From Bacteroidota bacterium (GTDB lineage: Bacteria > Bacteroidota > Bacteroidia > Cytophagales > Cyclobacteriaceae), in NCBI GenBank assembly GCA_027592755.1, contig JAQCLE010000004.1:1-64000 (forward strand): DNA of 64,000 nucleotides, given 5' to 3'. The translations under genes were made by a program, and so were the position numbers. Numbering within the stretch: the stretch's first letter is position 1; each line of letters begins with the position of its first letter. The notes under the pieces were generated by a model, which was given only the letters and a program-made list of their open reading frames with translations, was not told the DNA's origin and ran no database searches. Positions 1 to 64,000 of this stretch are shown in pieces.

Positions 1-542
1 CAATATAAGCAATTTATGCCTGTTTTTATGCCTTCTCCCTAACTGTTTAGTGAATTTTTCGGGTTAAGATGCCACTAATTATAATATACTGAATATCAAC
101 ATTATATGTTAATCATTAAGATGATGCAATAGGGTTCTGTGTACAGTTTCGAAACAGTAAGTGTTCGTAAATGACCACAAAAATAAGGAGAGGTACAAAA
201 AAAGGGTTCAGGAAACCACTCGCTGAACCCCAAGGTCAAAAACTCAAAATAAAATGGACTAATCAAATCTTAATCCACAACAACACACTAATATAATCAA
301 TAATCTTAAAAAAAATATAAAAAAATATATAGATTTTGCAAATATTGAGCGTCAATGCTGAATTGAATGAAGCAATACCACTTTTCCAGGATGACACCGG
401 GGTTAAAGTTGAATTCTACCAAAACTAAATTAAATTGTGTCTGTTTCTGATACAATGAAACATTAATTTTAAAATAAATAATGAACGAAATTGATGTTCC
501 ATTCAAACCATGATTTAAAAATTTATTAATGTCCAAAATACA
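1..542. other. AT-rich non-coding leader region
   Basis: I see no convincing protein gene in this stretch. It contains a minus-strand terminator-like hairpin (about 197-230), a 10-bp palindrome GTTTCGAAAC at 146-155, and an imperfect TGTTC-N6-GACCA dyad at 162-177. The only long reading frame, on the minus strand at 306-560, is a low-complexity, AT-driven translation that overlaps the start of the response regulator, and I do not regard it as a gene. Confidence 0.6.
197..230 (-). terminator. Rho-independent terminator-like hairpin on the minus strand
   Basis: The arms GGGTTCA (204-210) and TGAACCC (224-230) are perfect inverted repeats with a 13-nt loop. Read on the minus strand, the hairpin is followed directly by seven T residues (A-run at 197-203), the classic intrinsic terminator layout. 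No recognisable minus-strand gene lies upstream of it (231-542), so it may end a small RNA. Family knowledge supports the shape only; the transcript is inferred. Confidence 0.55.
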
Positions 543-1928
543 ATGAACGAGGAAAAGCAACTTGGTAAAATCCTGATTATTGACGATGATGAAGATGTCT
601 TATTAGCAGCAAAAATGCTACTGCGTAAACACGCTGAAAATGTACTCATCGAGAAAAACCCAAAAAAAATACCCTTCCTTCTAAATAACGACACTTACGA
701 TGTCATTCTTCTTGATATGAATTTCAGTAAGGACATTACCAGTGGAAAAGAAGGATTTTACTGGCTTAACGAAATTTTACAACGGGATCCAAATGCTGTT
801 GTTATACTTATAACAGCTTATGGAGATGTTGAGATGGCTGTAAAATCTCTTAAAGATGGGGCTACCGACTTTGTACTTAAACCCTGGCAAAATGAAAAGT
901 TGATAGCAACTCTTTCGAGTGCTGTTAAATTAAAAAGATCTTACAATGAAGTGGATCAATTAAAACAAGCAAAAAAACAATTGGAAGAGGATATTAGCCA
1001 ACCTTTTAAGGATATTATTGGTGATAGTCCGGCAATTCGACAAGTCTTCGGAATCATAGATAAAGTTGCAGCGACAGATGCCAATGTGTTAATTCTTGGA
1101 GAAAATGGAACAGGAAAGGAGCTGATAGCAAGGGCCATCCATCAAAAATCACACAGGGCAGATAATGTTTTCACCACAGTTGATATGGGTGCAATCACTG
1201 AAACGCTTTTTGAAAGCGAGCTTTTTGGCCATAAAAAGGGGTCATTTACAGATGCAAAAGACGACCGCGCAGGAAGGTTTGAAATTGCCAATAAAGGATC
1301 ACTTTTCCTTGATGAGATTGGCAATCTAAACCTTCCCCTTCAATCGAAACTATTAACCGCTTTACAAAGCAGGGAAGTAACGAGAATAGGTTCAAATAAA
1401 TAGATCCCCATTGACATAAGGCTCATTTGTGCTACCAATATGCCGATCCATGAGATGGTGAAAGAGAACACATTCAGACAAGATCTCCTTTATCGAATCA
1501 ATACCGTTGAATTACACTTACCTCCCCTAAGGGATAGATTAGAGGATATTGCGGTCTTGGCTGAGCATTTTGTCAATATTTATTCAAGCAAATACAGGAA
1601 ACAGGTAAAGAAAATTTCTCCTACTGCAATAAAAAAACTTGAGAAATATCATTGGCCGGGTAATATCAGGGAATTGCAACATGCCATTGAAAGAGCAATT
1701 ATTATGGGTGAAGAGAATGCACTTAATCCAGATGATTTCTTTTTCCTATCCCATCATCATGAAAATACTGAAGATATAGGGGCCGATTTGTACAATTTGG
1801 ATGAAGTCGAAAAAACAGTCATTAACAAGGCTATCAATAAGCATGGGGGCAATATCTCGAAAGCGGCCAAAGAACTAGGATTAACAAGAGCTTCATTATA
1901 TAGAAGACTTGAAAAACATGGTCTTTAG
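543..1928 (+). pseudogene. NtrC-family sigma-54-dependent response regulator, interrupted by an in-frame TAG
   Basis: The reading frame encodes a full NtrC-type regulator of about 461 codons. It has a receiver domain (acidic pair D14-D15, phosphoacceptor D58, K113), an AAA+ domain with Walker A GENGTGKE (186-193), GSFTDA in place of GAFTGA (233-238), Walker B ending LFLDE (254-258), and a C-terminal Fis-type helix-turn-helix. Codon 287 (1401-1403) is TAG, between RIGSNK and IPIDIRLICATN, a position where homologues read straight through. The same frame continues intact to 1928, with an internal ATG at 1440. Such a protein activates sigma-54 promoters after phosphorylation, here presumably by the kinase that follows. 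A one-base change (for example GAG to TAG) or a sequencing error would explain the stop. If real, it yields a truncated receiver plus half an AAA+ domain. Confidence 0.85.
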
Positions 1929-3303
1929 ACATTTCAAAGTCAACCTTGTTCTTCGGGTTATATTGTTAGTGGCATCAATATTTTTACTGACCTTTTTGGT
2001 CAGTACCGACTCATTTATTCTTACTGACATACTTGTTACCGGTTTAATTATCTATCAGGTATACGGCCTGGTCCAATTTCTTGACAAGACGAACAAGGAA
2101 ATTGTAGCCTTTTTGAATTCCATTAAATACGATGATTTTACGCACACCTATAACACGCGTAATGAAGGCTCTTCTATTGATATGGTTTACAAAGAATTCA
2201 ACAATGTGATCAAGAAGTTCAGGGAAATACGAGCCGAAAAGGAAGCTCAATACCATTACTTAAAGACCATTGTCCAACACGTGGGTATTGGTATCATCAC
2301 ATTTGAGAAAAATGTAGAGATACAAATAATTAATGCTGCCGCCAAAAACCAACTCAATATTGACGAAGTCAAGCATATCAATCAATTGAAAGCCACAAGC
2401 CCTCTACTGGTTGAAACTATTAAGTTACTCAAGACTGGGGGCCGAGACTTGGTGAAAATTGAACGCGGTGGAGATGTTGTCCAACTGGCAGTTTATGCCA
2501 TTGAATTAAGTCTCAGGGACAAAGAATTCAAACTTATTTCCATGCAGAATATCCAATCGGAGTTGGAGGAAAATGAAATGGATGCGTGGCAAAACCTGAT
2601 CCGTGTCCTTACTCATGAAATAATGAATTCGGTCACACCAATTTCATCATTGGCGGCTACTGTTGAAAGTGAACTAGAAAGCCAATTGAAAAATGGATCC
2701 TTAGACCAAATGAAGCTGGAGGATGTAGAAGATATGCATCTTGCGGTAAAAACAATCCATAATCGAAGTGTTGGGCTTATAAAATTTGTGTCAGATTTCA
2801 GAAACCTTACGAGAATACCTATGCCGAAATTGGAACCGATGATGGTTGGTAAACTGTTCGACCATATTCTGATTCTTTTGAAATTTGATATGGAAAAAGA
2901 ACATATCCGCATAACCTGTGATTTTGAAGACAATCTACATATCCGCGTGGACAAAGAGCAGATTGAACAGGTTCTTATAAACATTATCAAGAATGCTATT
3001 CAGGCGCTGGCAGAAAATGAAGAACTGCAGAAAGCCAAGTCTATTATAATCAAAGCCGGATACCATGAAAAAGCTGGTATTTTTATTAGCATAACCGATA
3101 ATGGTCCGGGAATCGACCCCGAAGCACTCAAGAAAATATTTATCCCATTTTTCACCACGAAGAAAGGTGGTTCGGGAATTGGGCTTAGCTTATCAAAGCA
3201 GATAATGCGGAAACACAATGGCAATATTACTGTGAACTCAAAAGTGAATGAAGGAACTGAGTTTGTATTACGTTTCCCGGTAATGGAAATTCAACCGGTT
3301 TAG
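1918..3303 (+). CDS. NtrY-like membrane sensor histidine kinase
   Basis: This is the sensor partner of the preceding regulator. Two N-terminal membrane segments (about residues 9-48) are followed by a linker, a PAS-like region, a dimerisation/phosphoacceptor motif HEIMNSVTPI (His about 233) and an ATPase domain. The latter shows an N-box NIIKNAIQAL starting near 355, a DNGPG box, the FTTKKGGSGIGLSL lid and a C-terminal G-box. There is almost no periplasmic loop, so it probably senses an internal or membrane signal. A TTG at 1909 is possible, but I chose the ATG at 1918, which overlaps the regulator by 11 nt and implies translational coupling. It should autophosphorylate and pass phosphate to D58 of the regulator. 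The kinase is intact although its partner has a stop codon. Confidence 0.9.
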   Translation: MVFRHFKVNLVLRVILLVASIFLLTFLVSTDSFILTDILVTGLIIYQVYGLVQFLDKTNKEIVAFLNSIKYDDFTHTYNTRNEGSSIDMVYKEFNNVIKKFREIRAEKEAQYHYLKTIVQHVGIGIITFEKNVEIQIINAAAKNQLNIDEVKHINQLKATSPLLVETIKLLKTGGRDLVKIERGGDVVQLAVYAIELSLRDKEFKLISMQNIQSELEENEMDAWQNLIRVLTHEIMNSVTPISSLAATVESELESQLKNGSLDQMKLEDVEDMHLAVKTIHNRSVGLIKFVSDFRNLTRIPMPKLEPMMVGKLFDHILILLKFDMEKEHIRITCDFEDNLHIRVDKEQIEQVLINIIKNAIQALAENEELQKAKSIIIKAGYHEKAGIFISITDNGPGIDPEALKKIFIPFFTTKKGGSGIGLSLSKQIMRKHNGNITVNSKVNEGTEFVLRFPVMEIQPV

Positions 3304-3308
3304 TTCTG

Positions 3309-4091
3309 TTAATTAGCGGCCTTTTCCATTACGCAAAACAAATCCAAACTGGTGTCCGGATTATCGCAAATAAGATAATCATCTAAATTTATGCTTGTTA
3401 CCAACCCATCATCTTGTTTTTTAAGTTGGTTACGATTTATCCTGTTCATTATATCATATGGAATCCTGAGTATTGAAGCCGGTAATCTGTACTGAAGGTT
3501 GAAAACATCAAACCGGGTAATATTTTTCACAGATATCTTATTCTTCTCATAGTAGTCCCAGAGGCGGCCACTTCCGGTGATACCTTTGACATCGACTTTA
3601 TCAAAAACCTTTGATGCCAAATCCATCATTTGCCGTGCAGTATATTCCCGAATGTGCCATGGATTGCGGGTCAGAGTTTTCTTAATATTAGGTGTAGTTA
3701 AAATCGCTTTACCTCCCGGTTTTAATACCCGATAAATTTCCTGAAGAAATGTTTTATCATCCTTGATGTGTTCTATTACCTGAAAGCTTATGACTACATT
3801 AAAACTACAATTGGGAAGTGTTTCAAAAGGCGGGAAAACCATTTGTCTGAAATCGAGATTAGGATAAATTACTTTTAACCGCTCTATGATGCCCCCTATT
3901 TTATCCACACCAAGATATTTGTCACATTTTTGTGTCATGATTTCAACCCCACGACCTTCTCCACATCCTAATTCCAGGAGATTCCCATTAATATAAGGCT
4001 CTGCCAGATGATAGGCCTTAAGCAACCTTTGATGAATGGGATTATCCGACAGGATCTTATCCGAAGCAATTTCCGTAGTGTATGGCGTCAT
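3309..4091 (-). CDS. Class I SAM-dependent methyltransferase
   Basis: The protein has a Rossmann-type methyltransferase core. The SAM-binding motif I LELGCGEG lies at residues 39-46, an acidic post-motif (YLGVDK) follows, and the motif IV-like stretch NVVISFQVIEHI is followed by VLKPGGKAILTTPN, as in the Methyltransf_11/UbiE-like group. The substrate cannot be read from the sequence. It converges on the histidine kinase with only 5 nt between the stops. The upstream neighbour on the same strand is a lipoprotein gene 72 nt away, which gives no clear pathway context. At 260 residues the length is normal. I am confident of the fold and catalytic class, not of the acceptor. Confidence 0.85.
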   Translation of the reverse strand: MTPYTTEIASDKILSDNPIHQRLLKAYHLAEPYINGNLLELGCGEGRGVEIMTQKCDKYLGVDKIGGIIERLKVIYPNLDFRQMVFPPFETLPNCSFNVVISFQVIEHIKDDKTFLQEIYRVLKPGGKAILTTPNIKKTLTRNPWHIREYTARQMMDLASKVFDKVDVKGITGSGRLWDYYEKNKISVKNITRFDVFNLQYRLPASILRIPYDIMNRINRNQLKKQDDGLVTSINLDDYLICDNPDTSLDLFCVMEKAAN

Positions 4092-4163
4092 TTTATTCCA
4101 GCCTTCGTTGAAATCATCTAATTATTGAAATTGGGAAAATTGCAAAAAGTTGAACTTTTAGGG

Positions 4164-4928
4164 TCATGATGTTGAATCAAGAGATTGAACTTTGATATTT
4201 AAGTTTTCAATTTTAGATAACTCTTTCAATTGACCTTCAACAAATAATTTATCATGGATTTCTGCAGGTTGAATGCCCAATGTATTCAATGGTCCATAAT
4301 TGACATAATCCTGAAACAGTATACCACCTATCCGTCGTGGATTGATCGCCTTCCTAAATCTAGTCCCGAGTCCCTCATCAATTTCATTATAGCTGTAGGC
4401 CAAATAATCCATGGTAAATGTTTCTTTATTAAACCAATAACAAAAAACATCTTCAAAATCTTCACCGCCACCGACTTTTTCAAAAGTGACTTTAACCTTA
4501 TAATATTGATTTCCTTCGATTTCGATTTCTCCCAAAAACTCTTTTTTCACAGCTTTATCATTAAGAAGATAAGGCAATTGAATAAAATAAAGCACTGAAT
4601 TTACCGAGCTGGTAAAAGCAGCAGTTCTCTCTGATGAAATGACAACTTTTGTGTCATTCAAATACCTTTGAAATTTAGTCGCATTTATTAATTCATCTTT
4701 AATTGTGCCAACCGCGTCCTCTGTAACTCTCGTATATGTAAAAATGGCTCCTTGCCTGGTGAGAGAATAGTGTCGATCACGAAAATCAAATTCGAAGGAA
4801 ACGTTCTCGTAATTCTTCCCACCGTGTACTTCGATACTGCGTTCAACTATGGCATTAGGATCTGTGAGTGGTTCATCACATGAAGACAGCAAACTGATCA
4901 GAACAATACCAAATAAAAATTTTCTCAT
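4164..4928 (-). CDS. Lipoprotein of the DUF6503 type
   Basis: The N-terminus is a lipoprotein signal (MRKFLFGIVLISLLSSC), with the lipobox cysteine at residue 17. The mature part is about 238 residues and resembles DUF6503 proteins of Bacteroidota, with the start pattern IVERSIEVHGGKNYENVSFE and later a Trp/Phe-rich beta region. These proteins are probably anchored to the outer membrane and exposed to the periplasm; the fold may resemble LolA/LppX-like beta half-barrels, which is inference. Function is unknown. I chose ATG 4928 over the TTG two codons upstream because it places the signal peptide at the very N-terminus. Confidence 0.75.
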   Translation of the reverse strand: MRKFLFGIVLISLLSSCDEPLTDPNAIVERSIEVHGGKNYENVSFEFDFRDRHYSLTRQGAIFTYTRVTEDAVGTIKDELINATKFQRYLNDTKVVISSERTAAFTSSVNSVLYFIQLPYLLNDKAVKKEFLGEIEIEGNQYYKVKVTFEKVGGGEDFEDVFCYWFNKETFTMDYLAYSYNEIDEGLGTRFRKAINPRRIGGILFQDYVNYGPLNTLGIQPAEIHDKLFVEGQLKELSKIENLNIKVQSLDSTS

Positions 4929-5004
4929 AGTCAAAATATTTTTTCAGATTCCAGTTAAAACGTCATTCCAAGGACTCGGTTACATCACTATTTTGACATT
5001 TGAA

Positions 5005-5397
5005 TTATTTGCGTTGAATCCCGGATTTCTCAATTCTTTCGGTCATCATTTTACCGACAACTAATAATGCATTGGCTGGCCTGAGCAAAACCTCGAAATG
5101 TTCGATTTGACCTTGATTATTGAATTTGATTAAGTCAATGCCCTTTATATTAAGATCATCTACTTTGGCAGAAAATTCTAATGCAATATTCTGATTATCA
5201 ACCCACTCTCTTTGATAGTGAAAATCCATGAGAATTTCAGTTATATTCTTCAGAATAAAGGCAGTAACCATTTTTCCATGTTTAGGCTTCCAAACAAATG
5301 GTGAATGAAACTCTACATCGTTCGCCAAAATATCTAGCAGATCAGTCCAGTCTTTGTTTTCAACTATTTGATGCCACCGCAATAGGTTGTTCATCAT
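5005..5397 (-). CDS. SnoaL/NTF2-like protein
   Basis: This is a 130-residue protein with the cone-like NTF2 pattern: an N-terminal helix beginning LLRWHQIVENKDWTDLLDIL, then DVEFHSPFVWKP, a central helix, and beta strands ending in GQIEHFEVLLRPANAL. NTF2-like proteins bind small hydrophobic ligands or act as isomerases, cyclases or hydrolases. No catalytic pair can be named here. It is probably cytoplasmic, because no signal peptide is visible. It is encoded divergently from hemH with a 152-nt gap and lies 76 nt upstream of the DUF6503 gene on the same strand. Tandem ATG codons (5397 and 5394) make the start uncertain by one residue. Confidence 0.75.
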   Translation of the reverse strand: MMNNLLRWHQIVENKDWTDLLDILANDVEFHSPFVWKPKHGKMVTAFILKNITEILMDFHYQREWVDNQNIALEFSAKVDDLNIKGIDLIKFNNQGQIEHFEVLLRPANALLVVGKMMTERIEKSGIQRK

Positions 5398-5510
5398 AAG
5401 TTCAATTTAATGAAATCCGGGCAATACCATTACAAATAGTTCATGACTTGTCTTAAAGTATCATAAAATATGCCTCCATCTGGTTTTATTAGAAACAATT
5501 TTATCTAACC

Positions 5511-5518
5511 TAAATTTG
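5511..5518 (+). promoter_or_regulatory. Bacteroidota-type -7 element upstream of hemH
   Basis: TAAATTTG matches the Bacteroidota -7 consensus TAnnTTTG exactly and lies 31 nt before the hemH ATG. TTA, rather than TTG, is found 19 nt upstream, so the -33 element is only a partial match. Confidence 0.45.
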
Positions 5519-5549
5519 AACCAAATTTTTCCATACAAGAAGCTGAATA

Positions 5550-6572
5550 ATGACTCAAAAAATTACAGGTGTTTTGATCCTAAACCTGGGGACTCCAGAC
5601 AGCCCGGCCGTATCGGACGTCAGAAAGTACCTGCGGGAATTCCTAATGGATAAACGTGTAATTGATATCCCGTTTGTTAAGAGGTGGCTACTTGTGAATT
5701 TGATCATTGCCCCATTCCGAGCCCCAAAATCAGCGGTGGAATACAATAAACTTTGGGTAGAAAGAGGTTCGCCCCTCAAATTTTATGGTGAGGATGTTCG
5801 TGATTCGCTGCAAAGATCGCTGGGAGAGAATTATAAAGTGGCGCTTGGTATGAGGTATCAAAGCCCTGGCATTCAATCTGCCCTCGATGAATTGAGGCAA
5901 GCAAATGTTAGTCAAATTATTGTAATCCCGCTTTTCCCACAATATGCATCGGCTTCAACAGGATCTGTTGTTGACAAGGTAATGGAAATAACCAAGGAAT
6001 GGCAAGTCATCCCAACCATTAAGTTCATTAATAATTTTGTTGAAGAAGACCTGTTCATTGAAGCCTGGTCTGAGATAGGCGCAAAATACCTCGAGGAAGA
6101 ATATGACCACTTTGTTTTTAGTTACCACGGCCTGCCTGAAAGACAAATCCTTAAAGCATCAGTTGATAACTATTGCCAACTGGGTGAATGCTGTGCTTCT
6201 TATCATAGCCAAAACCAGTATTGTTATAGGGCACAATGTTTCCTGACTACAAAATTGCTTACAGAAAGGCTCGGAATTCCTAAAGGGAAATATATTACAA
6301 CGTTTCAATCAAGGCTAGGAAAGAATCCTTGGATAAAACCCTATACGGATCATGTTTTAAAAGAGTTAGTCGGTAGCGGGGTCAAAAGGGTTTTGGCTTT
6401 TTCTCCAGCCTTTGTAGCTGATTGTCTCGAAACGACCGTTGAGGTAGGCGAAACCTTCAAAGATGAATTCATTGCTGCTGGTGGTGAGAAATGGGTCTTG
6501 GTTGATAGTCTTAACGACAATCCAAAATGGATTGAATGCCTTAAAAGCATTGTAGTTCGCGACAGTGCTTGA
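5550..6572 (+). CDS. hemH: Ferrochelatase
   Basis: The enzyme inserts Fe2+ into protoporphyrin IX (or coproporphyrin III in some lineages), the late step of haem synthesis. The start GVLILNLGTPDSPAVSDVRKYLREF, the catalytic histidine in FSYHGLPERQ (His about 193), the Cys-rich NYCQLGECC...CYRAQC segment and the FAPAF-like SPAFVADCLETTVE with its conserved Glu are all present. The length (340) is standard. It is probably cytoplasmic and membrane-peripheral. It stands alone as a single gene; its stop lies only 2 nt from the stop of the convergent cysteine desulfurase gene. hemB lies about 7 kb away, so the haem genes are dispersed. Confidence 0.97.
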   Translation: MTQKITGVLILNLGTPDSPAVSDVRKYLREFLMDKRVIDIPFVKRWLLVNLIIAPFRAPKSAVEYNKLWVERGSPLKFYGEDVRDSLQRSLGENYKVALGMRYQSPGIQSALDELRQANVSQIIVIPLFPQYASASTGSVVDKVMEITKEWQVIPTIKFINNFVEEDLFIEAWSEIGAKYLEEEYDHFVFSYHGLPERQILKASVDNYCQLGECCASYHSQNQYCYRAQCFLTTKLLTERLGIPKGKYITTFQSRLGKNPWIKPYTDHVLKELVGSGVKRVLAFSPAFVADCLETTVEVGETFKDEFIAAGGEKWVLVDSLNDNPKWIECLKSIVVRDSA

Positions 6573-6574
6573 TT

Positions 6575-7732
6575 CTATGATGCCTGAGATTTTTCTGCGA
6601 CAACTTCGGATAATTTCTCCACAGCAAAATCAATTTCTTCTGGTTTATTGAACTTACTGAATGAAAATCTGACTGCTCCTCGAAGAGGATCGGTATTCAG
6701 GGCTGAAAGGACATGCGAACCGATATTGGAACCACTTGCACAGGCGCTCCCACCTGAAGCTGAAACCCCGTTAATGTCCAGACTAAACAGGAGCATTTCA
6801 TTTTCTTCTGAGGGAGGTAACGAAATATTTAGGACAGTATAAAGGCTGCTTTCAAGATTTGCAGAGTCTCCATTAAATTGAACTCCATCGATGCGCTCTT
6901 TTAATTTTTGAATCATTCTGGCCTTTAGAGATTGGATATATGACTGATGTTGCTCCATATTCTGATATGCCAATTGAAACGCCTTTGCAAGCCCAACAAT
7001 GCCAGCAACATTTTCAGTACCCCCACGCATGTTGCGTTCCTGGGAACCTCCTTGAATTAAGGGATTAATTCGATGATTGCTATTCAGGTACAAGAACCCG
7101 ATTCCTTTGGGGCCATGAAATTTATGTGCGGCTCCCACCATGCAATGGAGCTTAAGAACTTGAAGATCATGTTTATAATGGCCAACAGCCTGAACCGTGT
7201 CGGAGTGAAATGTAGTATCGTATTCCGAGCAAATTGCTCCAATTTTCTCAATATCATTCAGGTTCCCGATTTCATTATTAGCATGCATTAAGCTCACTAG
7301 AGATTGGGGATGTTCTTTTAGAAGCTCTTCAAGATGGGATAAATCTATATGTCCGAGCTTATTAAGATTGACAAAATGTAGACTTGTAATTCCTAATTTT
7401 TCAAGCATTTCAAGGGTATGCAACACAGCATGATGCTCTATTCTTGAAGTAATAACATGCTTTATGTTCTTGGTTTCGATAGACGATCTAAGCGCCGTGT
7501 TATCGGCCTCAGTCCCTCCTGATGTAAAAAAGATCTCCGACGGAGCGGCATTTAAATATTCCGCAATTGATCTTCTGGATTTTTCAACAGCCGCTTTTGC
7601 TTCACGCCCATGATGATGAATTGAAGATGGGTTACCAAAATGATTTATAAGGTAGGGCTTCATCGCCTCAAAGACCTCAGGATCTAGTGGCGTAGTAGCG
7701 GCATTATCGAGATAAACTCTCATTTCTCCCAT
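6575..7732 (-). CDS. Cysteine desulfurase (NifS/IscS-like)
   Basis: This PLP enzyme removes sulfur from cysteine for Fe-S cluster or tRNA thiolation pathways. The N-terminal VYLDNAATTPLDP, the SGGTEADNTAL PLP-phosphate motif, the PLP lysine in AAHKFHGPKG (K204) and the persulfide cysteine in GSACASGS (C331) are all present. The short active-site loop around the cysteine and the 385-residue length place it in group I (NifS/IscS), not SufS. No isc scaffold genes are adjacent, so the sulfur acceptor is unknown. An internal ATG at 7723 (MRVYLDN) is an equally plausible start. It is 36 nt downstream of the phosphoglucosamine mutase gene on the same strand, and the two may be co-transcribed. Confidence 0.92.
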   Translation of the reverse strand: MGEMRVYLDNAATTPLDPEVFEAMKPYLINHFGNPSSIHHHGREAKAAVEKSRRSIAEYLNAAPSEIFFTSGGTEADNTALRSSIETKNIKHVITSRIEHHAVLHTLEMLEKLGITSLHFVNLNKLGHIDLSHLEELLKEHPQSLVSLMHANNEIGNLNDIEKIGAICSEYDTTFHSDTVQAVGHYKHDLQVLKLHCMVGAAHKFHGPKGIGFLYLNSNHRINPLIQGGSQERNMRGGTENVAGIVGLAKAFQLAYQNMEQHQSYIQSLKARMIQKLKERIDGVQFNGDSANLESSLYTVLNISLPPSEENEMLLFSLDINGVSASGGSACASGSNIGSHVLSALNTDPLRGAVRFSFSKFNKPEEIDFAVEKLSEVVAEKSQAS

Positions 7733-7768
7733 AGATGAATATTTTTAGCCAAAATTAGCAATTTCATT

Positions 7769-9160
7769 TTATGCAATCTTGCTGATGATGGCCTGGATTT
7801 CTGAAATCATCTCAGCTGACAACTTTTCCGCACTTGCTTTATCATGAGATTCCGAAATCACACGGATTATTGGCTCAGTGTTTGACTTTCTCAGGTGAAT
7901 CCACCCGTCTTCAAAATCAACTTTTAGGCCATCGGTATTATTGATCTCATGTTGAGAATATTTGTCTTTCACTTTTAGGAGCAAGTCATCAACATCAGTT
8001 CCAGAAGTCAATTCCAATTTATTTTTTGAAATATGGTATTGAGGATATTGATTTTTTAACTCAGTCATTTTTTTACCTGATTTTGCTAAATGCGAAAGAA
8101 ATAAAGCTATTCCCACAAGTGCATCCCGACCGTAATGCAATCCGGGATAAATGATTCCACCGTTGCCTTCACCACCAATTACGGCTCCTATTTGCTTCAT
8201 TTTCTCCACGACGTTTACCTCACCAACGGCGGAGGCTTGATAGTCTACGCCATACCTATTGCAGACATCTTTAAGCGCCCTTGTGGAAGACAGGTTAGAG
8301 ACAGCGGAACCTTTATTCTTTGCTAAAATATAATCCGCCACGGCTACGAGGGTGTATTCCTCACCGAAGAAAGAGCCGTCTTCACATATCAACACTAACC
8401 TGTCAACATCAGGGTCAACCACTATGCCCAAATCATATTTTCCAGCCTTAATGGTTTTTGAAATGGCGCTAAGATTTTCCGGTAGAGGCTCAGGATTGTG
8501 ATCAAATTGCCCGTTCGGTTCACAGTTTAGGCAAGTTATTTCCTCAATGCCAAATCGTTTCAGAAGTGCGGGAACGGCAATGCCTCCAGTAGAATTTACA
8601 GCATCCACGACCACCTTAAAATTCGATTTTCTAATTGTGTCCACCTCAACTTCCGGCAGCATTAAAATCTGATCGATATGCCAATCAATATAACCGTCAG
8701 CATTTTGATAACTTCCAATTTTATCAATTGGTGCAAACGCCTGATCCTGCTTTTCACCATAATTGAGAATTTGTTCTCCATCGGTAGCTGATACAAACTC
8801 TCCTTTTTGGTTGAGCAACTTAAGGGCATTCCATTCCATAGGATTGTGACTTGCTGTCAGGATAATGCCCCCTCCGGCTTTTTCAGCAACAACTGCCATT
8901 TCTACTGTGGGTGTAGTGGAGAGACCCAAATCAATGACATCAAAACCGACACTTTGTAATGTTGATGATACCAGCTTTGAGATTATTTCACCGGAAATTC
9001 TTGCATCTCTTCCTATAACAATTTTGGTTGAAGACGAATTATCCCGTACCCATCGACCAAATCCCGTTGAAAATTTTACCACGTCTGGTGGTGTTAGATT
9101 AGTACCCTCTCTACCTCCGATTGTTCCTCGAATCCCGGAGATGGACTTGATTAAAACCAT
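7769..9160 (-). CDS. glmM: Phosphoglucosamine mutase (GlmM-type phosphohexomutase)
   Basis: Alpha-D-phosphohexomutase family. It interconverts glucosamine-6-phosphate and glucosamine-1-phosphate for UDP-GlcNAc, peptidoglycan and LPS synthesis. The N-terminal SISGIRGTIGG substrate loop, the phosphoserine loop TASHNPMEWNALK (S104), the Mg-binding loop DPDVDR, the sugar-binding GEGNGG loop and the C-terminal phosphate-binding RKSNTEPIIRV are all visible, so all four domains are complete. Members of this group can also act on glucose or mannose phosphate, so the exact substrate is inferred. ATG 9160 is preferred over the TTG directly before it. A perfect -7 element lies 20 nt upstream. Confidence 0.88.
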   Translation of the reverse strand: MVLIKSISGIRGTIGGREGTNLTPPDVVKFSTGFGRWVRDNSSSTKIVIGRDARISGEIISKLVSSTLQSVGFDVIDLGLSTTPTVEMAVVAEKAGGGIILTASHNPMEWNALKLLNQKGEFVSATDGEQILNYGEKQDQAFAPIDKIGSYQNADGYIDWHIDQILMLPEVEVDTIRKSNFKVVVDAVNSTGGIAVPALLKRFGIEEITCLNCEPNGQFDHNPEPLPENLSAISKTIKAGKYDLGIVVDPDVDRLVLICEDGSFFGEEYTLVAVADYILAKNKGSAVSNLSSTRALKDVCNRYGVDYQASAVGEVNVVEKMKQIGAVIGGEGNGGIIYPGLHYGRDALVGIALFLSHLAKSGKKMTELKNQYPQYHISKNKLELTSGTDVDDLLLKVKDKYSQHEINNTDGLKVDFEDGWIHLRKSNTEPIIRVISESHDKASAEKLSAEMISEIQAIISKIA

Positions 9161-9180
9161 CAATTCAATTTAATTTCGGG

Positions 9181-9188
9181 CAAAGATA
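9181..9188 (-). promoter_or_regulatory. -7 element for the glmM-type gene
   Basis: On the minus strand this reads TATCTTTG, an exact TAnnTTTG match, 20 nt before ATG 9160. No good -33 TTG is present at the expected spacing. It forms a divergent promoter region with the M23 peptidase promoter. Confidence 0.45.
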
Positions 9189-9205
9189 GGTTGAAAATGT
9201 TCTTT

Positions 9206-9234
9206 TTGATTCGACCAATATGACCCTAAATTTG
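9206..9234 (+). promoter_or_regulatory. Complete Bacteroidota promoter for the M23 peptidase gene
   Basis: A -33 TTG (9206-9208) and a -7 TAAATTTG (9227-9234) are separated by 18 nt. This is the best full promoter match I found in the window. The expected start of transcription is only about 15-18 nt before the ATG at 9258. Confidence 0.55.
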
Positions 9235-9257
9235 CGACTTGAACGAAAAGTGGGTCG

Positions 9258-10547
9258 ATGAGTAAAAAAATCCTAATTGGGGGAATTGCAATTATTGCGT
9301 TCGCTTCATTATTCTTTTTTCTTAAAAGTGAAACTGTACCCCCTGAAATTTTGGAAGTAAGCCAGATTGATTCGGTTCAGGTTGAAGCTCCGATACCAAC
9401 ATTGCTTTACGGCTTTCCAATTGATTCTTTTGATATCGTAGCCGAAAAAGTGAAACGAAATCAAAACATTTCAGAAATCCTGTTGTCATATAATATTAGT
9501 ATGGGTTTGATTGATGAAATCGCTAAGAAATCAAAAAAAGTATTTGATGTAAGAAAATTTAAAGCCAATCAACCATACACTATCATTTGCGAAAAAGATT
9601 CTTTGAAAACAGCACGACAATTCATTTACGAGTCAAGCCAATTGGAATATGTTGTATACGACCTTGTTGATTCAATCAGTATTCACAAGTATGAAAAGGA
9701 AATTAGACTCCAGGAAAGAGTAGTAACGGGGGTAATAAAAAGTTCATTGTATGAAACGCTGGAGGACACCGGATTTGGTGCAATCCTAACCAATTCATTG
9801 GCTGACGTATTTGCATGGCAGGTAGATTTCTTCCGAATCAACAAAGGTGACTTATTCAAAGTCATCTTTGAAGAGCAGGTGGTTGATGATGAAGTGGTGG
9901 GTATTGAGAAAATCACCGGGGCCTACTTTGAGCATTATGGGAAACCATACTATGCTGTTTATTTTAATCAGGGTGAAGGAGCCGATTATTTTGATGAGGA
10001 TGGTAATAGCCTGAGGAAGGCCTTTCTTAAAACGCCTTTGAATTTCACAAGAATAAGTTCAAGGTATTCTGGTAGGCGATTTCATCCGGTCCTAAAAACC
10101 TATCGGCCTCACCTTGGAACTGACTACGTAGCCGCCTTGGGCACTCCTATTAGGAGTGTAGGTGAAGGTGTCATCACTGAAGCGACATACAAGAGTAATA
10201 ATGGGAATTATGTTAAGATCAGGCACAATAGCACTTACTCTACACAATACCTCCACATGTCTAAAATCGCCAGTGGCATTAGGCCGGGAGTGACGGTGAA
10301 ACAGGGTCAAACAATAGGTTTTGTTGGGAAAACCGGATTAGCGACAGGTCCGCATTTGTGCTTTCGGTTCTGGAAAAATGGCCGGCAGGTGGATGCTATG
10401 AAAGTGGAATTACCACCATCTGAACCTATCAGAGATGAATATGCCGCGGCGTACGGACAGCATAGCACCATAATGATCAATAAGCTGGACAATATTAACA
10501 TTCAAAAACCAACCGAAACCGTGATAGCAAGTATAGGGGGCAAGTAA
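9258..10547 (+). CDS. Membrane-anchored M23 family peptidase (LytM-like)
   Basis: An N-terminal membrane segment (about residues 4-21) is followed by a LysM/OapA-like region and a C-terminal M23 domain, so it should act on peptidoglycan in the periplasm. The first metal motif, HLGTD (H285, D289), is intact. The second motif, usually HxH, reads GPHLCFRF (H366, then Cys at 368). I recall this H-x-C form in other Bacteroidota M23 proteins, so it may be a lineage variant and need not mean loss of activity. The 429-residue length fits cell-wall hydrolases or their regulators. The gene is divergent from the mutase gene and ends 5 nt from the convergent vWA-like gene. Confidence 0.88.
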   Translation: MSKKILIGGIAIIAFASLFFFLKSETVPPEILEVSQIDSVQVEAPIPTLLYGFPIDSFDIVAEKVKRNQNISEILLSYNISMGLIDEIAKKSKKVFDVRKFKANQPYTIICEKDSLKTARQFIYESSQLEYVVYDLVDSISIHKYEKEIRLQERVVTGVIKSSLYETLEDTGFGAILTNSLADVFAWQVDFFRINKGDLFKVIFEEQVVDDEVVGIEKITGAYFEHYGKPYYAVYFNQGEGADYFDEDGNSLRKAFLKTPLNFTRISSRYSGRRFHPVLKTYRPHLGTDYVAALGTPIRSVGEGVITEATYKSNNGNYVKIRHNSTYSTQYLHMSKIASGIRPGVTVKQGQTIGFVGKTGLATGPHLCFRFWKNGRQVDAMKVELPPSEPIRDEYAAAYGQHSTIMINKLDNINIQKPTETVIASIGGK

Positions 10548-10552
10548 CCCTA

Positions 10553-12634
10553 TCAATATGCTCCGTTGTATTTTCTTACAAACCATTCACATGAAATCAA
10601 TATTAACAAGATGAAGAATGGCCATTTGAGGTTTATCAAGGGAAGAAAGTTTTCGGTTGAATAGATTGTGCTTTTAGCATCCCTATTCATAAGTTCATTT
10701 TGAAGTGTCTCAATGTCACCCGGTCGGTAAAATTTACCCCCACTGTCTTCCGAAAGCTTTCTAAGCATGGAATGATCCGCCGTTAGATCCAAAGCCTCAA
10801 ATTGTAATTCACTTACCAGAAATTGACCCAAAGCTGATTCGGATCCTCCATTGATTAAAGTGGTAGCTTTAAATTTGTAAATGCCACGTTCCAATCCTTT
10901 AACCCGAAATCTTGAATTAGCATTGCTTGTAACAAAACTATAATCAGATGTCTTCCCTTGTTCATCTTCGATAGTCAAGAAAATTTCATCCCCATAAACC
11001 CTTTCGTAAATGTCATTGTACACTTCGCCCTCAAAAACAACATCTTCAAAATTTGATAATTCGGTATCTGTGGTGTACACCCTAAAACGCCGTTTGTCGT
11101 CTTTGGCACTTAGAAATTGAACCAGTTTTGTTATTAGTTCATCAAAAGCTTCCTGGCTGTCATTTTTCGCAAATTCGGTGGTTCGCCATTGCCAGAAACC
11201 CTCGCCAAGCATTACGGCTACTTTCTTCGATCCGGATTCAAATACTGACAGGAGGGGTTTCGTGGTAGTAATACTCCCAACTCGTTGAAACAACAGCACT
11301 TCCGCACCTTGCAGAAGTTCTGTTTTCCCGAAAGGAACGGTAACTGGAGGGTAATCAGCAAAAGATGATTGATAATTGTCTGCCTCAATGCTAAAGCGGT
11401 TAAACCCCCGGTTGAAAGCTGGCACAACCAGGTCTCGTTGGCTTCTTGACACAGTAATCTGTATAACTCCATTTAATTGGTTGAAGGTGTTGATATTTGT
11501 TTGGTTGCCGGCTATAAGCCACAGTGGTGTCTCAGAGTCAAGAAATCTCGTGATAAGAGCGTTTGTCTTATTGTACTTATCAAATGCCTGATGAAATATC
11601 ACCAAATCATATTTTTCCTCTTTCCAATCATTTAAACCCGGGATATGAATTTCAAGTTCATAATTCTCATTTTTTTCCAAAACCCCGGCAATAGCCTTCA
11701 TATCAGGATGTGGTGATAGGCCGACAAGAAGAATCTTTTCTTTCCCCTCGATAACCTCGACATAAGCATCCTTGTAATTATTTTTTACGGATGCTTCTCC
11801 TTCAAGTGGCAACACTTCGACCCTATAGTGTTGAATTCCACTTTCGGTAGCTTCAAGGTTGAAAGTGACTTGTCTTAACTGATTATTATCTGTAAACTCA
11901 ATAGCTTCACGGCTTATCTCGGACCCATTTTTCATCACTCTTGCTATTATCTTATTTCGGCCGAACCCTGTATTGGAAATTTCTGCGACTATAGGAAATT
12001 TGTTGCCTTGATATGCAAGTTTGTTATTGTAAATCTTTCGAAGACTTATATCCCGCTTTGGAATTGTATCGCCAACTCCAATTGTAAAAATTTGGAACGG
12101 ATAAGATGCAAATGCCGGTGAGAGACCTTGGTTATAAATTCCATCACTTATCAGTAGAACACCATCCAGGTTTTGGCCCTCAAAATCTGATTGAATGGAT
12201 TTGAACAGCTCATTAAGGTTAGTCACTTCGACATGCCAAGTTAAAGCCGACAAATCGGTTAAATTGTTATTAAGCGATCTTAAGTAGATATCGTAGTTTT
12301 TCAGTTTCATTCCATCAGTAATGGCTGAAATCTCATTTAAAAGATCACTCAATTTAGTGGAGTCAATACCTTGTAATATTGATGCTGAATTGTCAATTGC
12401 AAGAACAAACTTTGGGTTCTCCATTGAGTTTAATATTTGCTTCAAAAACGGACCAAGTAAGAAAAATGAGAGCATTGATATTGATATAAATCTTAATAAA
12501 GTCAAAATGTGGTTTACAGAATTATTCCAGGGTCCTTTTTTAGAATATAATAGAAATGCAAACCCGGCTCCCAATAAGACGCAAATACCAATAAACCAGG
12601 GAGAATATTCAAATAACAACTGTGGAGTTTGCAT
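10553..12634 (-). CDS. Membrane-anchored protein with vWA-like domain
   Basis: Two N-terminal membrane helices (about 12-30 and 44-63) are followed directly by a vWA-like strand with a MIDAS-type motif AIDNSAS (D81). A long beta-rich extracytoplasmic region comes next, and one C-terminal helix ends the protein (about 670-690). The layout resembles BatA/BatB-like or large vWA membrane proteins of Bacteroidota, but it has no MoxR partner nearby. The middle contains an IgG-like stretch (FPIVAEISNTGFGRNKI) and a Rossmann-like stretch beginning KILLVGLSPHPDM. The function is unknown; a role in envelope complex assembly is only a guess. It seems to be a single gene. Confidence 0.7.
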   Translation of the reverse strand: MQTPQLLFEYSPWFIGICVLLGAGFAFLLYSKKGPWNNSVNHILTLLRFISISMLSFFLLGPFLKQILNSMENPKFVLAIDNSASILQGIDSTKLSDLLNEISAITDGMKLKNYDIYLRSLNNNLTDLSALTWHVEVTNLNELFKSIQSDFEGQNLDGVLLISDGIYNQGLSPAFASYPFQIFTIGVGDTIPKRDISLRKIYNNKLAYQGNKFPIVAEISNTGFGRNKIIARVMKNGSEISREAIEFTDNNQLRQVTFNLEATESGIQHYRVEVLPLEGEASVKNNYKDAYVEVIEGKEKILLVGLSPHPDMKAIAGVLEKNENYELEIHIPGLNDWKEEKYDLVIFHQAFDKYNKTNALITRFLDSETPLWLIAGNQTNINTFNQLNGVIQITVSRSQRDLVVPAFNRGFNRFSIEADNYQSSFADYPPVTVPFGKTELLQGAEVLLFQRVGSITTTKPLLSVFESGSKKVAVMLGEGFWQWRTTEFAKNDSQEAFDELITKLVQFLSAKDDKRRFRVYTTDTELSNFEDVVFEGEVYNDIYERVYGDEIFLTIEDEQGKTSDYSFVTSNANSRFRVKGLERGIYKFKATTLINGGSESALGQFLVSELQFEALDLTADHSMLRKLSEDSGGKFYRPGDIETLQNELMNRDAKSTIYSTENFLPLINLKWPFFILLILISCEWFVRKYNGAY

Positions 12635-12733
12635 ATGACGTTTATCAACTGAGAATAGTAAATAACTAACCGAAAATTCTCAGGAAATGTTTTACTAATG
12701 CTAAGATAACAACTGGTTTCAAAGTTGTGAAGC

Positions 12734-12764
12734 AAAAGAGGGATTGGTACCCAATCCCTCTTTT
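12734..12764. terminator. Strong bidirectional terminator-like hairpin
   Basis: AAAAGAGGGATTGG (12734-12747) and CCAATCCCTCTTTT (12751-12764) form a perfect 14-bp stem with a minimal loop, with A and T tracts at both ends. It lies directly downstream of the minus-strand TerB-like pair, which it probably terminates. It could work in both directions. Confidence 0.75.
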
Positions 12765-12776
12765 CGGGAGGGTGCA

Positions 12777-13172
12777 TTACTTCAGATATTTTTGAGCACT
12801 CTTTTTTAAGCTTTCTCTGTCACCAGTAATTGAAGGGTCTGCATAAATATGTTTGGAAAGTGTTCCTATTACCCCCCTGTCAAAACCTAAACGTTCTGCC
12901 ATATCTTCGCAATAGTGAATTTCTGTAATAAAGACCTCATGATCTATTTTCATTAATTGAATAATATTGAAGAGATATTCGAATTTCTGATCGAACGATA
13001 AGGACCCAATATTTTCCAATGGATGTGGATTTTCAATCAAATCATCAACATCCCCCTTAGATAAGCCATTGGCTTTCCCGATCATATAGACCATGTATTT
13101 TTCCTTCTCATCAAAGTCATCATCAATTGTTGCCAGGTCAATCAGCATACTTAGATGTGTCTGAATACTCAT
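12777..13172 (-). CDS. TerB-like helical protein (downstream copy)
   Basis: This small all-helical, acidic protein (131 residues) has a TerB-type N-terminus, SMLIDLATIDDDFDEKEKYMVYMIGKANGLS, in which the acidic positions of the first helices recall the metal-binding surface of tellurite-resistance TerB. The C-terminus resembles its upstream neighbour closely (KFEYLFNIIQLMKID, ERLGFDRGVIGTLS, DPSIT). It is therefore a tandem paralogue of 13193-13576, 20 nt apart. TerB-like domains often act in membrane-linked stress or metal sensing; no other ter gene is present. It is probably cytoplasmic. The hairpin at 12734-12764 ends the unit. Confidence 0.75.
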   Translation of the reverse strand: MSIQTHLSMLIDLATIDDDFDEKEKYMVYMIGKANGLSKGDVDDLIENPHPLENIGSLSFDQKFEYLFNIIQLMKIDHEVFITEIHYCEDMAERLGFDRGVIGTLSKHIYADPSITGDRESLKKSAQKYLK

Positions 13173-13192
13173 TGGTCGGTCGGTTAATATTT

Positions 13193-13576
13193 CTAATTTT
13201 TAAATTTCATTACAGCCTCTCTCAGTTTGTCTCTGTTTACAGTGATAGACGGATCGCTGAATATCTGCCTTGATAACCTTCCTATCACGTTTTTGTTAAA
13301 ACCGAGTTTTACCGCTATTTCCTCACAAAAATTAATTTCACTCAAATATACTTCACTATCGATTTTCATAAGTTGTACAATGTTGTACAAATACTCGAAT
13401 TTCTCATCGTCAGAGAGCGTAGGGATATATATGGGCTTATCCCGCGCACTTTGCAACATTTCTTTGATCATTCCATCCATATCTTCGCTTGTGACCCCAT
13501 TTGCTTTGGCGATCATCTTTATAAGATCGCTCTCACTGTCGTCAAATTTCTTGTCAACCATAGCGAGCCTAAGCAA
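13193..13576 (-). CDS. TerB-like helical protein (upstream copy, start codon unclear)
   Basis: Paralogue of the following gene, sharing the blocks KFEYLYNIVQLMKID, KLGFNKNVIGRLS and DPSIT. The first standard start codons are TTG at 13576 and ATG at 13561, but similarity to the sister protein continues upstream through the in-frame codons for IDIKNHLEVLLRLA, to about 13603. There the codon aligned with the sister's start is ATA or ATT, not ATG. Either a near-cognate codon is used, the ATG has been lost, or the protein is shorter than its sister. An insertion of about 6 residues relative to the sister lies in the middle (LQSARDKPIYIPTLS). It is probably co-transcribed with its neighbour. Confidence 0.7.
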   Translation of the reverse strand: MLRLAMVDKKFDDSESDLIKMIAKANGVTSEDMDGMIKEMLQSARDKPIYIPTLSDDEKFEYLYNIVQLMKIDSEVYLSEINFCEEIAVKLGFNKNVIGRLSRQIFSDPSITVNRDKLREAVMKFKN

Positions 13577-13850
13577 TACTTCTAAGTGGTTTTTAATGTC
13601 TATAATCTGGTTTTAGTTTTTGTTCTAACTGTTTTGTCTAGTTGAAATTTAAGTCAAAATCGATTTGAATCAAACTCCTTTATTGAATCTCTATAATTTG
13701 AATAGGGTTGAAGATAATTGTTTTTAATTTTAAAAACATCTCTATGATGGGATTTCGATTGTTCAACGGAATCACCAAAACATTCTGTTTTAATATCAAA
13801 AGAATGTATCCCAATTCAATACTGTTAATTTCGCTGATTAAATTTAACTT

Positions 13851-14831
13851 ATGAGAAGGCCCCGAAGAAATAGGAAATCTGAAGCTATCCGGTCATTGAT
13901 CAGGGAAAATGAAGTAAAGGTCAATGATCTTATTTATCCAATGTTTCTGTTGGAGGGAAACAATAAAAAGATAGCAGTTGATTCTATGCCTGGGATCTTC
14001 AGATGGTCCACAGATTTAGTGCTCAAGGAGATCGAAGAATGTCTTATGCTGGGAATAAATGCGTTTGACATTTTTCCCGTTGTAGAAGAGAAACACAAAG
14101 ATAAGATGGCCACAAAAAGCCATGACTCCAATTTCTTTTATATAAAGGCACTCGCTGAAATAAAGAAAAAATTCCCTGAAGCGTGTATAATGACTGATGT
14201 TGCCATGGATCCTTACAGCTCCGATGGTCATGACGGAATCGTTGAAAATGGTAAAATACTGAACGACGAAACCCTCGAAGTTTTAGGTAAAATGGCCTTG
14301 ACACAAGCTGAGACAGGCATAGATATCATTGGCCCCTCAGATATGATGGATGGCAGGGTAGGTTATATCAGGGAGCTACTGGATGAAAATGGATTTGTTG
14401 AAGTTTCAATCATGTCCTACACTGCTAAGTATGCAAGTGCTTTTTATGGACCATTTCGCGATGCACTTAACTCAGCTCCGAAACATGGGGATAAAAAAAC
14501 TTATCAAATGGATCCGGCAAATTCACGGGAGGCCTTAATCGAAGCTGAACTTGATGATATGGAAGCAGCTGATTTTCTCATGGTGAAACCTGCACTGGCT
14601 TATCTTGATATTATCAGTCTGCTGAGGAGGAATTCAGACTTACCAATAGCGGCATATAACGTAAGTGGTGAATACTCTATGATTAAAGCAGCAGGCTTGA
14701 ACGGCTGGTTAGATGATCAAAAAGCCCAATTAGAGACATTGTTATCGATTAAACGAGCTGGAGCAGATATTATTCTTACCTATTTTGCCAAAGAATTTGC
14801 TTTACTGAAAATGAAAGAAGGTAAAAATTAG
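13851..14831 (+). CDS. hemB: Porphobilinogen synthase (delta-aminolevulinic acid dehydratase)
   Basis: The enzyme condenses two 5-aminolevulinate molecules to porphobilinogen, the first common tetrapyrrole step. The N-terminal RRPRRNRKSEAIRSLIRE, the FPVVEEKHKD segment, the metal/allosteric region TDVAMDPYSSDGHDG and the Schiff-base lysine in FLMVKPALAYLD (K246) are clear. The usual Cys-rich zinc site is replaced by Ala/Ser/Asp-type residues (DVAMDPYSSDGHDG), which suggests a Mg-dependent rather than Zn-dependent form. Its length of 326 is normal. It begins a same-strand run with an aminotransferase gene 55 nt downstream. Confidence 0.96.
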   Translation: MRRPRRNRKSEAIRSLIRENEVKVNDLIYPMFLLEGNNKKIAVDSMPGIFRWSTDLVLKEIEECLMLGINAFDIFPVVEEKHKDKMATKSHDSNFFYIKALAEIKKKFPEACIMTDVAMDPYSSDGHDGIVENGKILNDETLEVLGKMALTQAETGIDIIGPSDMMDGRVGYIRELLDENGFVEVSIMSYTAKYASAFYGPFRDALNSAPKHGDKKTYQMDPANSREALIEAELDDMEAADFLMVKPALAYLDIISLLRRNSDLPIAAYNVSGEYSMIKAAGLNGWLDDQKAQLETLLSIKRAGADIILTYFAKEFALLKMKEGKN

Positions 14832-14886
14832 TAATTGACACTGGAAGAAACAATTATGAAGGGCCTACTAGTAATAAACGAAAATC

Positions 14887-16044
14887 ATGTCCGAACCAAC
14901 AAACAATAACGCCAATAGTAGCGAGCAAGCTTCCGTTTCAGAATTTAATACAAGTAGGCGTATTTTGATGGGTCCTGGACCCAGCGACGTCCATCCGAGG
15001 GTTCTGAAGGCCATGTCCACTCCACTCATTGGACATCTCGATCCTGAATTCTTGATGATTATGGATGATATCAAAAAAATGGTGCAGCGTTGTTTTCAAA
15101 CGAAAAATGATCTCACCTTTGTTGTATCTGCACCTGGAAGCGCCGGTATGGAAACAAGTCTGGTTAACCTGCTGGAGCCAGGAGACGAAGCCTTAATATG
15201 CATTCATGGTGTCTTTGGGAACCGACTCGCCGACGTCGCTGAGCGATGTGGCGCAACAGTTATTAAAGTCGAGTCTCCCTGGGGAGAATCAATCGATCCA
15301 AATCAGGTAAAGGATGCTCTCCAGAAATGCTCTCCCAAAATTGTTGCGATTGTTCATGCAGAAACTTCAACGGGAGTCTTGCAGCCACTTGATGAAATAG
15401 GGAAAATGACCCGTGATGCCGGAGCTTTATTTGTAGTAGATGCCGTTACCTCTTTTTGCGGAACTGAATTGAAAGTCGATGAATGGGGCATTGATGCTAT
15501 CTATTCGGGCTCCCAGAAATGTTTAAGTGCGCCTCCTGGATTATCACCGGTTTCTTTTAGTGATAGAGCTGTTCATGCAATGGAACAAAGGAAAACAAAG
15601 GTGCAGAGCTGGTTTCTTGACCTTTCGATGGTTAGGAATTACTGGAGTGGTGCCAAACGGGCTTATCACCATACTGCTCCGGTTTCAGCAATGTTTGCCA
15701 TGAGGGAAGCGTTAAGAATAGTACTTGAAGAAGGATTGGAAAATAGATTTGAGAGACATTGGACCAATCACTATCTCTTAATGGAAGGAATTGAAGAACT
15801 GGGATTTAAAATGCTGGTCAAAGAAGGTTTTCGACTACCCATGTTAAATTCCGTATTACTACCAGAAGGTTTGGATGAAGCGTCAATTAGGTCAATCCTT
15901 TTAAATGAATATGATATTGAAGTTGGAGCAGGTTTAGGCGCTCTTGCGGGAAAAATATGGAGGATTGGACTTATGGGTGAGAGTTCGTCTCCCAATCACA
16001 TCAATATGCTTTTATCCGCTTTAAAAGAAATAACTAACAGATGA
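14887..16044 (+). CDS. Alanine/serine-glyoxylate aminotransferase family protein
   Basis: A class V PLP aminotransferase. It shows the typical MGPGPSDVHPRVL start, the PLP-phosphate loop SAPGSAGMETSL, the VDAVTSF aspartate motif and the Schiff-base lysine in SGSQKCLSAPPG (K211), with the C-terminal EVGAGLGALAGKIWRIG. These enzymes transaminate glyoxylate, using alanine or serine as donor; related ones use phosphoserine or ureidoglycine. The donor is not readable here. Its stop overlaps the next start by 4 nt (ATGA), so it is coupled with the septoil-knot gene. The first about 20 residues are an extra Asn/Ser-rich tail. Confidence 0.9.
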   Translation: MSEPTNNNANSSEQASVSEFNTSRRILMGPGPSDVHPRVLKAMSTPLIGHLDPEFLMIMDDIKKMVQRCFQTKNDLTFVVSAPGSAGMETSLVNLLEPGDEALICIHGVFGNRLADVAERCGATVIKVESPWGESIDPNQVKDALQKCSPKIVAIVHAETSTGVLQPLDEIGKMTRDAGALFVVDAVTSFCGTELKVDEWGIDAIYSGSQKCLSAPPGLSPVSFSDRAVHAMEQRKTKVQSWFLDLSMVRNYWSGAKRAYHHTAPVSAMFAMREALRIVLEEGLENRFERHWTNHYLLMEGIEELGFKMLVKEGFRLPMLNSVLLPEGLDEASIRSILLNEYDIEVGAGLGALAGKIWRIGLMGESSSPNHINMLLSALKEITNR

Positions 16045-16403
16045 TCAAAAAGGCATTCAACGGATTTTTATTACTGGCCATCATGACCATATACATTGGA
16101 AGTGATTTTGTACGGCTTGTTAATGACGACCAATCGAGGTTTTGTTACGTCTATGGAACCATAGCTGTAGTTGATGACCCAAGAAGGGCGCATTTCAGGG
16201 TCTTTGTGGAAGAAACAGAAGGTCTTGCCGATCTTATAATCTTCAAGGAAGAAATCCGGTTGTACGCTGATAGACAAGGCATTTGGCATTTTGGTGAAAA
16301 TCCGGGTTTGGCAGACTATGTGATCTATTTAGAAGACAATAAATTCCTGGCGGATTTCAGCATTTTCTACACAGATATTGAATCTTTCGCTCGTTGTCAA
16401 TAG
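16041..16403 (+). CDS. 7(1) septoil-knot (DUF6150-like) protein
   Basis: A short N-terminal hydrophobic segment (residues 8-21) suggests export or membrane anchoring. The remainder repeats a short beta unit in which an aromatic or Leu-Ala-Asp step recurs (LADLIIF, LYADRQG, LADYVIY, LADFSIF, SFARCQ). This matches the recently named septoil-knot domain (DUF6150), usually present alone in small proteins, with Cys near both ends (RFCYVYG and the final ARCQ) that could form a disulfide. The function is unknown. The gene is translationally coupled to both neighbours: ATGA overlap upstream, and the prmA ATG directly abuts its TAG. Confidence 0.72.
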   Translation: MIKKAFNGFLLLAIMTIYIGSDFVRLVNDDQSRFCYVYGTIAVVDDPRRAHFRVFVEETEGLADLIIFKEEIRLYADRQGIWHFGENPGLADYVIYLEDNKFLADFSIFYTDIESFARCQ

Positions 16404-17246
16404 ATGGATTACCTTGAACTCCAATTTACCCTTCCCGAGGAATTCAGAGACATTTTAATTGCTGAGCTTTCAGAGAAAGGATACGATACATTTCTTGAAA
16501 CCGAAGACGGTTTTAATACTTATAAAGACAAGTTAAATTTCAACGTTGATATAGTTGAAGACGTCATTGCTCAATACAGTGAAATGTGTTCTATTCAATA
16601 TGGAATGACCACTATTCCTGATAAAAACTGGAATGAGGAGTGGGAAAAAAACTTTGAACCCATCGTTGTTGAGGGTAAATGTCTGGTTAGAGCTCCCTTC
16701 CATTCTATAAAAAAGAAGTATCCCCTTGAAATCTTAATCGACCCAAAAATGGCTTTTGGTACGGGGCACCATGCAACTACCTACTTGATGCTACAGGAAA
16801 TGATGAAACTTGATTTTGCAGGAAAGACTGTGATTGACCTTGGTAGTGGGACAGGGATCCTGGCAATTGCTGCTAAAAAATTAGGGGCAGGAAGAGTGAC
16901 TGCAACCGATATCAATGATTGGAGCATTAACAACAGCCAAAACAACTTTAATATTAATGGAATTCAAGATATAGAGTTGTTATGCGGTGAAATCAAAGAA
17001 TTGCAAATAAAAAGAAAGTACGATTTGGTAATGGCCAATATCAACCGAAATGTCTTGCTTGATGAGATTCCTTTTTATGTCACAATAATGGAAAAGAGTG
17101 CCATAATGCTGCTTTCAGGTTTTTATGAAGTTGATGAATATTTGATTTCAGAAAAAGTTTCATCGATGGGAATGTCAGTAAAAGCCATGGCTCTTAAAAA
17201 CGATTGGGTCATTTTAGTATGCTCTTTGAATTCGAAGCATTCATGA
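16404..17246 (+). CDS. prmA: Ribosomal protein L11 methyltransferase
   Basis: PrmA methylates the lysines and N-terminus of ribosomal protein L11 with SAM. The N-terminal substrate-recognition domain (about 1-110, with WNEEWEKNFEP), the linker MAFGTGHHATT, the SAM motif VIDLGSGTGILAIAAKKLGA and the catalytic-region motif DLVMANINRNVL are all present. The C-terminal beta hairpin contains LLSGFYEVDEYLI. Length (280) is typical of Bacteroidota PrmA. It directly follows the septoil-knot gene with no spacer. Confidence 0.95.
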   Translation: MDYLELQFTLPEEFRDILIAELSEKGYDTFLETEDGFNTYKDKLNFNVDIVEDVIAQYSEMCSIQYGMTTIPDKNWNEEWEKNFEPIVVEGKCLVRAPFHSIKKKYPLEILIDPKMAFGTGHHATTYLMLQEMMKLDFAGKTVIDLGSGTGILAIAAKKLGAGRVTATDINDWSINNSQNNFNINGIQDIELLCGEIKELQIKRKYDLVMANINRNVLLDEIPFYVTIMEKSAIMLLSGFYEVDEYLISEKVSSMGMSVKAMALKNDWVILVCSLNSKHS

Positions 17247-17287
17247 AATAAAAAAACCCCTCTAAAGTTATATAGAGTGAATTTATC

Positions 17288-17295
17288 TAAATTTG
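17288..17295 (+). promoter_or_regulatory. -7 element upstream of the large exported protein gene
   Basis: TAAATTTG is a perfect TAnnTTTG match 26 nt before ATG 17321. No TTG is found at the -33 position, so support is moderate. Confidence 0.35.
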
Positions 17296-17320
17296 TTTGA
17301 GGTCAGGAACTCATTCTTTA

Positions 17321-20300
17321 ATGAAATTAATCCGGATATTCTTCATATTGACCTGTTTACAGCCCTCGCTGCTGAAGGCACAGTACTTTGAAATTGATTT
17401 TGACCCGGATGAATTTGGAATTGATATTGCTAATGGTCTTGAATTAATCCAAACAGAATCAGCAAAGAAACTTGCCTATGATTTCAAGGCACTTTGGCTG
17501 GGAAGTAGGATCACTAACGCCCAGAAGGATACCATTATCCTAATTACCCAAAAAATGAGGGAAAGGCGATTGCGAACCCGACCCTTTTTTGAATATTTCT
17601 TTACTTATATAGTTTATGCTATCAATAACACCGGGTTGGAATCCAGGGATTATTCCAAGTTACTCGAAGCCAGTTTGGCGGCTACTAACTCATACAGCAC
17701 AAAGAAACTTTCGGATTTATTTCTAACACTTAATCATATATTCGCCCGGGGACGTCTTTATTCAAGCAATTATTACACGGTTGATATCACAGAAGGAGCA
17801 ATTAGCTTCGATTATATTGCCCCAATAGATCTTCCACCTCCAATTGCAGAGGATCTTATTGCTGAAGAAGATGAATTCCTTGATGACGATTGGGGACAAG
17901 AGACGGATGATGGATGGGGGACAGATACCTCGGAATCGGATGATGATTGGGCAACAAATGAAGACGATAGTTGGGTAACTACCGATAATTGGGACACCTA
18001 TGACAACACTGATAGTGCTAACGACAGCGGATGGGATGCATGGGATAACAATGAAGATGATGGAACGGACACTTGGGAAGCGGAACCCCAACAGCCTGTG
18101 CGCCAGATAATTGAACCTGTCACTACTGTAAGGACAATTAATAACCAGCAACCAATATTATCAGGCCCGATCATTCGATTTGCAAATGCGTCATTTCTGA
18201 TGGTTACACCGTATGATTCGGTATCTATAGAAAACACTTCCGGTGAGCTCAGTACTGATACCAAAACCTTTGTGGGTAATGGAGGAGTTTTCCATTGGCC
18301 AAAAGGCATTAAGAATACAGAGGAGGTCTCAGCAGAATTTTCAGATTATAATTTTCAAATAGATGTGCCTTACATCAATGCGAAAGAGTCGAATTTGACC
18401 TATCCGTCTCTAACCAGTGATTCCGTTAAGGGTGATTTCGTCTTTAAGAGCACCAGGCGAACACCTCTTGACCCTCGCAGGTATCCTCAATTTCGATCAT
18501 ATGAGAGCGAGATCCAATTGACATTGCAAGCGGAGGACCTTCGTTATCAAGGAGGTCTGTCCATAATGGGTTCGGAGTTGTATGGAGCTAACTATTGGGA
18601 TGATTACTCAACCATTATTGTCGATGATAATAAAGGTCAGTCTTTCAAGGCCATCTCAACGAATTTCATTTTTCTTGATTCCCTCATTAGAGCAAAAAAT
18701 ACCCAAATAGCGATTTATCACGACGGTGATTCAATTTCACATCCAATTGTACGCTTTGATTATGAGCCTTCAAAAAAACTGATGACATTATTGAAAGAAG
18801 ATGGCGGTTACAAACATACCCAATATTATTCGAGTTTTTTCCGCATGAATTTTAATGCCGATATGGTTCGTTGGGATCTGAATTCGGATAGTATTGATGT
18901 CTCTGTACTCCTGGCACGACATCGAGTCCCCGCGGTCTTTGAATCTGATGAATACTTCAACGAAGAACGTTATGCCAAGTACTCCGGACTTTGGGGATTC
19001 CATCCCGTCACAATGGTTGTGAATTTTGCCCGAATATACCATACCACTGAATTCTACCTTTCCGAATTAATGATCGAATACAAAATTGATCCCAAATTTG
19101 CTGAGGTAGCAATGATTTATCTTGAGCAAAATAGTTTTATAGACTTTGATGAAAAAACAAAAGGGATTAAGGTATTGCTAAAAGCCTTTCATTATAATCT
19201 CTCCAACTGGAAACGAAAGGACTATGATAATATTCTAATTTCTTCTATTTCTGAAAAAGCGGTAAACGCTACTTTCAAACTGGATAGTAGTGAAATGGTT
19301 GTGCGTGGGGTAGAGAAGATATACGTCACACCGGAACTTGATGTATTTATAGAGCCAGATAGTGGCTATCTCAAGCTTCAGCAAAATCGATCTTTTGAAT
19401 TTGATGGATCGGTCACCGCTGGGGATTTTGTATACAAGGGCAAAGACTTCCAGTTCAGCTACCAGGATTTTCTTATTAATATGCCGGCGATTGACTCCAT
19501 CAGGATCCAGGTTAATTTCCATGACTCAACCAATAATATTGGAGATGAGAAAGTGGGTCTTCATAACCATATTTCAGAGACTTCAGGGACATTATACATT
19601 AATTCACCGAACAATAAAGCAGGATTAAAAAGGACTGTTCAATTCCCCTATTTCGTAACTACTTCTCAAGCTGTTGTTTACTTTGACGATCCCAATGTTC
19701 TTGAGGGTGCGTATGACAAATCCATTCGTTTTGTAATTCCACCGATGCAAATGGATAGCCTGGTCAAGGACGACTATTCCAAGATCAGTTTCCCTGGAAC
19801 TTTTATGGCTGGTGGAATTCTACCACCTTTTCAGGACACACTCCAAATTCTTCCAGATAAGTCAATGGGATTTCGGCATAATGTTCCGCCTGAAGGATAT
19901 GCGCTCTATGAAGGAAGCGGGAAATTGTACAATGAAGTTCATCTTGATGGCAATGGTTTAAGATCTAATGGTCATCTGCAATATATCTCCACAACCATTC
20001 AATCTGATGACTTCGTCTTTTATATGGATTCAGTAACTGCTATTGGCAATGAGGGCGAAATTGTAGCAGGGACTTTTGAAGGAGGTTCTTATCCTCAGGC
20101 AACCATTGGACACTTTAAAATGAAGTGGTTACCACAAAAGGACAGTATGTACATCGCTAACAGGCGAGAGCCATTCCAGTTTTATAATTCAACGGCACAA
20201 TTAGACGGCGAGGCAAACATTACTGCTAGTGGCATGTTTGGTAGCGGCCAATTAACCACTCGAGGTTCAATATCCCAATCGGATGAACTGACATTCAGGG

Positions 20301-22207
20301 AAAATGATTACTCTGCATGGCATGCAGATTTCAAGATACTCACTGACGTCCCTGATAAACCAGCCATGGAAGGCGACGACATTAGTCTAAATTTTGATCT
20401 TATTGCCAATGTTGCAGATATCCACCCGGAGCAGGCTGGTGTAGCTGCAATTGGCTTTCCCTATGCTCAAATGAAAACTTCAATAACAAATGCAGTCTGG
20501 GATTTAACGGCACAAACCATCTCAATGACAAAGCCAGAAACGGTTCCAATTGAAAATTCTTATTTCTATACAACCCGTAAAGATCTCGATTCACTTGCAT
20601 TCAATGCTTCTTCGGCAACCTATGATATCAATACTTTTAATCTCGATATTAAGGGAATCCCATGGATCATCGTTGCGGATGCCAAAATTATCCCTGAAGG
20701 TCATCGAACAACTATTCTTGAAAACGCGACGCTTCAACCATTTGCAAATGCTGAGATCATAATTGATACCCTGAATGAATATCACTACCTCGATCAGGGT
20801 CACATCACAATACTTTCAAGAAATAAATTTGAAGGAAATGCACAATATAAGGTTCCGATCAATAGCGATACATTCTCGATCCAATTCAATGAATTTAACC
20901 TGGTTCAGGTTCCAATAGGAAAAAAAGGATTCAAAACCATGACCGTTTCCGGGGGAGTTGTTCCGGAAGATGAACCTATCTTGATTTCACCAGGTATACT
21001 TTATAAAGGCAGTGCGTTGATGTTTGCTGATCGACCGACACTCGAATTGAAGGGCTTCGTAAAACTTGATCTTAAAAAGCCTCCCAATTATCGCTATTGG
21101 ATCATTCATGACCATAACCCTGAAGAGGACGAGGTGATCTTTGATTTCGAAACAAGCCAGACTGAACAATTTGAACCACTGACGGCGGGTTTGTTTTATA
21201 AAAACGATCTATTAGAGATTTATCCTTCATTTTTAGACCATAAGATTAACGATCCAGATGATCCGTTTTTTGAAGCCAAAGGCCTTATTAAATATGATAC
21301 ACTTTTAAAAGCATTCAAAATAGAAGAAATCCTTAAGGAAACAGGTGAGAGCTATGCAGGCAGAACGTTTATCTACGACGAAAACAATCAGACAATGATA
21401 TTTGAAGGCCCTGTGCAATTCCTTCACAATGAAAAGTTCCTGAGGTTAGAGGCTTCTGCCATTGGTTCTGCAAATATTGATTCATCGCGATATGACATTG
21501 ATGCATTCATGGTATTTGACATGGATTTACATCCGGATGTTGTTAATGCTATGAACAGCGATGTCATCGATATCATTGAAAGAATTGGTGCGTTGGAGGC
21601 ACACAATATCGAACTCGAGGTTTTGATGAATCTGGCAAATCTCACGAATGACGAGACTGCCAAGAGTTATGAAAGTGCATCCCTGGCTGATTATGTGGAA
21701 TTGGTGAATGTTGCGCCTCTTGTTTTAGGAAAAACAATGGCCTTTTCAAATGTTAAAATGTCATGGTCACAACGGAACCAAGCCTGGTATAATACCTCAA
21801 AGCTTGGGCTTTCAAATATTATGACGACAGATATCAATGCCAAGGTTGACGGTTTCATCGAGATCAAGAATGATCGCAATCTTGGACAAATTATCAAAAT
21901 GTTTGTAATGATTGCGCCTTCAACCTGGTACTTTTTCCATTATGAAGATTCACAGCTTGAGATGTTCAGTTCAAATCCGGATTTCAATACAGCTGTTACT
22001 GCTCGTTCAAATATTGATAAAGCAGGTTTCGGACAATTTGCTACACTTATTGGTGACGAAATTGCGACCCTGGAGTTTATTAATAAATTCAGGGAACGTT
22101 ATTTTGGGATTGACGAGCCTTTTGATCTGCAAATGCCAATGGATACATTCGTTGAAGATGAAGAATTTGATACTATTCTTAAAGAAGATGATGATGACGG
22201 TTTTTAA
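17321..22207 (+). CDS. Very large exported protein with Asp/Trp-rich segment, function unknown
   Basis: I do not recognise a named family. From ATG 17321 (after a GAGG-like RBS; a TTG at 17297 is less likely) the protein has about 1628 residues, starting with a signal peptide (MKLIRIFFILTCLQPSLLKAQ). Residues about 180-255 are an acidic stretch with repeated D-D-x-W or D-x-W units, probably unstructured. The rest is a long beta-rich array in which short sentences such as FVGNGGVFHWPKG, LQAEDLRYQGG or FEGPVQFL recur, reminiscent of OstA/LptD- or YadA-like beta-helical layers. The C-terminus is again very acidic (EDEEFDTILKEDDDDGF). No membrane helices are visible in the body. It is probably periplasmic or on the cell surface. 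Its TAA overlaps the convergent OmpA gene stop. Confidence 0.7.
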   Translation: MKLIRIFFILTCLQPSLLKAQYFEIDFDPDEFGIDIANGLELIQTESAKKLAYDFKALWLGSRITNAQKDTIILITQKMRERRLRTRPFFEYFFTYIVYAINNTGLESRDYSKLLEASLAATNSYSTKKLSDLFLTLNHIFARGRLYSSNYYTVDITEGAISFDYIAPIDLPPPIAEDLIAEEDEFLDDDWGQETDDGWGTDTSESDDDWATNEDDSWVTTDNWDTYDNTDSANDSGWDAWDNNEDDGTDTWEAEPQQPVRQIIEPVTTVRTINNQQPILSGPIIRFANASFLMVTPYDSVSIENTSGELSTDTKTFVGNGGVFHWPKGIKNTEEVSAEFSDYNFQIDVPYINAKESNLTYPSLTSDSVKGDFVFKSTRRTPLDPRRYPQFRSYESEIQLTLQAEDLRYQGGLSIMGSELYGANYWDDYSTIIVDDNKGQSFKAISTNFIFLDSLIRAKNTQIAIYHDGDSISHPIVRFDYEPSKKLMTLLKEDGGYKHTQYYSSFFRMNFNADMVRWDLNSDSIDVSVLLARHRVPAVFESDEYFNEERYAKYSGLWGFHPVTMVVNFARIYHTTEFYLSELMIEYKIDPKFAEVAMIYLEQNSFIDFDEKTKGIKVLLKAFHYNLSNWKRKDYDNILISSISEKAVNATFKLDSSEMVVRGVEKIYVTPELDVFIEPDSGYLKLQQNRSFEFDGSVTAGDFVYKGKDFQFSYQDFLINMPAIDSIRIQVNFHDSTNNIGDEKVGLHNHISETSGTLYINSPNNKAGLKRTVQFPYFVTTSQAVVYFDDPNVLEGAYDKSIRFVIPPMQMDSLVKDDYSKISFPGTFMAGGILPPFQDTLQILPDKSMGFRHNVPPEGYALYEGSGKLYNEVHLDGNGLRSNGHLQYISTTIQSDDFVFYMDSVTAIGNEGEIVAGTFEGGSYPQATIGHFKMKWLPQKDSMYIANRREPFQFYNSTAQLDGEANITASGMFGSGQLTTRGSISQSDELTFRENDYSAWHADFKILTDVPDKPAMEGDDISLNFDLIANVADIHPEQAGVAAIGFPYAQMKTSITNAVWDLTAQTISMTKPETVPIENSYFYTTRKDLDSLAFNASSATYDINTFNLDIKGIPWIIVADAKIIPEGHRTTILENATLQPFANAEIIIDTLNEYHYLDQGHITILSRNKFEGNAQYKVPINSDTFSIQFNEFNLVQVPIGKKGFKTMTVSGGVVPEDEPILISPGILYKGSALMFADRPTLELKGFVKLDLKKPPNYRYWIIHDHNPEEDEVIFDFETSQTEQFEPLTAGLFYKNDLLEIYPSFLDHKINDPDDPFFEAKGLIKYDTLLKAFKIEEILKETGESYAGRTFIYDENNQTMIFEGPVQFLHNEKFLRLEASAIGSANIDSSRYDIDAFMVFDMDLHPDVVNAMNSDVIDIIERIGALEAHNIELEVLMNLANLTNDETAKSYESASLADYVELVNVAPLVLGKTMAFSNVKMSWSQRNQAWYNTSKLGLSNIMTTDINAKVDGFIEIKNDRNLGQIIKMFVMIAPSTWYFFHYEDSQLEMFSSNPDFNTAVTARSNIDKAGFGQFATLIGDEIATLEFINKFRERYFGIDEPFDLQMPMDTFVEDEEFDTILKEDDDDGF
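17862..18087 (+). repeat. Asp/Trp repeat-encoding segment inside the large exported protein
   Basis: The DNA encodes about 75 residues in which DDDWG, DDGWG, DDDWA, DDSWV, TDNWD, DSGWD, WDAWD and TDTWE recur at irregular 5-13-residue spacing. It is a degenerate protein-level repeat, not an exact DNA tandem repeat. Confidence 0.7.
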
Positions 22208-24297
22208 TTCTCCTTCAATTCAAGAATCCTGAATTCAACCCGTCTGTTTATTCGCTTTCCCTCCTCAGTTTGATTATCAGCCACGGGAAGGGATTCACCA
22301 TAACCTTTGAAACTCAACCTGTCTTCATTCAAATAAGGCAACAGGTAATCAAAAACCTCTTTAGCTCTTTTTTCAGACAAATCCTGATTATACTTCTCAA
22401 CACCCTCATTGTCCGTATGTCCTGAGATTTCAATGCGCATTCCAGGATATTCATTCATCAAATTTATTAGCCTGTCGAGTTCATAATGTGACTCATATTT
22501 TAGATTGAATCTGGCTGTTTCAAAGAAAATATTATTTAACCTTATGGTCGATCCCACCTTTATAGGGCCAAGAAATAAATCACGTTCAATTTCATTGTAG
22601 CTATCCATTCCCAATGCATCGATGTTCTCGCTAATCGAATAAAATCCTTGTTTCTGGGCCAGAAAACTGTAACTTTCTCCAACGGGCAAAACGATCCTAT
22701 AACTTCCATTGGCTGGGTCGGATGTCGCTTCTCCAAGGAATCGACCATTAAAAAGGTCGTAATAATTGATTGTTGCTGCCACTCCCTCATTTGTCATTGC
22801 ATCAATTACCTTCCCTCTTATCAGGATGACCGGACGTGGTCGTTGACTTTGGTGCAACTTAATTTTAAAGATATCAATATCGCCGACTGAATTCTCATTG
22901 GAAGTTAAATAAGCGTAATCACCCTTGGCAGGAATTGACAAGTTGGCATCCCAGCTTTTGGTATTGATATCAGGGCCAAGATTTTCCGGTTCAGACCAAA
23001 ACGTCCAAGTATCATCCAGTCTTCGGGAGACATATATGTCAGCACTTCCATATCCCGGATGGCCAAAAGAAGCAAAGTACAAGGTTGAGTTATCGGCGGC
23101 TATAAAAGGTGTAAAATCATTAGCGAAGGAATTGATATTATCTCCCATATTCACGGGTACTGACCAACCTTCCTCTTCTCGAAAAGATACTAAGAGATCC
23201 ATACCACCTATGCCTTTGCCATTATCAATAGACATCACTAAGGCCTGCCGATCTGGGGATAAGCAGAAATCAACATATTGACTGATGTTCTGAAAACCTG
23301 ATATACGGACTTCTTTGGGGACTTCCCATCCTGTCTCATTTTTATTGGCCATCGAAAGACCTGGGCCTGCCGATGTCCCGTCTTCGTTGTAGGTATTTGC
23401 TAAAAGAAGTGTATTACGATCCGGTGCTACTGAGATTACAAAGTTGCTCCCATTATTATTCAAGGGATTTCCCATTCTTGAGAGTCTGCTCCACTCACCA
23501 TTTTCATCAAGGGAAGACCTCCATATATCATCTTTTTTCATCTGCCCCATATTTCCGGGATGTCCATTTCTTACAACATACATTTCACTCCCGTCAGGGG
23601 AAATCATCACTCCGTTCTCTGCAAATATCGAATTGATTTGCGGACCAAGGTTTTCCTTTTCAAAACCATGCGAGGTAGTCGCCAAATTGATTACTACCTC
23701 TGGTTGATAAATTTCTAAATAGTCTATGTACATGGAAACTCCTGGTTCTACAGAAAAACCGATTTCTGTTCCAAAGAAATTCATGAACATTGAAGAATTC
23801 AGGAAATGGCCGTTGACTTCTAAAGCAATTTCAATTCCTTTTTTGATGATTTTAAGAATCAATGGTTGACCAGATTGAAACAAGCCATTTGGCAACTTTT
23901 GCTTTCCAAAGATTTCGAAAAAATTACCCTCCTTATTGGAGACAACATTGTAAGAACTGTCTGCAAAGATGTTGAAAGAGAAAAAAGAAATATTCCCTAG
24001 CGCTCCCCATGACAGACCAAAGTTCCCACTTCCATTCAAATGTGAGAGAGATGTAACAATGGTAAAATCCTCATTGGGATTAATATAGTGATCGATCAGA
24101 TTGAGTAGGGCCCGATTGGATTTATTGTTAATCTTCAAATTTCCTTCAGCAATCGTGCTTTCTCCTATGTTGTTAGAGAAAACTGACCAACCATTGATGT
24201 TATCATCAAAATTTTCCCTGAATTCGAGAGGCTGGGCCGAAGTCAGGGTATTGAAGATAATAAAAGTTACTGTGGGTATGATCCTTACGGACTCCAT
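22204..24297 (-). CDS. Exported OmpA-family protein with PD40 repeats
   Basis: Signal peptide (cleavage probably after LTSA). Next comes a laminin-G/concanavalin-like beta sandwich (about 25-200, FDDNINGWSVFSNN), then several PD40/TolB-type blades (DIWRSSLDENGEW, LSPDRQALVMS, SADIYVSRRLDD), a carboxypeptidase-regulatory-like segment (IRGKVIDAMTNEGVAATINYY) and a C-terminal OmpA domain. The OmpA part binds peptidoglycan and shows GHTDNEGVEKYNQDLSEKRA and FKGYGESLPV...RRVEFRI. The architecture resembles gliding/type-9-associated or cell-surface OmpA proteins of Bacteroidota. It ends in a 4-nt overlap with the large exported protein gene. Confidence 0.9.
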   Translation of the reverse strand: MESVRIIPTVTFIIFNTLTSAQPLEFRENFDDNINGWSVFSNNIGESTIAEGNLKINNKSNRALLNLIDHYINPNEDFTIVTSLSHLNGSGNFGLSWGALGNISFFSFNIFADSSYNVVSNKEGNFFEIFGKQKLPNGLFQSGQPLILKIIKKGIEIALEVNGHFLNSSMFMNFFGTEIGFSVEPGVSMYIDYLEIYQPEVVINLATTSHGFEKENLGPQINSIFAENGVMISPDGSEMYVVRNGHPGNMGQMKKDDIWRSSLDENGEWSRLSRMGNPLNNNGSNFVISVAPDRNTLLLANTYNEDGTSAGPGLSMANKNETGWEVPKEVRISGFQNISQYVDFCLSPDRQALVMSIDNGKGIGGMDLLVSFREEEGWSVPVNMGDNINSFANDFTPFIAADNSTLYFASFGHPGYGSADIYVSRRLDDTWTFWSEPENLGPDINTKSWDANLSIPAKGDYAYLTSNENSVGDIDIFKIKLHQSQRPRPVILIRGKVIDAMTNEGVAATINYYDLFNGRFLGEATSDPANGSYRIVLPVGESYSFLAQKQGFYSISENIDALGMDSYNEIERDLFLGPIKVGSTIRLNNIFFETARFNLKYESHYELDRLINLMNEYPGMRIEISGHTDNEGVEKYNQDLSEKRAKEVFDYLLPYLNEDRLSFKGYGESLPVADNQTEEGKRINRRVEFRILELKEN

Positions 24298-24347
24298 AGC
24301 TCAAGTCGAAATCTCAAAAGATCTTCTCGAAACTCGCAATTGTAGAA

Positions 24348-24935
24348 TTAATTTCCCTGATCCACCAACTCACCATTTTGGTAAGTATATTCTATGGTTA
24401 CATTCCCTTGTTGGTCATACCATTTGGCTTCGCCATCCAGGACTCCATTCGTGTAATTGCTTTGTTCCTGGACATTTCCGTTTGCATAGAATTTCTTTAC
24501 AGGGCCATGTATAATATCATTACTATAACTCACTTCTTCTACAACCCTTCCCCTTTCAAATCTTTTGAATAACCCATTTTTTAAGCCGTTGTTGAAAATT
24601 GCATTCTCCGTAATGTTGCCACGATTGTCAATTGAAAGATAGGCCCCATGTAGTTTCCCATTAAAATAATTGGCCATTAGCTTCACTGTACCGTTCGGAT
24701 AATATTCAATCCAATACCCATGGCGTTGCCCGTTCAGATAATCACCAGCCTGTAGTACATCCCCCTCTGTTCCTTTCTGAACAACTCTTTCCAGACCAGG
24801 TTTATCAGTATATGCTATTCTTTCCGCACCTACCGGAATATCTGCATAAGCATCGACATTTTCAATTTTTGCAACCTCTGATTGTTCACAGGATGAAATG
24901 ATAATTGTGATAAACACAAACAGTGATTTTTTCAT
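24348..24935 (-). CDS. MORN-repeat lipoprotein (YwqK-like)
   Basis: A lipoprotein signal (lipobox near SSC, Cys16) precedes about 5-6 MORN-like units (GDYLNGQRHGYWIEYYPNGT, ANYFNGKLHGAYL, ATFNNG-like AIFNNGLKNGLFKRF, SYSNDIIHGPVKKFYANGN, NYTNGVLDGEAKWYDQQGN, TYQNGELVDQGN). MORN repeats are beta-hairpin scaffolds. YwqK-like proteins are sometimes called antitoxins, but no toxin gene is adjacent, so that label should not be taken as function here. It is probably surface- or periplasm-facing. 50 nt separates it from the OmpA gene downstream on the same strand. Confidence 0.82.
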   Translation of the reverse strand: MKKSLFVFITIIISSCEQSEVAKIENVDAYADIPVGAERIAYTDKPGLERVVQKGTEGDVLQAGDYLNGQRHGYWIEYYPNGTVKLMANYFNGKLHGAYLSIDNRGNITENAIFNNGLKNGLFKRFERGRVVEEVSYSNDIIHGPVKKFYANGNVQEQSNYTNGVLDGEAKWYDQQGNVTIEYTYQNGELVDQGN

Positions 24936-25036
24936 TTGATTTAATTTTTAATGATAGTGTATACGGATCAAAATTAAAAAGAATCGATTTTATTAACCAA
25001 TTGCTGGTCGTGCAGTCAACTCCAAAATTCATGATT

Positions 25037-25999
25037 TCAGCCCTCTTCAGCACCATTTTTCCCAAAAAATCGGATAATCATTTCGGATCCAATGTGAAGT
25101 ACAACGCCAAACAATGCCCAAAAGATAATTCTTGCCCGCCTCAAAAGGCCAGCAGTTAAACCAAGAGCTTCACCCAGCCCAATAAGTACAAAACCATAGC
25201 TGATACTGTATTCATTAACCCCCATCCCCTGAGGAACAAAAAACCCAAGGCTTACGCTCATAAAAAGGGCTCCGGATACAGTCATGACTTCAACAAAAGT
25301 CGGATTCATCCCGAACACCAGGAAAATGACGTATATCTCCAAAAGTGTGAAAATTCTTGAGGCCATTTTAAAACCAAAGCTTACAATAAATCTTCTTTTT
25401 GAAAGTCGTTCGTGACGGTACTCCTCAAGAAATTTCAACTTCTTTAAAATGAAGCCAGACACTTCAGTCGGGGCATTTGAAACGGTGACCCATATCGCCA
25501 AAAGGGAATACACAAAAAATGCAATCGCCGTGACCAGTACAATGCCATAAATCTCTGGACCAAGTGGGGCGATGAACAATAGGGCAAATGCTGATAAGGA
25601 GCTGTACATTGTCCCGGAAAGCATGTGGAGGAGTCTGTCTTGAATGATTGCTCGGGTAGCAAAATCAATTTCAAGCCATCGGGTGAAATGCTTCACTTTA
25701 TATGGTTCTCCCCCTAGTCCGGCCAACGGAATGATCGCATTGTAACCATTGCCCGTTAGTTGGTTGAACATCGTATGAAAAAATGGCACCCTGAAATGTG
25801 TAAGATTATAAATGCTCAAGGTATCCATTAGCATCCATGGAATAGCTGCAAGGAACACAAAGAAAATTTTTGTGCCAACAGATTTGAGCGCATCTCCAAT
25901 TGTGCTAACATCGAGGCGGTATATTAGGAAACCGAGGATTACCAGCCCAAGGATGTAAAAAATTAGTGTCTTGTATTTATGCTTAAAAAAGCTCTTCAT
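25037..25999 (-). CDS. Flippase-like membrane protein (LPG synthase TM / UPF0104)
   Basis: A 320-residue membrane protein of the family related to the transmembrane half of MprF (lysylphosphatidylglycerol synthase, UPF0104/AglD2). About eight helices are visible, together with the family hallmarks RFHL-like FFHTMFNQLTGNGYNAIIPLAGLGGEPYKV and the late VPQGMGVNEYSISYGF. It has no MprF synthase domain. Members are thought to move lipid-linked substrates across the membrane. It is 13 nt downstream of a cytidylyltransferase gene in a four-gene unit, which suggests handling of a lipid made by that unit (inference). Confidence 0.85.
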   Translation of the reverse strand: MKSFFKHKYKTLIFYILGLVILGFLIYRLDVSTIGDALKSVGTKIFFVFLAAIPWMLMDTLSIYNLTHFRVPFFHTMFNQLTGNGYNAIIPLAGLGGEPYKVKHFTRWLEIDFATRAIIQDRLLHMLSGTMYSSLSAFALLFIAPLGPEIYGIVLVTAIAFFVYSLLAIWVTVSNAPTEVSGFILKKLKFLEEYRHERLSKRRFIVSFGFKMASRIFTLLEIYVIFLVFGMNPTFVEVMTVSGALFMSVSLGFFVPQGMGVNEYSISYGFVLIGLGEALGLTAGLLRRARIIFWALFGVVLHIGSEMIIRFFGKNGAEEG

Positions 26000-26012
26000 G
26001 TAAAGACAGGCC

Positions 26013-26762
26013 TCATAGAATGTCTTTGAAGACCAATTCCCTAAGGTCTTTCAAATCAGGATGAAAATCCATTTCCCGCCAGTCAGATTTATCAATTTCT
26101 ACTGTGCTTACAGTTATCCCCTCTTTCACCAGCTCATTGAAAATTACCAGCCAATATTTGTTGATGTTAGCCTCTTCTTTGATCATCTTGATAACTTTCT
26201 TTGTGAAGAGTTTCCTTGTTCTCTTGCCTCTTACAATAGCAAGGCCAACCGATTCAGCGTCCGTCTTATTTATTGGAATTTCTTTATGGACTTTCTTTAC
26301 CAGTTTATCTTCCTGGAAAGTAACCTTCATGTCATCCTCATCATAATGATCCTTGTAATCTATGGTAATGGCAATTCCATCTTCCGGTGCTCCATTCTGG
26401 ATTGTTTGATAAATACCCTTTTTGTAGACGTTATCTCCGTTGGTGATAAAGAAGTCCTTATTAGGCAATAGCGTGTAGGCAAAATATAAGGAGAAAAGGT
26501 TATTTGAAGTTTCATAAAATGGGTTGTACACCGTCTTAATCTTGATTTTGTCTTTGTACTCCAGAATTTTGGCTTCAATCTGCTCTTTTTTATAGCCTGT
26601 TAAGATTACGATGTCGTCAATTATTCCACTGTCAATTGCGTTATTAAGCTGTCGTTCAAGTAAGGTTGTTCCATCTCCCAAATCCAGTAAAGACTTGGGT
26701 GTATTTTTAGTCAGTGGCAATAACCGGGATCCTGTTCCGGCAGCAAGAATGAATAGTCTCAT
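26013..26762 (-). CDS. LicC-like CTP:phospho-alcohol nucleotidyltransferase
   Basis: A GT-A fold nucleotidyltransferase with the signature LAAGTGSRLLPLTKNTPKSLLDL and the active-site aspartate in FFITNGDNVYKKG. The phrase NPFYETSNNLFSLYFA is the hallmark of the LicC/phosphocholine and phosphonate cytidylyltransferase group, which makes CDP-choline, CDP-aminoethylphosphonate or CDP-inositol-like products. This protein probably activates a small phosphorylated alcohol with CTP. The true substrate is unknown. It follows the HIT gene with TGAtATG spacing (one nt) and precedes the flippase-like gene by 13 nt; the co-transcribed unit is compact. Confidence 0.87.
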   Translation of the reverse strand: MRLFILAAGTGSRLLPLTKNTPKSLLDLGDGTTLLERQLNNAIDSGIIDDIVILTGYKKEQIEAKILEYKDKIKIKTVYNPFYETSNNLFSLYFAYTLLPNKDFFITNGDNVYKKGIYQTIQNGAPEDGIAITIDYKDHYDEDDMKVTFQEDKLVKKVHKEIPINKTDAESVGLAIVRGKRTRKLFTKKVIKMIKEEANINKYWLVIFNELVKEGITVSTVEIDKSDWREMDFHPDLKDLRELVFKDIL

Positions 26763-26763
26763 A

Positions 26764-27195
26764 TCAATCAGTGTGTTCTTTAAGTTGTTTTAATAATTCT
26801 GTTGATTCTTCTTCCGTGAAACCCATTGGTTTTGAAATATCGCATAGGCCCGGCCAATATATATCCATAAACTCGCGACCCATAAAATTTACTTCTTTTA
26901 AGTAGCGTGGGAAGACATGAAAATGGACTTCAGGGTCAACCATCATCAACATTTTGTAATTGATTTTTTCGAATTTCAGGAATACCCGGAGCTTGGTTTC
27001 TATATCTGAAATAACTTTTTTCAATTCAACAAAAGCTTCCGTGCTTAAATCACCGAAATTCGTGTCTTCCGATTTGGAGATTACCACCATGCTGCCAAAG
27101 GTTATTTGTTGCGGTCTTAAAACCAGATACCAATGTTCGTATTCCTGAATTAGGGACATTGGATAACCAAATTTATTTAAAGTATTCTCTAACAT
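26764..27195 (-). CDS. HIT family protein
   Basis: A histidine-triad hydrolase/transferase of 143 residues. The motif reads EVHFHVFPRY instead of HxHxHxxPR, so the first histidine of the triad is Glu while the likely nucleophile and the following His remain. The N-terminal YEHWYLVLRPQQITFGSMVVISK is the typical nucleotide-pocket strand. HIT proteins cleave nucleotide phosphoramidates or dinucleoside polyphosphates. Its coupling to the cytidylyltransferase gene suggests trimming of a nucleotide by-product, which is inference. Confidence 0.83.
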   Translation of the reverse strand: MLENTLNKFGYPMSLIQEYEHWYLVLRPQQITFGSMVVISKSEDTNFGDLSTEAFVELKKVISDIETKLRVFLKFEKINYKMLMMVDPEVHFHVFPRYLKEVNFMGREFMDIYWPGLCDISKPMGFTEEESTELLKQLKEHTD

Positions 27196-27205
27196 TTACC
27201 TTCTC

Positions 27206-29128
27206 TTAATTAAAGTATTTTCTGAACCACAACTCCAGATTAACCATCATCCAGATTTTCAGACCATAATTGTGCTCTTTGAATAAATCCTTATTAGACA
27301 GCATTTTTTCAAGACTCGCAGTATTGTATAGTCCGCGGGAAGTGGCAGAGCCATCTAAAAGGACATCCTTAGCCAGCTTATGAAATTCTCCTCCAAGCCA
27401 TTGATGCACCGGTACTGGAAAGCCGACTTTTTTTCGCCACGTAATATTATCCGTCAATTCTCTTTCGAAGGCTTTCTTTAGGATATACTTTGGGATATCA
27501 TGCGTCTCACTAATCTGATCAGCATTCAGTGTTGCCGCTTGCAACATGGATTTCCATTTGAGTTTATACTCAAAAGGTATAGTCATAGCAAATTCTACGA
27601 GCCGGTGGTCAACAAATGGTACACGGCCTTCTACGGATGTAGCCATTGTTGACATATCCAATCTATGCAGCAACCCAACAATGTGGAGCTTTTCAAAAAT
27701 CCACATGTATTTGTCATATTGGTCAAGGCCATCCAAACGGTCGTATTGCTTACTTAATAAGCTCCTGTTAAAGCTATCTTCTTTCAAGTCATTGATAGCC
27801 CCAGGGGAAAGGAATTTCTGTTTCTCTTCCCAATTAATATATTGATATAAATGCAAGAAATGGTCGAGCTCACTTTCAAACGATTGGTCACCATATTTCT
27901 TTCTGAGATTGTCCTTTAACAAACCTGACACCTCTTTTCCGTTCAACTGATCTGCTTTTTTAAGTTTGTTCAGCCTCTGATAATCGTAAGGGCTTCTAAA
28001 AATGCGGCCATAGCCACCAAATATTTCGTCGGCACCCTCTCCGGAAAGAACAACGGTGATATACTTTTTCAGTTCAGCAGACATTACATGTAGGGCGGGC
28101 TCATTGGGAACACTAAGGGGTGAATCCTTAAATCCAATTAGCCGCTGCATTTCGTCAATGTAATTTCCCGATGTCAATGTGAGCTCATGGTGATCAGTTT
28201 TGTAGAGGTTCGCCACTTCTTTGGCATAACTGAATTCATTAAATCCATCCTCTTCGAAGCCAATTGTAAATGTTTTTATGGGCTCTTTTGAAATTTGAGA
28301 CATCAGGGCAACCACTATGCTGGAATCAAGACCACCACTCAAATAGGCCCCGAACGGAACATCGGAAATCATACGGTATTTTACGGCAGAAGTCAGCAGT
28401 TCCCGTATTTTGACAACGTAATATTCTTCTCCTAAATCCTGTTTTTCGCCATTAATGGGTAGGTCATAGTACTGCTTCAGTTGTGCTATGCCTTCCTCAA
28501 TTTGAAGGTAATGACCAGGAGGAAGGGATTTGATATTATTAAAAAGTGTCTGTTCGCCAATCGGATACCGGTAACTCAGATAGCTTGATATCCCATCAAG
28601 GTTGTAGTCATATTTGAATCCCGGATATTGTAAAATGGCCTTAATCTCTGAACCAAAAAGAAGCTTACCCTCAAATTCTGTATAGTATAATGGCTTGATG
28701 CCAATTCTGTCCCGTACAATAAATGTTCGGTCTGATTTATTTTCATGGATTGCCATTGCAAACATTCCATTAAAATCCTGTAAACAATCAATACCACGTT
28801 CCTTAAAAGCATGAATGATAACTTCAGTATCAGTATGAGAATGATATTGATAGCCTCCTCCAAGTGAGTTTTTGATCTCTTCAAAATTGTATATCTCTCC
28901 ATTAAATGTGATTACATAATTCTCATCAATATCGGTCATTGGTTGTTTTCCAGCATCTGACAGATCGATAATGCTCAGCCGACGATGACCAAATGCGATA
29001 TCATCATTAATGAAGTAGCCGAAACCGTCAGGTCCGCGATGAGCCAAAACCGTGGTCATCTGAGATAAAACCACATCAGGTATTTTCGACTTATTTTGAA
29101 GATTTATTACTCCTGCTATTCCGCACAT
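27206..29128 (-). CDS. asnB: Asparagine synthase (glutamine-hydrolysing) family protein
   Basis: Class II glutamine amidotransferase fused to an ATP-pyrophosphatase. Cys2 (MCGIAGV) is the nucleophile, and the glutaminase domain has RHRRLSIIDL-like HRRLSIIDLSDAGKQP. The synthase domain carries the PP-loop SGGLDSSIV (from S264), then LSGEGADEIFGGYGR and a complete C-terminus. At 640 residues it matches the AsnB variants in surface-polysaccharide clusters, which may amidate a sugar acid instead of free aspartate. It sits at the head of the minus-strand unit HIT-cytidylyltransferase-flippase, 10 nt before the HIT gene. A minus-strand TAATTTCG element lies 24 nt upstream. Confidence 0.9.
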   Translation of the reverse strand: MCGIAGVINLQNKSKIPDVVLSQMTTVLAHRGPDGFGYFINDDIAFGHRRLSIIDLSDAGKQPMTDIDENYVITFNGEIYNFEEIKNSLGGGYQYHSHTDTEVIIHAFKERGIDCLQDFNGMFAMAIHENKSDRTFIVRDRIGIKPLYYTEFEGKLLFGSEIKAILQYPGFKYDYNLDGISSYLSYRYPIGEQTLFNNIKSLPPGHYLQIEEGIAQLKQYYDLPINGEKQDLGEEYYVVKIRELLTSAVKYRMISDVPFGAYLSGGLDSSIVVALMSQISKEPIKTFTIGFEEDGFNEFSYAKEVANLYKTDHHELTLTSGNYIDEMQRLIGFKDSPLSVPNEPALHVMSAELKKYITVVLSGEGADEIFGGYGRIFRSPYDYQRLNKLKKADQLNGKEVSGLLKDNLRKKYGDQSFESELDHFLHLYQYINWEEKQKFLSPGAINDLKEDSFNRSLLSKQYDRLDGLDQYDKYMWIFEKLHIVGLLHRLDMSTMATSVEGRVPFVDHRLVEFAMTIPFEYKLKWKSMLQAATLNADQISETHDIPKYILKKAFERELTDNITWRKKVGFPVPVHQWLGGEFHKLAKDVLLDGSATSRGLYNTASLEKMLSNKDLFKEHNYGLKIWMMVNLELWFRKYFN

Positions 29129-29152
29129 TTGGTGGGTATATCAATCAGGTTG

Positions 29153-29160
29153 CGAAATTA
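29153..29160 (-). promoter_or_regulatory. Probable -7 element for the asnB unit
   Basis: TAATTTCG on the minus strand differs from TAnnTTTG by one base. It lies 24 nt before the AsnB start, in the 116-nt divergent region shared with the CDP-alcohol phosphotransferase gene. Confidence 0.35.
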
Positions 29161-29209
29161 ACCATATATAGTGCATTCGACATTCCTTTAAATGAAAGCT
29201 TATAGGTTT

Positions 29210-29217
29210 TATCTTTG
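29210..29217 (+). promoter_or_regulatory. -7 element for the CDP-alcohol phosphotransferase gene
   Basis: TATCTTTG is an exact TAnnTTTG match in the divergent region. It lies 48 nt before ATG 29266 and 27 nt before the alternative TTG 29245. TTA, not TTG, occurs near -33. Confidence 0.45.
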
Positions 29218-29265
29218 TATCCCCCATAAAAAACTCTGTGTAACTTGTCCGAACAAGATTCTAAA

Positions 29266-30522
29266 ATGACTGAATGCAAAACTAAGGCAATCATATTTGC
29301 GCACTACCCCAATTCTCTTCATAAACTCTGGGGTATGACACTGACAGAGAAATTACTCCGACAGTTATCGGCGCTAAAAGTCGCGGAAGCAATTGTTGTT
29401 TCACCGGATGGCCATAGAGTAGAAGAATCTCTAAGGAAGGATTTTAAAAAATGGCATAATATCAGTGTGAAGTCTGAGGAGTTTGATGGAAGTGAAGTAA
29501 CCACACTTAAATCATTGGCAAAGGAATGGGAGGGTGGAGTTGTTGTTTTGCAGGGAAATACGATCGTAGATGGTCGCGTACTGGAATTGCTGATTAATAG
29601 AGCAAAAGAGGGAAAATTCTGTCAGATAAAAACGGCTGAAAACAAGCCCTATGCTTTTAGTATCAATGGTGAACAACTCAAAGAAAATACCGATCAAACG
29701 ATAGATACTTTGAAAGATTTTTTGGCATCTCGTGAACGGGAAATCATTCTAACTTCGGAAATGGACTCTTATATAGGTAGCATGCGACGCCGTATGGAAC
29801 CTTTCCTTTTCAGTATTGATGATTCAGAATCGTTGAAAAAAGCTGAAAAGATAGCTTTTATATCTATTTATAAAGGAGCAACCGATTTCATCACCAAATA
29901 TGCGTGGCCACTCCCTACCAGGCTAATGGTTCACCTTATTAGCCCCACAGGCATAACACCAAACCAAATTACTTACATAAGTATGGTGTTGTCATTTGGA
30001 GCCATTCCTTTCTTTTTTATGGGTTGGTTTTGGCCTGCCTGGATCATGGGAATTGTTATGAGTTTCCTTGATACACTGGATGGCAAGTTGGCGAGACTGA
30101 CTCTAAGGACAAGTGAAGCAGGGCATTGGCTGGATAATGCTTCTGATACAATCTATTTGTGGCTTTGGTACCTCGGCATTGGCTGGTATTTTTCAGAAAA
30201 TCTCTTTGACTTCACTGATATCAATACTCAGGCCAGCTGGGCTTTGGTTGGCTTTTTTACAATTGATAAGATAATTACAGGATTGTTTAAAAAACTCTTT
30301 GGGGCTCAGCTCCATGACTTCGGTCCGATTGACTATCATGCCCGAATCTTTATAGCCCGGAGGAATCCTTTTTTAGTCGTGCTTTTGGTTGGCTTGATAA
30401 TAGGGCAACCCGAATTCGGCCTATATGCGATGGCCATTTGGCAAACAGCCACCTTTGCTTTTCACATGATGCGATTTATTTACCTGCCGTTAAGTGGTCA
30501 GAAACATCAGGTGAATTCGTGA
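29266..30522 (+). CDS. CDP-alcohol phosphotransferase with degenerate nucleotidyltransferase-like N-domain
   Basis: The C-terminal half (from about residue 210) is a membrane CDP-alcohol phosphotransferase. The motif D-G-x2-A-R-x8-G-x3-D-x3-D is complete (D269, D272, R277, G286, D290, D294), with several membrane helices. The N-terminal about 200 residues look like a GT-A nucleotidyltransferase (KTKAIIFAHYPNSLHKL; VVVLQGNTIVDGRVLELL), but the GxGxR loop and the catalytic Asp are missing. Bifunctional CDP-inositol enzymes of archaea and Thermotoga have this order with an active N-domain. Here the activating step may be supplied by the LicC-like protein at 26013. The product could be an unusual phospholipid. 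A TTG at 29245 adds seven residues and is a less likely start. Confidence 0.82.
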   Translation: MTECKTKAIIFAHYPNSLHKLWGMTLTEKLLRQLSALKVAEAIVVSPDGHRVEESLRKDFKKWHNISVKSEEFDGSEVTTLKSLAKEWEGGVVVLQGNTIVDGRVLELLINRAKEGKFCQIKTAENKPYAFSINGEQLKENTDQTIDTLKDFLASREREIILTSEMDSYIGSMRRRMEPFLFSIDDSESLKKAEKIAFISIYKGATDFITKYAWPLPTRLMVHLISPTGITPNQITYISMVLSFGAIPFFFMGWFWPAWIMGIVMSFLDTLDGKLARLTLRTSEAGHWLDNASDTIYLWLWYLGIGWYFSENLFDFTDINTQASWALVGFFTIDKIITGLFKKLFGAQLHDFGPIDYHARIFIARRNPFLVVLLVGLIIGQPEFGLYAMAIWQTATFAFHMMRFIYLPLSGQKHQVNS

Positions 30523-30581
30523 TAGATTACCTCCCTTATGCAATTAGAGCTGTAGCCAATTAACCAATATGTTTTTACCTC

Positions 30582-30589
30582 TACATTTG
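30582..30589 (+). promoter_or_regulatory. -7 element almost touching the Wzx-like start
   Basis: TACATTTG is an exact TAnnTTTG match ending 8 nt before ATG 30598. If used, the RNA would start within a few nt of the start codon and be nearly leaderless. No TTG lies at -33, only TTA. Confidence 0.4.
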
Positions 30590-30597
30590 CGCACTGA

Positions 30598-31887
30598 ATG
30601 AATGACCTCCTTTTAAAGGCAATCCGGATATTGATGGGCAGGGGCGTTGTAGCGGTTTTTTCGCTACTATTCACAATTTATTTTGCCTATGAATTACCGA
30701 AAGTGATTTTTGGGTTAATCGCAGTACATACCATGTCGGTAAGCTTTTCAAAAGTTTTCACTGATCTGGGATTGTACTATTGCGTACTTAGAAATGCCCC
30801 ACCATTGTTACAGGAAGGCCAAAATCAAAAAGCCGTTGATGAATTCATCGCACCGGGAACATTGATCCGAACACTGTTAGCAATAACACTTACAATTATT
30901 TACGTCAGTGTGGGTTTCATTTATAGCGGGGAATTGCAATCAAACTTCAAGGAAATAGATATTTTATTTATCCTCCCGTTTGTCGGCCTCCATCTGTTGG
31001 TACAGAATGAACTGTACATTTTATCGCCATTGTTCCTTTCGTTGGAACGGTTCGGGACGGATTCTTTTCTGGATTCTTTCGGGGTCTTTTTAGAGCAGGT
31101 ATTTGCTGTCATTTTTTATCTGCTTTATGGGATCAATTTTTACTTCGTAGGAATCGTGATTGGCAAGGGCGTGAATCTGATAATCATAATGATACTCCTG
31201 AAAAAGACGCTTGTGCTCTTTGCTATCAGACCGATTATTTTTATAAGAGGTATTCGTTTGCTTAGGTCATACATTGCATTTTACGTCCGCCAGTTTTTCC
31301 GTCTCGGAATGAAGCAATTTGATCAACTAATGATTGCATTGATATTACCAATAGAACAATTGGCGAATTACGAGTTGGCCAGAAAAGGTTCTAACTGGCT
31401 CAAACATGTTATCAAGGCATTTGGACTTCCGCTTACTGTGAAATTTTCTAAGTCAACCAATGCTAAAGAAAGGAGAAAATATGCCAATACCTATTTCATT
31501 TATACCCTACCAATCCCGATCATTTTAGCTTGCCTGAGTCCCTGGATAATGGAATTATTGGGTGGTGAAAAATATGCGGAAAGTTGGTACATTCTCTGTA
31601 TTCTCTATACTTCATTTGCCCTTTATTCTATTTCAAATTTTCAATTTTCAGTAATTGCTATTTATGCAAAAAATACTGAATCACTCTGGCTGGACGTTAT
31701 TGCGGGTGTTATTGGTTTAATATCTGCCTTGATCCTCATTATTGCCTTCAGGGAATATGGTATGGCTTGGGGACAGTTACTCACCTACCTGACGCTTAGT
31801 ATAGCTGGCTATCGGATCACAAGAAAATACATGAACAGTGTAGATGCGGAAGTGAAACAATCTGAAATTTCTTCAAATGCCAACTAA
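30598..31887 (+). CDS. Wzx/MATE-like polysaccharide or lipid exporter
   Basis: A 429-residue protein of about 12 membrane helices in the MOP superfamily (polysaccharide biosynthesis/oligosaccharide flippase). It has the N-terminal GRGVVAVFSLLFTIYFAYELPKVIFGL and the central charged QFDQLMIALILPIEQLANYELARKGSNWL, as in O-antigen flippases. It would flip a lipid-linked glycan or head group across the inner membrane. It follows the CDP-alcohol phosphotransferase gene by 75 nt and overlaps the oxidoreductase gene by 11 nt, supporting joint action in one surface pathway. Confidence 0.85.
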   Translation: MNDLLLKAIRILMGRGVVAVFSLLFTIYFAYELPKVIFGLIAVHTMSVSFSKVFTDLGLYYCVLRNAPPLLQEGQNQKAVDEFIAPGTLIRTLLAITLTIIYVSVGFIYSGELQSNFKEIDILFILPFVGLHLLVQNELYILSPLFLSLERFGTDSFLDSFGVFLEQVFAVIFYLLYGINFYFVGIVIGKGVNLIIIMILLKKTLVLFAIRPIIFIRGIRLLRSYIAFYVRQFFRLGMKQFDQLMIALILPIEQLANYELARKGSNWLKHVIKAFGLPLTVKFSKSTNAKERRKYANTYFIYTLPIPIILACLSPWIMELLGGEKYAESWYILCILYTSFALYSISNFQFSVIAIYAKNTESLWLDVIAGVIGLISALILIIAFREYGMAWGQLLTYLTLSIAGYRITRKYMNSVDAEVKQSEISSNAN

Positions 31888-33415
31888 ATACGATGCCATA
31901 ATAATAGGGAGTGGGTTTGGCGGATGCATGACTGCATATAAGTTGATTGGCTCAGGATTGAAAGTGTTGATGCTTGAGAGGGGAGATTGGGTGCAACGGG
32001 GGCCCGAAAATTGGGAAGCAAACCAAACCCTGGAACTCACACCTCAATATGATAATACCAGTGCTCTACGTGTTGAGGCTGGAGGCAATAAACCCCTTAT
32101 GGGTCAATATTCATGCGTGGGGGGGCCTTCTGTTTATTACGGTGGCGTCTCCTTCCGGTTTCGAGCAGCCGATTTTAATCCACCTGAAGATATCATAGGT
32201 GACTCAGGCGCTCAGTGGCCGATATCCTACGATGATCTTGAACCTTTCTATGATGAGGCTGAAAAGCTGCTTAACATCTCAGGGGAGAGTGGTGTGGATC
32301 CGACTGAACCTCATCGAAATCAAGCATATCCGCAAAAAGTTGGTGCTTTAGCCGAAGTATCAGTGAAAGTCAAGCAATCAGCGGAAAAGCTGGGACTGAA
32401 ACCTTTTCAATTGCCGCTGGCCATAAATTATCATGATCACAACAGGTCCACATGTCAAAATTGCACCACCTGTGATACATTCGCTTGTGCTGTAAGTGCA
32501 AAAAATGACCTTGCCACAATGATAATCCCAGATCTCATTGAAAAAGGGATGGAACTTCGGCCTAACTGCCTGGTTTTATCCCTGGAACGGTCAGGATCAC
32601 GAATAACCGAGGTAAAGTGCATTGATAAGAGCACCAACCAGACAATTACATTTCAGGCGGATAAAGTAATTCTTTCTGGCGGTGCATTGGCATCACCGGC
32701 GTTGCTTCTTTCTTCAGGTTTGGATCAAAATAATCGGGGAGGAGACTTAATTGGCAGATACCTTATGAGGCATTTAAATGCAATTATTTTCGGCATATAT
32801 CCCGGTGCTGCAGATAAGGAGAAGCGATTCCACAAGCAAATTGCCATTCTGGATTACTATTTTGGACATCCTTCACTGAAGACAAACTTCACTAAAATTG
32901 GTAGCCTTCAACAGATACCTACCCCTAATCCGGGTATTGTTGAAAATGAAGTCAAGGGTATATTGGGAAAAACATTGGGTAAGGCTGTTAAACTATTGAC
33001 TGGATTGCTGGCAATCGCCGAAGACCAACCCCAATATTCCAATCGACTTTGGGTTGATAGTTCAAAAAAAGACAAATATGACCTACCTCAACCGGTCATT
33101 TTTCATCAATATTCGAAGCGGGATAAAGAAGCCCTGAAATTGTTGATCAATCCTGCGAAAAAAATTATCAATGGAACAGGTGCACTTGCCCACTATGTTC
33201 ATCATATTAGAACATTTTCCCATGCTGTTGGAACTGTAAGAATGGGCGAAAATCCTCAAACTTCTGTTTTGGATCGGAATTGTCAGTTTAGAGGCCTCGA
33301 TAATCTTTGGGTTGTCGATGGTAGCTTTATGCCTGCATCGGCTGCCGTAAATCCCAGCCTTACGATTGCTGCTAATGCATTAAGAGTTGGAGGAGAGATT
33401 TCCGAAAAGAAATAA
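31877..33415 (+). CDS. GMC-type FAD oxidoreductase with Cys cluster
   Basis: A flavoprotein (512 residues) with the FAD motif IIGSGFGGCMTAY at the N-terminus. The FAD-binding CVGGPSVYYGGVSFR follows, and the C-terminal GMC box reads HAVGTVRMG ... VVDGSFMPASAAVNPSLTIAANALR. A cluster CQNCTTCDTFAC (C-x2-C-x2-C-x4-C) near residues 194-205 recalls the iron-sulfur-like segment of sugar-alcohol dehydrogenases of this family, so a cofactor besides FAD may be bound. It probably oxidises an alcohol or sugar alcohol; the electron acceptor is unknown. Start at 31877, overlapping the flippase gene by 11 nt. Confidence 0.85.
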   Translation: MPTKYDAIIIGSGFGGCMTAYKLIGSGLKVLMLERGDWVQRGPENWEANQTLELTPQYDNTSALRVEAGGNKPLMGQYSCVGGPSVYYGGVSFRFRAADFNPPEDIIGDSGAQWPISYDDLEPFYDEAEKLLNISGESGVDPTEPHRNQAYPQKVGALAEVSVKVKQSAEKLGLKPFQLPLAINYHDHNRSTCQNCTTCDTFACAVSAKNDLATMIIPDLIEKGMELRPNCLVLSLERSGSRITEVKCIDKSTNQTITFQADKVILSGGALASPALLLSSGLDQNNRGGDLIGRYLMRHLNAIIFGIYPGAADKEKRFHKQIAILDYYFGHPSLKTNFTKIGSLQQIPTPNPGIVENEVKGILGKTLGKAVKLLTGLLAIAEDQPQYSNRLWVDSSKKDKYDLPQPVIFHQYSKRDKEALKLLINPAKKIINGTGALAHYVHHIRTFSHAVGTVRMGENPQTSVLDRNCQFRGLDNLWVVDGSFMPASAAVNPSLTIAANALRVGGEISEKK

Positions 33416-33437
33416 CCTTGAAAACTATTTTTGTCGC

Positions 33438-33890
33438 CTATTTTTCTTCAGGCTTCATTTGTGATTTTGCCCAACTTACGAGTGCCTTCCTTTGGCCCCC
33501 CGTTAACCTCGCTTCAGAATGGGCTAATGTATAAGATGTCAATGGCATACCTTCCTCTTCTACCTCCTCAGCCATTTCATCAAGTTTGTGATTGCTCTTT
33601 TTTAGGTCATAAGTTCCCCATTCGGAAAAATTAAGTTCTTCTCTTGCGTCATTTATGTGATCCTTTACCCACCATGAGACCGGAGCTATGTTAGAGTACC
33701 ATGGGTATTTGGTTTCGTGAGAATGGCAGTCGTAACATGCGGTTTTTAGAATGTCTCTGATTTGATCTGGTGGATTGGTTATTTCGATAAAATCTTTTGA
33801 AGAATCTATTGGTAGATTGATTTTGTCTATTTGAAAAATTTGTAAAAACAAAAACAAAGCCACTGTACCGATGACTATCTTTTTTTTCAT
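33438..33890 (-). CDS. Haem-binding domain protein
   Basis: A single N-terminal hydrophobic signal or anchor (MKKKIVIGTVALFLFLQIFQ) is followed by a haem_bd-type domain with a single c-type haem motif CYDCH (C52, C55, H56). The flanking segment SHETKYPWYSNIAPVSWWVKDHINDAREELNFSEW is the hallmark of this Bacteroidota family. It should act in the periplasm, probably in electron transfer or haem handling. I chose ATG 33890 over ATG 33938, which would add a 16-residue hydrophilic extension before the signal. It converges on the GMC gene with 22 nt between. Confidence 0.88.
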   Translation of the reverse strand: MKKKIVIGTVALFLFLQIFQIDKINLPIDSSKDFIEITNPPDQIRDILKTACYDCHSHETKYPWYSNIAPVSWWVKDHINDAREELNFSEWGTYDLKKSNHKLDEMAEEVEEEGMPLTSYTLAHSEARLTGGQRKALVSWAKSQMKPEEK

Positions 33891-34069
33891 TTGTATGGCT
33901 GATAAGAACAGTTCTAATTTCCCTAAGTTACAACTCATTATGGATGATCTTCATCATCTCAAACCCCAAAATTATGTCATCGATGTAAAATGTATTGAAT
34001 CTTTGTTCATTTCTTTATGGAGAATGAATATTCATCTATATTATAACTCAATGTAATTTAAATTTAGTT

Positions 34070-35923
34070 ATGGCTGAAGCATCCAAACTCACTACCGATC
34101 CCATAAAGCTTTCAAAAAAAGACATCAGTGACTCACTTCTTGTTGAAATTGCGTGGGAAGTTGTGAACCAGGTTGGTGGAATATATACAGTACTTCGATC
34201 CAAATCTCCATATGCCGTTGCCAATTGGGGTGACAATTATTGTCTTCTGGGGCCATATGTTCCCGAAAAAGCATCAATTGAGTTTGACCTGATTGAAGAA
34301 GCTCAAGACGACCCTTATTTTAAAGTAGTCACTAAAATGAGAAAGGCTGGTTATCGTGTAATGTATGGACGATGGCTGGTTACGGGTAGACCTAAAGCAA
34401 TCCTTTTCGACCTGAGCAGTGTTAATGACAAACTAGGTGAAATTAAGTATCACTTATGGCAGGATCATGGGATCGGCACACCCGACAACGATTTTCTTAT
34501 CAATGGAGTCGTCATGTTTGGTGAAATGGTGCGGGTTTTCCTTGCCATTTTAGCTGAATTGTATGGGTCTTCGAGGAGTATTCTTGCTCATTTTCACGAG
34601 TGGATGTCGGCATCTGCTATACCGGCCATCAGAAAAAATCAATTACAGGTTACCACAATTTTTACCACGCATGCTACGATCCTTGGTCGGTATATAGCCA
34701 TGAATGATCCTGTTTTTTATGACCACCTCCCATTTTTTGATTGGAGCAAAGAGGCGAAGCATTTCAATATTGAATCAACGGCTAGCATCGAACGGGCAGC
34801 AGCGCATGGATGTCACGTTTTTACGACCGTTTCTGAGGTGACTGCTCAGGAGTGCCGGTATTTACTTGGTCGAGACCCAGACGTAATTCTACCAAATGGG
34901 ATTAACAATCAGAGGTTCGAAGCGATGCATGAATTTCAAAATCTTCATCTTCAAAATAAAAAGGAGATTCATAATTTCACAATGACTCACTTTTTTCAGA
35001 GCTATAATTTCGACCTTGACAAGACAGTTTATTTTTTCACTTCCGGACGCTACGAATTCCTAAACAAAGGGTACGACCTTACACTTGAAGCTCTCGCAAA
35101 ACTTAACCATCGCCTCAAAATAGAGAAGTCAGACATGACTGTTGTAATGTTCTTTATCACCAAGAAGCCCTATTCTTCTATGAATGCGCACATCCTGCAA
35201 TCAAGGGCTATCCTTGAAGAGTTAAAGTATACAATAGAATCCATTAAAAACCAGGTTGGTGATAACCTATTTTATAAGGCAGCAGCCACAAATACGGATC
35301 ATCGGCTACCGGAACTCAACCAATTAGTTGACGACTACTGGAGGCTTCGTTTTCGAAGGACATTCCAATCCTGGAAAACGGATAGGCTGCCATCGGTAAT
35401 AACCCACGACTTGTATGATGATGACAAGGATGAAATCCTGAATTTTTTAAGGGTATCAAACCTTATAAACAAACCAGAGGATAGGGTTAAAATAGTTTAC
35501 CATCCCGAATTTATCAACGCGATCAATCCACTATGGAGAATGGAGTATAACCAGTTTGTACGGGGTTGTCATTTAGGGATATTCCCAAGTTATTACGAAC
35601 CCTGGGGGTATACACCATTAGAATGCATCGCCAGTGGTGTACCGGCAATAACGAGTGATTTGGCAGGTTTTGGTGATTATGTGCTCAAAACGATGAAAAA
35701 AAGCGAAGACAGTGGGATATATGTAGTCAACAGATTTCACAAGAGTTTCGGGCAATCCGCTGAGCAACTGACCAACATGTTACACAACTTTGTAAAACTC
35801 AAAAGACGTGAAAGAATTGACCTCAGATTCCGAACGGAGAGTTCTGCATCGCTGTTTGACTGGGGACACCTTGGCAAATATTATAATAGTGCTTATAAAA
35901 TTGCGCTGAAGAGAAAACCATAA
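34070..35923 (+). CDS. Glycogen synthase of the GT3 (eukaryote-like) type
   Basis: A 617-residue glycosyltransferase resembling the GT3 family (fungal/animal glycogen synthase), not the bacterial GT5 GlgA. The start EIAWEVVNQVGGIYTVLRSKSPYA, the AHFHEWMSASAIPAIRK and TIFTTHATILGRYIA motifs, and the C-terminal donor-site segment SYYEPWGYTPLECIASGVPAITSDLAGFGDYV with its catalytic Glu are typical. Such enzymes transfer glucose from UDP-glucose to an alpha-1,4-glucan. The eukaryote-like form is established in some Bacteroidota. No other glycogen genes are adjacent, so regulation and partner are unknown. It appears monocistronic. Confidence 0.88.
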   Translation: MAEASKLTTDPIKLSKKDISDSLLVEIAWEVVNQVGGIYTVLRSKSPYAVANWGDNYCLLGPYVPEKASIEFDLIEEAQDDPYFKVVTKMRKAGYRVMYGRWLVTGRPKAILFDLSSVNDKLGEIKYHLWQDHGIGTPDNDFLINGVVMFGEMVRVFLAILAELYGSSRSILAHFHEWMSASAIPAIRKNQLQVTTIFTTHATILGRYIAMNDPVFYDHLPFFDWSKEAKHFNIESTASIERAAAHGCHVFTTVSEVTAQECRYLLGRDPDVILPNGINNQRFEAMHEFQNLHLQNKKEIHNFTMTHFFQSYNFDLDKTVYFFTSGRYEFLNKGYDLTLEALAKLNHRLKIEKSDMTVVMFFITKKPYSSMNAHILQSRAILEELKYTIESIKNQVGDNLFYKAAATNTDHRLPELNQLVDDYWRLRFRRTFQSWKTDRLPSVITHDLYDDDKDEILNFLRVSNLINKPEDRVKIVYHPEFINAINPLWRMEYNQFVRGCHLGIFPSYYEPWGYTPLECIASGVPAITSDLAGFGDYVLKTMKKSEDSGIYVVNRFHKSFGQSAEQLTNMLHNFVKLKRRERIDLRFRTESSASLFDWGHLGKYYNSAYKIALKRKP

Positions 35924-36056
35924 TTAATGATATTTACCTGTATTGAAATTGGCAGTGATGAATTAAAGTTGTGATTTATTGAAACTTAGTTCCCAGCATC
36001 TCGGTTTAACTTCCTTGTATTGCACAGTACTAATCAATACATTTAACCATCTATTT

Positions 36057-36487
36057 ATGGAAGCGGAACTGAATAAACCAAAACATCAAAGAGCAATTGG
36101 TTTCATCTTTGTTGTACTTGGTACTTTTTCCTTGGTAGTTAGCATTATAGTCTTCAACATGTACTTTCTTGGATCTTATATTTTCGGATCTGACCTCCCT
36201 TCAGAAGTAACTTTAGGCTCTTTAAAATCCATAACCCTTTTCAGTTTCTTATTGTCATTCCAATATTTCATGGCTTCATTGGACTATTTAACGTATTAGT
36301 CGGTTTAGGGATTTTGCGGCACAGGATTTGGGGACAGAGGCTGGCTTTAATTGCAGCATTCTTTATGTTTTTTAATTTCCCACTCGGAACCGCAATGTGT
36401 TTTTACGTATTCTATGCCTTGTTAAATAATGATATGCTCAAACAACTCGGAATTAATGGCAAATCAATAAAAATCGAACATTATTGA
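36057..36487 (+). pseudogene. Small four-helix membrane protein, frameshifted
   Basis: ATG 36057 begins a frame (MEAELNKPKHQRAIGFIFVV) coding one or two helices, ending at TAG 36297-36299. The adjacent -1 frame runs from about 36194 to TGA 36487 and carries the rest of the same family: FHGFIGLFNVLVGLGILR, then RIWGQRLALIAAFFMFFNFP and LGTAMCFYVFYALLNND. Together they rebuild a small integral membrane protein common in Bacteroidota. The two frames overlap, so a single indel near 36194-36296 is the simplest cause. A canonical -1 slippery heptamer T TTA AAA lies in frame at 36221-36227, so programmed frameshifting cannot be excluded. No function is known. Confidence 0.72.
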
Positions 36488-36585
36488 ATACCGATGGCTA
36501 GGATTAATTTATTTTAAGAAGTATTCCTAACATCTCGTTCCTTCATGCTATTTTAGAACTTTTTTGAAACGGGCCAAAAGCTCAA

Positions 36586-39510
36586 ATGAAGGTATCTCCA
36601 TCACGTCCATTCCAATTGATTTATTCTCTCTATAGCCATGAATATCTTGGCTATTTAATTGAGTCTTTTGTTATTCAGCTTGATGATCATGGGAGGCTCA
36701 CATTTTCTCACCAAAATATTTCGTCCAAAAATGCAACTGAATTTGTCTCAGGGCTTGATGGAGTTGATTACGAGCTCATCAAAATGATGGATTCCATGCA
36801 GCAGGAAGTAGTTATTAATCACTTCAGCAAAAAAAAGGTTAAACCTGCGGAATTCTTTCCTAAAGTATTCGAAACGGAAAATGGAGATAAACTTCTTCAA
36901 AATGAAATCTTCAGTTATCTCGAACGACGTCGTAGTAAAATTCTTGAGCTAATGCAAGGCAGAATGCTTTTTGAAATGGGGCATGACGGAGAACCCACCT
37001 GGAAACGGATTCATGTTCAAAAAGAACCAGCCTCGATTTTATTTCATTTCAGGAAAAATAAAGATAATACGCACTATTTCCCCACACTGAAACACAAGGG
37101 AGTTAAAATTGAGTTCCAATATAAAGGTGCATATATCATTTGCTCAAAACCTGGCTGGATGATCGTAGAAGACAAGCTCTATCACTTCTCGAAGGCGGAG
37201 GATGGCAATAAGTTGAAACCTTTCCTGAATAAGAAATTTATAGTTATTCAGCAAACCATGGAAGATGAATACTATAGAAAATTCATTGCCCCATTAATTG
37301 AATCGTTTGATGTTTATGCCAGGGGCTTCGATATAGTTACGGATAAATACCAGCCTTCACCTACGATTACCCTAACTGAGTTGGCTTCAAGCCAGGCAAA
37401 TCTTGAACTTTTTCAAAAAAAACAGAAAGACATTGATTCAGTTTCAAATCTTTTGATGGAATTGACTTTTGGATATGGTAATTACCATTTTAGGGCTGAC
37501 CAGATTAACCAGGTAAATGTTCGGGTTGAAAAACGAGATGATCAATACATTTTTCATCGGATAAAAAAGGATCTTGAATTTGAGAGATCAATGGTCAATG
37601 AGCTCCGTGCGAGTGGTTTACCGATCAAATCTAGTCGGATAACTCTGAAAACTTCGGAAGCTTTTCAATGGATAAAGGAGAATTCCAGGCTTATTGATAA
37701 GCTTGGATTAAGGATTCAGCAGAACACTAAAAACCGCAAAAAATATTTTATCGGACAATCTGAATTATCATTGGAAGTAAGGGAAAGCATCGACTGGTTT
37801 GACATTCATGCGATGGTAAAATTCGGAGAATATAAAATCCCCTTTAAAAAATTGCGACAATACATCCTGGCAAATAAATCGGAAATCGAGCTGCCAAATG
37901 GAGAGGTGGCAGTTATACCCGAATCATGGTTTACTGAGTATTCGGAAATTTTCGCTTTTATGGAAGATTCTTCGAAAGGTGAATTGGGTTTAAAGAAACA
38001 TCATTTGACCCTTGTATATGACCTTGAAAACAATAATCTGGCCAAGGTAACACTTGATCGTAAATTGGAAAGGTTAAAAGATTTCACCAAAATCGATGAT
38101 TGCCCAATCCCCCTCGGATTTAAAGGTACCTTGAGACCCTATCAAAAATCAGGGTTTAATTGGCTACAATTTCTTCACAAATACAACTTTGGAGGGTGTC
38201 TGGCTGATGATATGGGATTAGGTAAAACAGTGCAAACGTTAGCCATGCTGCAAGGGCAAAAAGAAACTTCATCAAAACTTACGAATCTCCTGGTTATGCC
38301 AACGTCTCTTGTATACAATTGGGAGATGGAGGCTGCAAAGTTTACACCAGAACTTAAAGTTTTATCTTACTCAGGGACCAATCGAATTAAGGACGTTGGC
38401 ATATTTACCAATTACGACCTCATTCTTACTTCATACGGCATAGTGAGACTGGATATAGAACTTCTCAGCAAATTCTATTTCAATTATGTCATCCTGGATG
38501 AATCGCAGGCGATAAAGAATCCCGAATCAATAATTTCAAAATCAGTTAGGAAATTGAATTCCAAATCCCGACTGATTCTTACTGGCACTCCAATCGAAAA
38601 CAGCACCCTCGATTTGTGGTCACAAATGTCTTTCATCAATCCCGGTCTTCTGGGGAACCAAAGATTTTTTAAAGATCAATTTCTTTTCCCTATTGAGAAG
38701 AAACAGGATGAACAGAAATCAACACGACTCTACAGTATTATAAAGCCATTTATATTGAGAAGGGAAAAGAGCCAGGTTGCCAAGGAATTACCTGCTAAGA
38801 TTGAAACGATCAAATATATAACGATGACGGCCATGCAGGAAAAGCAATACGAGGAGGCGAAATCTTTCTATAGAAATAAAATAATGAAAGAGATTGACGA
38901 AAATGGCGTGAACAAATCACAGATTTTACTTTTACAAGGACTAACAAAACTCAGACAAATAGCCAACCATCCTTTGTTGGTAGATGAAAGTTATGCCGGT
39001 GATTCAGGCAAACTGAATGATGTCACCCACATGATTCATAGTGCTATCAACAAGGGTCATAAGATTCTGATATTCAGCCAGTTCGTCAAGCATCTCAAGA
39101 TACTTTCTGATTATCTTTTCAGGAATAAACTTGATTTCGCCTACCTCGATGGGTCGACCAAAGACAGGCGGGACCAGGTTGAGAGGTTTCAAAGTGAAAG
39201 TAGTTTGCAGCTATTTTTGATTTCACTAAAAGCAGGTGGATTAGGTTTAAACCTTACGAAGGCTGATTATGTATTTTTGCTCGATCCATGGTGGAATCCT
39301 GCCGTTGAAACACAGGCTATTGACAGGGCTCATAGAATTGGGCAGGAAAACAAGGTATTTACCTACAAATTCATTACAAAAAATACTGTAGAGGAAAAAA
39401 TTCTTAAACTTCAAGAGAGAAAATTAAAACTTGTCACTGACTTAATCAGTGTTGAACAAGGCGTTGTGAAGAGCCTTTCAAAAGAAGATATTGACAGCCT
39501 GTTGGCTTAA
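36586..39510 (+). CDS. SNF2-family DNA-dependent ATPase
   Basis: A 974-residue Swi2/Snf2 protein. The first about 500 residues are a beta-rich region without a recognised domain. Then come helicase motif I DDMGLGKTVQT (G546-K547-T548), motif II written DESQ (from D638) instead of DEAH, motif III LILTGTPIENSTLDLWSQ, and in lobe 2 SLKAGGLGLNLTKADYVFLLDPWWNPAVE with the arginine-finger region QAIDRAHRIGQ. Bacterial Snf2 proteins use ATP to move along DNA and may remodel RNA polymerase or protein-DNA complexes. No restriction or defence genes are adjacent, so a housekeeping role is more likely. Its stop overlaps that of the convergent USP gene. Confidence 0.92.
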   Translation: MKVSPSRPFQLIYSLYSHEYLGYLIESFVIQLDDHGRLTFSHQNISSKNATEFVSGLDGVDYELIKMMDSMQQEVVINHFSKKKVKPAEFFPKVFETENGDKLLQNEIFSYLERRRSKILELMQGRMLFEMGHDGEPTWKRIHVQKEPASILFHFRKNKDNTHYFPTLKHKGVKIEFQYKGAYIICSKPGWMIVEDKLYHFSKAEDGNKLKPFLNKKFIVIQQTMEDEYYRKFIAPLIESFDVYARGFDIVTDKYQPSPTITLTELASSQANLELFQKKQKDIDSVSNLLMELTFGYGNYHFRADQINQVNVRVEKRDDQYIFHRIKKDLEFERSMVNELRASGLPIKSSRITLKTSEAFQWIKENSRLIDKLGLRIQQNTKNRKKYFIGQSELSLEVRESIDWFDIHAMVKFGEYKIPFKKLRQYILANKSEIELPNGEVAVIPESWFTEYSEIFAFMEDSSKGELGLKKHHLTLVYDLENNNLAKVTLDRKLERLKDFTKIDDCPIPLGFKGTLRPYQKSGFNWLQFLHKYNFGGCLADDMGLGKTVQTLAMLQGQKETSSKLTNLLVMPTSLVYNWEMEAAKFTPELKVLSYSGTNRIKDVGIFTNYDLILTSYGIVRLDIELLSKFYFNYVILDESQAIKNPESIISKSVRKLNSKSRLILTGTPIENSTLDLWSQMSFINPGLLGNQRFFKDQFLFPIEKKQDEQKSTRLYSIIKPFILRREKSQVAKELPAKIETIKYITMTAMQEKQYEEAKSFYRNKIMKEIDENGVNKSQILLLQGLTKLRQIANHPLLVDESYAGDSGKLNDVTHMIHSAINKGHKILIFSQFVKHLKILSDYLFRNKLDFAYLDGSTKDRRDQVERFQSESSLQLFLISLKAGGLGLNLTKADYVFLLDPWWNPAVETQAIDRAHRIGQENKVFTYKFITKNTVEEKILKLQERKLKLVTDLISVEQGVVKSLSKEDIDSLLA

Positions 39511-40355
39511 TCGTCTCGTTTCAAACTGATGGTCCAAACAGGAAGAGGTGAATGATTCACGACATCTTCTGCCAAACTTCCGCTTATAAAATGACTTAAC
39601 CCTTTTCTACTGTGTGTGGACATAGCAATCATGTCAGCACTTAATTCTTTAGCAAATTCTATAATTCCACTATCGGGTTGGATATTTTTGCGAATGTTAA
39701 CCGTATAATCTTCAAACTCATTCTCCAAAGCAAACGATCTTAACTTACCAATCATTTCATCATGATTAATAATGACGTGAGGGGTGTCAACGTAAATAAA
39801 GTGAATTGTAACATTCAAAACTTTTTGCAAAGTCTTTAATTGTGATATTACTTTTTCTTCGCTTCCACTCAAGTCAAGACCAAATACTATGTTCTCGATT
39901 TCGTTAATCACAGCCGGGTATCTTACTGTTATAACAGGACAAGGAGAAAATCTGACTACTTTTTCCGCATTCGATCCAATAAATATTTCCTTTAACCCGG
40001 TAGCTCCTTTTGTACCCATCACCACCAAGTCAATGCTATTTTCTGAGATGTAGTCAAGTGTTGAATCTAATACTACCCCAACTTCTGTTTTGATAAGAAT
40101 TTCAACTCGAGATTCACTCTCTGAAACTAGTTTTTCAAGCCTAATTTGATGGTCTTTGGTGATAGTTTTTAGAAAGTCAGCTCCCCAGTCAGCTACGATT
40201 GGGGCTCCCATTGGATCAGCAACTGCACTAATAGGTACCTCAACAATGTTGATCACGTGAACTTTACCACCACTTTTTTTTGCTAATTGAAGAGCTAAGT
40301 CAAAAGCATATCCAGCCTGTGTGGAAAAATCAGTTGGTACAAGAATATTTTTCAT
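39507..40355 (-). CDS. Tandem universal stress protein
   Basis: Two USP domains in one chain: residues about 1-145 (ILVPTDFSTQAGYAFDLAL ... VVMGTKGATGLKEIFIGSNAEKVVRFSPCPVITVR) and 150-282 (NIVFGLDLSGSEEKVISQL ... IAMSTHSRKGLSHFISGSLAEDVVNHSPLPVW). The ATP-loop motif G-x2-G-x9-G is clear in the first domain (GTKGATGLKEIFIG) and weaker in the second (THSRKGLSHFISGSLAE). USPs bind ATP and act in stress survival; partners cannot be inferred. It ends in a 4-nt TTAA overlap with the SNF2 gene stop. Confidence 0.9.
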   Translation of the reverse strand: MKNILVPTDFSTQAGYAFDLALQLAKKSGGKVHVINIVEVPISAVADPMGAPIVADWGADFLKTITKDHQIRLEKLVSESESRVEILIKTEVGVVLDSTLDYISENSIDLVVMGTKGATGLKEIFIGSNAEKVVRFSPCPVITVRYPAVINEIENIVFGLDLSGSEEKVISQLKTLQKVLNVTIHFIYVDTPHVIINHDEMIGKLRSFALENEFEDYTVNIRKNIQPDSGIIEFAKELSADMIAMSTHSRKGLSHFISGSLAEDVVNHSPLPVWTISLKRDD

Positions 40356-40451
40356 GATTAATGAACGTTATCTTTTTAAAGATACCAACTATTAGGGAAT
40401 TTGATCCTGACAGGACATGTTCAATTGTCTGATCAAAATCATAAAATTAAT

Positions 40452-41003
40452 CTATCCGATAAATTTGTTGATTGCATTTTCAGCGTCTTTTTGAGCTATA
40501 TCAAGATTCTGATTCAATATTACAATATCAAAATCCTTCTCAAAACTCATTTCATATGATGCCTTATCTATCCGCTTCTTTAAGTCTTCAGTCGACTCCG
40601 TATTTCGCTTGATTAGTCGCTCTTTAATTACTTCAGGACTATCAACTTTGATGAATATAGACAGAGCCTTATCGCCAAAATATTCTTTGAGATTTACCCC
40701 TCCCTGAACATCCACATCGAAAAGCACGACCCTGCCATTTTGCCAAATTCTTTCTATTTCTGATTTTAAAGTGCCATAAAAAAAACCTTCATAGACCTCT
40801 TCTTTTTCAACAAATTCTTTTGTCAAGAAATCTTTAGCAGTTAAAAAATAATAGTCCTTCCCATCCACTTCAAGAGGACGGGGTTTTCTTGTGGTTGCTG
40901 AAATCGAGAACTGAAGAAGAGGATTCACTTTAAGAAGATGTCTCACAATTGTGGTTTTACCTGAACCGGACGGAGCGCTGATAATTATGGCCTTCCCTAT
41001 CAT
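40452..41003 (-). CDS. gmk: Guanylate kinase
   Basis: Phosphorylates GMP to GDP with ATP. P-loop SAPSGSGKTTI, the GMP-binding SATTRKPRPLEVDGKDYYF, VLFDVDVQGG and the lid arginine region LIKRNTESTEDLKKRID are visible. At 183 residues it is a short but complete family member. It lies between the USP and ahcY genes on the minus strand; a hairpin separates it from ahcY, suggesting that it is transcribed on its own. Confidence 0.96.
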   Translation of the reverse strand: MIGKAIIISAPSGSGKTTIVRHLLKVNPLLQFSISATTRKPRPLEVDGKDYYFLTAKDFLTKEFVEKEEVYEGFFYGTLKSEIERIWQNGRVVLFDVDVQGGVNLKEYFGDKALSIFIKVDSPEVIKERLIKRNTESTEDLKKRIDKASYEMSFEKDFDIVILNQNLDIAQKDAENAINKFIG

Positions 41004-41033
41004 TTCTTATCTACAAAATCGAAGATCATCTTC

Positions 41034-41067
41034 AAAAAAATAAGGGAGGAATTAATGATCCTCCCTT
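41034..41067 (-). terminator. Rho-independent terminator after ahcY
   Basis: AAGGGAGGA (41042-41050) and TCCTCCCTT (41059-41067) form a 9-bp stem with an 8-nt loop. Read on the minus strand it is followed by a T-rich run (A-run 41034-41040). It lies 5 nt past the ahcY stop. Confidence 0.85.
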
Positions 41068-41071
41068 TTTA

Positions 41072-42379
41072 TTAGTAGCGATAATATTCTGGTTTGTAGG
41101 GTCCACCCACTTTTACACCAATATAATCGGCTTGTTCTTTTGTGAGTAAATCCAATTCAACCCCAACTTTGGCCAAATGAAGACGGGCAACTTCTTCATC
41201 TAGATGTTTTGGTAAAGTATAGACTTGATTTTCATAATTGGCTGTATTACCCCAAAGTTCCAATTGAGCCAACACCTGGTTGGTGAATGAATTTGACATC
41301 ACAAATGATGGATGTCCGGTGGCACAACCCAAATTAACAAGCCTTCCTTCTGCCAAAACAATCACTTCCTTTCCATTGACATTATACAAATCTACCTGGG
41401 CTTTGATTTCTTGTTTTGTGTCTCCATAGTTAGAATTTAACCAGTGCATGTCAATTTCAGTATCAAAGTGGCCTATGTTGCAAACCACGGCCTTATCCTT
41501 CAATAATAAGAAGTGTTCTGCACAAATAATGTCCTTGTTACCAGTTGCTGTAACCACAATATCCACCTCCTTAACAGCATCGATCATTTTTTTTACTTCA
41601 TAACCATCCATCGCTGCCTGAAGTGCACAGATTGGGTCAACTTCTGTTACTATTACCCTCATACCGGCATTTCTCAAAGATTCCGCCGAACCTTTCCCCA
41701 CATCACCATAACCTCCAACTACAGCCACTTTTCCTGCAAGCATCAGATCAGTTGCACGACGGATCGCATCAACCAAGGACTCACGGCAGCCATATTTGTT
41801 GTCAAATTTTGATTTAGTAACTGAGTCATTAACATTGATTGCGGGAATTGGCAATATTCCTTTTTGAACACGCTCATACAATCTATGTACACCAGTTGTG
41901 GTTTCTTCTGATATCCCCTTAACATGAGGTATCAATTCAGGATATTTGTCCAATACCATATTGGTAAGATCGCCTCCATCATCTAATATCATGTTCAGCG
42001 GTTTGCGGTCCTCACCAAAGTACAGGGTCTGTTCAATTGCCCAATCAAATTCCTCGGCGTTCATTCCCTTCCAGGCGTAGACATTGATACCTTCAGCTGC
42101 AATTGCCGCTGCGGCATGATCCTGAGTCGAGAATATGTTACATGATGACCATGTCACCTCTGCTCCTAATTCGATTAAGGTTTCTATTAAAACAGCAGTT
42201 TGGATGGTCATGTGTAAACAACCAGCAATTCGGGATCCGGTTAGAGGTTTTTCTTTGCCATATTTTTCTCGCAACGCCATTAATCCCGGCATTTCCGCCT
42301 CAGCAAGCCTGATTTCCTTCCTGCCCCATTCGGCTAGGGAAATGTCTTTAACTTTGTATTTCAAATAAGTCTCGGTCAT
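41072..42379 (-). CDS. ahcY: Adenosylhomocysteinase
   Basis: Hydrolyses S-adenosylhomocysteine to adenosine and homocysteine, recycling methylation product. The N-terminal substrate domain ([29 protein letters not shown]), the catalytic [17 protein letters not shown] with its lysine and aspartate, the NAD Rossmann motif [15 protein letters not shown] and the C-terminal [11 protein letters not shown] are all present. The length of 435 is standard for the bacterial form. It is a single-gene unit bounded downstream by a strong terminator, with an exact -7 element upstream. Confidence 0.98.
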
Positions 42380-42416
42380 AGTTATCTTTTTATTTAACTT
42401 TTTTTAAAATAGGGTG

Positions 42417-42424
42417 CAAAGCTA
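42417..42424 (-). promoter_or_regulatory. -7 element for ahcY
   Basis: TAGCTTTG on the minus strand matches TAnnTTTG exactly, 37 nt before the ahcY ATG. No TTG is seen at -33. Confidence 0.4.
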
Positions 42425-42430
42425 TTAAAA

Positions 42431-42691
42431 ATGAAATCGAAAACGAAGGAAGAAAGCAACTCTCCTGAACATCCGAGCATATTTAAAAAGATTGCTGTCT
42501 TGCCGATTCTGTTTTATCAATACAGCATTTCGCCCCTTTTTCCTCCAAGTTGCAGATTTAGCCCCACATGTTCAGAGTATGTAAAGGGGGCTATTTTTAA
42601 GCACGGGATTTTTAAAGGCTTTTGGCTTGGTTTGAAGAGATTCTCAAAATGCCATCCTTGGGGTGGAAGTGGATATGACCCAGTTCCATAG
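42431..42691 (+). CDS. yidD: Membrane protein insertion efficiency factor YidD
   Basis: An 86-residue member of the YidD/Hemolysin-like family. The family signature [36 protein letters not shown] with three conserved Cys, and [18 protein letters not shown] at the end, are present. YidD is thought to help YidC/Sec insert inner-membrane proteins and is membrane-peripheral. The first about 20 residues are hydrophilic and extra. It starts only 51 nt after the ahcY start on the opposite strand, so the two promoters lie back to back or overlap. Confidence 0.93.
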
Positions 42692-42702
42692 TTTTGTTCA
42701 TT

Positions 42703-43110
42703 ATGGAATCCATTGCGAAATGCTATCTCGGTAAATTGAATGATGATTCCAATATGTGTGTTTTGCATCAGGATCGTTTGGTTATTATCAAAAACGGGAG
42801 AGTAACCATCTTTCCCCTCGAAGAGGGATTATCTTTTCAAGTTGATCATAAAAAATGGATGCTACCTTTGATTTCGGGTGGTATTTTGGGTTCACTTACT
42901 CTTGTGGCAATTTTCAAAAGCTTGTATCATCCGTGGTATTCACTTTTTTCACTCCTTATTGCTTCCTTCCTACTTTTTATTGGCATTGACGGCTCACATG
43001 TTTTGATTGTAAAGGTTGATAAGGTAGCAACCAATTTTCCTATTGCGTCAGATTCACAAGATATTAGAAAATTCATTGCACAGGTAAAGGAGCTAATAGC
43101 AACGACATAG
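42703..43110 (+). CDS. Small two-helix membrane protein, unknown function
   Basis: 135 residues, no recognised family. It starts MESIAKCYLGKLNDDSN and has a soluble first part of about 50 residues, two predicted membrane helices (about 50-70 and 75-95), and a C-terminal tail ending IRKFIAQVKELIATT. ATG 42703 is preferred over TTG 42694 in the same frame. It begins 11 nt after yidD on the same strand, so it is probably co-transcribed. It may work in membrane biogenesis, but only position suggests this. Confidence 0.6.
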   Translation: MESIAKCYLGKLNDDSNMCVLHQDRLVIIKNGRVTIFPLEEGLSFQVDHKKWMLPLISGGILGSLTLVAIFKSLYHPWYSLFSLLIASFLLFIGIDGSHVLIVKVDKVATNFPIASDSQDIRKFIAQVKELIATT

Positions 43111-43174
43111 AAGTGAACCGCCATTTTATTTGTTTGGATAAAAAACCCTAATCTTGAATTAAAAATTAACTGGT

Positions 43175-43936
43175 ATGTGCCTGATCCTCTTCTCATGGAA
43201 AAATCATCCTGACTATGAACTAATCATTGCAGCGAACAGGGATGAGTTTTATTCTCGCAAAACAGCCAAAGCACATTTTTGGCAAGATCATTCGGAAGTG
43301 CTGGCAGGCAGGGATCTCAAGGCCGGTGGAACATGGATGGGTATCACCAAATCCGGTAGGTTTACAGCGATTACCAATTACAGGAATCCTCAATTAAGGC
43401 GGGAAAACTCTCTTTCCAGGGGTTTTCTAACTCGTAATTACCTCGTGCAGGAAGAAAGTCCTCCGGAATACCTCCAGCTTATAAGACGTGATCGCGACGA
43501 GTATTTAGGATTCAATTTATTGGTGGGAAACCAGCAAGAGCTTTGGTATTATAATAATATTTCAGATAAAATTATTGAACTGAAACCTGGCAATTACACT
43601 CTTAGTAATGCATTCCTTAATACCTCATGGCCTAAAACGGATTTAGGGAGGGTACTTTTTGAATCGAAACTTAAAAACGGAGTGGAAGAAGAGGAATTCT
43701 TTGATATGCTGAAAACCAGGACAAGGCCCGAAGATGAGAGTCTTCCGAAAACCGGTGTTACTATAGAATTGGAGAGGGCTATTAGTCCAATTTTCATTGA
43801 AACCGAATCTTACGGCACCTGTAGTTCAAGCCTTTTAAGAGTTGGTACAAACCGAGAAGTAAAGTTTACTGAATTAACCCATGTTAATTCCGACCAAAAA
43901 AACAACCTGACCAGTTTTCAGTTTAAGATTTCTTAG
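43175..43936 (+). CDS. NRDE (TANGO2-like) family protein
   Basis: Cys2 follows the start (MCLILFSWKNHPDYELIIAANRDEFYSR), giving the eponymous NRDE motif of the TANGO2 family, with the later GRDLKAGGTWMGITKSGRFTAITNYRNP block. The fold is Ntn-hydrolase-like; human TANGO2 has been linked to haem and lipid handling, but the bacterial role is unresolved. The length of 253 is normal. It ends 9 nt from the convergent ECF partner gene, with no clear terminator between. Confidence 0.9.
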   Translation: MCLILFSWKNHPDYELIIAANRDEFYSRKTAKAHFWQDHSEVLAGRDLKAGGTWMGITKSGRFTAITNYRNPQLRRENSLSRGFLTRNYLVQEESPPEYLQLIRRDRDEYLGFNLLVGNQQELWYYNNISDKIIELKPGNYTLSNAFLNTSWPKTDLGRVLFESKLKNGVEEEEFFDMLKTRTRPEDESLPKTGVTIELERAISPIFIETESYGTCSSSLLRVGTNREVKFTELTHVNSDQKNNLTSFQFKIS

Positions 43937-43945
43937 CTACTAATT

Positions 43946-44860
43946 TTAACTCAACGCCAAGGTTATACCAGGATATGCTTTTTTGAAGTTCCTGGTGAAC
44001 ATTACTTCTGGTCCTACTTTTAGTTTCCCTATTATACCTCGGGTATAAAATAACTTGAGCATTGGTTTGTCAACAGATTGATCTGTGGAATGAAGAATAA
44101 ATTCTACTCCACTTGTCCAGGTGGCAGTTCTTCCATTTTTTGACTTGGAGTTTTCGAAAGCTGCTTTTACAATGTAAGCCTTCTTTAAAGCATTGCTGTA
44201 ACCCTCAGACATTCCGTGAGTTTTAATTAGTTGCACAGAAGATCCTAGATAAATCTTTTTCGTTATTTCTTCAGATTTTAAAAGGTCCATAGTAGCTCCA
44301 AATCCAAAACTTGGACCTACATATCTGCCATTAGCAGAGAAACTTCCTTCAAAGCGCACTCCGAAATTCGGCTGTCTTAATTTGATGTTGTTATCTGATT
44401 TCTTAAGAATAAGTGATCCGTTTTCGACCTGTGATTTTGCTCTTCGAGTTAAGATTTGATCTATTGGAATCTTCCCGTGCCTTGATCGACTTAGTTGGAT
44501 ATCAGTAGTTCTAGACTTGATCGTAAGGTTGTGGGTAGGAAAGTAGTTGTTACCAACAGTAATGGGAGTGATAGGAGCATCATTGTAAATTAGAGCAGTA
44601 ACATTTCCTATTGTCTCCTGATCTGAATTAAAATCAAACTTGATATCTTCAAGACTTAATGAAGCTGCGACAAGTAATGATGCACTTGCGGCCATAGCAG
44701 CATACCAGGCTATCATTTTCGGTCCCCCGCCGGCTCCGGTAATTGCCTTTTGAATCCTTTTCCAAACGGCTTCTTTGTTCCAAATAACATGGATTCCATT
44801 GTGTTTTTGAACATGGTTAACATCCTTACGGAATGTTTCATCAAGTTTCTTGTTATTCAT
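43946..44860 (-). CDS. ECF-associated membrane protein with beta-barrel-like domain
   Basis: Encoded directly after the ECF sigma factor, this protein has a short cytosolic N-terminus (NNKKLDETFRKDVNHVQ ... VWKRIQKAI), one membrane helix near residue 55 (IAWYAAMAASASLLVAASL) and a C-terminal part of beta strands alternating polar and apolar residues (GVRFEGSFSANGRYVGPSFGFGATMDL; KLFYTRGIIGKLKVGPEVMFTRNF). Position and helix suggest an anti-sigma factor, yet the last 150 residues resemble outer-membrane barrel strands. I chose ATG 44860; ATG 44872 is also possible and adds four residues. Either start overlaps the sigma gene (8 or 20 nt). Confidence 0.65.
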   Translation of the reverse strand: MNNKKLDETFRKDVNHVQKHNGIHVIWNKEAVWKRIQKAITGAGGGPKMIAWYAAMAASASLLVAASLSLEDIKFDFNSDQETIGNVTALIYNDAPITPITVGNNYFPTHNLTIKSRTTDIQLSRSRHGKIPIDQILTRRAKSQVENGSLILKKSDNNIKLRQPNFGVRFEGSFSANGRYVGPSFGFGATMDLLKSEEITKKIYLGSSVQLIKTHGMSEGYSNALKKAYIVKAAFENSKSKNGRTATWTSGVEFILHSTDQSVDKPMLKLFYTRGIIGKLKVGPEVMFTRNFKKAYPGITLALS

Positions 44861-45425
44861 TTTCGATGCCATACTTTCCCAACATTTTTCTTAAATGAGC
44901 TCTTGCTTTGCTTAATTGTGATTTTGAAGTATTCTCACTCACATTTAAATGATCTGCTATTTCCCTGTGAGTATACCCATCAATTACATACATATTGAAT
45001 ACCGTGCGATAACCCTTAGGTAGTTTTCTCACTAGTTTATAAATATCCTGAGCTAGAAGTTCTTGGTCGCACTGATAAGAATCCTTGATCTGAATATCGG
45101 CAGTATCAATTGCCTGAAACAAAGGATTCTTTTTTCTGAGAAACATCAATGACTCGTTAATCATAATTCTTTTAATCCAGCCATTCAATGATCCTTTATC
45201 CCTGTACTCAAACCGGTAGATGTTCAGAAAGACCTTAATAAAGCCGTTTGTAACGACATCCTCCGTGCTCTCATCTCTTTTGATATACCTATAACAAACA
45301 CGGAACATCTGATCAGCATAGCGATCATAGAGCACCCGTTGTGCTTTGCTGTCATTCTGCTGACAAAGGTGAGTTAACCTTTCTTCACTCAATTCGATAC
45401 CGTTATAATTAAGCGTTCTCTCCAT
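44853..45425 (-). CDS. ECF-type RNA polymerase sigma factor
   Basis: 190 residues with sigma region 2 (about 25-95: YADQMFRVCYRYIKRDESTEDVVTNGFIKVFLNIYRF) and region 4 (about 130-185: LPKGYRTVFNMYVIDGYTHREIADHLNVSENTSKSQLSKARAHLRKM), lacking region 3, as in ECF sigma factors. It directs RNA polymerase to stress or envelope promoters. The next gene overlaps it and likely controls it. A candidate ECF promoter (AACC and GGTCTTA boxes) lies upstream, suggesting autoregulation. Confidence 0.93.
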   Translation of the reverse strand: MERTLNYNGIELSEERLTHLCQQNDSKAQRVLYDRYADQMFRVCYRYIKRDESTEDVVTNGFIKVFLNIYRFEYRDKGSLNGWIKRIMINESLMFLRKKNPLFQAIDTADIQIKDSYQCDQELLAQDIYKLVRKLPKGYRTVFNMYVIDGYTHREIADHLNVSENTSKSQLSKARAHLRKMLGKYGIENE

Positions 45426-45475
45426 AAATGAATTTCGATATAAAAGGGTTGCCCCCTGTTGGTTCTAATCAAAAG

Positions 45476-45501
45476 TAAGACCACTCGAGGGACAAAAGGT
45501 T
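45476..45501 (-). promoter_or_regulatory. Candidate autoregulated ECF promoter
   Basis: On the minus strand AACC (from 45501) is followed after 15 nt by GGTCTTA (45482-45476). ECF sigma promoters typically have -35 AAC-containing and -10 CGTCT-type boxes at about this spacing. It would start the transcript about 45 nt before the sigma ATG. This is an inference from motif resemblance. Confidence 0.35.
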
Positions 45502-45564
45502 AAATAGCCGTTAAAAGATGTTAATGTTAGCTGACATCAAATCGAATTAAATTAACAAGGTGGC

Positions 45565-46344
45565 TTATTTATACCCTTCCATTACACCTAAACCGAATAG
45601 TGCAAAATCGTATTTAACAGGGTCAGTCGGATCAAACTTCTTTAAATTCTCTGTTAATTCTATAGCGGTCATCCAGTCAATTTGCTTTCGGGAAATAAGA
45701 CCAAGTCTGCGGCCTACTCGATCGACATGAACATCACATGGGCTAATCAATGTTGAAGAATTTATTTGGTGCCAAATACCAAAATCTACTCCTCGATCAT
45801 CTTTACGAACCATCCAGCGCAAGAACATGTTCAATCGTTTGCAGGCTGATTTTCTCTCAGGTGTTGCTATGTGTTTTTTGGTTCGTTCAGGATAATCAGT
45901 TGTGTTGAAGAATTGTCTTTGAAAGTCAATCAGGGCCTTTTCTATAGCTTTATCGGGCGGAACATTTTTTTGAACAAATGCCTCTTCAAGCGATTCATGT
46001 TTTGAATAAAAATCCCTGAAAAATTTGATGAAGTACAAGGTATCTGTCCCGTTAAATGTTCGGTGTTTAAAATGCTGGAGTGTCTTCAAATCATTTTCAG
46101 AATGATTCATGATAAATTCAAAGGGGACGTTATCCATCATTCCCAAAAGCTCATTGCATTTGTTAACGATTGTTTTTCGCTGACCCCAGGCCAGGATTGC
46201 GGCCCAGAAACCTGATATTTCAATGTCTTGTTTGCGTGTAAACTGATGAGGAATGGAAATTGGATCGTGCTCGATGAAAAAGGGCTGATTATATTCCTCC
46301 ACTTTCAGATTGAGAAAATCTTTCAGCTTTCCATCAAATTCCAT
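45565..46344 (-). CDS. TIGR02757 family protein
   Basis: 259 residues of the TIGR02757/DUF2400 family, conserved in Bacteroidota and related lineages. It shows FIEHDPISIPHQFTRKQDIEISGFWAAILAWGQRKTIV, RLNMFLRWMVRKDDRGVDFGIW, HVDRVGRRLGL and the terminal YDFALFGLGVMEGYK. The helical layout resembles HhH-GPD DNA glycosylases, but the function is unproven. Its ATG overlaps the TAA of the preceding LysM gene by one nucleotide (TAATG), so the two are translationally coupled. Confidence 0.88.
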   Translation of the reverse strand: MEFDGKLKDFLNLKVEEYNQPFFIEHDPISIPHQFTRKQDIEISGFWAAILAWGQRKTIVNKCNELLGMMDNVPFEFIMNHSENDLKTLQHFKHRTFNGTDTLYFIKFFRDFYSKHESLEEAFVQKNVPPDKAIEKALIDFQRQFFNTTDYPERTKKHIATPERKSACKRLNMFLRWMVRKDDRGVDFGIWHQINSSTLISPCDVHVDRVGRRLGLISRKQIDWMTAIELTENLKKFDPTDPVKYDFALFGLGVMEGYK

Positions 46345-47414
46345 TAGGGGATATAGATAATCTGCACTGGAAATTGATTGTCCACCGCTCTAAATTTTTC
46401 AAAGGCTGTACGTGATATTTTTATTAATACCGCGTCGTTTTCACCGGTATCGGGTAATTTCCCGACAATACGAACATAGATGTTCATGTTATTGGCCATA
46501 TTGATCACCTGCATTACAGTTCCGATTTCCGCCGTTCTGTGTAGGGCCAGATATTTTTTAGTATCAGTTGTATTTTCAATTACTTTGGCAAGCCCCTCTT
46601 CAACAACCTTTTCCAACTCACCGTCTTTGATTACTCTCGTGTTAAATTGATTGACGTCTTTCGCCTTAATCGGAATTACTTCTTTTGATTCTTCTACAAC
46701 AGTTGGATTAGTTTTCGCTTCAATGGCATCTGTGTCAGGCGACAAGAGGTTATTAACCGCTTCAATTTCAGTTTTTGTTTTTACAATAGGCTTTTTGATT
46801 ACTAATTTCTGGCCAACTGAAATTTCATTGCCCGATAAGGAGTTCATCTGCTTTAACTCGTCGACACTCATTCCGTATTTCTGGGATACTGCAAATAATG
46901 TCTCCTTTTCAGTCACTATATGATGTTGGCTTGTGTTATTGTCATCGTTGAATTCAACTTGGCTATTCGAGTTAGATTCCGTTTTTTCTGGAATTGAAAT
47001 AAATAGTTCCTGTCCAACAATCAAATCAACTGACTCAAGATTATTCCAAACCTGGATATCATTGACTCCGACCCCAAATTTCCTTGAAATGGAAAACAAT
47101 GTTTCTCCAATGTCAACAAAGTGAGTCTGTCTCCTGGTTTGAATTTCTGGTAAGTCATTAATGATGGGAATAATTAATTGCTGGCCAATTTTCAGACCAT
47201 CCACAAGTTGTGGGTTGGAGCTGTTGATTAGATTTACGGTAACCTGGTACCTTCTGGACAGCGCAAAGAGGGTTTCTTTGGCTTCAACTTCATGAATAAC
47301 TACTTTCTGACCATTTCGTATTTCGACCCTTATTGAATCATAATCTGCTGCTGAAACGGTGTAATTCATTACCAAAATCAAGAACAAGGCACAATAAATA
47401 ACCGTTTCTTTCAT
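46344..47414 (-). CDS. Exported protein with three LysM domains
   Basis: Signal peptide (MKETVIYCALFLILVMNYTVSAA), then three LysM modules starting near EAKETLFALSRRYQV, DIGETLFSISRKFGV and TEKETLFAVSQKYGM; each has the N-rich turn and a GQ-x-LxI end. The C-terminal about 95 residues (AEIGTVMQVINMANNMNIYVRIVGKLP) are of the type following LysM in other Bacteroidota, perhaps a double-psi barrel like RlpA. It should bind peptidoglycan in the periplasm and may have a hydrolase role, which is not shown. ATG 47414 starts the signal peptide; ATG 47447 would add 11 residues. Confidence 0.88.
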   Translation of the reverse strand: MKETVIYCALFLILVMNYTVSAADYDSIRVEIRNGQKVVIHEVEAKETLFALSRRYQVTVNLINSSNPQLVDGLKIGQQLIIPIINDLPEIQTRRQTHFVDIGETLFSISRKFGVGVNDIQVWNNLESVDLIVGQELFISIPEKTESNSNSQVEFNDDNNTSQHHIVTEKETLFAVSQKYGMSVDELKQMNSLSGNEISVGQKLVIKKPIVKTKTEIEAVNNLLSPDTDAIEAKTNPTVVEESKEVIPIKAKDVNQFNTRVIKDGELEKVVEEGLAKVIENTTDTKKYLALHRTAEIGTVMQVINMANNMNIYVRIVGKLPDTGENDAVLIKISRTAFEKFRAVDNQFPVQIIYIP

Positions 47415-47499
47415 AGAGCAAATGTCAGGATAAGAGGACAAACGCAAAAATTTAGATCGTCTTTTCAGATTTTTAAGAGTTGATATAATAGATAATCAA

Positions 47500-48894
47500 A
47501 TGCCAAAGGAGTTAAATTTGTTTCCTAAACGCAATCTCATGAGACTTTTGTTGCTTTATTTCATATTTCTTATTGGTCATACTGTATTAGCTATGGATGA
47601 GGATTCAACCTCAACCGCAAAAAAAGTGTTTGTGATGGAGATTAAGGCTGAGATTGATCCCAGGATGAACCATTATGTTGAATTGGCTTTAGATGAAGCC
47701 AAAGAAATAAATGCCGACCTGGTAATTATTGAAATGGATACTTACGGCGGGGCAGTAAATGATGCTGACGATATCCGTACAATGATTCTTGAATTTGAAA
47801 AGCCAATTCTGGTATTCATAAATAAGGATGCTGCAAGTGCAGGAGCCCTGATATCTATAGCTTGTGACAGTATTTACATGGCCCCTGGCTCAAGTATTGG
47901 TGCCGCAACAGTAGTAACTGCCGAGGGGGAAGCAGCCCCGGACAAATATCAATCTTACATGCGGTCCATGATGCGCTCGACTGCTGAGGCTAACGGCCGT
48001 AATCCGCGGATCGCGGAAGCAATGGTTGACCAATCAATTGAAATTGATAGCATTTCATCGGAAGGTAAAGTGCTTACCTTTTCAACTTCTGAAGCTATAA
48101 AATACGGTTTCTGTGAAGCCCAGGTAAGAAACATTGATGAAATCCTTTTAAGAAATGACATTAAAGATTATGACATCGTTTCCTATAATTTGAGCTCATC
48201 GGACAAAGTGGTTTCATTCTTTCTAAATCCGTTCATCAGTGGCATCCTCATTTTAATTATTCTTGGAGGAATTTATTTTGAATTACAAACTCCGGGGATA
48301 GGCTTTCCATTACTCGCATCGATAGTTGCTACCATTTTTTATTTTATTCCTTACTATCTCGGCGGATTGGCAGAACATTGGGAGATAGCCATGTTTTTTG
48401 CCGGAATTGCTTTGATCGCTCTGGAAATTTTTGTCATCCCAGGATTTGGTGTTGCCGGGGTAACCGGGATAGTATTTACGCTTTCTTCACTAATACTGGT
48501 AATGCTAAATAATGACGCCTTTGATTTTTCATTTGTTAAGGCCGATGCGATTTTTGTCGCAATTCTTACAACTGTGTCAGGTCTGGCAGGATCTTTTATT
48601 CTACTTTTTATAGGTGGTGTCCGACTTGCTGAATCAAAGTTTTTCAAACGCGTAGCATTACAAACTGTTCAGGATAAAAGTGAAGGATATTCGGCAGCAA
48701 GTTTTAGGACAGAATCTCTTTTAGGGAGAAAGGGTGTTGCCTATACTAACCTGCGGCCAAGTGGTAAAATTATGATTAACGAAGATATTTATGATGCATT
48801 TACCCGAGGTAATTATATCCTAAAGGATGTGGCCATTGAAGTAATTAGTGAAGAAGGTACCTCCTTAAAAGTCAGGGAAATTCCAGAAGGGTAA
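47500..48894 (+). CDS. NfeD family membrane serine protease-like protein
   Basis: ClpP-class domain plus NfeD domain. After a signal or first helix (MRLLLLYFIFLIGHTVLA, ATG 47539 being an alternative start) comes a crotonase/ClpP-like fold with the serine in AASAGALISIACDSIYMAPGSSIG, then four membrane helices (VVSFFLNPFISGILILIIL ... AGSFILLFIGG) and a C-terminal OB-like NfeD domain. Members cleave membrane proteins (for example stomatin). No stomatin/floA gene is next to it here, unlike many genomes. The gap to kdsB is one nt, so both are probably in one operon. Confidence 0.92.
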   Translation: MPKELNLFPKRNLMRLLLLYFIFLIGHTVLAMDEDSTSTAKKVFVMEIKAEIDPRMNHYVELALDEAKEINADLVIIEMDTYGGAVNDADDIRTMILEFEKPILVFINKDAASAGALISIACDSIYMAPGSSIGAATVVTAEGEAAPDKYQSYMRSMMRSTAEANGRNPRIAEAMVDQSIEIDSISSEGKVLTFSTSEAIKYGFCEAQVRNIDEILLRNDIKDYDIVSYNLSSSDKVVSFFLNPFISGILILIILGGIYFELQTPGIGFPLLASIVATIFYFIPYYLGGLAEHWEIAMFFAGIALIALEIFVIPGFGVAGVTGIVFTLSSLILVMLNNDAFDFSFVKADAIFVAILTTVSGLAGSFILLFIGGVRLAESKFFKRVALQTVQDKSEGYSAASFRTESLLGRKGVAYTNLRPSGKIMINEDIYDAFTRGNYILKDVAIEVISEEGTSLKVREIPEG

Positions 48895-48895
48895 A

Positions 48896-49630
48896 ATGAG
48901 AATACTTGGGATAATTCCATCTCGATTTGGCTCAACAAGGTTTCCAGGAAAACCATTGATTGATATCGAGGGTAAATCAATGATTCAACGGGTATACCAG
49001 CAGGCCATTCAATCTAGTTGTCTTTCCAATTTGATTGTGGCTACGGACGATAATAGAATTTTCAATCATGTTGTAGACTTTGGGGGCCATGTAATTATGA
49101 CCTCATCTAAACATCAAAACGGAACTGAACGATGTGGTGAGGTCATCAGTACCATAGTGGACGAATATGATTTTGTGGTAAATATTCAGGGAGATGAGCC
49201 CTTCATTTCTCCTGATCAAATTGACTTGTTGTGCACCAACCTTGACCAAGACATTGAGGTTGCAACCCTTGTAAAGCAGGAATTTGATAAGAACATGTTT
49301 ACGAATCCAAATTGTATCAAGGCAGTTTTCGACAATTTAGATTTTGCCATCTATTTCAGCCGGTCCGGGATACCGTATTCCCAAAATAGATCAGAAAACG
49401 ATGGCTTTTTTAAACACATCGGAATTTATGCCTACCGTTTTGACATATTAAAGACAATTGCCCACCTACCGCCGGGTGTATTGGAACTAGCGGAATCATT
49501 GGAACAACTTCGATGGCTGGAAAATGGTTTTAAGATCAAAATATTAGAGACCTTCATACAATCTCAAAGCATTGATACGCCAAATGATTTGGAAAAACTG
49601 ATTAAGAATATTAATCTAATAAATTTGTAA
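48896..49630 (+). CDS. kdsB: 3-deoxy-manno-octulosonate cytidylyltransferase
   Basis: Activates Kdo with CTP for LPS inner-core assembly. The N-terminal GIIPSRFGSTRFPGKPLIDIEGKSMI, the CMP-binding NIQGDEPFISPDQI, and YFSRSGIPYS are present, and the C-terminus LESLEQLRWLENGFKIK is typical. 244 residues is normal. It starts one nt after NfeD. It implies that the organism has Kdo-type LPS. Confidence 0.96.
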   Translation: MRILGIIPSRFGSTRFPGKPLIDIEGKSMIQRVYQQAIQSSCLSNLIVATDDNRIFNHVVDFGGHVIMTSSKHQNGTERCGEVISTIVDEYDFVVNIQGDEPFISPDQIDLLCTNLDQDIEVATLVKQEFDKNMFTNPNCIKAVFDNLDFAIYFSRSGIPYSQNRSENDGFFKHIGIYAYRFDILKTIAHLPPGVLELAESLEQLRWLENGFKIKILETFIQSQSIDTPNDLEKLIKNINLINL

Positions 49631-49716
49631 TTCTTACCGCGATTAATCATTTAGCTTAAATTTCATCTAAATCTCAAATGGATTTGTTTAAAGTCTTTCA
49701 TTTGACAGCAACAAGT

Positions 49717-49724
49717 TATCTTCG
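49717..49724 (+). promoter_or_regulatory. Candidate -7 element for adk
   Basis: TATCTTCG differs from TAnnTTTG by one base, 22 nt upstream of the adk ATG. A TTTG occurs closer than the usual 19-20-nt spacing, so the -33 is uncertain. Confidence 0.3.
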
Positions 49725-49745
49725 CAATAACAAAAGTTCGATTTC

Positions 49746-50318
49746 ATGTTAAATATCGTACTATTCGGACCTCCGGGTGCTGGTAAGGGAACTCAAAGCG
49801 AGAAAATAATTGCCAAATATAGGCTAACGCATATCTCAACAGGTGATCTTTTCAGAAATCATCTTGGTGAGGGTACAGCACTTGGTTTAGAAGCAAAGAA
49901 ATATATGAATGAGGGCAAATTGGTGCCTGACGCCCTGGTCATTGATATGGTGGAAGTTAAAATCCGGGAGACTCGAGATGCCTATGGCTTTATTTTTGAT
50001 GGATTTCCGAGAACAGTGGAGCAAGCAAAAGCCCTTGATAAAGTAATGAGGAAATTTAATTATGAGATTAGTGGCATGGTTGCGCTTGAGGTCCCAGAAA
50101 AGGAATTGAAAAAGAGGATAAAGCTGCGTGCTTTAACCAGCGGAAGGGTAGATGATCAGGATGATGAAAAAATCAATACAAGAATCAGGGTTTATGAAGA
50201 AGAGACCTTACCCGTAGCTAAATATTATCAACAACAAGGAAAATACCAGGGAGTCTCAGGCATTGGGTCAATTGATAATATTTTCAAAGAGATCGCCCGG
50301 GTAATTGATCTCATTTGA
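49746..50318 (+). CDS. adk: Adenylate kinase (short form)
   Basis: Interconverts AMP, ADP and ATP. P-loop LFGPPGAGKGTQS, AMP-site STGDLFR and DGFPRT motifs, and the short-lid LTSGRVDDQDDEKINTRIRVYEEET are present. The long LID zinc-finger insert is absent, giving 190 residues as in other Bacteroidota. It lies 62 nt upstream of the Obg gene on the same strand. Confidence 0.97.
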   Translation: MLNIVLFGPPGAGKGTQSEKIIAKYRLTHISTGDLFRNHLGEGTALGLEAKKYMNEGKLVPDALVIDMVEVKIRETRDAYGFIFDGFPRTVEQAKALDKVMRKFNYEISGMVALEVPEKELKKRIKLRALTSGRVDDQDDEKINTRIRVYEEETLPVAKYYQQQGKYQGVSGIGSIDNIFKEIARVIDLI

Positions 50319-50380
50319 TCAAGATCTTCCCCTGAACAAATCTTTCTTAATCGATGTATTCTCATGATATTAAATAAATA

Positions 50381-51370
50381 ATGGCCTCGTCCAATTTTAT
50401 TGATTATGTAAATATATTTTGCCGATCGGGTGCTGGCGGTTCAGGTTCTGCTCACTTCCGCCGGGAGAAGTTTGTTCCAAAGGGCGGACCAGACGGAGGT
50501 GATGGAGGTCGAGGTGGACACATCATTCTAAGAGGTAATAAACAGCTTTGGACTCTAATCCACCTGAAATACCGAAAGCATATCCACGCGGATAGTGGTA
50601 AACCTGGGGAGGGGGGTTGTCGCTCTGGAGCGCATGGAGATGATATCATTCTTGATGTACCTCTTGGAACAATTGCCAAAGACGCTGAAAGTGGTAAGGT
50701 AATGGCAGAAGTGCTTGATGAAGCACAAGAAGTCATTCTTATAAACGGAGGTCGCGGTGGCTTGGGGAATTATAATTTTAAGACAGCAACAAACCAATCT
50801 CCCAGACATGCCCAGTTGGGTGATCCAACTACTGAAGCATGGGTGATCCTGGAACTTAAACTCCTGGCTGATGTCGGTCTGGTGGGATTTCCTAATGCCG
50901 GAAAATCGACTCTTTTATCAGTGATGTCTGAAGCTAAACCAGAAATCGCGGACTATCCATTTACAACGCTCACACCCAACCTTGGTGTAGTTGCCTACCG
51001 CGATCACATGTCATTTGTCATGGCTGATATTCCAGGCATAATAGAAGGTGCTTCTCAAGGGAAAGGTTTAGGTATTAGGTTTTTACGCCATATTGAACGG
51101 AATTCTATTCTGCTTTATATGATCGCTTCAGACTCAAAAGATATTAGAGCAGAATATAACACTCTGAAAAAGGAACTGAAACGCTACAATCCGGAATTAT
51201 TAGATAAAGCATCCCTTTTGGCCATCTCCAAATCTGATTTACTGGATCAGGAATTAATGGATGAGATCAAAAAAGAACTCCCGTCAGGGATAAAATTCGT
51301 TTTTATTTCCAGTGTAATGCAGCAAGGACTCCTCGATTTGAAAGATCTAATCTGGAAAGCTCTTAATTAA
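50381..51370 (+). CDS. obgE: GTPase Obg
   Basis: Essential ribosome-assembly GTPase. The Gly-rich N-terminal domain ([20 protein letters not shown]) is followed by the G domain with [35 protein letters not shown] and SKSD motifs. The C-terminal OCT domain of longer homologues is absent (329 residues), which is usual in this phylum. Its TAA overlaps the stop of the convergent ispD. Confidence 0.97.
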
Positions 51371-52047
51371 TTTACTGACATAGTCTTATTTAACAGAGTC
51401 TCTGCAATCAACAAATCCTCAGAAGAGGTAATCTTGATGTTTTGATAGTCACCATCGACGAGATTAATCTTCAGGCCATAATTCTCAGCCACTGAGGCAT
51501 CATCGGTAAGAGAAGCATTAAATTCCACACTATATGCTTCTTTAAGTTCATCAACTTTAAAAACCTGAGGGGTTTGTATTATCATGAAGTTACTGCGATC
51601 CTCTGCTATCGTGCCTCCGGCATTTATCCTGCGGATTGATTCTTTTAAAGGTACTGACAACACTGCACTTCCACTTTCGGAAGCAATCTCAAAGGCATTT
51701 CGAATCAGTTTTGGATTAATAACCGGTCTTACACCATCATGCACCGCTACAAGCCCCTTGCCTTCGATTGAATTCAAACCATTTTTTACGGATTGGAAAC
51801 GTGTACTACCACCTGAAACCAACTTGTGCGGAACATCAAAATCATATTCAAGTGATAATTTCGTCCAGGTGCTGAAATGAGAAACGGGTAATACCAGGAT
51901 AATCTCAAGCTTATGATCATACTTATAGAATCTAGTAAGTGTATGCATAAGTATGGGCAATCCAGCAACAGAAATGAACTGTTTTGGCAAATTAGAATCC
52001 ATTCGCTTGCCAAGGCCACCTGCGACGATAAGGGCGTATTTCTTCAT
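51367..52047 (-). CDS. ispD: 2-C-methyl-D-erythritol 4-phosphate cytidylyltransferase
   Basis: MEP-pathway enzyme for isoprenoid synthesis. The CTP-loop motif [20 protein letters not shown], the HDGVRPVI and [10 protein letters not shown] active-site motifs, and [15 protein letters not shown] are present. The 226-residue size is standard. It lies 60 nt downstream of queA on the same strand and ends in a 4-nt TTAA overlap with obgE. Confidence 0.96.
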
Positions 52048-52107
52048 ATTGAGGGAATTAACTCAAAAAGGAACCCAAATGTAAAAGAGGAAACTGAAAC
52101 CAGAGAC

Positions 52108-53154
52108 CTATATTATGAGCATAGCATCGCCGTAGCTGAAGAATCTGTACTTCTCCTTAATGGCGATTTTGTAAGCATCCCTAATTAAATCGTAACCGCC
52201 AAATGCGCAGGCCATCATTAATAGTGTGCTTTCTGGCATGTGAAAATTAGACACCAGGGCGTTGCAAATTTTGAATTCGTATTCAGGAAAAATGAACTTG
52301 TCAGTCCAACCTTCGTTTTCTTTTAACCTGTTATTGGCTGAAACAGATGATTCGAGTGCTCTCATCACTGTTGTACCAATGGCACAAATTCTGCGCTTAT
52401 CATCAAGACGCTCATTTACAAGTTTCACAGTTTCCGAATAAACCTTAAAGTTCTCAGAATCCATTTTGTGCTTCGTCAAGTCCTCAACATCAACAGGACG
52501 AAAAGTACCAAGCCCAATGTGCAACGTTATTGGGCTTATGTCGATGCCTTTTAGTTCGAGACGCTTCAATAATTGACGTGTGAAATGTAATCCTGCGGTA
52601 GGAGCGGCAACAGCGCCGACATGCTTTGCGAAAATCGTTTGAAAACGTTCCCTATCTTCGGGTTCAGTTTTGCGCTTGATATATTTAGGTAGAGGCGTTT
52701 CTCCTAAAGCATCAATCAAACCATCAAATTCTTCATCGGAGCCATCATACAGGAAGCGAATTGTCCTTCCTCTTGATGTTGTATTGTCAATTACTTCAGC
52801 CACTAATTCCCCTTCACCGAAATAGAGCTTATTCCCAACCCGTATTTTCCGGGCAGGATCCACAAGAACGTCCCATAGATGCATCTCTTTATTAAGTTCT
52901 CTCAATAAAAAAACTTCAATTTTCGCACCTGTTTTTTCTTTATTACCGTATAACCTTGCTGGAAACACTTTGGTGTCGTTGACTATGAAACAATCCCTGT
53001 CATCAAAATAATCTACAAGATCCTTGAATATTTTGTGCTCAATTTCACCAGTGTCCTTATGAATAACCATAAGCCGGGACTCATCTCGGTTTTCACATGG
53101 ATACAATGCAACAAGACCTGGGGGTAGATCGAATTTAAATTCTGATAGTTTCAT
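52108..53154 (-). CDS. queA: tRNA preQ1(34) S-adenosylmethionine ribosyltransferase-isomerase
   Basis: Transfers the ribosyl group of SAM to preQ1 in tRNA, forming epoxyqueuosine. N-terminal [37 protein letters not shown], and the strongly conserved [27 protein letters not shown] and [15 protein letters not shown] are seen. 348 residues is standard. It has its own -7 element 46 nt upstream. Confidence 0.97.
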
Positions 53155-53200
53155 AAAATATTACGGTATTAAATGAGGGATAGGATTTGATAAGAGGGCG

Positions 53201-53208
53201 CAAAGTTA
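53201..53208 (-). promoter_or_regulatory. -7 element for queA
   Basis: TAACTTTG on the minus strand is an exact TAnnTTTG match, 46 nt before the queA ATG, in the 101-nt divergent region with the ABC permease gene. Confidence 0.4.
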
Positions 53209-53255
53209 AGTATTTTGCGCAAATAGAAGCGTGACAAAATTTATTTTCCAATAGT

Positions 53256-54521
53256 ATGAAAAGCTCATTGAACTTTATCTGGCAAATAATTGAAAGTTTT
53301 CGATTCGCAGGTAATGCTTTAAGAGCAAATCTTCTTCGCACAACGCTTTCACTTCTCGGCGTAACAATTGGAATTTTCGCAATAATAGCAGTTTTTACCG
53401 TCGTTGACTCACTTGAAAAATCCATTAAAGACAGTCTTGATTTCCTCGGCACTGGGAATATCAATGTTGAGAAATGGCCCTACGGATTCGGTGGCGGTCC
53501 TTATCCATGGTGGAAGTATGCAAGTCGACCTAATCCGGATTATGACGAATATGAATTTCTTGTGGAGAATGTCAAAAATTTCCAGGCGATAGCAATTATT
53601 GTGCGGAGAAACAATGTACCACTCAAACATGAAAGCAATAGCTCAGAAGGGAACAACCTTATTGGAATTGTATATGACCACAAAGATGTTTTTGAGATAC
53701 CCATGGCTACAGGCAGATATTTTACGCTACAGGAAATGGGAAATGCCAGCAATGTTGTCATAATAGGAGACCGTGTAAGGCAAGAGCTGTTTCCTTTTAC
53801 AACGGCAATCGGAAAGGACATAAAAATAAAAGGTTTGGCATATCATGTAATTGGGACTATGGAAGAAGAGGGAGAAGGTTTTCTCGATACTCCTACCAAT
53901 GACAATGCCGTCTATATACCCTATAAGTCTTTTACTAAACTTTATTACACCGGCCGAAGACGCGGTATAGGGAGTTCGATAACCATAAAGGGTCTTGAGG
54001 ACGATCAGAATCTCTACAATTTGGAAGCAGAACTAAAAGGCCTTATGCGAAGAAAAAGAAGTTTAAAGCCGAAAGAAGAGGATGACTTCGCACTTAATCG
54101 ACCGGAAGCAATATCGAACTTCATCAGTGTCACATTTGGTGCCCTCTGGCTTGGAGGGTGGGTTATCGGGGGATTTTCGATATTAATTGGTGGATTTGGT
54201 ATTGCCAATATCATGTTCGTTTCAGTGAAAGAACGCACCCCTATCATTGGAATTCAAAAGTCGTTGGGAGCCAAAAATTATTTTATCCTTAGTCAATTTC
54301 TTTTCGAGTCAATCTTTCTGAGTGTTCTCGGCGGTTCGATTGGTATCCTTCTGGTATATCTTGCCAGTTTTATCGATTTGGGTTCTTTGGATATTATTTT
54401 GAGTGTGAAAAATATTATGATTGGTCTGGGTGTTTCAGTGATAGTGGGGACCTTGTCCGGCATTATCCCGGCAGCTGCCGCAGCAAGAATGGATCCTGTT
54501 GAGGCGATTAGAACCCAATGA
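53256..54521 (+). CDS. MacB-type ABC transporter permease
   Basis: 421 residues: an N-terminal membrane helix after FRFAGNALRANLLRTTLSLLGVTIG, a large periplasmic MacB_PCD domain (about 45-270), and three C-terminal helices of the FtsX fold (VIGGFSILIGGFGIANIMFVSVKERTPIIGIQKSLGAK). These permeases work as mechanotransmitters with an ATPase and often a TolC partner, moving peptides, lipids or lipoproteins. No ATPase gene is adjacent, so the partner is encoded elsewhere. The gene seems monocistronic. Confidence 0.9.
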   Translation: MKSSLNFIWQIIESFRFAGNALRANLLRTTLSLLGVTIGIFAIIAVFTVVDSLEKSIKDSLDFLGTGNINVEKWPYGFGGGPYPWWKYASRPNPDYDEYEFLVENVKNFQAIAIIVRRNNVPLKHESNSSEGNNLIGIVYDHKDVFEIPMATGRYFTLQEMGNASNVVIIGDRVRQELFPFTTAIGKDIKIKGLAYHVIGTMEEEGEGFLDTPTNDNAVYIPYKSFTKLYYTGRRRGIGSSITIKGLEDDQNLYNLEAELKGLMRRKRSLKPKEEDDFALNRPEAISNFISVTFGALWLGGWVIGGFSILIGGFGIANIMFVSVKERTPIIGIQKSLGAKNYFILSQFLFESIFLSVLGGSIGILLVYLASFIDLGSLDIILSVKNIMIGLGVSVIVGTLSGIIPAAAAARMDPVEAIRTQ

Positions 54522-54556
54522 TAGATTTTTGCGGAATGATCTCTAATTGAGATGAA

Positions 54557-55063
54557 TTACTTCCACAAGTTTGGTTCCTCAATCATGCCATAGGAATGAT
54601 CTTTGTATAATTTGAGACTCCTCACCTGGTCTTCTTTGCTGAAATGTACCAGCTGGATTTGATCTTCAAATTTTTCTAACATGATGTTGTTTTCAATCCC
54701 AATAAGTCTCAACTGATCTACATTGGAGATTTCTATGAATGTCCACAAAGCCAATCCCTCGATTTCACTACCGAGGTAGTCATATTCAGTTTGGTAATCA
54801 TTCACCCAAATCTTCAGGTTTTCTTCCAAATAATCTTCAACCCATTTGTCAAGTTTTGGTTTTTGATTAGGATCGAGCACATTAATTGATTCCGCGTGCT
54901 TTTCAGCCAAGGTCAACTCAAGATCATCAAGAAACATTCGAACCGATATCTCAATTGTCTTCTTTTCCTGGTTATAGGCCATTTCGCTAATGCTTACATG
55001 AAATGGGTGCAGATTGATTAAAATCAGTCCAATTATTTCGGTAAAAAGTTTTATGGCTATCAT
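54557..55063 (-). CDS. DUF6702 family exported protein
   Basis: A short signal or anchor at the N-terminus leads into FHVSISEMAYNQEKKTIEISVRMFLDDLELTLAEKH, the characteristic beginning of DUF6702. The body is a single beta-rich domain of about 140 residues. Such genes often sit next to HupE/UreJ and M1 peptidase genes in Bacteroidota, exactly as here (divergent, 63 nt away). The function is unknown. I chose ATG 55063 rather than the TTG before it. Confidence 0.82.
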   Translation of the reverse strand: MIAIKLFTEIIGLILINLHPFHVSISEMAYNQEKKTIEISVRMFLDDLELTLAEKHAESINVLDPNQKPKLDKWVEDYLEENLKIWVNDYQTEYDYLGSEIEGLALWTFIEISNVDQLRLIGIENNIMLEKFEDQIQLVHFSKEDQVRSLKLYKDHSYGMIEEPNLWK

Positions 55064-55126
55064 CAAAAGATAATTAGATTTTAAAATTAGCCGTTAATTG
55101 CAATTTTTGTACCGCATTAAACTTAA

Positions 55127-55711
55127 ATGATGTCGGAGTTCGGGCTTTACTTCAATCTTGGGACCGAGCATATCTTAGATATTAGAGGATATGATCATAT
55201 CCTTTTTGTCATATCGTTGTGTGTATTGTACTCAATTGCAGATTGGAGGAAAGTACTCATTCTTGTGACAGCTTTCACAATTGGCCATAGCATAACGCTG
55301 GCGCTTGCAACGCTGGGAATAATCACGATGGATTTGAAGCTTATTGAGTTTCTCATTCCTGTAACAATTTTCATCACCGCAGTTTCAAATCTTTTTTCAA
55401 GTGAGACCGTTGAACGATCTAAAGTTCAAATTAACTACGTATACGCTTCTTTTTTCGGGCTTATTCATGGCATGGGATTTTCCAGTTACCTAAAAAGTTT
55501 ATTGGGCAACGATACTTCGATATTCACGAAACTTTTTTCTTTCAATCTGGGGATAGAAGTTGGTCAGGCCTTAATTGTGGGCATTTTTCTGGGTGTAACT
55601 GCCATTTTCCAGTCTATATTTAAGGTCAGTAATCGAGACTGGATTACGATTATTTCATCGGCAATTGCTGGCATTGCATTGACAATGATGATTGAGAATA
55701 AATTTTGGTGA
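55127..55711 (+). CDS. HupE/UreJ-like membrane protein
   Basis: 194 residues, about six helices. It starts with the family block FNLGTEHILDIRGYDHILFVISL, followed by the TAFTIGHSITLALATLG helix and FFGLIHGMGFSSYL. HupE/UreJ proteins bind nickel or cobalt, but the Bacteroidota relatives without metalloenzyme genes remain uncharacterised, and no such gene is adjacent. The gene lies 15 nt upstream of the M1 peptidase gene and may be part of one unit. Confidence 0.85.
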   Translation: MMSEFGLYFNLGTEHILDIRGYDHILFVISLCVLYSIADWRKVLILVTAFTIGHSITLALATLGIITMDLKLIEFLIPVTIFITAVSNLFSSETVERSKVQINYVYASFFGLIHGMGFSSYLKSLLGNDTSIFTKLFSFNLGIEVGQALIVGIFLGVTAIFQSIFKVSNRDWITIISSAIAGIALTMMIENKFW

Positions 55712-55726
55712 TGATAAAACCTAAAA

Positions 55727-57934
55727 ATGATGAGAAAACTATTTGTATTACTAATCCTGGGAACACCGGGGTTTCTTGCCTTTCCCCAGGAAAAATGGGG
55801 AAGTAAATTCGAACAATTAGGGACGACGCTTCCTACACCCAATAGCTATCGAACGGCATCTGGAGCGCCAGGAAAGGAATACTGGCAGCAGCGAGCTGAT
55901 TACACAATTTCCGTTGAGTTAGATGATGAGAACCAAAGAATATCAGGTACCGAAACAATTACCTATTTCAACAATTCGCCCGACCAATTGAATTATCTCT
56001 GGCTGCAGCTTGATCAAAATATGAGGGGTAAAGATTCAAACACACCCTTAGTGAGATCGAGCCGGATGAGGTCCGAGATATCAGGGAAACAGCTATCAAC
56101 CATGTTTGATGATTGGGACTATGATGGGGGATTTAACATAACATCAGTCGCTGATAATAAAAATAACGACCTCCAATTCACAGTAAATAAGACCATGATT
56201 AGGGTTGAACTTCCACAACCACTTGAATCTGGCGGGGAATATTCATTCAATGTTGGGTGGTGGTACAATGTCAATGACCGTATGAAAGACGATGGTCGGA
56301 GTGGTTACGAATATTTTGCCGAAGACGGGAATTACCTCTACACCATAGCCCAATTCTATCCTCGCATGGCGGTTTATGATGATGTGACGGGGTGGCAAAA
56401 CAAGCAGTTCCTTGGGCAGGGTGAGTTTGCTCTCACTTTTGGTAACTACAATGTTAAAATTACGGTTCCTACCGACCATATTGTTGGTGCAACAGGAACA
56501 TTGCAAAATCCGGAAGATGTGCTTTCGGCCAGTGAAAGACAAAAATTTGAGATGGCTAAGAAAGCCTTTGACAAACCAGTAATTATTGTCTCAGAAGCAG
56601 ATGCACGAAAAAAGGAGAAAGGCAAATCGCAGAATAAAACAACCTGGGAGTACAATGCCGATAACGTAAGGGATTTTGCTTTTGCAACATCAAGAAAATT
56701 CATTTGGGATGCAATGGCAGTCAATATCGGCGATAAATCACCTTTGGCGATGTCCTATTACCCAAAAGAAGGAAACCCACTTTGGGAATTGGAATCTACC
56801 AGGGCTGTGGCCAACACGCTAATTACCTACTCGAAATACACCATCGATTACCCATACCCGGTGGCCATTTCAGTTCATACCGCCTCTATTGGGATGGAGT
56901 ATCCTATGATTTGTTTCAATTATGGTAGACCCAAAGAAGACGGCACCTATTCCGATGCAGTAAAATGGGGTATGATTGGTGTAATTGTCCATGAAGTGGG
57001 ACACAACTTCTTTCCAATGATCATTAATAGTGATGAACGTCAATGGACATGGATGGACGAAGGACTCAACTCTTTTATTCAGTCTCTTTGTGAAAGGGAG
57101 TATTATCCAGGTAAACCACTGGCTCGGGGAACCGCTACGAGCATGATCAATTACATGAAAGGGAATAAAGAATTTCAGCGCCCAATCATGACCAACTCAG
57201 AACAAATCCTGCAATTTGGTAACAATGCTTATGGCAAGCCAGCTGCGGCTTTATGGATACTTCGACAAACAATAATGGGCCCCGAACTTTTTGACTATGC
57301 CTTCAAGGAATATTCGAGGAGGTGGGCATTTAAACACCCTTCACCTGCGGATTTTTTCAGGACTATGGAGGATGCGTCGGCAGTTGATCTCGACTGGTTT
57401 TGGAATGGATGGTTCTATACCACAGATCATGTAGATATCTCAGTTGATAATGTGAGATGGTTTAAAATGGAGGTTGATGAAAAAAGCTTCGAAAAGCGTG
57501 CCCAGGGTGAGATTAAGAACTCCAGGCCAGAAGGGCTTCCTGCAAGTTTTGAAGAGGTGGCTGAGACTTTTATGTTTAGCGATACCCGTGGTTATGAATA
57601 CCAAGAATTTAGGAACACATTGGATGACGATGCAATTAAAAAGAATAACGCCTCCAAAAACTTTTATGAAATCACTTTTAAGAATAAAGGAGGCCTTGTT
57701 ATGCCCCTTATCATCGAATGGACCTATGCTGATGGGTCGACGGAGATAGAAAGGGTCCCGGCGGAAATCTGGAGGTTAAATGAAAATGAGGTTACGAAAG
57801 TTTTTGCTAAGGCGAAGGAGGTTACCAACATATCATTGGATCCATTTAAAGAAACGGCTGATACTTATACTAATGATAATGTCTTTCCGAGGGTAGAAGA
57901 ACCCTCGCGATTTAACCGTTTTCAGGAAAAATAG
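55727..57934 (+). CDS. Exported M1 family metallopeptidase
   Basis: A 735-residue gluzincin with signal peptide (MMRKLFVLLILGTPGFLAFPQ). The M1 N-domain (about 35-300) is followed by the substrate-binding GMEYP in SIGMEYPMICFNY and the zinc site H422-E-V-G-H426 with the third ligand E445 (WMDEGLNSF). The C-terminus (about 570-735) is a beta-rich extension. It should cleave N-terminal residues of peptides in the periplasm or outside. It is co-transcribed with HupE and followed by hairpin repeats without a further gene. Confidence 0.93.
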   Translation: MMRKLFVLLILGTPGFLAFPQEKWGSKFEQLGTTLPTPNSYRTASGAPGKEYWQQRADYTISVELDDENQRISGTETITYFNNSPDQLNYLWLQLDQNMRGKDSNTPLVRSSRMRSEISGKQLSTMFDDWDYDGGFNITSVADNKNNDLQFTVNKTMIRVELPQPLESGGEYSFNVGWWYNVNDRMKDDGRSGYEYFAEDGNYLYTIAQFYPRMAVYDDVTGWQNKQFLGQGEFALTFGNYNVKITVPTDHIVGATGTLQNPEDVLSASERQKFEMAKKAFDKPVIIVSEADARKKEKGKSQNKTTWEYNADNVRDFAFATSRKFIWDAMAVNIGDKSPLAMSYYPKEGNPLWELESTRAVANTLITYSKYTIDYPYPVAISVHTASIGMEYPMICFNYGRPKEDGTYSDAVKWGMIGVIVHEVGHNFFPMIINSDERQWTWMDEGLNSFIQSLCEREYYPGKPLARGTATSMINYMKGNKEFQRPIMTNSEQILQFGNNAYGKPAAALWILRQTIMGPELFDYAFKEYSRRWAFKHPSPADFFRTMEDASAVDLDWFWNGWFYTTDHVDISVDNVRWFKMEVDEKSFEKRAQGEIKNSRPEGLPASFEEVAETFMFSDTRGYEYQEFRNTLDDDAIKKNNASKNFYEITFKNKGGLVMPLIIEWTYADGSTEIERVPAEIWRLNENEVTKVFAKAKEVTNISLDPFKETADTYTNDNVFPRVEEPSRFNRFQEK

Positions 57935-57942
57935 CTCACTGG

Positions 57943-58077
57943 ATTGCCCTCCCGAAATGTCTCGGGACAAGCAGGGCAATGACAAGAAGAAGAGCGAATG
58001 GGCAGCACGTCTCATTGCTTTTGATGAAAGCGACCCGACATGTGTTCTTCTTAACGCGGGGTCGCGTTGCAGACCCC
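57943..58077. repeat. Cluster of three intergenic hairpins (repeat-type)
   Basis: The outer stem ATTGCCCT (57943-57950) / AGGGCAAT (57973-57980) encloses CCCGA (57951-57955) / TCGGG (57962-57966). A second dyad pairs AAGAAGAAG (57984-57992) with TTCTTCTT (58045-58052), and GGGGTC (58058-58063) pairs with GACCCC (58072-58077). The tail gcaatgacaa-aagaagag recurs near 60088-60105. This looks like a dispersed repetitive element rather than a gene. Confidence 0.6.
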
Positions 58078-58109
58078 ATTGGGACATCAGTAGGGTCGTT
58101 CCTGATAGC

Positions 58110-59865
58110 TTATTTAGGCATTGGCAGACCGATTTTCTTCAACAAAGCCTGGTACCGTGGTTCGCCGTTTAAAGGTTTCCAAAAAGGGCCATTTAAAAGT
58201 AGTATTCCCATTTTTTGTGAGGCCATAACTTCTAAATAATCAATCGCTTTTTGATGGTCATTCAAAATCATGCTCATCTGTGCCCTGACCATTGGGAGTT
58301 TACTATTATCAGAAATTATGCGACTTGCCACTCCGTCCCAACCCGATTGATCATAAATACTTTGTAATTGTTCTACATTTCCCCCTGTAACGTCTTGGCT
58401 CTTGATCCAATGATTAAAAGCCAAATTCTGGTCTCCACGTAAGTAATAAGAAATAAACAGCACTATGCGTTTGATAAAAGTTTGGTTCCATTTCAAGAGC
58501 TTTCTCTGCCCATTCAATTGCCTTATCGTAATCCCCGGTCTTATTAAAATGCAGTGCAAATAGATAATGGCCGACCAAAGAGAGCGGATCCAATTCAAGG
58601 GCTTTTGTTAATTCACTATAAGCTTCATCTTGCTTTCCTAATGCTTGAAGTAAAAGGAAATGCCACTGGTATGCCGAAGCATAATTTGGGCTTAGGCTGA
58701 TTGCCTTTTGAAAACTTTGCTCTGCGGCATCCCAATCAAAATCGTAAAACATTTGCGGATAAGCCAGCGCTGCATAGGCCTGGCCTGAAGTATTATCCAG
58801 TTCCAATGCTTTTAACGCAGCTGCCCTTGCCTTGGGATAACCCTCCAGAGGATCAATGTGGCCATACGTCGACAACATATTGTAAGCATCTGCCACGCCT
58901 ACATAAGCCAGCGCATATAATGGATCAGCATCAACTGCCTTGTTAAAAAGATCAAGGGATTTCTGCAAACCTTCACCGCTCCTTTTATTCCAAAAATATC
59001 GACCCTCCAAATAGAGATTGTATACAACCATATTCGCCGTCTGCTTTTTAACCAGGGAACCGCTGGTCGATGTGATATGAACCTGTAGGGCACCTACTAT
59101 TGATTTTGACAATTCATCCTGAATGGCAAATATGTCCTCCATTTCCCGCTCATAAGTTTGAGACCAAAGGTGAAAGCCATCCGCGGCATTGATTAGCTGT
59201 GCCGTCACCCTTATTCTATTTTGCGACTTCCTTATGCTTCCCTCAAGAATGGTGGCTACTCCCAGTGTTTCAGCAATGGATTTGATGTCTTTTGCTGCAC
59301 CTCTAAATTGAAATACTGAGGTTCTTGAAGATACTTTTAAGTCCGGTATTTGAGCCAGCGCATTGATGATCTCCTCTGAGATGCCATCACAGAAATACTC
59401 CTGATCTTTGTCAGGGCTCATATCTGCGAAAGGAAGTACCGCTATAGATTTGTCGATTGCCAGCGTATCTGCATTTTCGATAGTGCTTGGATCAGATGAG
59501 TTGGAGCTCCAATATTTATTGTACACAAACTGACCTACCAAGGCCAATAACAATACACCAATAGCAACTTTACTTGTTAATGGTTTCTTCTTATCGTCAG
59601 GATAGAGATTCTGTTCAGCCTCAACTGATGTTGTTCTGATCATCCCTTCGGGACTCATTTCAAAAGCCCATGCAAGGATTAAGGCAATGGGGAAGCCGAT
59701 AGCCAGGAAAAACAGTAAAGCCTGCATCACCCAATCGGGTGCTTTAATAGCCGGAAGTACGATAGCGCCTATCTGCATGATCAACCACGCCACAATGACG
59801 TAGGCAATGGCTACCTTATAGACATTCCGTCTTTTAAGCTCATGGAAGAAGTTAGGTTTTGGCAT
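58110..59865 (-). pseudogene. TolB-like / TPR regulator, frameshifted near 58.45 kb
   Basis: The first part (58414-59865) has an N-terminal hydrophobic segment RNVYKVAIAYVIVAWLIMQIG, further membrane helices, a FlgO/TolB-like domain (IAVLPFADMSPDKDQEYFCDGISEEI ... LWSQTYEREMEDIFAIQDELS) and TPR units to PNFYQTHSAVYF. There the frame shifts by one and terminates at WRPEFGF. The shifted frame (58110 to about 58458) continues ISYYLRGDQNLAFNHWIKSQ and two further TPR-like helices to a natural end. The joined product of about 585 residues is typical for this family. The indel lies around 58438-58460. It may be a true mutation or a sequencing error. The protein type acts in signalling, by TPR interactions. 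Confidence 0.8.
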
Positions 59866-59951
59866 TGGTTTTAAAGATAGGATTTTCTTCGGGTAATTGA
59901 TGTATCAATTACAGGGAGGGACTTCTGAGGCCATCACTTATTCCTTTAAAT

Positions 59952-60027
59952 CGTCATTCCTGCGCAAAGCAGGAATCCCATTAATAATGGGAGATTCCTG
60001 ATATCGCTCGGCTCTTCAGGAATGACG
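59952..60027. repeat. Cloverleaf-like inverted repeat element
   Basis: Outer arms CGTCATTCCTG (59952-59962) / CAGGAATGACG (60017-60027) enclose the hairpins CCTG...CAGG (59959-59973), CCCATTA/TAATGGG (59977-59991) and ATTCCTGA/TCAGGAAT (59994-60023). Its beginning resembles CATTCCTGC-type dispersed repeats known in several bacteria. It may be a non-autonomous mobile element or an RNA-level structure. Confidence 0.7.
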
Positions 60028-60053
60028 AAAATGCGTCGGGAATTGTTTGCGTA

Positions 60054-60105
60054 ATGCCCTGTCGAGCCCGCCTGCCGGCGAGGCAGAGCAATGACAAAAG
60101 AAGAG
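60054..60105. repeat. Second copy of the GCCCT...GCAATGACA hairpin family
   Basis: ATGCCCT (60054-60060) and AGAGCAAT (60085-60092) form an imperfect outer stem around the GC-rich palindrome CGCC-TGCC-GGCG (60069-60080). The downstream tail resembles that of the copy at 57973-57995, so the TPR gene is flanked by related repeats. Confidence 0.55.
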
Positions 60106-60125
60106 AATCTGAAGTTCAGAGACAA

Positions 60126-61106
60126 TTACATGGCAGGAACCGCTGCTTTATTCTTAAAAGACTCCCGCGGCTTCAGGTTTAACACCTGGAACATCGCTTT
60201 GTCCTGGTTAACTTCGGGATTAGGAGTAGTCAATAATTTATCGCCGGCAAAAATAGAATTTGCCCCGGCAAGGAAGCAAAGCGCCTGTTCTTCGGTTGTC
60301 ATGCGAATACGACCAGCTGATAACCTCACCATGGACTTGGGCATAAGAATTCGGGCTGAAGCAATCATGCGTACCATCTCCCAGACTGAGACATTCTCCT
60401 GATCTTCAAGAGGTGTTCCTGGGACAGGGACAAGGGCATTAACGGGTACAGATTCAGGGTGCTCGGGCAAAGTGGATAATGTGTGCAGCATTCCAATTCT
60501 ATCTTGGGTGGTTTCTCCCATGCCAATGATACCACCAGAACAAACTGATATTTTAGCCGTCCTTACATTTTCAAGGGTCTCCAGGCGATCATCGTATGTT
60601 CTTGTAGAAATAATTTCATCGTAGAATGCTTCACTTGTATCCAGGTTATGATTGTAAGCATAGAGTCCGGCTTCCTTCAGTTTTTTGGCTTGATCTTCTG
60701 TGAGCATTCCTAAGGTGCAGCAAACTTCTAACCCCATCCGGTTTACACCTTTTACCATTTCCAGCACCTTGTCAAAGTCACTGTTATCCCGCACTTCCCG
60801 CCACGCTGCTCCCATACAAAAACGCGTGCTTCCAGATTCCTTGGCTGCTTTAGCATTGTCAAGCACCTCATCAACCTCCAATAACTTGTGAACTTCTACA
60901 TCCGTATGGTATCTGGCTGCCTGTGGGCAATAAGAACAATCTTCGGGGCAACCACCTGTTTTTACTGAAAGAAGAGTACAAACCTGTACTTCAGAAGGAT
61001 CATTGAATTTACGATGTACTGTTGCCGCTCTGTAGATCAACTCCAGGACAGGAGAATGATAAATTTCACTTATTTCCTCAGTTGTCCAGTCGTTTCTAAT
61101 TTCCAT
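60126..61106 (-). CDS. bioB: Biotin synthase
   Basis: A radical SAM enzyme that inserts sulfur into dethiobiotin. The radical-SAM cluster motif CPEDCSYC has C53, C57 and C60; the auxiliary-site residues are carried in the CMGAAWREV and NHNLDTSE blocks, and R in the AGRIRMT region completes the second cluster site. Length 326 is standard. No other bio gene is next to it. It is followed on the same strand by repeats and the TPR gene, and preceded by sppA 14 nt upstream. Confidence 0.97.
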
Positions 61107-61120
61107 ATCCTATTGCTGAC

Positions 61121-62872
61121 TCAATTTAATTCGAATTCAAAAGGCAGCCGTGCCTGGGTGCCCTGGTAATTGCGGGCTTTATCTAAAATACCTGCGAATG
61201 GTTCCAGAATTCCCAACTCTCTATTTCGGATTATTGCCTGCACCTGGCCTCCAAATTCGGAAATAATCTCTTCAAAAAAGGATTTTTGCTCGGGGTAGTA
61301 AACAACGCTATACTCTTCAAGATCTGCCGCTTCTGCTGCAATTTTAATAGCATCTTTCAAGCCACCTATCACATCAACAAGGCCATTTTCGAGAGCGGTT
61401 TGTCCATGCCATATCTTGCCTGATGCAATAGCTTTAATATCATTGTTGTCCCTTTTTCTTCCGGTAGAAACTTTATCGATGAAGGTCTCATAACTGTTCT
61501 CCACACCATGCTGTATTATCTCCTTTTCCTGATCGGTCAATGAGCGGGTAACGGTGAAAATGTCAGAATACTCTCCTGTTCTTACCACATCATGGGTGAT
61601 GCCCAGTTTGTCTGTGAGAAATGGACCGAAGTTGAATAGCATCCCAAATACGCCAATTGAACCTGTAAGTGTGGTTGATTGACAAACAATCGTGTCGCAA
61701 GGCGCAGCAAGATAGTAGCCACCCGAAGCTGCATAATCGCCCATAGAGGCAATTACCGGTATGCTGTCGGCAATCAGGGAAATCTCTCTCCAAATAACGT
61801 CAGAAGCTGTCATTCCACCACCAGGCGAGTTGATTCGCAGCACCAAGGCTTTAACTTTTGAATTATTTCTTAAGTTTTTTAAGGTAGAAGCAAATTTCTT
61901 CGACCCGATGGTGTAATTGGTACCGTCTCCGCCTAGAATTTCACCTTCAGCAACTACTACGGCCACACGATCACTGGCATAAGGTTCATTTTTCGACCAA
62001 TTGAGATAATAATCCTTGGTTGAAACAAAATTAAAGTCATCATCTTGTTCCATGTCCGCAAGTTCTTTCAACCTATTTTCAACCTGATCTGCATAAAAAG
62101 AATCGGTGATTAGCCCGTGTTCCTTAGCTGAGGCCGGACTGGTAACTAACATAGAATTAGAGATTTCTCTAACTGTACTGACCTCCAAATTTCTGGATTC
62201 TGCTATTTCGGCAATTACCACGTCGTTAAGTGATGAAAGCCACGTTTCTAATTGGAGCCTGTTTTCTGGGCTCAAGTCTTTCCTAATGAAGGGCTCCACG
62301 GCACCCTTAAATTCACCCACTCTGAAAATTTGTGGCTCCACACCTAACTTTTCAAATGCACCCTGATAGAATGTGATATTCGCACTGATGCCATTGAATT
62401 CAATGGAACCTTCAGGCTGAATATAAATTTCATCGGCGATGGAAGCGAGGTAATATGCTTTCTCAGAATAAAACTCGCCGTAAGCCAGAACAAATTTTCC
62501 CGAAGATTTGAATTCTTGAATAGCCTCTCTTAACTCGGTAAGGCTGGCATAACCACTGCTGAGAAGTCCTGTTCTAATGTATAACCCTTTGATGTCGTCA
62601 TCGCTGGCTGCCTGCCTGATGGCAATGGAGGCGTCGATCACTGATAACATTGGGGCGGATTCACCTAAGAATTCCGAAAAGGGATCATTTGGAACCTTTT
62701 CATGAATTTCGCCGCTGAGGTTTAAACGAAGGATCGAATTCTCACTAACCACCATGGTTTGATTGGATGAAGCTGGGATGATAGCAATGACGAGAAAAAA
62801 TCCAATAAATGCTATAAAGCTGAAGACAAAAAGTCCAGTGATTACAGCGAGAACGTTTTTTAGGAAATTCAT
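61121..62872 (-). CDS. sppA: Signal peptide peptidase SppA, 67K type
   Basis: A membrane-anchored serine protease that degrades leftover signal peptides. It has an N-terminal helix (about 4-32), then two crotonase-like halves typical of the 67-kDa form. The catalytic lysine is in YGEFYSEKAYYLAS (first half) and the serine in SMGDYAASGGYYLAAP (second half). 583 residues is normal. It is 14 nt upstream of bioB and may share its transcript. A strong -7 element lies upstream. Confidence 0.95.
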   Translation of the reverse strand: MNFLKNVLAVITGLFVFSFIAFIGFFLVIAIIPASSNQTMVVSENSILRLNLSGEIHEKVPNDPFSEFLGESAPMLSVIDASIAIRQAASDDDIKGLYIRTGLLSSGYASLTELREAIQEFKSSGKFVLAYGEFYSEKAYYLASIADEIYIQPEGSIEFNGISANITFYQGAFEKLGVEPQIFRVGEFKGAVEPFIRKDLSPENRLQLETWLSSLNDVVIAEIAESRNLEVSTVREISNSMLVTSPASAKEHGLITDSFYADQVENRLKELADMEQDDDFNFVSTKDYYLNWSKNEPYASDRVAVVVAEGEILGGDGTNYTIGSKKFASTLKNLRNNSKVKALVLRINSPGGGMTASDVIWREISLIADSIPVIASMGDYAASGGYYLAAPCDTIVCQSTTLTGSIGVFGMLFNFGPFLTDKLGITHDVVRTGEYSDIFTVTRSLTDQEKEIIQHGVENSYETFIDKVSTGRKRDNNDIKAIASGKIWHGQTALENGLVDVIGGLKDAIKIAAEAADLEEYSVVYYPEQKSFFEEIISEFGGQVQAIIRNRELGILEPFAGILDKARNYQGTQARLPFEFELN

Positions 62873-62889
62873 ATTTTTTAAAAGGTGCG

Positions 62890-62897
62890 CAAATCTA
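62890..62897 (-). promoter_or_regulatory. -7 element for sppA-bioB
   Basis: TAGATTTG on the minus strand is an exact TAnnTTTG match, 17 nt before the sppA ATG. No TTG lies at -33. Confidence 0.45.
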
Positions 62898-62943
62898 TTA
62901 AAGATAGCGATAGCTGGATAATTTTAAGGCTTCAAATGTTACT

Positions 62944-63438
62944 ATGATTCATAAAGCCACACTTCTTCTTGGAACAAATCTTGGAAACAGGGATGATAAC
63001 CTGAGAATGGCTTGCGAATTAATTTCTAAAGATTTAGGTGTACTATCGAAACAATCCTCCATATATAAAACAGCAGCCTGGGGGAAAATCGATCAACCGG
63101 ATTTTCTTAATCAGGTAATTATAATTGAAACCACCCGGACTTCACAAGCACTTATAAAAGGCTGCCTGGCAATTGAAGTACAAATGGGAAGGATAAGAAA
63201 ACATAAATGGGGCGAAAGGATCATTGATATTGATATCCTCTATTTCGATGATGAAATCATATACTCTACTAATTTAGCAATACCACATCCGGGGATTCCA
63301 AATCGCCGATTTACCCTGGTTCCTTTAGTTGAGATTGCTCCCAACTATCTTCACCCCATTCTAAACAATACACATGAAGCCCTTCTTGAGGAATGTAATG
63401 ACAAGTCGGAAGTGGAATTATATTTAGGTCAAAATTAA
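62944..63438 (+). CDS. folK: 2-amino-4-hydroxy-6-hydroxymethyldihydropteridine diphosphokinase
   Basis: HPPK of folate synthesis, transferring pyrophosphate from ATP to the pterin. It shows LLLGTNLGNRDDNL, YKTAAWGKIDQPDFLNQV, and the ATP/Mg motif RKHKWGERIIDIDILYFDDE with its two aspartates, then LAIPHPGIPNRRFTLVPLVEIAP. The length of 164 is normal. The TSUP gene starts one nt past its stop, suggesting co-transcription, although the functional link is unclear. Confidence 0.95.
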   Translation: MIHKATLLLGTNLGNRDDNLRMACELISKDLGVLSKQSSIYKTAAWGKIDQPDFLNQVIIIETTRTSQALIKGCLAIEVQMGRIRKHKWGERIIDIDILYFDDEIIYSTNLAIPHPGIPNRRFTLVPLVEIAPNYLHPILNNTHEALLEECNDKSEVELYLGQN

Positions 63439-63439
63439 A

Positions 63440-64000
63440 ATGGACTGGCTTGAAATTCTATTAGTTCTTATCATCGGAGTGATTGCGGGGTTTGCCAATA
63501 CGGTAGCTGGCGGAGGCTCATTACTCACCGTACCCGTATTGATATTTCTGGGTCTGGAGTCGGTTGTGGCCAATGCTACTAACAGGGTTGCCATTTTATT
63601 TCAAAACATTTTCGCTGTTCGTGGTTTCAAGAGCAAAGGTGTTGATGCCTTTCCATATGCCTATTACCTGGCAGGTTCGGCATTGATCGGCTCCATCATC
63701 GGCGCTAAAATCGCTGTAGAAATAAAAGGAGAAGTATTTAACCGAATTCTTGCGATTGTAATGGTGCTTGTTATAGTGATTACGATTTTCAAACCTTTCA
63801 AGAACAAACATGGGTCTTCTGAAAAACTTGATAAGAAATCGATGATCATTGGTATTCTCTCGTTTTTCTTTGTTGGTATTTATGGTGGGTTTATCCAGGC
63901 TGGAGTCGGTTTTTTTATTATCGCCGTGTTAGGGTCGGTCAATAACTTTTCGCTGGTTAAAACCAACAGCGCTAAGGTATTTGTGATCCTCATTTATTCG
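63440..64000 (+). CDS. TSUP family transporter (partial, runs off the window)
   Basis: The first 187 codons of a sulfite exporter TauE/SafE (TSUP) protein; the frame is open to the last base. It begins MDWLEILLVLIIGVIAGFANTVAGGGSLLTVPV, the hallmark of the family, and shows about five helices so far. TSUP proteins export or import sulfur-containing or small carboxylate anions; the substrate is not visible. It starts one nt after folK. Confidence 0.9.
   Translation, partial: MDWLEILLVLIIGVIAGFANTVAGGGSLLTVPVLIFLGLESVVANATNRVAILFQNIFAVRGFKSKGVDAFPYAYYLAGSALIGSIIGAKIAVEIKGEVFNRILAIVMVLVIVITIFKPFKNKHGSSEKLDKKSMIIGILSFFFVGIYGGFIQAGVGFFIIAVLGSVNNFSLVKTNSAKVFVILIYS

Follow-up and report, generated by a model that had tools for sequence, protein, structure and literature searches.

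A predicted CDP-alcohol gene set of narrow distribution in a genus of Bacteroidota

Osmolytes, the head groups of phospholipids and surface tags resembling phosphocholine are products of CDP-alcohol chemistry. The systems that most resemble the locus described here are AF2299 and the IPCT-DIPPS of Archaeoglobus fulgidus (PDB 4o6m, 4mnd), which share an N-terminal domain of cytidylyltransferase fold fused to a transferase domain. According to PMC4634129, the donor of AF2299 is CDP-glycerol, and soluble acceptors are used by six-helix enzymes and by the characterised members of the AF2299/DIPPS build. LicC and PntC have a GxG(T/S)R-x4-8-PK motif, and in LicC the acidic residues D105 and D192 lie near the amine (PMC6697681). 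LicC-like enzymes still gain new substrates, CDP-glycerate having been added in 2025 (PMC12275187); the same paper describes CpgD of Caulobacter, a member of the same cytidylyltransferase superfamily, which activates a small phosphorylated molecule on the way to a head group. Finally, an alternative inositol-lipid cluster of Bacteroidetes, as outlined in PMC9246714, pairs an NTP transferase with a CDP-alcohol phosphotransferase.

The seven-gene block at positions 25037-33415 of the window (the whole stretch of 64,000 nucleotides analysed) is a real CDP-alcohol gene set, as predicted from sequence, with a narrow distribution and members of known enzyme families (Table 1). The seven gene calls and coordinates of the initial annotation were borne out by a check of the open frames. 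In the open-licence library searched, no paper combined four of the five terms chosen for the gene combination, and none of the titles and abstract beginnings listed describes the set; as far as these show, the set is undescribed. Like the Bacteroidetes inositol-lipid cluster, the block pairs an NTP transferase with a CDP-alcohol phosphotransferase; here, in contrast to what PMC9246714 describes, the pair sits with AsnB, HIT, GMC and exporter genes, and neither an inositol-phosphate synthase nor a HAD gene was among the 30 flanking proteins scanned. In Caulobacter the ceramide diphosphoglycerate region includes a ceramide kinase and Lpt-type genes (PMC11324152), which the block lacks.

Table 1. 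Features of the block and the gene beside it, with amino acid identity to the orthologue in G295, the other genome examined from the genus
Feature	Position	Strand	Evidence	Identity (%)
LPG_synthase_TM (UPF0104) flippase-like membrane protein, 320 aa	25037..25999	-	PF03706 76.8 bits, cut-off 33.4	77.6
LicC-like cytidylyltransferase, 249 aa	26013..26762	-	PF00483 NTP_transferase 58 bits; nearest solved, LicC 1jyk, 55.1 bits	84.7
HIT-like protein, 143 aa	26764..27195	-	PF01230 19.8 bits, cut-off 21.5; PDB 2oik E 9e-4	66.4
AsnB-type glutamine amidotransferase/synthetase, 640 aa, Met-Cys start	27206..29128	-	PF00733 Asn_synthase 299.4 bits; TIGR01536 455.1 bits, cut-off 267.1	
Divergent intergenic region, 137 nt with ATG start	29129..29265	none		
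CDP-alcohol phosphotransferase, 418 aa (425 if TTG 29245)	29266..30522	+	PF01066 CDP-OH_P_transf 45.5 bits	68.7
Wzx-like (MOP-type) exporter, 429 aa	30598..31887	+	no Pfam match of its own; orthologue Polysacc_synt 23.5 bits, cut-off 28.2; hhalign probability 94.1%	83.0
GMC oxidoreductase, 512 aa	31877..33415	+	PF00732 (N) 63.8 bits, PF05199 (C) 73.6 bits	76.3
Glycogen synthase, 617 aa	34070..35923	+	PF05693 697 bits	74.9

All seven genes are also present in G295, the sole other genome of the genus examined, at identities of 66-85%, and the pN/pS ratios between the genome of the window (G000) and G295 (0.09-0.27 for the seven genes) indicate purifying selection; thus, the block is not a chance association. 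AsnB is split in G295 into two pieces at contig ends, so that adjacency there is deduced across two contig ends. The G295 block has different neighbours at its left end and after the GMC gene, and the flanking OmpA, MORN and Haem_bd genes do not adjoin the seven genes in that genome. With the set in only two genomes, this co-conservation carries little statistical weight.

Full-length genes for the transferase, the Wzx-like protein and the HIT protein were not found outside the genus in the samples searched, which for the transferase numbered 60, 291 and 395. A full-length transferase was taken as a match to at least residues 4-424 of 425, and partial matches (8 of 60, 39 of 291 and 56 of 395) were left out as other CDP-alcohol phosphotransferases, the longest in the sample of 291 covering residues 186-384 (G002). 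The counts also disregard the Wzx matches in G303 and G309, the weak HIT matches in G057 and G269 and, among the 36 genomes with a LicC-family match, the 34 beyond the genus pair. As far as the marker genes were searched, both units are missing together elsewhere. The expected co-occurrence of the two units thus holds within the genus (both genomes) but does not extend across Bacteroidota in these samples. A contig scan with one protein as query returned one relative.

The two units diverge from a common spacer. The transferase probably begins at ATG 29266 in preference to TTG 29245, judging from the G295 orthologue, which begins at the matching ATG; with this better-supported start the spacer measures 137 nt in the window (118 in G295), longer than the 116 nt initially given. 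A TAnnTTTG box, the sequence of a Bacteroidota promoter box, lies on the plus strand of the spacer and is kept in G295. A sigma-70 pattern scan found 19 sites against 25.2 in shuffles, lending no promoter support, and one two-box promoter pattern, searched at a single spacing, gave 0 matches.

The LicC-like protein belongs to the LicC/PntC family and carries an intact nucleotide motif (GTGSR-x8-PK, here GTGSR-LLPLTKNT-PK) that conforms to the LicC signature; NNLFSLY and Tyr203-Trp204 are retained as in LicC, a point against the pathway preferred below. The proposed CTP activation of a phospho-alcohol is thus plausible for this enzyme, but not with every substrate that had been suggested. In contrast to LicC and PntC, the profile alignment places N108 and L205 at the two amine-holding acidic positions, and the same residues occur in G295. 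Because this acidic pair is lost, phosphorylated choline, phosphorylated ethanolamine and aminoethylphosphonate are unlikely substrates, and a neutral polyol phosphate probably fits better than a phospho-amine. Neither a PEP mutase nor a choline kinase was among the 30 flanking proteins scanned, and no second close LicC relative was found in G000, where the sole other match is 27% identical over a part.

The assignment of the CDP-alcohol phosphotransferase stands, as the class I signature D276xxD279GxxAR284 x8 G293xxxD297xxxD301 is intact (425-aa numbering, DTLDGKLARLTLRTSEAGHWLDNASD at 276). A Foldseek search placed 4mnd and AF2299 on top, ranks 2-5 being AF2299 entries (best E 3.6e-9), and a VIA comparison with 4mnd gave Z 16.5 over 354 residues at an rmsd of 9.5; AF2299 was not among the 50 VIA matches listed. 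Identity to AF2299/IPCT-DIPPS is 17%. The N-domain keeps the cytidylyltransferase fold but lacks the GxGxR nucleotide loop, both in the window protein and in G295; the protein has the AF2299-type build of a cytidylyltransferase-like N-domain with a transferase domain, and is without the active, loop-bearing N-domain of the bifunctional IPCT-DIPPS. Since the same motif is intact in the LicC-like protein, the two proteins complement each other, and activation has apparently moved to the separate LicC-like protein. Against the pathway preferred below, the structure model is weak in the membrane part (pLDDT <50 at residues 312-389 and 395-425), and a simple hydropathy count gave only four strong peaks, one of them inside the N-domain.

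The soluble acceptors of characterised relatives of this build, as reported in PMC4634129, make the initially proposed transfer to a lipid alcohol doubtful. Inositol phosphate is a candidate acceptor: an inositol-1-phosphate synthase is encoded in the genome (on C14, 354.6 bits). Two points speak against it: PIP synthases bind inositol phosphate through a pair of arginines, one of which is not placed with certainty in the window transferase, and the synthase is also present in two genomes that do not have the block (G318, G330).

AsnB exceeds the cut-off for an ordinary asparagine synthase, again a point against the preferred pathway; as the cell's sole asparagine synthetase it was rejected, G000 having four PF00733 matches. 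The HIT-like protein scores just below its cut-off and has the triad E-V-H-F-H in both genomes. The Wzx label rests on the G295 orthologue, itself below the cut-off, and on a profile match in which residues 253-413 align with two homologues, one of them a Polysacc_synt_3 protein (55.1 bits); the structure model is poor (mean pLDDT 39.6). Both exporter-type membrane proteins of the initial annotation are conserved in the two genomes of the genus. The GMC gene is useless as a marker for the set, since 54 of the 60 genomes of the family have a GMC match. After the G295 orthologue, the five full-length proteins closest to it (34-36%) belong to G310, G299, G313, G298 and, as a second gene, G295; in 5 of 5 loci an SDR gene and a protein of ~880 residues lie nearby, the latter judged by eye to be an MGH1-like glycosidase; these neighbours are at most a hint of polyol or sugar substrates. 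Strictly, the initial statement that the block has no neighbouring glycosyltransferase does not hold, as glycogen synthase, itself a glycosyltransferase, follows the block and stays near it in G295; this enzyme probably lies outside the pathway.

Taken by sequence, the seven genes of this Cytophagales-type bacterium probably serve for the CTP-dependent activation of a small alcohol phosphate, its coupling to another molecule at the membrane and the export of what results. A single dedicated pathway in two divergent transcription units, with a polyol phosphate activated and a polar acceptor, followed by tailoring and export, is our preferred reading, at a likelihood somewhat short of even. The gene content, the intact motifs, the two-domain build and the conservation as a set within one genus are observed; every substrate, the order of the steps, the tailoring and the export are what we infer. 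The LicC-like enzyme would make CDP-X from CTP and a phosphorylated alcohol, likely a neutral polyol phosphate, and the membrane CDP-alcohol phosphotransferase would pass phospho-X from it to an acceptor that is itself a polar alcohol or an alcohol phosphate, with inositol 1-phosphate as the leading candidate. AsnB may then form an amide and the GMC enzyme may oxidise an alcohol of the product; cleavage of a nucleotide intermediate is a possible role of the HIT protein, and transport over the membrane, of the product or of its carrier, would fall to the two flippase-type proteins. A bolder version, which we regard as rather unlikely, is a split version, in a Bacteroidota genus, of the AF2299/DIPPS-type phosphodiester pathway, for which the nearest members of solved structure are archaeal: a stand-alone, non-amine LicC-like enzyme would make the CDP-alcohol, the transferase would use its dead cytidylyltransferase domain for docking or regulation, and the cell would export an envelope molecule of a new kind, perhaps a phospho-inositol compound that has been amidated and oxidised.

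Alternatively, though with lower probability, the block may make a lipid head group, phospho-X passing, as initially proposed, to diacylglycerol, ceramide or polyprenol, or CDP-diacylglycerol serving as donor to a polar acceptor, with the polar lipid then tailored and flipped. The two flippase-type proteins, a serine palmitoyltransferase in the genome (679.4 bits, cut-off 640) and the Caulobacter precedent of CpgD, which supplies CDP-glycerate for a ceramide head group (PMC12275187), speak for this reading; however, the protein has the AF2299/DIPPS build and is too short to hold the three or four additional helices that lipid-acceptor enzymes typically have, and were CDP-diacylglycerol the donor, no role for the LicC-like enzyme would be apparent. 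A further reading, in which the window transferase is the organism's phosphatidylinositol-phosphate synthase, is highly improbable and was set aside: weak matches to archaetidylinositol-phosphate (50.2 bits) and PIP synthase (39 bits) models, and the inositol-phosphate synthase and PgpA-like phosphatase in the genome, are outweighed by a BT1523-type enzyme on C71 that scores 342.8 bits against the NF052561 model (BT_1523-type PIP synthase, cut-off 350), where the window protein scores 22.6. The genome thus has a separate Bacteroides-type phosphatidylinositol pathway, for which the window transferase is not needed.

The divergent layout, together with the score of AsnB as an ordinary asparagine synthase, would also suit two units of independent function on either side of a common spacer, AsnB/HIT/LicC/UPF0104 and transferase/exporter/GMC, with different products; this is unlikely, given that both units occur in both genomes and, as far as the search with marker genes reaches, are jointly absent from others, and that the reaction types of the LicC-like and the CDP-alcohol enzyme follow one another. 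Less probable again is an osmolyte pathway that yields a soluble phosphodiester of the kind of di-myo-inositol phosphate or glycero-phospho-inositol for retention inside the cell, the other genes being unrelated neighbours. Such solutes are made by, or linked to, the nearest relatives of solved structure (for the role of DIPPS, PMC4634129), but the block retains two exporter-type genes as well as tailoring enzymes.

In the dedicated pathway that we prefer, activation and transfer would lie on separate proteins, though the transferase still carries a domain of cytidylyltransferase fold, and possible tailoring and export genes stand beside this pair. What it makes would be new, whether a polar lipid, a surface group or a solute.

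All seven open reading frames of the block were found as the initial annotation had described them, by ORF and Pfam checks; the window covers bases 1-64000 of contig C109 in a genome of 4.2 Mb (G000). ATG 29266 is the most likely start codon of the CDP-alcohol phosphotransferase (hereafter the transferase), because its orthologue in G295, the only other genome of the genus compared, starts at the matching methionine; with this start the divergent spacer, previously given as 116 nt, measures 137 nt, versus 118 nt in G295. Both spacers carry a plus-strand TAnnTTTG box, which we take to be a Bacteroidota promoter element, and promoter scans gave no support for the box in this role. Pfam matches were obtained for 18 of 20 further window proteins scanned, mostly of housekeeping type.

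Coordinates of the block and of other features (identities are between G000 and G295; C, contig; L, extracted locus)
Feature	Location	Strand	Details
LPG (UPF0104)	window 25037-25999	minus	77.6%
LicC-like	window 26013-26762	minus	84.7%
HIT	window 26764-27195	minus	66.4%
AsnB	window 27206-29128	minus	77.5%, C-terminal piece
Transferase	window, from 29266	plus	68.7%
Wzx-like	window 30598-31887	plus	83.0%
GMC	window 31877-33415	plus	76.3%
Haem_bd	window 33438-33938	opposite to GMC	between GMC and glycogen synthase
Protein in place of Haem_bd	G295 L003:4643-5407		254 residues; FkbM weakly matched at 16.1 bits, below the cut-off of 22.7
No Pfam match at E 1e-5	window 10553-12634		693 residues
No Pfam match at E 1e-5	window 17297-22207		1636 residues
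Second fused transferase	G000 C73 L043:16817-18046		66.3%
Second fused transferase	G295 C110 L071:3390-4625		66.3%
Inositol-phosphate synthase domain, then fused cytidylyltransferase/transferase	G002 L004:6-2178		keeps GRGSR
Inositol-lipid genes on C14	G000 C14 L042:14213-18793		serine palmitoyltransferase, 679.4 bits (cut-off 640), and others
BT1523-type PIP synthase	G000 C71 L084:1423-2133		342.8 bits (just below cut-off 350)
Phosphatidylserine synthase	G000 C150		126.5 bits (cut-off 107)
Inositol-phosphate synthase island	G318 L045:8359-14593
Inositol-phosphate synthase island	G316 L068:6557-17004

The two units fall on separate contigs in G295, the minus-strand one on C549 and the plus-strand one on C77 (length 16,035); both contigs end within asnB, of which residues 1-146 and 196-639 are visible, and adjacency of the two units is inferred across these ends. 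Block genes show pN/pS of 0.09-0.27, with synonymous sites saturated. Among eleven window proteins compared with these two contigs, the seven block proteins and glycogen synthase were present, and OmpA, MORN and Haem_bd had no match there, though these three may be encoded in another part of G295.

The co-conservation of the seven genes that the initial annotation proposed to look for was seen in the genus-mate, and no full-length transferase was found outside the genus among 60 family, 291 order and 395 class genomes. These samples overlap and were drawn evenly from larger groups. Full-length transferases occurred in 2/2 genus and 2/60 family genomes, and in one genome each of the order and class samples, G000 itself both times (G295 did not appear among the order genomes). 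The Wzx-like protein (full-length) and the LicC-like orthologue were each found in two of the 60 family genomes, and full-length HIT in G000 alone of the 291; LPG and AsnB were compared with G295 only. Some LicC-family match exists in 36 of the 60, the best outside the genus at 31% identity over 245 residues.

The LicC-like protein carries the GTGSR-x8-PK motif and has LicC as its nearest solved protein (55.1 bits). Near the amine, the cited part of PMC6697681 places Glu104 and Glu196 in Tde-PntC, equivalent to D105 and D192 in Spn-LicC, whereas alignments place N108 and L205 here, as in G295. Around N108 the window reads TNGDN, versus TMGDH in the solved inositol-1-phosphate cytidylyltransferase; NNLFSLY and Tyr203-Trp204 resemble LicC and speak against a non-amine reading. 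In our reading a phospho-amine is an unlikely substrate, and some neutral polyol phosphate is favoured. The LicC-like protein of G331, whose gene adjoins one for a CDP-alcohol phosphotransferase, has Glu at both positions.

The full phosphotransferase signature is present in the C-terminal part of the transferase. The N-domain scored 89.6% in profile comparison with nine LicC-like proteins and aligned with TarI (VIA-align Z 18.5, 180 residues, rmsd 2.4), and sequence checks found no GxGxR nucleotide loop in it; therefore activation should come from another protein, and the product of the LicC-like gene is the evident candidate. In G000 a second fused transferase, its N-domain also without the loop, has a membrane protein of 279 residues and a GltD-like oxidoreductase as neighbours; the G002 fusion adjoins an HD-type gene (labelled by eye).

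With the two-genome profile of the transferase, AF2299 (39.4 bits) and IPCT-DIPPS (33.8 bits) came out as the nearest solved proteins, and Foldseek placed 4mnd, the IPCT-DIPPS structure, and AF2299 on top (whole model versus 4mnd: Z 16.5, 354 residues, rmsd 9.5). According to the cited portion of PMC4634129, AF2299 uses CDP-glycerol, neither enzyme acts on lipids, and six-helix builds go with soluble acceptors, lipid-acceptor enzymes typically having three or four helices more. By length and model helices the transferase would fit the six-helix class, although the membrane part of the five-sequence model is poor and only its N-domain fair (block means mostly 77-87 for residues 11-130); a hydropathy count gave only four strong peaks, one within the N-domain. 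A pathway using a CDP-activated alcohol and a polar acceptor, with an exported product, is our leading but tentative reading, somewhat short of an even chance. A lipid product is rather unlikely. The remaining probability is divided among three further readings: units that are functionally separate, an osmolyte, or a PIP synthase. In PIP synthases two arginines bind inositol phosphate; in the transferase the arginine ending the last helix seems kept (R410), and the second is ambiguously placed.

Genes for inositol lipids occur elsewhere in G000. Besides the serine palmitoyltransferase, C14 encodes an epimerase-type reductase and then a run of three genes in the same order as BT_1526, BT_1525 and BT_1524 (PMC9246714): the inositol-phosphate synthase, a PgpA-like gene (88.2 bits against a cut-off of 226) and a GtrA gene. 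With the C71 gene they would form a Bacteroides-type phosphatidylinositol pathway apart from the block. PF07994 synthases occur in at least four of 60 family genomes, a lower bound since G316 scored none yet has a PF01658 synthase-domain protein; G318 and G330 have a synthase without the block. In the G318 and G316 islands, where some genes were labelled by eye, an inositol-phosphate synthase occurs together with a LicC/IPCT-like cytidylyltransferase, a gene similar to serine palmitoyltransferase and, nearby, a CDP-alcohol phosphotransferase; both islands are similar to the alternative inositol-lipid cluster put forward in PMC9246714.

The observation of the gene set is sound and the set tightly defined; the products discussed for it are candidates. 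The block is built from known families, is carried by only two genomes in the samples searched and, because separate C14 and C71 inositol-lipid genes exist in G000, is extra to the Bacteroides-type phosphatidylinositol pathway and no part of it.
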